This document shows, piece after piece, positions 1 to 16,855 of a DNA stretch of 16,855 nucleotides (position 1 is its first letter; every line of letters begins with the position of its first letter). The notes below the pieces were generated by a model. The model saw only the letters and a program-made list of their open reading frames with translations. It was not told the origin of the DNA and did no database searches. The translations under genes were made by a program, and so were the position numbers. Location: assembly GCA_023132075.1 (NCBI GenBank), contig JAGLYT010000007.1, forward strand, positions 1-16,855, read 5' to 3'. This DNA is from JAGLHV01 sp023132075 [NCBI: bacterium]. Lineage in GTDB: Bacteria > CBDUZB01 > JAGLHV01.

Positions 1-1490
1 TCTTCATTAATTTTTCCGGAAATTTCATTTAACATAATGGAAGCGAACCCTTTCATATTGGTCAATGGGGTGCGTAGTTCGTGAGAAATGAGGGAGATGA
101 ATTCCATTTTCATTTGTTCTAATTTTTTTTCTTTAGTAACATCGCTAAGTAATGTTACTATGCCTAATTTTTCTTCTCTATGATTTTTAACCCGAGAAAG
201 AGTAACTTTTAGATGTGTGTGTGGTGGTTGGTGTAATTTAATGTCTTTAGTTGTAGGAAAAGAACTGCCTATTTTAGAATATAATTCGGATAAATATAAA
301 TTTCTGAAATCCGTCCATTTTTCAATTTGGTTTTCCTGGGAATTGTCATTGAAAGAAAGTCCAATTATTTTTTCAGCGGTTGGATTAAGAAAAAATAAAT
401 TTCCGTTTTCGTCGGTCATAATTACACCCTCTGTCATACTTTTTATCATTGATTCCATTTTGCTTTTTTCTTCAGCCATGAGCGTTTCTATTTCTCTGGT
501 TCGCAAAAGCACTTTTTTTTCAAGCGAGACACTATATTCTTTAATTTCTTTCTCGGCTTCTCGCAGTTCCTCAACCAATTCTTTTATCGCTCGTAAATCT
601 CTGGCAATTCCAACAATACCTGTTATTTTACCTGATTCATTTTTCATTGTTGATGCATTAAAATTAACAGGTATTGCTTCATTTTTTTTAGTTAAAAAAA
701 CCAAATCACAATCCCGGGCGGCTCCTTTCTGAAATAAAATTTTTGATAGATTTTTGTCTAAAAAAGTTTTATCATTAAAAATAATGTTTACATTTTGTCC
801 TATAAGTTCTTCTTCTTTTTCATATTCTAACAGGTTTAAAGTTGCATAGTTGACTGTTTTTATTTTGTTATCAAGGTCTATCACAATCAAACAGTCCAGC
901 ATGCTCTCGAGGATATTAGAAATATAATCTTTACTTCTATGCAGTTCCTTGCTTTTTATTTTGAATTTGTTTTCGTAGTCTTTTTCCATGTCTACGACTT
1001 TTTTAAATAGAGTACTGACTATAAAAAATATGCTTATTTTTAGCAGCAGCCAACCAAAATGTACGACTTGTAAATTTTTTACCTGTGTAAGATGAAAACA
1101 AGCCAGAATAGTACTTACTGCTAAAGTGGCCAGCAGTAATGTCTTTTTGTTGCAAATTAAACTTATGGTAATTAAAGGGAAAATAAACATTATCCACAAG
1201 TTTGATTCATATCCCCCGGTATAATAAATTAATAGTGTAATAAGAAAAATATTGGAAAGGCCGATAAAAGTTTTACTTATTAATAATGCTTTGTTTCGAA
1301 GCAATGATTTGATGCTTAAAATATTAAAAAAAATGATTGTTAAGATTACTGAAAATACCTGGGGAAATATAGAAAGTTTTATGTCTTTTAAAATTAAAAG
1401 TAAGGGCCAGATAAATCCCAACAGGAGCCCCATATATTTATAGAGAATGTTTAATAAAGAGAAATCGTTTGGAGAATTATTGCTTTTCAT
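1..1490 (-). CDS. Membrane PAS-PAS sensor histidine kinase, 3' end cut off by window edge
   Basis: Reading down from the ATG at 1490, the frame stays open for 496 complete codons to the window edge. Residues about 11-165 hold six hydrophobic segments (roughly 11-34, 41-60, 72-90, 97-113, 117-132, 146-162), an integral-membrane sensor region of no family I recognise. A short charged linker leads to PAS 1 (about 187-300, ending GIVGIARDL), a coiled coil (300-345), PAS 2 (about 346-452, EGVIMTDENGNLFFLNP) and HisKA with the H-box SHELRTP, phospho-acceptor His470. The HATPase domain must lie beyond base 1. The ribosome binding site AAGGAGG sits inside the last codons of the preceding response regulator gene and the gap is 4 bp, so translation is probably coupled. 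The autokinase call is strong; the ligand is unknown. It is the distal gene of the four-gene minus-strand signalling operon. Confidence 0.9.
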   Translation of the reverse strand, partial: MKSNNSPNDFSLLNILYKYMGLLLGFIWPLLLILKDIKLSIFPQVFSVILTIIFFNILSIKSLLRNKALLISKTFIGLSNIFLITLLIYYTGGYESNLWIMFIFPLITISLICNKKTLLLATLAVSTILACFHLTQVKNLQVVHFGWLLLKISIFFIVSTLFKKVVDMEKDYENKFKIKSKELHRSKDYISNILESMLDCLIVIDLDNKIKTVNYATLNLLEYEKEEELIGQNVNIIFNDKTFLDKNLSKILFQKGAARDCDLVFLTKKNEAIPVNFNASTMKNESGKITGIVGIARDLRAIKELVEELREAEKEIKEYSVSLEKKVLLRTREIETLMAEEKSKMESMIKSMTEGVIMTDENGNLFFLNPTAEKIIGLSFNDNSQENQIEKWTDFRNLYLSELYSKIGSSFPTTKDIKLHQPPHTHLKVTLSRVKNHREEKLGIVTLLSDVTKEKKLEQMKMEFISLISHELRTPLTNMKGFASIMLNEISGKINE

Positions 1491-1494
1491 AAAT

Positions 1495-2103
1495 TCAAAC
1501 CTCCTTAATTGGGTTGGTTTTTTGTTGTGTGCAATTTGGGCAACAGAAACGGCATTTAAATTCTAATTTTTCGGAATCAGTTTGGGAAGTAAGTTGTAAA
1601 AGTAAAGAAGTATTACATCGACTACATTTAAAAGACATGGGTAAATTAGAATCTTTAGCTATTTTGGGAGCATCGAATAAAGATTCTTTTATTGCTATCC
1701 AATAAGAGGCGGTCTCTTTTTTTTCAGTGGTTTGGCTTAAAATTTGGTTTATTTTTTGTAGTAGTAAATTAGGGGTAGTGTGTATTTTGTTTAAATAATC
1801 ACTGGCACCCAGTTGAAAAGCTTTTTTTTTGTCTTCCGGGTATTCACGCATAGAAAAAACAATTGTGGGCATATTCTGGCATTCCGTTTTCTTTTTGATA
1901 TTCTCTAATAGAGTAAATCCATCCATTACCGGCATAACTAAGTCAAGAATAATCAGATCCGGCCTGTCTTCGTCAATAAGTTTCAAACATTCTGTTCCGT
2001 TGGAAGCGACGCGTACCTGAAATTTTTCAGCTCTTAACTTATCAGTATACAGCGAAACAAAATCCAATCTGTCTTCAACTACCAGGATTTTTTCTCTTTT
2101 CAT
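1495..2103 (-). CDS. Response regulator: REC domain with C-terminal zinc ribbon
   Basis: 202 residues. Residues 1-122 form a receiver domain: acidic pair E10/D11, phospho-acceptor Asp54 in LIILDLVMP, switch Ser84, and conserved Lys106, which is followed by Ile instead of the usual Pro. After a linker (123-157) comes a small cysteine-rich module with C160-x2-C163 and, about 20 residues later, C184-x2-C187 followed by C188-x2-C191, a zinc-ribbon pattern. There is no helix-turn-helix, enzyme or sigma-54 module, so the output is not a standard one. The ribbon could bind nucleic acid or protein; the sequence does not say which. The start codon overlaps the stop of the upstream gene (TAATG) and has GGGGAG about 5 nt upstream, which indicates coupled translation. 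It probably receives phosphate from one of the kinases of the same operon (inference). Confidence 0.88.
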   Translation of the reverse strand: MKREKILVVEDRLDFVSLYTDKLRAEKFQVRVASNGTECLKLIDEDRPDLIILDLVMPVMDGFTLLENIKKKTECQNMPTIVFSMREYPEDKKKAFQLGASDYLNKIHTTPNLLLQKINQILSQTTEKKETASYWIAIKESLFDAPKIAKDSNLPMSFKCSRCNTSLLLQLTSQTDSEKLEFKCRFCCPNCTQQKTNPIKEV

Positions 2104-3938
2104 TATTCTCCCCTTTTCTTTTTTAAGTTAGTTATAATTTTTTCTAATTTATTTAGTGTTTTTTCTTTGGCAAGTTCTTCTTTAATAATAAATCCCTGAA
2201 TTTGTTTGCTGGTAAGTGATTTATTTAAAAACAGGAACTTTTCATTGTTTAAGAGAACCAGGTGTATATTTTTTATTAAGGGGTCATTGCTTATTTCGGT
2301 TAGAAGGTTAAAGCTGACTTCTTTTAAGTTTATTAAATCTAAAAAAATAATATCCGGTTTTTCCTGATAAATTTTTTCTATTGCTTCTTGTTTGTTTTGC
2401 GAAGAAAGAACGATATGATTTTCATTTTCAAGGAAGTTTCCCAACAAATCAACAGTATGTCCATCGTTACTCAAAATCATGCTTTTTATTCTATTTGTTT
2501 GTTTTAGGGCGTCTAATTTTTTAAGTAATTGTGTTTTTTTTATCGGGTTTATCAGAAAATTTTTATTCTTATATGAAAAAGTTAATGGTTTCATTTTCGA
2601 TGAGGAAATAACGATAATTGGGGTAGAGGCGGTTTCGGGATTGTTTTTTAAATCTTTTAATATTGTTCCATGGTCATATTCTGCGGTCACTATATCCAAT
2701 ATAATAGCGAAAGGTGTAGTAGTAACTATTTGTTTTAATGTTTCTTTTTCCATTAAGCAACCGACAACTTGATATTGGGTTTTTTTGGTGAAATCACGAA
2801 TGCGGTTAATGACCGCCGGATTAACATCAATAACTATAAGATTTTTTTTTGTTTCTTTTTCTTGCCTTGACGGTTGGGAAGGAAAGGTAAAAATAAAATT
2901 AGAATCGTTATTGGAGATGCTTTCTATCTTGAAGGTTCCTCCTAAATATTCGGTTAAATTTTTAGCAAGGTTTAGATTTGTATCCATTTCGGTATATTTA
3001 AGGAGAGCGACATCATCGGCCGTTTTGGGGGGAGAAAAAATAAAGTTTTTCTGGAGATGTTTTGTCCTTAGGGGTCCTATGATAATTTCTATTGTTTTCT
3101 TATCGGTAGCATTTAAGATGGAAACAATGAGTTTTCTTTGGGAAGAGAATTTAATAGTATAATTTAATGTGTTGAGCAAGATTTGTTTTATATGCGATTT
3201 ATCACTGATAATAAAGGGTAAATTGGAGTCAATATATGTTTTGACAAGAATATTTTTTTCTTTTAATAATGGATCCGCATACGATATAATTTCTTCTACA
3301 ATATTTTTTAATTGAATCTTTTCCCATGAAAGAGCTGTTTTGTGCATAGCAATCCTGGATAAATCCAAAAGGTTATTAATCATCCGCAATAAGTTTTTAG
3401 AATTAATATTAATTTTTTTAAAAATTTGTTGCGGGGATGGTTCTTGTTTATCCCATTCGTTTAATAAAGAATTTGTATCGGTAATAATACTATTAATTGA
3501 TGTTTTTAAATTGTAATCCGTATCGGCAAAAGAGGGTATTTTTTTAAGAAATGGGATAGAGGTATCGGCTAATCTTTTGTTTATGCACTGTTCAACTGTT
3601 GTGTTAAGTTGGGAAAGATTAAAAGGTTTGCTTATATAATCAAAACTTCCTAAGCGCATTGCTTCTACAGCTGTTTCAATAGTTGCATATCCGGTAAGGA
3701 TAATAGAATCGGTTTTTATGTTATTTTTTTTAATTTGTTTTAATACTTCTATTCCGTTAAGTCCGGGCATTTTTAAATCAAGCAGAACCAGGTCGAAAAA
3801 GTTATTGGCTAACATTGTTAAACCTTCTTCTCCGTTTTTAGCTGATTCTACATAATAGGATTTTTGCCGAAGAAGTTTGCTGCAAAGATCTCGTATTTCG
3901 TATTCATCATCAACTATTAGAATATTTGCTTTATTCAT
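2103..3938 (-). CDS. REC-pseudo-histidine kinase-REC-REC protein
   Basis: 611 residues. REC1 (1-122) looks functional: acidic D10/D11, Asp54 in LVLLDLKMP, T82, K104-P105. Residues about 135-355 have the layout of a HisKA + HATPase core, but the H-box position reads DYNLKTSINS with Tyr142 where the histidine should be. The N-box keeps N256 in QILLNTLNY, while the G1 DxGxG and G2 GLGL motifs are absent (ETIL-type positions read KTIEIIIGPL and MDTNLNLAKN). REC2 (about 365-480) has D371 and D415 (AIILDIV), but the usual Lys-Pro reads NP (464-465). REC3 (about 484-605) has D492, D534 (IIFLDLIN) and K586. So it cannot autophosphorylate by the normal route and may instead be a multi-receiver scaffold or phosphate sink. 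The start overlaps the upstream kinase stop by 4 bp (ATGA), with AAAAGGA as ribosome binding site. Domain calls for REC2 and REC3 are less certain than REC1. Confidence 0.85.
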   Translation of the reverse strand: MNKANILIVDDEYEIRDLCSKLLRQKSYYVESAKNGEEGLTMLANNFFDLVLLDLKMPGLNGIEVLKQIKKNNIKTDSIILTGYATIETAVEAMRLGSFDYISKPFNLSQLNTTVEQCINKRLADTSIPFLKKIPSFADTDYNLKTSINSIITDTNSLLNEWDKQEPSPQQIFKKININSKNLLRMINNLLDLSRIAMHKTALSWEKIQLKNIVEEIISYADPLLKEKNILVKTYIDSNLPFIISDKSHIKQILLNTLNYTIKFSSQRKLIVSILNATDKKTIEIIIGPLRTKHLQKNFIFSPPKTADDVALLKYTEMDTNLNLAKNLTEYLGGTFKIESISNNDSNFIFTFPSQPSRQEKETKKNLIVIDVNPAVINRIRDFTKKTQYQVVGCLMEKETLKQIVTTTPFAIILDIVTAEYDHGTILKDLKNNPETASTPIIVISSSKMKPLTFSYKNKNFLINPIKKTQLLKKLDALKQTNRIKSMILSNDGHTVDLLGNFLENENHIVLSSQNKQEAIEKIYQEKPDIIFLDLINLKEVSFNLLTEISNDPLIKNIHLVLLNNEKFLFLNKSLTSKQIQGFIIKEELAKEKTLNKLEKIITNLKKKRGE

Positions 3939-5851
3939 AAGCTTTCCTTTTCCGTTTCTAACGGTAAAATTATAACGAATTTAGAGCCTTTTCCTTTTCC
4001 ATTACTTTTAGCCCGAATGTTTCCTTTATGTTTTTTTATAATTCCATAACTTACAGAAAGTCCCAGTCCTGTATTATTTCCAACTTCTTTAGTAGAAAAA
4101 AAGGGGTCAAATATTCTGGCTAAAGATTCTTTTTCTATCCCCATTCCTTGATCCTGAAAAGTAATAGTGATGTTTTTTTCTGATTGTTTATTATCAATTA
4201 ATTTGTTTTTTGATGAGGCGGTATTACTTATTTCGGTACTGATGGTCAAATTCCCTCCGCTAGGCATTGATTGTTGTGCGTTTACAATTAAGTTAAGAAA
4301 TACTTGTTGTATTTGAGGGGCGCTAAGTTTTAATTTAGGTAAATTTTTGGCATATTTTTTAACTACACGAATATTTTCAATGGTTAATTGGCGTTCATAT
4401 AAAGAAAGGGTTCTATTGATTATCTCATTAACATTTGTTGCTTGAAATTCAAACTCTTGCTGGCGGGAAAAACCTAATAAATTGGTTACAATACTTTTGC
4501 AACGTTGGGCAGACTGTTCTATTTTTTGTATTTCGGTATATCCCGGATTAGTTGGGGGTAATTGCATCAGGAGTAATTGGGCATTACCCATTACACTGGT
4601 TAAAGGATTATTGATTTCATGGGCCACACCTCCGGCCAGTTGTCCCAGAGTGACCATTTTATCTGCCTGAATTAACCGGAGTTGAAGTTGTTTTCTTTCG
4701 CTGATATCTTTGATTGTTACCAATATTTCCGTATTTTCGGTTTTTTTGTTTTTCATTGAACTAATTTGCAATTCAGCAGGGAATTTTTTACCATCTTTTT
4801 TCTTCATTAATACTTCCTGGGCATAAATTTTTTTTGTTATTTTAGGGTCAATGATTTTTTTTATTAGAGAAAAGATTTTTCTATCATCAGTAGATAATGC
4901 AGTTAATTTTTTCCCCAGCATTGTTTGTTTACTGTAATTAAATATTTTTTCTGCCGCTTCATTGCAGGAAGCAATAGTCGTATCCGGCTTTAGGCAAAAA
5001 ATAGCGTCCTGGATGCTGGCAAATAAATTTTCTAAATAATGTTTTGATTTTTTTATTTCCCCTTCCATTTTTTCCCGTTGGGTAATATCACGTATAATTG
5101 TTCTTATTCCGCTGATTTCTCCGTTTTGTTTTATCAACGAGGCATTGATTTCCACTATAATTTCTTTACCCTCTTTATTGGTTAATTTTGTTTTGAATCC
5201 GGAAACAGTGCCTTGTTCAATAGTTTTTCGTATAAAAGTGGGAATATTTTTCCGGACATCAGGGGAAATAAAGTGTTTAAGATTCATTTTAAGTATTTCA
5301 TTCTTAGAATAATGAAAAAATGAAATTGCTTGCTTATTGATAGTGGTGATTTTACCGGTACTATCTAAGGTGCAGATTAAATCGTTGGCATTTTCTACTA
5401 AATCTCTATATTTTTCTTCTGATTCTTCTAAACTTTTTTGTAGTTTGGCTTGTAATTTTTTTGTTTGAAAAGCAGTGATTGCTTTTTCTACGACTAAAGG
5501 CAGTATACTAAGATAATTAGTACTTTTGGTAATATAATCATAAGCACCTGATTTTATTGCGTTTACGGCTATTTTTTCATTTCCCTGTCCTGTAACAAAA
5601 ATAACCGGTAATTGATACATTTTTCTTAATTTGCTTAGTAATTCCAAACCATTTTCTTTTGGTAGATTATAATCCAAGAGTAATATATCAAAGTTATTTT
5701 GAGAAAGTAACTTTAAACATTCTGTGCCGGAATGAGCTATATTAATTTGATATTCAGGATTAGTACTGAGCAATTTATCTTTAGCTAATTGGGCGTGATC
5801 AGGGTTGTCATCCACTATTAAGATATTAAAAATCCCTTTTTTTGAAATCAT
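3935..5851 (-). CDS. REC-PAS-PAS hybrid sensor histidine kinase (soluble)
   Basis: 638 residues, no membrane segment. An N-terminal receiver (about 7-128) has D14/D15, Asp60 in ILLLDYNLP, T87 and K109 (followed by Ser, not Pro). Two PAS domains follow (about 143-258, ending TIIRDITQRE; about 270-386, ending VTIKDISERK). Then comes HisKA with VAHEINNPLTS, His411, and an intact HATPase: N-box N520/N524, G1 DQGMGI (567-572), F-box FDPFFSTK (581-588) and G2 TGLGLS (594-599). The H-box and ATPase are of the NtrB-like HPK4 type. An N-terminal REC means the kinase can be tuned by another kinase. First gene of the operon, about 115 nt downstream of a consensus promoter. The ATG at 5851 has only a weak, distant AGAAGG as ribosome binding site. 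It is the only operon member here with a complete, intact kinase core, so it is the best candidate donor for its neighbours' receivers (inference). Confidence 0.93.
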   Translation of the reverse strand: MISKKGIFNILIVDDNPDHAQLAKDKLLSTNPEYQINIAHSGTECLKLLSQNNFDILLLDYNLPKENGLELLSKLRKMYQLPVIFVTGQGNEKIAVNAIKSGAYDYITKSTNYLSILPLVVEKAITAFQTKKLQAKLQKSLEESEEKYRDLVENANDLICTLDSTGKITTINKQAISFFHYSKNEILKMNLKHFISPDVRKNIPTFIRKTIEQGTVSGFKTKLTNKEGKEIIVEINASLIKQNGEISGIRTIIRDITQREKMEGEIKKSKHYLENLFASIQDAIFCLKPDTTIASCNEAAEKIFNYSKQTMLGKKLTALSTDDRKIFSLIKKIIDPKITKKIYAQEVLMKKKDGKKFPAELQISSMKNKKTENTEILVTIKDISERKQLQLRLIQADKMVTLGQLAGGVAHEINNPLTSVMGNAQLLLMQLPPTNPGYTEIQKIEQSAQRCKSIVTNLLGFSRQQEFEFQATNVNEIINRTLSLYERQLTIENIRVVKKYAKNLPKLKLSAPQIQQVFLNLIVNAQQSMPSGGNLTISTEISNTASSKNKLIDNKQSEKNITITFQDQGMGIEKESLARIFDPFFSTKEVGNNTGLGLSVSYGIIKKHKGNIRAKSNGKGKGSKFVIILPLETEKESL

Positions 5852-5971
5852 CTTATGGGTTAAACCTTCTTTAAATTTGTCTTTTAGCTACGCTTTAATA
5901 GATTTAAGTAATGCTCTAAAATGATGGTAAAAAAAAACAAGTCATTTTTTCTTAGCAGTTTCTTCCCTTTC

Positions 5972-6000
5972 ATTATAATAACACAAATAGTCCTTGTCAA
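5972..6000 (-). promoter_or_regulatory. Consensus sigma-70 promoter of the minus-strand signalling operon
   Basis: On the minus strand the -35 box TTGACA (6000-5995) and the -10 box TATAAT (5977-5972) both match consensus exactly and are 17 bp apart. Transcription would start near 5965, giving a leader of about 115 nt before the ATG at 5851. It faces away from the plus-strand genes. A perfect promoter suggests strong, possibly constitutive transcription unless an operator overlaps it; I see no clear operator palindrome. Confidence 0.85.
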
Positions 6001-6040
6001 GAAAAATATAGAATAAAAAGTTAAAACGAGGAGGTTCTTA

Positions 6041-6097
6041 TTGTCAAAGGAAGGAAATACAAATTTTCTGCTTGCTTTTAGAGAAGAAGTTTTGTAG
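6041..6097 (+). CDS. Candidate 18-codon small ORF with strong ribosome binding site
   Basis: A full AGGAGG (6029-6034) stands 6 nt before a TTG codon, which opens 18 codons (reading MSKEGNTNFLLAFREEVL) and then stops at TAG. It is too short to assign a function and has no hydrophobic stretch typical of a membrane peptide. It may be a leader peptide for the downstream REC-HPt gene, a decayed gene start, or chance. The strong Shine-Dalgarno is the only evidence. Confidence 0.25.
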   Translation: MSKEGNTNFLLAFREEVL

Positions 6098-6342
6098 AAT
6101 AACTTAAGTATTAGTGTAATTTGCTTAATTCGTGATTTATTTTTTGCATAACAATTTAAGTGACAACGCAATCGTTTTAATTGAAGGTAAAACAAGTATC
6201 TGTTTTATTTCTTATAAAATTTGGATGGCATTATTTTTGCAATTGTATTTTTTAAAAATAGATATTGTGTCGGGGTCTTTTCATAGGCGGTGTGTTTTTC
6301 AGGGCTCTGAATGCTTAAAATAAAAATAGAAGGGGGATAATA

Positions 6343-7017
6343 ATGTTACAATTTGAGCAATTTTCCGTTAAGATTCTTTTTTGTACTTCAGAACCCGACG
6401 AAAAAATGTTGCTCTGGAGTTTTTTGCCCGACGGAGTGATTTTGGATACAGTGGGAACGGGGGAAGAAACACTTGAAAGATTCAAAGAAAACCAATACAG
6501 TTTGATTTTATTTGATACCCAAATAGGTGAAAAAGATGAATTTTTGGTAGCTAAAAAAATACGGGAGCATGAATTTATTTCTGATTTGAAAGCGATGCCC
6601 ATCGTAGGAATAATTTCCAGCAAAGAAAAGGAAATATCATCGGAGTTTAATGATTATCTGTTTCGTCCTTTTCAACAGGAAGAAGTTTTTAAACTTATTA
6701 CTAAATATATTTCTTTGCCTTCTTCATTAGGGAAAGTAATTACTGCGGACATAGATATTAAAGATTTTGTTCCTGAATTTCTGGCAAACAGAAAAACAGA
6801 CAGCCTTTTGATCATTGATAATTTAAAGAAGAACAATTTTGTAAAAATTAAGGAATTGGGGCATAAGATGGTTGGTTCGGGAAAGCTTTATGGGTTTGAA
6901 CGGATTAGTAAAATAGGTTACTTGTTGGAAAGGGAAGCAAAAAACGAAGAGGCAGGACCAATAGAAAAGTTATCCAGGGAGTTAATAACTTATCTTAATC
7001 AGGTGGAGGTTAGGTAA
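6343..7017 (+). CDS. REC-HPt phosphotransfer protein
   Basis: 224 residues. Residues 8-125 form a receiver-like domain with E17/D19 as the acidic pair, Asp58 in LILFDTQ and S92/S93 in the switch strand, but Arg108-Pro109 replaces the usual Lys-Pro. Residues about 135-222 form an all-helical HPt domain containing the signature GHKMVGSGKLYGF with His174 as phospho-acceptor; this resembles the canonical H-K-x-x-G-S/A-x pattern of HPt proteins. Together they make an internal phosphorelay module (Asp to His or the reverse). The ribosome binding site AGGGGGAT is about 5-6 nt before the ATG. The next gene, a receiver-fused assembly ATPase, begins 4 bp after this stop, and its GGAGG lies in the last codons of this gene. 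That makes the ATPase receivers the likely partners of His174 (inference). The Lys-to-Arg change may alter receiver signalling. Confidence 0.88.
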   Translation: MLQFEQFSVKILFCTSEPDEKMLLWSFLPDGVILDTVGTGEETLERFKENQYSLILFDTQIGEKDEFLVAKKIREHEFISDLKAMPIVGIISSKEKEISSEFNDYLFRPFQQEEVFKLITKYISLPSSLGKVITADIDIKDFVPEFLANRKTDSLLIIDNLKKNNFVKIKELGHKMVGSGKLYGFERISKIGYLLEREAKNEEAGPIEKLSRELITYLNQVEVR

Positions 7018-7021
7018 TTTT

Positions 7022-9565
7022 ATGCGACCGAAAGTATTGGTTATTGATGATGACGTGGAAGTTTTAAAAATATTTAAACGGTATCTGGAAAATGAAAATT
7101 ATACAATTGATATCATTGATAACAGTCTTAAGGCACTGGAAACAGTCGGAAAAGTAAAACCGGATTTAATTCTGCTTGATGTCCGAATGCCGGAAATGGA
7201 TGGATATGAGGTTTGTTCGAAAATAAAAGAGGATAAAAATCTTACCGGTATTCCGGTGATTTTTATCAGTGCCCTGGATGAAGAGCAGGATAAGAAAAAA
7301 GCGTTTTCCTATGGTGCGGTGGATTATATAGTAAAACCGCCCAGCAAAAAGGAAATATTAGATAAAATAAGGAAGCACTTAAAGAATTTGACAGCGATGC
7401 AGGAAAGAGAGGAAATTGTTGGGTTAAAAGAGGTGAGATTTCCCGGGCAATTTAAAGAGTTTAAAAAAGTTTTAGAAAATAAATTGAATTTAAACGCAGA
7501 ACAAAAGAAAATATTATTAACGACAAAAGTAGCAGTAATAAATTCACTGGTGGAAGTTTTAAATATTTCCAGTGCTCAATTATCCCAGTACATTGCTGAG
7601 TTTTTAAAATTAAAATATATGCCTTATCTTGATCCGGAACTTTTACAAACCAATATTCTTCCCAATTCTTTTTGTCGAAAATATCACGTAGTAGCAATAA
7701 GTGATCTAATTCAAACGAAAAATGCAGAGAATAAGGTTTTTGCCTTGAGCAATCCGTTTAATTGGGAATTAATAGAGTTTTTAAGTAAGGTAAGCGGAAA
7801 TAATAGGATAGTGATTACTGAGCCTGAAAATATCGATTCCTTTTTTCAGGAAAAAGGATCAAATGATAAAATAACCGTTGATATTATTTCCCAAACCGCT
7901 TCTCAGAAAGAAATAGAAAACCACCCGGTAAAATATATAACCAACCATATTATTTGTAAAGCGATAAGCCAGAGAGCAAGTGATATACATATTGAGCCAA
8001 AAGAAGTAGAAACGAGTATTCGCTTTCGTGTAGACGGCGATATGCAACAGGCTTTTTTTTTGAAGGATAAGACGGCATTACGAATGATTGCCCGTTTTAA
8101 AGTACTTGCTGATTTGGATATTGCTGAAAGACGGAAACCACAGGATGGTTCTTTTGCTATATCTGTGGATAATAGAAATTTTAGATTAAGGGTAGCTACT
8201 ACTAATACAGCTTACGGGGAAAGTGTTATTTTGCGTTTGTTAGAGCCTAAGGCTAAACCAAAGGCATTGGATCTTTTGGGAATGACCCCCCAACAGGAAA
8301 AAACTATGCGCGAATTTTCCCGGCAAAGCAGCGGGCTGATTTTATTAGTCGGACCGACCGGTTCAGGAAAAACTACTACCATTTATAGTCTCCTGAGCCA
8401 GATAGACTGTAAAAGCAGGAGTTTAATTTCAGTGGAGGATCCCATTGAGTATACTATTCCCGATGCCAATCAACAACAGGTAAACGAAAAAATCGGAGTT
8501 ACTTTTAATATACTTTTAAGGTCAGCAATGCGTCAGGATCCGGATATACTTTATATAGGAGAAATGAGAGATCAATTTTCCAGTTCCGTAGCTATGCAGG
8601 CAGCTGGTACCGGTCATCTGGCGATTAGTACTATGCATTCGGCTAATGCGACTACAGCAGTTTTTCGTCTGGAAACATTAGAAGTTTCCCGGACTACAAT
8701 GGCGGATTCGATTTTGGGTATAATAGCTCAAAAATTACTTAAAGTTCTTTGTCCTCATTGCCGGGAGGTATTCCCGATTACGAAAGAAGAGAGAAGGCTT
8801 TTGTCAAAATATACCACTGATTTTCCGGAAAAAGTTGCTCATCCGGCAGGTTGTCCCCAGTGTAACTACTCTGGTTTTTATGGAAGAGAAGCTGTTTATG
8901 AAATTTTAAAATTTGATTCGGAGATATCCAAAATGGTGCGGGACAATGTTCCTGTTGCCGGGATAAGGAGTTTTGCTAAGCAGCGGGGTGATTATTTAAT
9001 TGGTGACCATGCTTTACAAAAAGTGAAGGATTTGAAGTTTTCAGTAAAACAGGTTTGTGGAACGATATTAATAGAAGAGGTACAAATTAATGCTTTGGAT
9101 AAAAAAACAATCCGGAGTGTTTCGGAAGAAAAACCGGAAAAAGAACTAGTGGAAAGCAAAATAGCGGAAGAGAAAAAATCAACGGAGAAGAGACATATAT
9201 TACTGGTGGAAGATGATAGCGATATACGCCGATTGGTAGCCAGCTTGCTGGAAAACGGGGGGTATTCTGTTACCGTGGCGGAAGACGGTATAGAGGCTCT
9301 CCTTCGTATGGGTAAAGTAAATTTTGAATTGATTCTTTCTGATGTGGATATGCCTAATTTAGACGGATTTAAGTTATTGGAAATGAAAAACCAGAAAGGA
9401 ATTAAAAGTCCTGTAGTGTTTTTGACCTCAAGAGCAAATACGGAAGATGAAAAAAGGGGACTCAAAATGGGTGCTACCGATTATATCAAAAAGCCATTTG
9501 ATAAAGAAACATTATTGTTAAAAATTAATCGTATCTTTGAAATATTAACGACTTCTGCCAAATAG
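7022..9565 (+). CDS. Receiver-flanked GspE/PilB-type assembly ATPase (REC-T2SSE_N-ATPase-REC)
   Basis: 847 residues, against about 500-570 for ordinary GspE/PilB. REC1 is residues 1-125 (D10/D11, Asp53 in LILLDVRMP, S83, K105-P106). About 135-280 resembles the GspE/MshE N-terminal domain (LPNSFCRKYHVV...ALSNPFNWELIEFL). The motor core follows: RASDIHIEP (318-326), Asp box RFRVDGD (334-340), Walker A GPTGSGKTT (444-452), Walker B DPDILYIGEMRD (506-517), His box TGHLAISTMHSANA (530-543), and the tetracysteine zinc module C577-x2-C580 / C611-x2-C614. After a charged linker (690-722), REC2 (724-845) has D731/D732, Asp774 in LILSDVDMP, T802 and K824-P825. Both receivers and all ATPase motifs look intact. 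It would hydrolyse ATP at the inner membrane to drive pilus or pseudopilus assembly, with phosphorylation as direct control. The tetracysteine supports an assembly (not retraction) motor. Confidence 0.93.
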   Translation: MRPKVLVIDDDVEVLKIFKRYLENENYTIDIIDNSLKALETVGKVKPDLILLDVRMPEMDGYEVCSKIKEDKNLTGIPVIFISALDEEQDKKKAFSYGAVDYIVKPPSKKEILDKIRKHLKNLTAMQEREEIVGLKEVRFPGQFKEFKKVLENKLNLNAEQKKILLTTKVAVINSLVEVLNISSAQLSQYIAEFLKLKYMPYLDPELLQTNILPNSFCRKYHVVAISDLIQTKNAENKVFALSNPFNWELIEFLSKVSGNNRIVITEPENIDSFFQEKGSNDKITVDIISQTASQKEIENHPVKYITNHIICKAISQRASDIHIEPKEVETSIRFRVDGDMQQAFFLKDKTALRMIARFKVLADLDIAERRKPQDGSFAISVDNRNFRLRVATTNTAYGESVILRLLEPKAKPKALDLLGMTPQQEKTMREFSRQSSGLILLVGPTGSGKTTTIYSLLSQIDCKSRSLISVEDPIEYTIPDANQQQVNEKIGVTFNILLRSAMRQDPDILYIGEMRDQFSSSVAMQAAGTGHLAISTMHSANATTAVFRLETLEVSRTTMADSILGIIAQKLLKVLCPHCREVFPITKEERRLLSKYTTDFPEKVAHPAGCPQCNYSGFYGREAVYEILKFDSEISKMVRDNVPVAGIRSFAKQRGDYLIGDHALQKVKDLKFSVKQVCGTILIEEVQINALDKKTIRSVSEEKPEKELVESKIAEEKKSTEKRHILLVEDDSDIRRLVASLLENGGYSVTVAEDGIEALLRMGKVNFELILSDVDMPNLDGFKLLEMKNQKGIKSPVVFLTSRANTEDEKRGLKMGATDYIKKPFDKETLLLKINRIFEILTTSAK

Positions 9566-9715
9566 ACATTTAGGAAGAAATATTATGAATGCTGTGTATC
9601 GTAATTAATATAGTTATTTAATTTATCTACCTTATGGGTTAGCGGTTAATCAAGGGAAAAAAAATTATTTTAGATAAATCTGTTGAAATATTTAAAAACG
9701 GAGGGAGTTGAAAAG

Positions 9716-10264
9716 ATGAGTAACGAAATAATTTCAAATTTAAAATGTGTTAAGTGTAATAAAGAATTTAACAAAAGAGAATTGAATTTAATCAATGGAA
9801 AACGTTACTGCAGTCAATGTGCGATTGAATTTGCTAATGAATTTGTCAAGACAGAAAGCGATTTATTGAATGAAAGAGCAAAAGAAACTTCTGAGGTTAG
9901 AAGTAAAAAATGGAAAACCTTGATTATTTGTTTGTTTGTTATTTGTATGGGAATTAATGCAGTCTTATTACCCCGAATGATTAAATCATTAAAAGGAAAT
10001 AAAGTAATTCGTAAAGGGGCCATTAAAACTGATGTTAAAACAGATAAGTGTATTAAGAATCTTTGGCAGATATCCAGAATGATTCAGGAGGATAGTTTGT
10101 CGGAAATGGCTTTAGTTTGTCCGGTTAGCAAAAAACCGTATATTGTACAGCAAAAAGACGAGAATACAATAGTTTTCTGTCCTAATCCGAATCGACACGG
10201 GAAACGCGGTTATCGGGCAATTAGAGTGAGTAGGTTCTCCCCCATTCCGGAGGTACTGGAGTAA
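9716..10264 (+). CDS. Zinc-ribbon single-pass membrane protein with pilin-like C-terminus
   Basis: 182 residues from the ATG at 9716, chosen because GGAGGG (9700-9705) precedes it; a TTG at 9683 in the same frame has no ribosome binding site. N-terminal zinc ribbon: C11-x2-C14 and C32-x2-C35. One transmembrane helix at about 68-86 after a basic stretch (RSKKWK) places the ribbon in the cytoplasm and residues 90-182 outside. The outer part contains CPVSKKPYIV and FCPNPNRHGKRGY, a Cys-Pro...Cys-Pro pattern reminiscent of the C-terminal loop of small type II pseudopilins, but no class III signal peptide is present. The stop abuts the pseudopilin start (TAAATG), so the two are coupled and probably work together. 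I do not recognise a named family; a minor pilin-complex component or assembly adaptor is an inference. The 150 bp upstream shows no convincing terminator or promoter. Confidence 0.8.
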   Translation: MSNEIISNLKCVKCNKEFNKRELNLINGKRYCSQCAIEFANEFVKTESDLLNERAKETSEVRSKKWKTLIICLFVICMGINAVLLPRMIKSLKGNKVIRKGAIKTDVKTDKCIKNLWQISRMIQEDSLSEMALVCPVSKKPYIVQQKDENTIVFCPNPNRHGKRGYRAIRVSRFSPIPEVLE

Positions 10265-11146
10265 ATGATTAGTCATAAAAATAGAGGGTTTACTTTAATT
10301 GAGCTTGTAATGGTTGTAATTATAATATTGACAATGGCTACTGTTGGCGTGATTAAATATGATGAGGCAGACCGGAAAGTACGGGTTACCCAATGTTTGG
10401 TGAATCGGGTGGCGATTGAAGATGCGGAACGGCGTTATTATTATACTAAGGATGAGCCCTGTTTAAACATTTCCAAACTGGTAAAGGAAGGTTTCCTGGA
10501 TAAGATGCCTACCTGTGCCGGCGGAGGCCAATATATCTGGATAAGTACTTCCACTCTTTCTTCCTCTTATCCTATGGTGGGATGTTCAGTTCATTATTGG
10601 TATTTTTGGGAGGGTGATTCTAATTCGGAAACAGAACTGTTTTCATCTGATTTTGATAATATGGATTATCTTACGCCGCTCAGAGGAGATTGGGTTATTC
10701 AGGACGGGGCACTTAGACCTACGGGGAAAGGGGAAGAGCATCGGCTTGTTTTCGGAAGCCTTGGTTGGACAGATTATACAGTAGAGATGGAGGCAACTTT
10801 GGATGAGGGAATGGGATATGGAATTTATTATCGCAGTGATGGGAAAGCAAATATAACCGGATATTGTTTTCAATATGATCTCGGAGATGCATATTCTTTT
10901 CTGGTAAGAAAGGTATTTAACGGCAGAGAACAGAGCCCTTTTCAACGGGTAAGTATGCCGGAGGGGTTTTCTATTTACAGTCAATCCCATACTATTTCCA
11001 TTGGGGTTGATGGAAATAGTCATCAAATCAGTGTTGATGGGCAGATAATCATGGAATTCGATGATGATTCTTTTTCCTCAGGAGCAACAGGGTTTAGGTC
11101 CTGGGGGCATTCGGAAGTGAGTTTTGACGAGGTTAGGGTTTATTAA
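10265..11146 (+). CDS. Class III pseudopilin fused to LamG/DUF1080-like beta-sandwich
   Basis: 293 residues. The N-terminus MISHKNRG|FTLIEL is a textbook prepilin peptidase site: Gly8, Phe9 at mature +1, Glu13 at +5, followed by a hydrophobic helix to about residue 30. Residues 35-110 look like a short pseudopilin body with C44, C66, C84 and C107. From about 125 to 293 a beta-rich domain begins with SSDFDNMDYLTPLRGDWVIQDG and continues with WTDYTVEMEATLD, GYGIYYRSDG, YSFLVRK and HTISIGVDGNSHQISVDGQ; this layout matches concanavalin-like LamG/3-keto-disaccharide hydrolase (DUF1080) folds. The fold call rests on pattern only, and no catalytic residues can be asserted. The cleaved, methylated pilin would be assembled by a GspE-type motor and display the sandwich outside, perhaps to bind sugar or protein. 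GGAGG lies at 10249-10253; translation is coupled to the upstream gene. Confidence 0.87.
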   Translation: MISHKNRGFTLIELVMVVIIILTMATVGVIKYDEADRKVRVTQCLVNRVAIEDAERRYYYTKDEPCLNISKLVKEGFLDKMPTCAGGGQYIWISTSTLSSSYPMVGCSVHYWYFWEGDSNSETELFSSDFDNMDYLTPLRGDWVIQDGALRPTGKGEEHRLVFGSLGWTDYTVEMEATLDEGMGYGIYYRSDGKANITGYCFQYDLGDAYSFLVRKVFNGREQSPFQRVSMPEGFSIYSQSHTISIGVDGNSHQISVDGQIIMEFDDDSFSSGATGFRSWGHSEVSFDEVRVY

Positions 11147-11168
11147 AACAGATAAAAAGGACAGTTTA

Positions 11169-11215
11169 ATTAGTTTAGATTTGTTTTATTAGTCAGATTG
11201 GTTTCAATTAGTATT
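11169..11215 (+). repeat. Degenerate 9-10 bp tandem array (ATTRGTTT type), copy 1
   Basis: Five consecutive units, ATTAGTTTAG, ATTTGTTTT, ATTAGTCAG, ATTGGTTTCA and ATTAGTATT, fill the spacer after the pseudopilin gene. The same units in the same order recur at 16666-16703, and two units sit at 13502-13519. Each array lies just downstream of a gene. Confidence 0.6.
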
Positions 11216-11245
11216 TATGAGTTGGAAGTTTGAAAAGGATAATAG

Positions 11246-13492
11246 ATGAAAATAGCTAACAAAATAAGTTTGTCTTTTTTAATAACTGCTGTGATTTTAA
11301 GCAGTATAAGTATGGTTATTGCTTTTGGCAAAACTAAAAGAGATATGAAAAAAATGGTTTTTGACCATTTAATCACTATAATTAACTCAAGAGTGACTCT
11401 TATTGAAACATTTCTAAAATCACAGAAAAGGGCAACCAACCAATTAGCAGAGAGTATTGTTTTAAAAGATTTGTTGTTAGCTAAAAAAAATGATAAAAAT
11501 TATCAATCCCGATATAGAAAAGCTCAACGCAGACTAAAAAATACTGCCCGGAGTGATGAATCTGTCAGCGATATTTTATTATTAGATAAAAAAAGAACAG
11601 TTATTGCTGCCACTGATGAGAATTATATAGGAAAAGATGAAAATAATAATTCATGTTTTTTAAATGCAAGGGGAGAAGGTGTTTTTACTAAAGATGTTTG
11701 TGTGTCCGGAACTAAAAAAATACCCTATCTTTCTTTTTCTACGCCGGTTTTAGATGAAGAAAAAACTAATTTTTTAGGGATATTGATAATAAGGATTTTA
11801 ATGCGGGAAATAAATGAGATTACCACTAACCAAATGAATTTAGGGAAAACAGGGGAAGTATATTTAGTAAACAAAAACGGATTTATAATTAGTTCTTCCC
11901 GTTTTATGGAAGATACTTTTCTTAAACTAAAGGTTGAGACTGAAGGGGTAAAAAAGTGTCTGGAAGATATAGAAGAATTTGGAGAGAAAGAACATGAGCA
12001 TAAAGTTTTTACCTATAAAAATTATCAGGGGAGTTTAGTTTTAGGGGTGCATAAGCATATTGAGCAGTTATCCTGGGGACTTATAACGGAAATAGGAGAA
12101 AAAGAAGCCCTGGCTTTTATTTATGAACAGAAACCGGTTCTTTTAAAAATAAGTTTTTTTGTTATTACAGGTTCTTGGTTGTGTGGGATATTTGTTGCCG
12201 GATTGATTATTCGTCCAGTTCATGCCTTGCATAAAGGTACGGAAAGAATAGGAGAAGGGGATGTGGATTTTAAAGTTGGAACAAAGATAAACGATGAAGT
12301 TGGACAACTTTCCCGGGCTTTTGATCGGATGAGAATAAATTTAAAAAAATCAACTATCTCAAGAGAAAAACTTTATCAGGAAATTGCTCAACGCAGGGAG
12401 ATAGAAGAAAAACTAAGATTATTTTCTCATGCGGTGGAGAGTGCGGTAGAAGGTATGGCTATAGCTAATCTTTCAGGGGAGATTATTTATGTGAATGAGG
12501 CATTTATTAGGCTATTTGGTTATTCAAAAGAAGAAATGATAGGAGAAAAAATTAATTCTTTTTATTTCAAAGAAGGAATCTATAAATCACAGCAAGTAAC
12601 AAAGACAATAATAAGAGGGAATTGGCAGGGGGAATTAATTGCCGGAAGAAAGGATGGCACTTGTTTTCCGATAGCGATATACGCATCGGTGGTAAAAGAT
12701 AATAAAGGGAGAATTATTGGTCAGATGGCATCTCATGTGGATATCACCCGTCGTAGGGAAACGGAAGAAAAAATGAAAGAAGCAGTAAAGATAAAATCGG
12801 ATTTTTTATCGATGGTTTCGCATGAGTTAAGAACTCCGCTTACGGCAATAAAAGAGGGAATAAGCATAGTACTGGATGGGTCCGCCGGAAAAATAAACAC
12901 TGATCAGGAGGATTTTTTAGCTACGGCAAAAAGGAATGTAGACAGATTGCACCGCTTAATTAATCAAGTACTTGATTTTTCTAAATTGGAAGCCAGAAAA
13001 TCTGAGTTCAGAATGGAGGAAAACGACCTTAATCAAGCGATAACAGAAATAGTAAAAATGCAGCAGCCGGTAGCTATAGACAAAGGCCTTTATGTTAGAT
13101 TGGAGTTAGGTAATAATATGGATAAAATTTTATTTGATAAAGATAAAATCATTCAGGTGTTGATCAATTTAACTAATAATGCCTTTAAACATACGAACAA
13201 AGGGGGAATCACGGTAAGCAGCAAAAAGGACAATGACGGTAAATTTATCCGGGTGGGGATTAAAGATACCGGTGAAGGAATCGAAGAAAAAGAATTAGGC
13301 AGATTATTTGAGCAATTTCAACAGATAGGGAAAAAATTCAGAAAACCGGGCAGTACAGGACTTGGTTTAGCTATTTCTAAAGAAATAATTACCGGACATA
13401 AAGGGAAGATTTGGGCTGAGTCCCAGCATAATGTTGGTTCTGAATTTATTTTTACCCTGCCCATTATTAAGGAGAGAAGGGGTAAAGGATAA
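11246..13492 (+). CDS. Cache-HAMP-PAS membrane sensor histidine kinase
   Basis: 748 residues. TM1 (about 8-27) and TM2 (about 301-323) bracket a periplasmic domain (28-300) with double-Cache features, including SDILLLDKKRTVIAAT, a central FSTPVLDEEKTNFLGILIIRI strand region around 164-184, and TGEVYLVNKNGFIISSS. HAMP follows at about 322-375, then a PAS domain (392-503, ending ASHVDITRRRETEEK). HisKA carries VSHELRTPL with His526. The HATPase is complete: N-box N641/N645 (QVLINLTNNAFKHT), G1 DTGEGI (674-679), G2 GSTGLGLA (702-709). The kinase has no receiver of its own, so it must hand phosphate to a separate protein such as REC-HPt or the receiver-flanked ATPase (inference). Start supported by AAAAGGAT about 6-8 nt upstream. 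The extracellular Cache domain suggests a small-molecule ligand, unidentified. Confidence 0.93.
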   Translation: MKIANKISLSFLITAVILSSISMVIAFGKTKRDMKKMVFDHLITIINSRVTLIETFLKSQKRATNQLAESIVLKDLLLAKKNDKNYQSRYRKAQRRLKNTARSDESVSDILLLDKKRTVIAATDENYIGKDENNNSCFLNARGEGVFTKDVCVSGTKKIPYLSFSTPVLDEEKTNFLGILIIRILMREINEITTNQMNLGKTGEVYLVNKNGFIISSSRFMEDTFLKLKVETEGVKKCLEDIEEFGEKEHEHKVFTYKNYQGSLVLGVHKHIEQLSWGLITEIGEKEALAFIYEQKPVLLKISFFVITGSWLCGIFVAGLIIRPVHALHKGTERIGEGDVDFKVGTKINDEVGQLSRAFDRMRINLKKSTISREKLYQEIAQRREIEEKLRLFSHAVESAVEGMAIANLSGEIIYVNEAFIRLFGYSKEEMIGEKINSFYFKEGIYKSQQVTKTIIRGNWQGELIAGRKDGTCFPIAIYASVVKDNKGRIIGQMASHVDITRRRETEEKMKEAVKIKSDFLSMVSHELRTPLTAIKEGISIVLDGSAGKINTDQEDFLATAKRNVDRLHRLINQVLDFSKLEARKSEFRMEENDLNQAITEIVKMQQPVAIDKGLYVRLELGNNMDKILFDKDKIIQVLINLTNNAFKHTNKGGITVSSKKDNDGKFIRVGIKDTGEGIEEKELGRLFEQFQQIGKKFRKPGSTGLGLAISKEIITGHKGKIWAESQHNVGSEFIFTLPIIKERRGKG

Positions 13493-13647
13493 GGACAGTT
13501 AGTTGGTTATATTGGTTAAAAGGTAAAAAATAAAAAATAGATTTTTAATGTAGTTGCCCAATTTACTTGTCTATCCTTAACTTTGATGATTGAGTAGAAC
13601 AGATAACAATGACGCCTAATGAAGAGATTGTTGAAAAATACGAATTT

Positions 13648-13671
13648 GGTAGTCGCAAACTTTAGTTTGCG
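13648..13671 (+). repeat. GTAG-headed REP palindrome (forward)
   Basis: GGTAG head, one T, then the perfect palindrome CGCAAACT-TT-AGTTTGCG (8-bp stem, 2-nt loop). Head plus palindrome is the signature of REP sequences moved by RAYT (TnpA_REP) proteins. Confidence 0.6.
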
Positions 13672-13711
13672 TGAAAAGTGGTACCAGTTGGGAATAATCA
13701 GCAAAAAAATT

Positions 13712-13735
13712 CGTCGGCTAAAGCCGTCGGCTACC
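13712..13735 (-). repeat. GTAG-headed REP palindrome (inverted)
   Basis: Read on the minus strand: GGTAG head followed by CCGACGGCTTTAGCCGACG, with a CGGCT-TT-AGCCG stem. It faces the forward copy across a 40-nt spacer, the arrangement called a REPIN or BIME. The stem sequence differs from the forward copy although the head and TTTAG centre are shared. Confidence 0.6.
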
Positions 13736-13820
13736 GTTTTTCAATAATCTCTGAATCAGGCAACTACAAAATAATTACAAAATTTAAAACAATGACTAAA
13801 AACTATGAGTGGCAAAAGAA

Positions 13821-13865
13821 GAAAGACTTTTTTCCCCCCTTTGAAAAAGGGAGTTAGGGGATTTT
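13821..13865 (+). repeat. CCCCTTTGAAAAAGGG dispersed repeat, copy 1
   Basis: GAAAGAC, a T-run, CCCCCCTTTGAAAAAGGGAG and TTAGGGGATTTT. The CCCTTT and AAAGGG arms form a short hairpin. A nearly identical unit occurs at 15184-15226; each lies upstream of a FIST gene. No T-tract follows the stem on either strand, so it is not an intrinsic terminator. Confidence 0.65.
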
Positions 13866-13872
13866 AATAAAT

Positions 13873-13905
13873 GACATTACCATAAAGAAAAGAGAGATTT
13901 TTATG
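13873..13905 (+). repeat. Conserved leader of FIST gene 1 (direct repeat with 15391-15423)
   Basis: The 33 bases from GACATTACC to the ATG are identical in front of both FIST genes, spaced 1518 bp apart. They include the purine-rich AAAGAGAGA ribosome binding region. They mark the left edge of the duplicated unit; further upstream the two spacers differ apart from the hairpin repeat. Confidence 0.8.
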
Positions 13906-15117
13906 CCTACTAAATTTGTGACGGGAGTAAGTTTTGGGGAAGATAGTTTTGGGGAAGATAGTTTTCTGGTAGGTAAGGACGTTGCCGGTAAGGCGTTGGA
14001 AAAAATGAAAGGAGAAAAGATTCATCTTTCGATTGTATTTTGTTCTTCTGAGTATAATTATGTAGAGGTTATAAAAGGAATAAAAGAAATTACCCAAAAT
14101 GCTCCTCTTATTGGTTGTTCCAGTGCCGGTGAATTTACCGAAGAGCGAGTTGGTAAAAAAAGCGTATGTTGTGCTCTAATATCTTCTAATGACCATAAAT
14201 TTTTTCTCGGGTGTGGAAAAGAATTTAAAGGAAATGAAATAGAAGCAGTAAAACAAGCTACCGGAAACTTCTCTCGGTCAGTAAATGATTATCCTTATCT
14301 TTCCTGTCTGCAGTTGATTGATGGATTGACAGGGAAAGGAGAGGAAGTCACATTAGCGGTGAGTAGTGTTTTGGGATCTCTGGTGAGATTAATAGGAGGA
14401 GCAGCCGGAGATGATTTAAAATTTAAAGAAACAAAGGTATTTATGGATAATCAAATAAATTCTAATACCATTGCTTTGTGTTTAATTGCTTCTAAAATTC
14501 CTGTAGGAATAGGAGTAAAGCACGGACATACGCCGCTTAGTCCTGCTTTAAATGTAACCAAATCTGCAGGCTGTATTCTTTACGAATTAAATAGCGAGCC
14601 TGCATTCGAAGTTTGGAAAAAGTATACAAGAGAAAGAGCTAAAGAGCAATTTGATATAAATGTGGATAAATTGTCCGATTCTACGGAAATAGGAAGTTAT
14701 CTTATTAAATATGAGGTAGGGGTACTTACAGGGATAGACTATAAAATTAGAATTCCTTTTTCTGCTAATCCCGATGGGTCTCTTAATCTTGTTTGTCCTA
14801 TTTCTGAGGATACAATAATAAAAATCATGGAAAGTTCAAAAGATGCTCAGATTAATTCTGCAAGAGAGGCCGCGAGGTTAGCTGTTGCTTCATTAAGAGG
14901 AGCTAAGATTGCCGGTGCGATTATCTTTGATTGTGTCTGTCGTGCCCTTATTTTAAAAGATGAATTTTATCAGGTGATTGAAGCTATTAAAGAAGTCATT
15001 GGAAAAGATGTTCCCCTTATTGGACTGGAAACATACGGAGAAATAGCTATGGAATTAGGACAACTAAGTGGCTTTCATAATACTACTACTACTATTTTGT
15101 TAATTCCGGAAAGATAA
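13903..15117 (+). CDS. FIST-domain sensor protein, copy 1
   Basis: 404 residues, soluble, no signal peptide. The FIST_N part (about 20-225) contains LIGCSSAGEFTEE (69-81) and IGGAAGDDLKF (164-174). The FIST_C part (about 225-400) contains IFDCVCRALIL (341-351), ETYGEIAMELG (376-386) and the closing HNTTTTILLI. FIST proteins are intracellular ligand sensors; some, named NosP, bind haem and nitric oxide and regulate a neighbouring histidine kinase. No enzymatic motif is visible and the protein has no fused output domain, so it would signal by contact, perhaps with the Cache kinase 410 bp upstream (inference). Residues 10-19 are a doubled SFGED. The second FIST gene downstream is a close paralogue: by hand alignment 3 of 103 residues differ at the N-terminus, 29 of 57 in residues 104-160 and 45 of 244 afterwards. 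Confidence 0.9.
   Translation: MPTKFVTGVSFGEDSFGEDSFLVGKDVAGKALEKMKGEKIHLSIVFCSSEYNYVEVIKGIKEITQNAPLIGCSSAGEFTEERVGKKSVCCALISSNDHKFFLGCGKEFKGNEIEAVKQATGNFSRSVNDYPYLSCLQLIDGLTGKGEEVTLAVSSVLGSLVRLIGGAAGDDLKFKETKVFMDNQINSNTIALCLIASKIPVGIGVKHGHTPLSPALNVTKSAGCILYELNSEPAFEVWKKYTRERAKEQFDINVDKLSDSTEIGSYLIKYEVGVLTGIDYKIRIPFSANPDGSLNLVCPISEDTIIKIMESSKDAQINSAREAARLAVASLRGAKIAGAIIFDCVCRALILKDEFYQVIEAIKEVIGKDVPLIGLETYGEIAMELGQLSGFHNTTTTILLIPER
13931..13960 (+). repeat. 15-bp in-frame tandem repeat in FIST gene 1
   Basis: GTTTTGGGGAAGATA occurs twice head to tail (13931-13945, 13946-13960), followed by a partial GTTTT. It encodes SFGED twice near the N-terminus. The same duplication exists in FIST gene 2 (15449-15478), so it probably predates the gene duplication or was spread by gene conversion. 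Confidence 0.85.
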
Positions 15118-15130
15118 CAGACAACAAATT

Positions 15131-15158
15131 ACAGTTCACAGATGACAGTTGACAGACA
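15131..15158 (+). repeat. Heptamer array ACAGNNN, four units
   Basis: ACAGTTC, ACAGATG, ACAGTTG and ACAGACA are strictly phased at 7 bp. Related AYAGNNN heptamers occur at 16745-16758 and 16803-16830. Only the first four bases of each unit are constrained. Confidence 0.65.
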
Positions 15159-15183
15159 GAGACAAAAGAAAAAGACAAAAGAG

Positions 15184-15226
15184 GAAAGACATTTTTTTCC
15201 CCTTTGAAAAAGGGGGTTAGGGGATT
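15184..15226 (+). repeat. CCCCTTTGAAAAAGGGGG dispersed repeat, copy 2
   Basis: GAAAGACA, a T-run, CCCCTTTGAAAAAGGGGG and TTAGGGGATTA. Differs from the copy at 13821-13865 by a few bases and a small length change in the homopolymers. Confidence 0.65.
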
Positions 15227-15291
15227 AAATGACAATTAACAGTTATAAGTCATGAATTGAAAAAAAATCAAAGAAAAGCAGCAACTACTGG

Positions 15292-15347
15292 ATTCCGCAT
15301 CATCCGCCTGAGGCGGAGCGGAATGATCCACCTTAAAGATTGGTGGA
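15292..15347. repeat. Two consecutive hairpins (TCCGCC/GGCGGA and TCCACC/GGTGGA)
   Basis: The first is nested: outer arms ATTCCGC (15292-15298) and GCGGAAT (15318-15324), inner palindrome TCCGCCTGAGGCGGA (15303-15317). The second pairs TCCACC (15327-15332) with GGTGGA (15342-15347) across a 9-nt loop. The block is much more GC-rich than its surroundings, which suggests an inserted dispersed repeat. No T-tract follows, so it is not a standard terminator. Confidence 0.6.
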
Positions 15348-15390
15348 CAGGCACGCAGAATAAAAAAAGAAAAAGCAGTCAAATCTTTTT

Positions 15391-15423
15391 GACATTACCA
15401 TAAAGAAAAGAGAGATTTTTATG
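15391..15423 (+). repeat. Conserved leader of FIST gene 2 (direct repeat with 13873-13905)
   Basis: Identical over 33 bases to the leader of FIST gene 1, including the ATG. Identity continues into the coding region with few changes for about 300 bases. Confidence 0.8.
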
Positions 15424-16635
15424 CCTACTAAATTTGTGACGGGAGTAAGTTTTGGGGAAGATAGTTTTGGGGAAGATAGTTTTTTGGTAGGAAAGGATGT
15501 TGCCGGTAAGGCGTTGGAAAAAATGAAAGGAGAAAAGATTCATCTTACAATTGTATTTTGTTCTTCTGAGTATAATTATGCAGAGGTTATAAAAGGAGTA
15601 AAAGAAATTACTCAAAATGCCCCTCTTATCGGTTGTTCCAGTGCCGGTGAATTTACCGAAGAGCGAGTTGGTAAAAAAAGCGTATGTTGTGCTTTAATAT
15701 CTTCTAATGACCATAAATTTTTTCTTGGGCATGAAAATCAACTTGAAAAAAAAGGAAGAGAGGCAATAAAACAGGCTGCCGGGAAATTTCCTGAGGCAGT
15801 AAATAATTATCCTCATCTTTGTTGTATAGAGCTTATAGACGGATTAGTTAAAGAAGGAGAAGATTTAACTTTAGCTGTAAATAGTATTATGGGTTCTCTT
15901 GTAAGATTAATTGGGGGAGCAGCCGGGGATGATTTAAAATTTAAAGAAACAAGGGTTTTTATGGATAACCAAATAAATTCCGAAGCCATTACACTATGTT
16001 TAATGGCTTCGGAAATTCCTGTAGGAATGGGAATAAAACACGGACATAAGCCATGGAGTCCTGCTTTGAATGTGACTAAATCCGAAGGATGTATTCTTTA
16101 TGAATTAAATAACAAGCCTGCATTCGAAGTTTGGAAAAAGTATACAAGAGAAAGAGCTAAAGAGCAATTTGATATAGATGTGGACAAATTGTCCGATTCT
16201 ACGGAAGAAGGAAGTTATCTTATTAAATATGAAGCAGGGTTGCTTACAGGGATGGACTATAAAATTAGAGTTCCTCTCTCTGTTAATCCGGATGGGTCGT
16301 TAAACTTTGGGTGCCCTATTCCTGAGGATACAATAATAAAAATCATGGAAAGTTCAAAAGATGCTCAGATTGATTCTGCAAGAGAGGCCGCACAATTAGC
16401 GGTTGATTCGTTAAGAGGGGCTAAAGTTGCCGGGGCACTTATCTTTGATTGTGCTTGCAGGGGTCTTATTTTAGGGGACGATTTTCCTAAAGCAATTAAA
16501 GCGATTGGAGAAGTTATCGGGGAAGATGTTCCCTTTATTGGATTTGAAACATACGGGGAAATATTTATGGAATTAGGGCAATTAAGTGGTCTTCATCACA
16601 CGACTACTACTGTCTTGTTAATTCCGGAAAGATAA
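15421..16635 (+). CDS. FIST-domain sensor protein, copy 2
   Basis: 404 residues, the same length as copy 1, so every change between them is a substitution or a balanced indel. It retains the LIGCSSAGEFTEE, IGGAAGDDLKF, IFDCACRGLIL, ETYGEIFMELG and HHTTTTVLLI motifs of FIST_N and FIST_C. It differs from copy 1 mainly at residues 104-160 (for example GHENQLEKKGREAIKQAAG against GCGKEFKGNEIEAVKQATG). Within FIST_C, long stretches such as PAFEVWKKYTRERAKEQFD are unchanged. Both frames are intact, so both copies seem to be kept under selection. A shared KHGH (206-209) is a possible metal or haem contact but this is a guess. Its own leader copy suggests separate translation; whether it has its own promoter is unclear. 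Confidence 0.9.
   Translation: MPTKFVTGVSFGEDSFGEDSFLVGKDVAGKALEKMKGEKIHLTIVFCSSEYNYAEVIKGVKEITQNAPLIGCSSAGEFTEERVGKKSVCCALISSNDHKFFLGHENQLEKKGREAIKQAAGKFPEAVNNYPHLCCIELIDGLVKEGEDLTLAVNSIMGSLVRLIGGAAGDDLKFKETRVFMDNQINSEAITLCLMASEIPVGMGIKHGHKPWSPALNVTKSEGCILYELNNKPAFEVWKKYTRERAKEQFDIDVDKLSDSTEEGSYLIKYEAGLLTGMDYKIRVPLSVNPDGSLNFGCPIPEDTIIKIMESSKDAQIDSAREAAQLAVDSLRGAKVAGALIFDCACRGLILGDDFPKAIKAIGEVIGEDVPFIGFETYGEIFMELGQLSGLHHTTTTVLLIPER
15449..15478 (+). repeat. 15-bp in-frame tandem repeat in FIST gene 2
   Basis: GTTTTGGGGAAGATA twice (15449-15463, 15464-15478), identical to the pair in FIST gene 1, again encoding a doubled SFGED. Confidence 0.85.
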
Positions 16636-16665
16636 AAAAAAACGGTTAAAAGAAAAAGATAGTTG

Positions 16666-16703
16666 GTTGGTTTAGATTGGTTTTATTAGTTTCAATTGGT
16701 TTA
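16666..16703 (+). repeat. Degenerate 9-10 bp tandem array (ATTRGTTT type), copy 2
   Basis: GTTGGTTTAG, ATTGGTTTT, ATTAGTTTCA and ATTGGTTTA. The order of unit endings (TTTAG, TTTT, TTTCA) matches 11169-11215 minus one 9-bp unit, so the two arrays look related by descent and not by chance. Confidence 0.6.
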
Positions 16704-16744
16704 AAAAATAAAAGACAAAAAAAAAGGCGGGAAGTTGGGAAACA

Positions 16745-16758
16745 ATAGTCCATAGACA
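16745..16758 (+). repeat. Heptamer pair ATAGTCC-ATAGACA
   Basis: Two phased AYAGNNN heptamers of the same type as those at 15131-15158 and 16803-16830. The 220 bp after FIST gene 2 (16636-16855) hold only these arrays and A-rich filler; no gene is visible. Confidence 0.5.
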
Positions 16759-16802
16759 GAAACTACAGTTATTAGTTACTAGTTAAAAAGAAACAGAAGT
16801 CC

Positions 16803-16830
16803 ATAGTCGATAGTCCATAGATAACAGACA
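16803..16830 (+). repeat. Heptamer array AYAGNNN, four units
   Basis: ATAGTCG, ATAGTCC, ATAGATA and ACAGACA in exact 7-bp phase. Confidence 0.6.
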
Positions 16831-16855
16831 AAAAATAAAAAATAAATCCGAAATC

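Follow-up and report, generated by a model that had tools for sequence, protein, structure and literature searches.

A family of assembly ATPases with receiver domains at both ends and a linked HPt protein, possibly a phosphorelay-controlled pilus motor

The window, which is the whole stretch of 16,855 nucleotides analysed here, encodes a pilus-type assembly ATPase placed between two receiver domains. This raised the question of whether such a protein is an accidental fusion or a conserved type of motor, and from where a phosphate would reach it. In the available parts of the cited literature, control of pilus motors lies with c-di-GMP or with receivers that are proteins of their own. In a multi-phylum family with a phosphorelay ending on the motor chain itself, the hexameric assembly ATPase would carry a switch open to direct assay, and such a family would also offer a way into the surface behaviour of little-known lineages. 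The strongest clue was found in the gene adjoining the motor, which encodes an HPt protein and was absent from an earlier note on this DNA.

Motor protein of the window

All GspE/PilB motor motifs named in the earlier note were found: Walker A (G444-T452 with K450), Walker B (D506-D517 with E514), the His box (H532/H539) and the zinc tetracysteine (Cys 577/580/611/614). With the required motor residues and the Pfam match present, the protein belongs to the GspE/PilB-type assembly ATPases (PF00437), and among its sequence relatives with known structures are GspE 1p9r and PilB 5zfr. As PilB or GspE proper it scored far under every NCBIfam equivalog cut-off compared (GspE 385.7 vs. 630.25, PilB 349.5 vs. 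675.65 and TfpB 355 vs. 850).

The two terminal receivers described in the same note were confirmed residue by residue. The REC1 residues D9/D10, D53, S83 and K105-P106 and the REC2 residues D731/D732, D774, T802 and K824-P825 are all in place, and both domains thus carry the acidic pair, phospho-Asp, Thr/Ser and Lys that define response regulators. Pfam reported Response_reg as two stretches with 191.7 bits in total, residues 5-117 scoring better. The proposed order REC-T2SSE_N-T2SSE-REC held as an order of blocks, but the part read as T2SSE_N is a weak MshEN match lacking the c-di-GMP motif (Table 1).

In an AlphaFold model built from a 5-sequence alignment, strands and helices alternate in both terminal blocks, with block pLDDT of 76-85 for residues 1-120 and 71-86 for residues 721-840. 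The whole-motor model was discarded as evidence on domain arrangement (mean pLDDT 60.7, pTM 0.26, five sequences).

The genome of the window (1.87 Mb, 389 contigs, 86.71% complete) contained six further PF00437 matches, so the window protein is an additional motor. We read the six as PilB and PilT on one contig (C57), two Tad-type ATPases (C2 and C112) and two more PilT-like ATPases (C93 and C268).

Table 1. Features of the window around the double-receiver motor
Feature	Position	Strand	Basis
Motor ORF, REC-MshEN-like-T2SSE-REC, 847 aa	7022..9565	+	ORF translation, Pfam, residue check
REC1, phospho-Asp D53 (7178-7180)	7034..7372	+	Pfam Response_reg, residues 5-117; residues read off
Degenerate MshEN-like domain without c-di-GMP motif	7628..7852	+	Pfam MshEN, residues 203-277, 29.5 bits (cut-off 23.1)
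T2SSE motor domain with Walker A, Asp box, Walker B, His box, tetracysteine	7919..9055	+	Pfam T2SSE, residues 300-678, 356.8 bits; PF00437 at same place
REC2, phospho-Asp D774 (9341-9343)	9197..9544	+	Response_reg stretch, residues ~723-841
Pseudo-receiver + HPt protein, 224 aa	6343..7017	+	Stop codon 4 nt before motor ATG
HPt domain, phospho-His H174 (6862-6864)	about 6754-7011	+	HPt profile, conserved His, AlphaFold helices
Zinc-ribbon, single-TM (Zn-TM) protein	9683..10264	+	Homologues beside motor in relatives; LIM below cut-off (Pfam)
Type IV pilin or pseudopilin with 3keto-disac_hyd C-terminal domain	10265..11146	+	Pfam N_methyl 24.2 bits (cut-off 21.2), PF06439 38.3 bits (cut-off 26.8)
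dCache-HAMP-PAS histidine kinase, candidate relay input	11246..13492	+	Pfam
Divergent REC-PAS-PAS histidine kinase, candidate relay input	3935..5851	-	Pfam
Three REC stretches + HisKA match, candidate relay input	2103..3938	-	Pfam

Distribution and phylogeny of the family

The search for the same architecture that the earlier note had asked for showed that it recurs. The same genus holds a full-length relative with 77% identity (L009), and the third genome examined from the phylum gave no relative at E 1e-110. Through a pattern scan of named contigs, four full-length relatives were found among the matches listed (80 loci): L014 from an Elusimicrobia bin, and L015, L016 and L019 from Candidatus Fermentibacteraceae, Candidatus Sabulitectum and Deltaproteobacteria bins. 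Two other listed loci (L017 and L018) are canonical motors, and the remaining loci among the 80 gave no motor match at E 1e-40. A six-member profile at E 1e-150 matched 12 of 345 genomes in the phylum of the Deltaproteobacteria bin, 20 of 42 in that of the Fermentibacteraceae bin and 17 of 294 in that of the Elusimicrobia bin, counts which still contain three divergent loci later set aside (L151, L159 and L196). Among 18 assorted genomes of other groups none matched at E 1e-130, in a sample without positive control where most genomes had candidates only partly scored.

At 780 bits or more, the family comprises 48 unique members: the window motor, L009, and 10, 20 and 16 members from the phyla of the Deltaproteobacteria, Fermentibacteraceae and Elusimicrobia bins, respectively. 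Left out of these counts are duplicates (L160, L161), one split locus (L185) and five divergent loci below 780 bits (L151, L159, L196, L197 and L198). The four blocks REC, MshEN-like, T2SSE and REC were detected in 44 of the 48; REC1 went undetected in L153, L193 and L194 and REC2 in L189, and REC2 is shortened in L158, L171 and L183. An architecture recurring across dozens of genomes is more than chance. Every member keeps K450, E514, H532, H539 and the four Cys (window numbering; 48/48).

When 62 motor domains, from which Tad and PilT sequences were left out, were placed in a midpoint-rooted tree, the 48 members formed one clade with support 0.925, rising to 0.99 when the REC-motor L196 is included. 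The 13 other sequences fell apart from it; nine of them lack a receiver and four carry one (L151, L159, one of L198, and L099, which is the motor of L197).

Two motors with a C-terminal receiver only were observed in one Elusimicrobia genome (G003; L197 809-3001 and L198 4601-6247). Near the full-length Elusimicrobia motor lies a shorter second REC-MshEN-like-partial T2SSE frame of 429 aa (L014 6675-7964), in a region where a genome search showed two stops.

Conservation of the receivers and of the MshEN-like domain

REC2 is strongly conserved: the acidic pair was found in 47 of 47 readable members, the Asp in 44/44, Thr or Ser in 45/45 and the Lys in 43/45, the two lacking it being L158 and L189, where REC2 is broken or absent. 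The REC1 Asp is kept in 37 of 48 members and lost in ten (L172-L179, L193 and L194), and L153 misses the REC1 domain. All ten members without the REC1 Asp keep the upstream HPt. Considering this loss together with the invariant REC2 Asp, the switch that the motor cannot do without is probably the C-terminal receiver, and some sub-lineages would have a REC1 that is expendable or reduced to a pseudo-receiver. Separate roles for the two receivers, as the earlier note had suggested, are therefore not supported for the family in general; in the window itself both receivers are intact, so that two roles may exist there. The up to twelve receivers per ring and the split between docking and catalysis put forward in that note would be conjectural.

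The c-di-GMP motif RLGxx(L/V/I)(L/V/I)xxG... was found in 0 of 48 members by its full or shortened pattern, both of which are strict: on 10 control loci, with two of the genes entering twice, the shortened pattern was positive six times and the full one once, and L018 was missed, though its repeats look MshEN-like by eye.

HPt protein upstream of the motor

The gene upstream of the window motor gave no report with Pfam Hpt, and its Response_reg match (26.5 bits) was under the cut-off of 30.2. Its counterpart in the same genus (L009) matched Pfam Hpt below the cut-off, with 17.7 bits and E 0.0042. With a profile seeded by HPt sequences from outside the genus, the window protein scored 79.3 bits (E 2e-23). 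H174 is invariant in all 24 aligned upstream proteins, and the phospho-His in 39/39 of a larger set. By its family-profile match with a phospho-His, we assign the predicted protein as an HPt protein. AlphaFold placed four helices across residues 139-220, with block pLDDT of 81-96 for 141-220. Through Foldseek with the REC-HPt model, the HPt structures 1sr2, 1yvi, 3myf and 1wn0 had the highest probabilities among the matches listed (0.80-0.94); no match had E below 0.001, and the rows with the best E values were unrelated proteins.

In 42 of the 48 members an HPt domain is encoded immediately upstream of the motor in the same orientation. Adjacency was looked for within 200 nt, and the two coding regions overlap by at most about 29 nt or lie up to 162 nt apart. 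Two more members (L187 and L188) are natural REC-HPt-REC-MshEN-T2SSE-REC fusions with the HPt at the N terminus. The four members without a same-strand adjacent HPt are L014, L169, L189 and L181, the last having one adjacent on the other strand. From the 42, a selection of 24 upstream proteins, mainly stand-alone ones, was given to Pfam; 23 of them matched Hpt with E no higher than 0.01, the sole miss being the window's own. The Hpt match stood above the cut-off in both fusions and also in L015 and in L016. Scores with our own HPt profile are partly circular, because 38 matches outside the genus seeded it.

Among the ORFs of the family loci, this profile gave 52 HPt matches of at least 15 bits, 46 of them adjacent or fused by script with the duplicates L160 and L161 counted. 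As for the other six, L192 was adjacent after start correction, L151 and L181 lay beside the motor on the opposite strand, L159 lay two genes upstream, and those in L157 and L174 were second copies. As controls, 37 loci of other ATPases and platforms, 151 kb with short flanks and some duplicates, one locus being the motor-REC L099, gave no HPt at E 10. In L157, the chain that contains the second HPt domain also shows weak zinc-ribbon matches, which stay below cut-off.

The sub-lineage L172-L179 combines a degenerate REC1 with an apparently classical-type HPt at the same upstream place. By eye (L173, L176 and L178 inspected) the HPt there is of another, classical type, and the others scored 36-45 bits vs. 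at least 79 elsewhere.

The earlier note had proposed that phosphorylation acts directly on the motor. The HPt adjacent on the same strand or fused in 44 of 48 members, the REC-HPt-REC-motor-REC fusions and the lack of any c-di-GMP motif by our patterns make this likelier, and the HPt linkage across lineages suggests that a phosphorylation relay switches the pilus motor directly. We also compared HPt and receiver distance matrices by rank correlation given the motor. For 39 of the 44 linked pairs REC1 reached 0.47 and REC2 -0.10, values that would count against REC2 as the main HPt partner but did not persist: without the sub-lineage of classical HPt (32 pairs) they were -0.11 and 0.11, and for members with an intact REC1 Asp (30 pairs) -0.02 and 0.11, so that the comparison favours neither receiver.

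Downstream genes and platform

The order HPt, motor, Zn-TM protein and pilin is common to the window, L009 and four genomes of the phylum of the Deltaproteobacteria bin (L149, L150, L152 and L155). A homologue of the Zn-TM protein adjoins the motor in L149 (39% identity, E 2e-43) and L150 (37%, E 5e-40), and the protein was recognised by eye in L009, L152 and L155. DZR_2 on the L149 protein was below cut-off. At the same position, L166 contains a TM protein without similarity to that of the window.

Only a minority of the family has a Zn-TM protein and a pilin after the motor. By pattern search, a pilin signature was found within 2.5 kb of the motor in 11 of 48 members and in none of the other 37, some of whose loci stop at contig ends and one of which (L014) holds a divergent pilin gene missed by the pattern. 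PF06439, which we take to be a lectin-like fold, was above cut-off in the pilins of the window, L153 and L157, below cut-off in those of L009 and L014, and without match in those of L149, L150 and L166.

No PF00482 platform match was found on the window's contig. Elsewhere in the genome, PF00482 matched two halves of one protein beside PilB/PilT (C57) and two proteins per Tad locus. Because this leaves only one non-Tad platform protein, the T4P platform probably serves the additional motor as well; at the completeness of this genome, a second platform may be missing. PilC-like proteins numbered one each in G001, G054 and G383, three in G016 and at least three in G003. Since the last two genomes bear the motor, platform sharing need not be general.

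Proposed mechanism and alternatives

With moderate confidence, and judging from sequence, we consider that the window motor is one member of a conserved GspE/PilB-type ATPase family which would be fed by an HPt protein and build a pilus or pseudopilus on signal through an existing platform. A sensor kinase would pass phosphate to the co-encoded HPt protein, which would phosphorylate the motor at the C-terminal receiver and perhaps also at the N-terminal one where it is intact. Phosphorylation may then alter how active the hexamer is or how it docks on the T4P-type platform already present in the cell, and assembly of a pilin, in the window probably the one encoded nearby, would thus await the signal. 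Going further, we might speculate, at slightly less than even confidence, that the loci represent an unnamed pilus module spanning phyla. The assembly motor would be the end point of its phosphorelay (HPt and REC-motor-REC, partly with a Zn-ribbon membrane protein and a pilin, some with PF06439), and on a signal the module would commandeer the ordinary T4P platform.

Another explanation is that the receivers govern where the motor docks (pole, scaffold or choice of platform) and not catalysis, phosphorylation driving receiver dimerisation or partner binding. We regard it as rather unlikely, with several observations in its favour. The linker before REC2 differs in length among relatives. According to the accessible parts of the reports, PilB is delocalised in P. 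aeruginosa on loss of PilG phosphorylation (PMC12632253), and in Synechocystis work a two-hybrid assay showed binding between PilT2 and a phosphomimic form of Rre6 (PMC7656254).

The motor scaffold could also be a signalling hub or phosphate sink that powers no pilus, as there is no dedicated platform gene. The contig without PF00482 and the 37 members without a pilin pattern nearby would agree with this, but the catalytic and zinc residues checked are kept in all 48 members, which is unexpected for a dead scaffold, and six loci have genes for a Zn-TM protein and a pilin downstream of the motor; we consider such a hub improbable. An ordinary PilB or GspE to which receivers were fused by accident and without particular significance is hardly credible, for although MshEN-REC proteins have been mentioned in general terms (PMC5013675, in the part available), the family has one architecture in one clade across several phyla, an invariant REC2 Asp and HPt linkage, and the window motor scores far under the NCBIfam equivalog cut-offs of PilB and GspE.

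Comparison with known systems

Like canonical PilB, GspE and MshE, the window motor contains a T2SSE domain with Walker A and B, Asp and His boxes and tetracysteine. Unlike them, it has receivers at both ends, an HPt next door and an MshEN-like part without the c-di-GMP motif. The Tad pilus protein CpaE/TadZ, a MinD/ParA-class ATPase with a pseudo-receiver and not an assembly motor, resembles the window motor in having a receiver-like domain in a pilus ATPase-class protein. One Tad-type motor was observed fused to an N-terminal ParA/MinD-like domain (L003 391-2583; CbiA, 31.8 bits), with no such Pfam match in the similar L004.

Phosphorylated receivers are described, in the portions available, as acting on T4P motors in the Pil-Chp system of P. 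aeruginosa (PilG/PilH with PilB; PMC12632253) and in the Rre6-PilT2 pair of Synechocystis (PMC7656254). The receivers in both are separate proteins, whereas those of the window family are part of the motor chain. MshEN is known to occur with receivers, and Bdellovibrio Bd2402 is named as an MshEN-containing response regulator in the part seen of PMC5013675; according to the same part, Bd2402 binds c-di-GMP, whereas the window family lacks the motif and in it a motor and second receiver follow. The literature searched, covered as listings and excerpts, held no account of a REC-MshEN-T2SSE-REC architecture or family, and an earlier mention is possible.

Kinases and other genes of the window

Kinases stand on both sides of the motor in the window, and we regard those flanking it as candidate inputs to the relay. 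Another kinase (3-1490, minus strand) runs off the window end and has a weak PilS-like transmembrane match (19.7 bits, cut-off 27). Ahead of the divergent kinase cluster, the sigma-70 consensus is matched exactly at 5972-6000 (minus strand), a site which is only suggestive because 26 promoter-like sites were found vs. 18.8 in shuffles. Towards the other end of the window, two tandem FIST/FIST_C proteins (13903-15117 and 15421-16635) share 81% identity and are possible ligand sensors for the neighbouring kinases.
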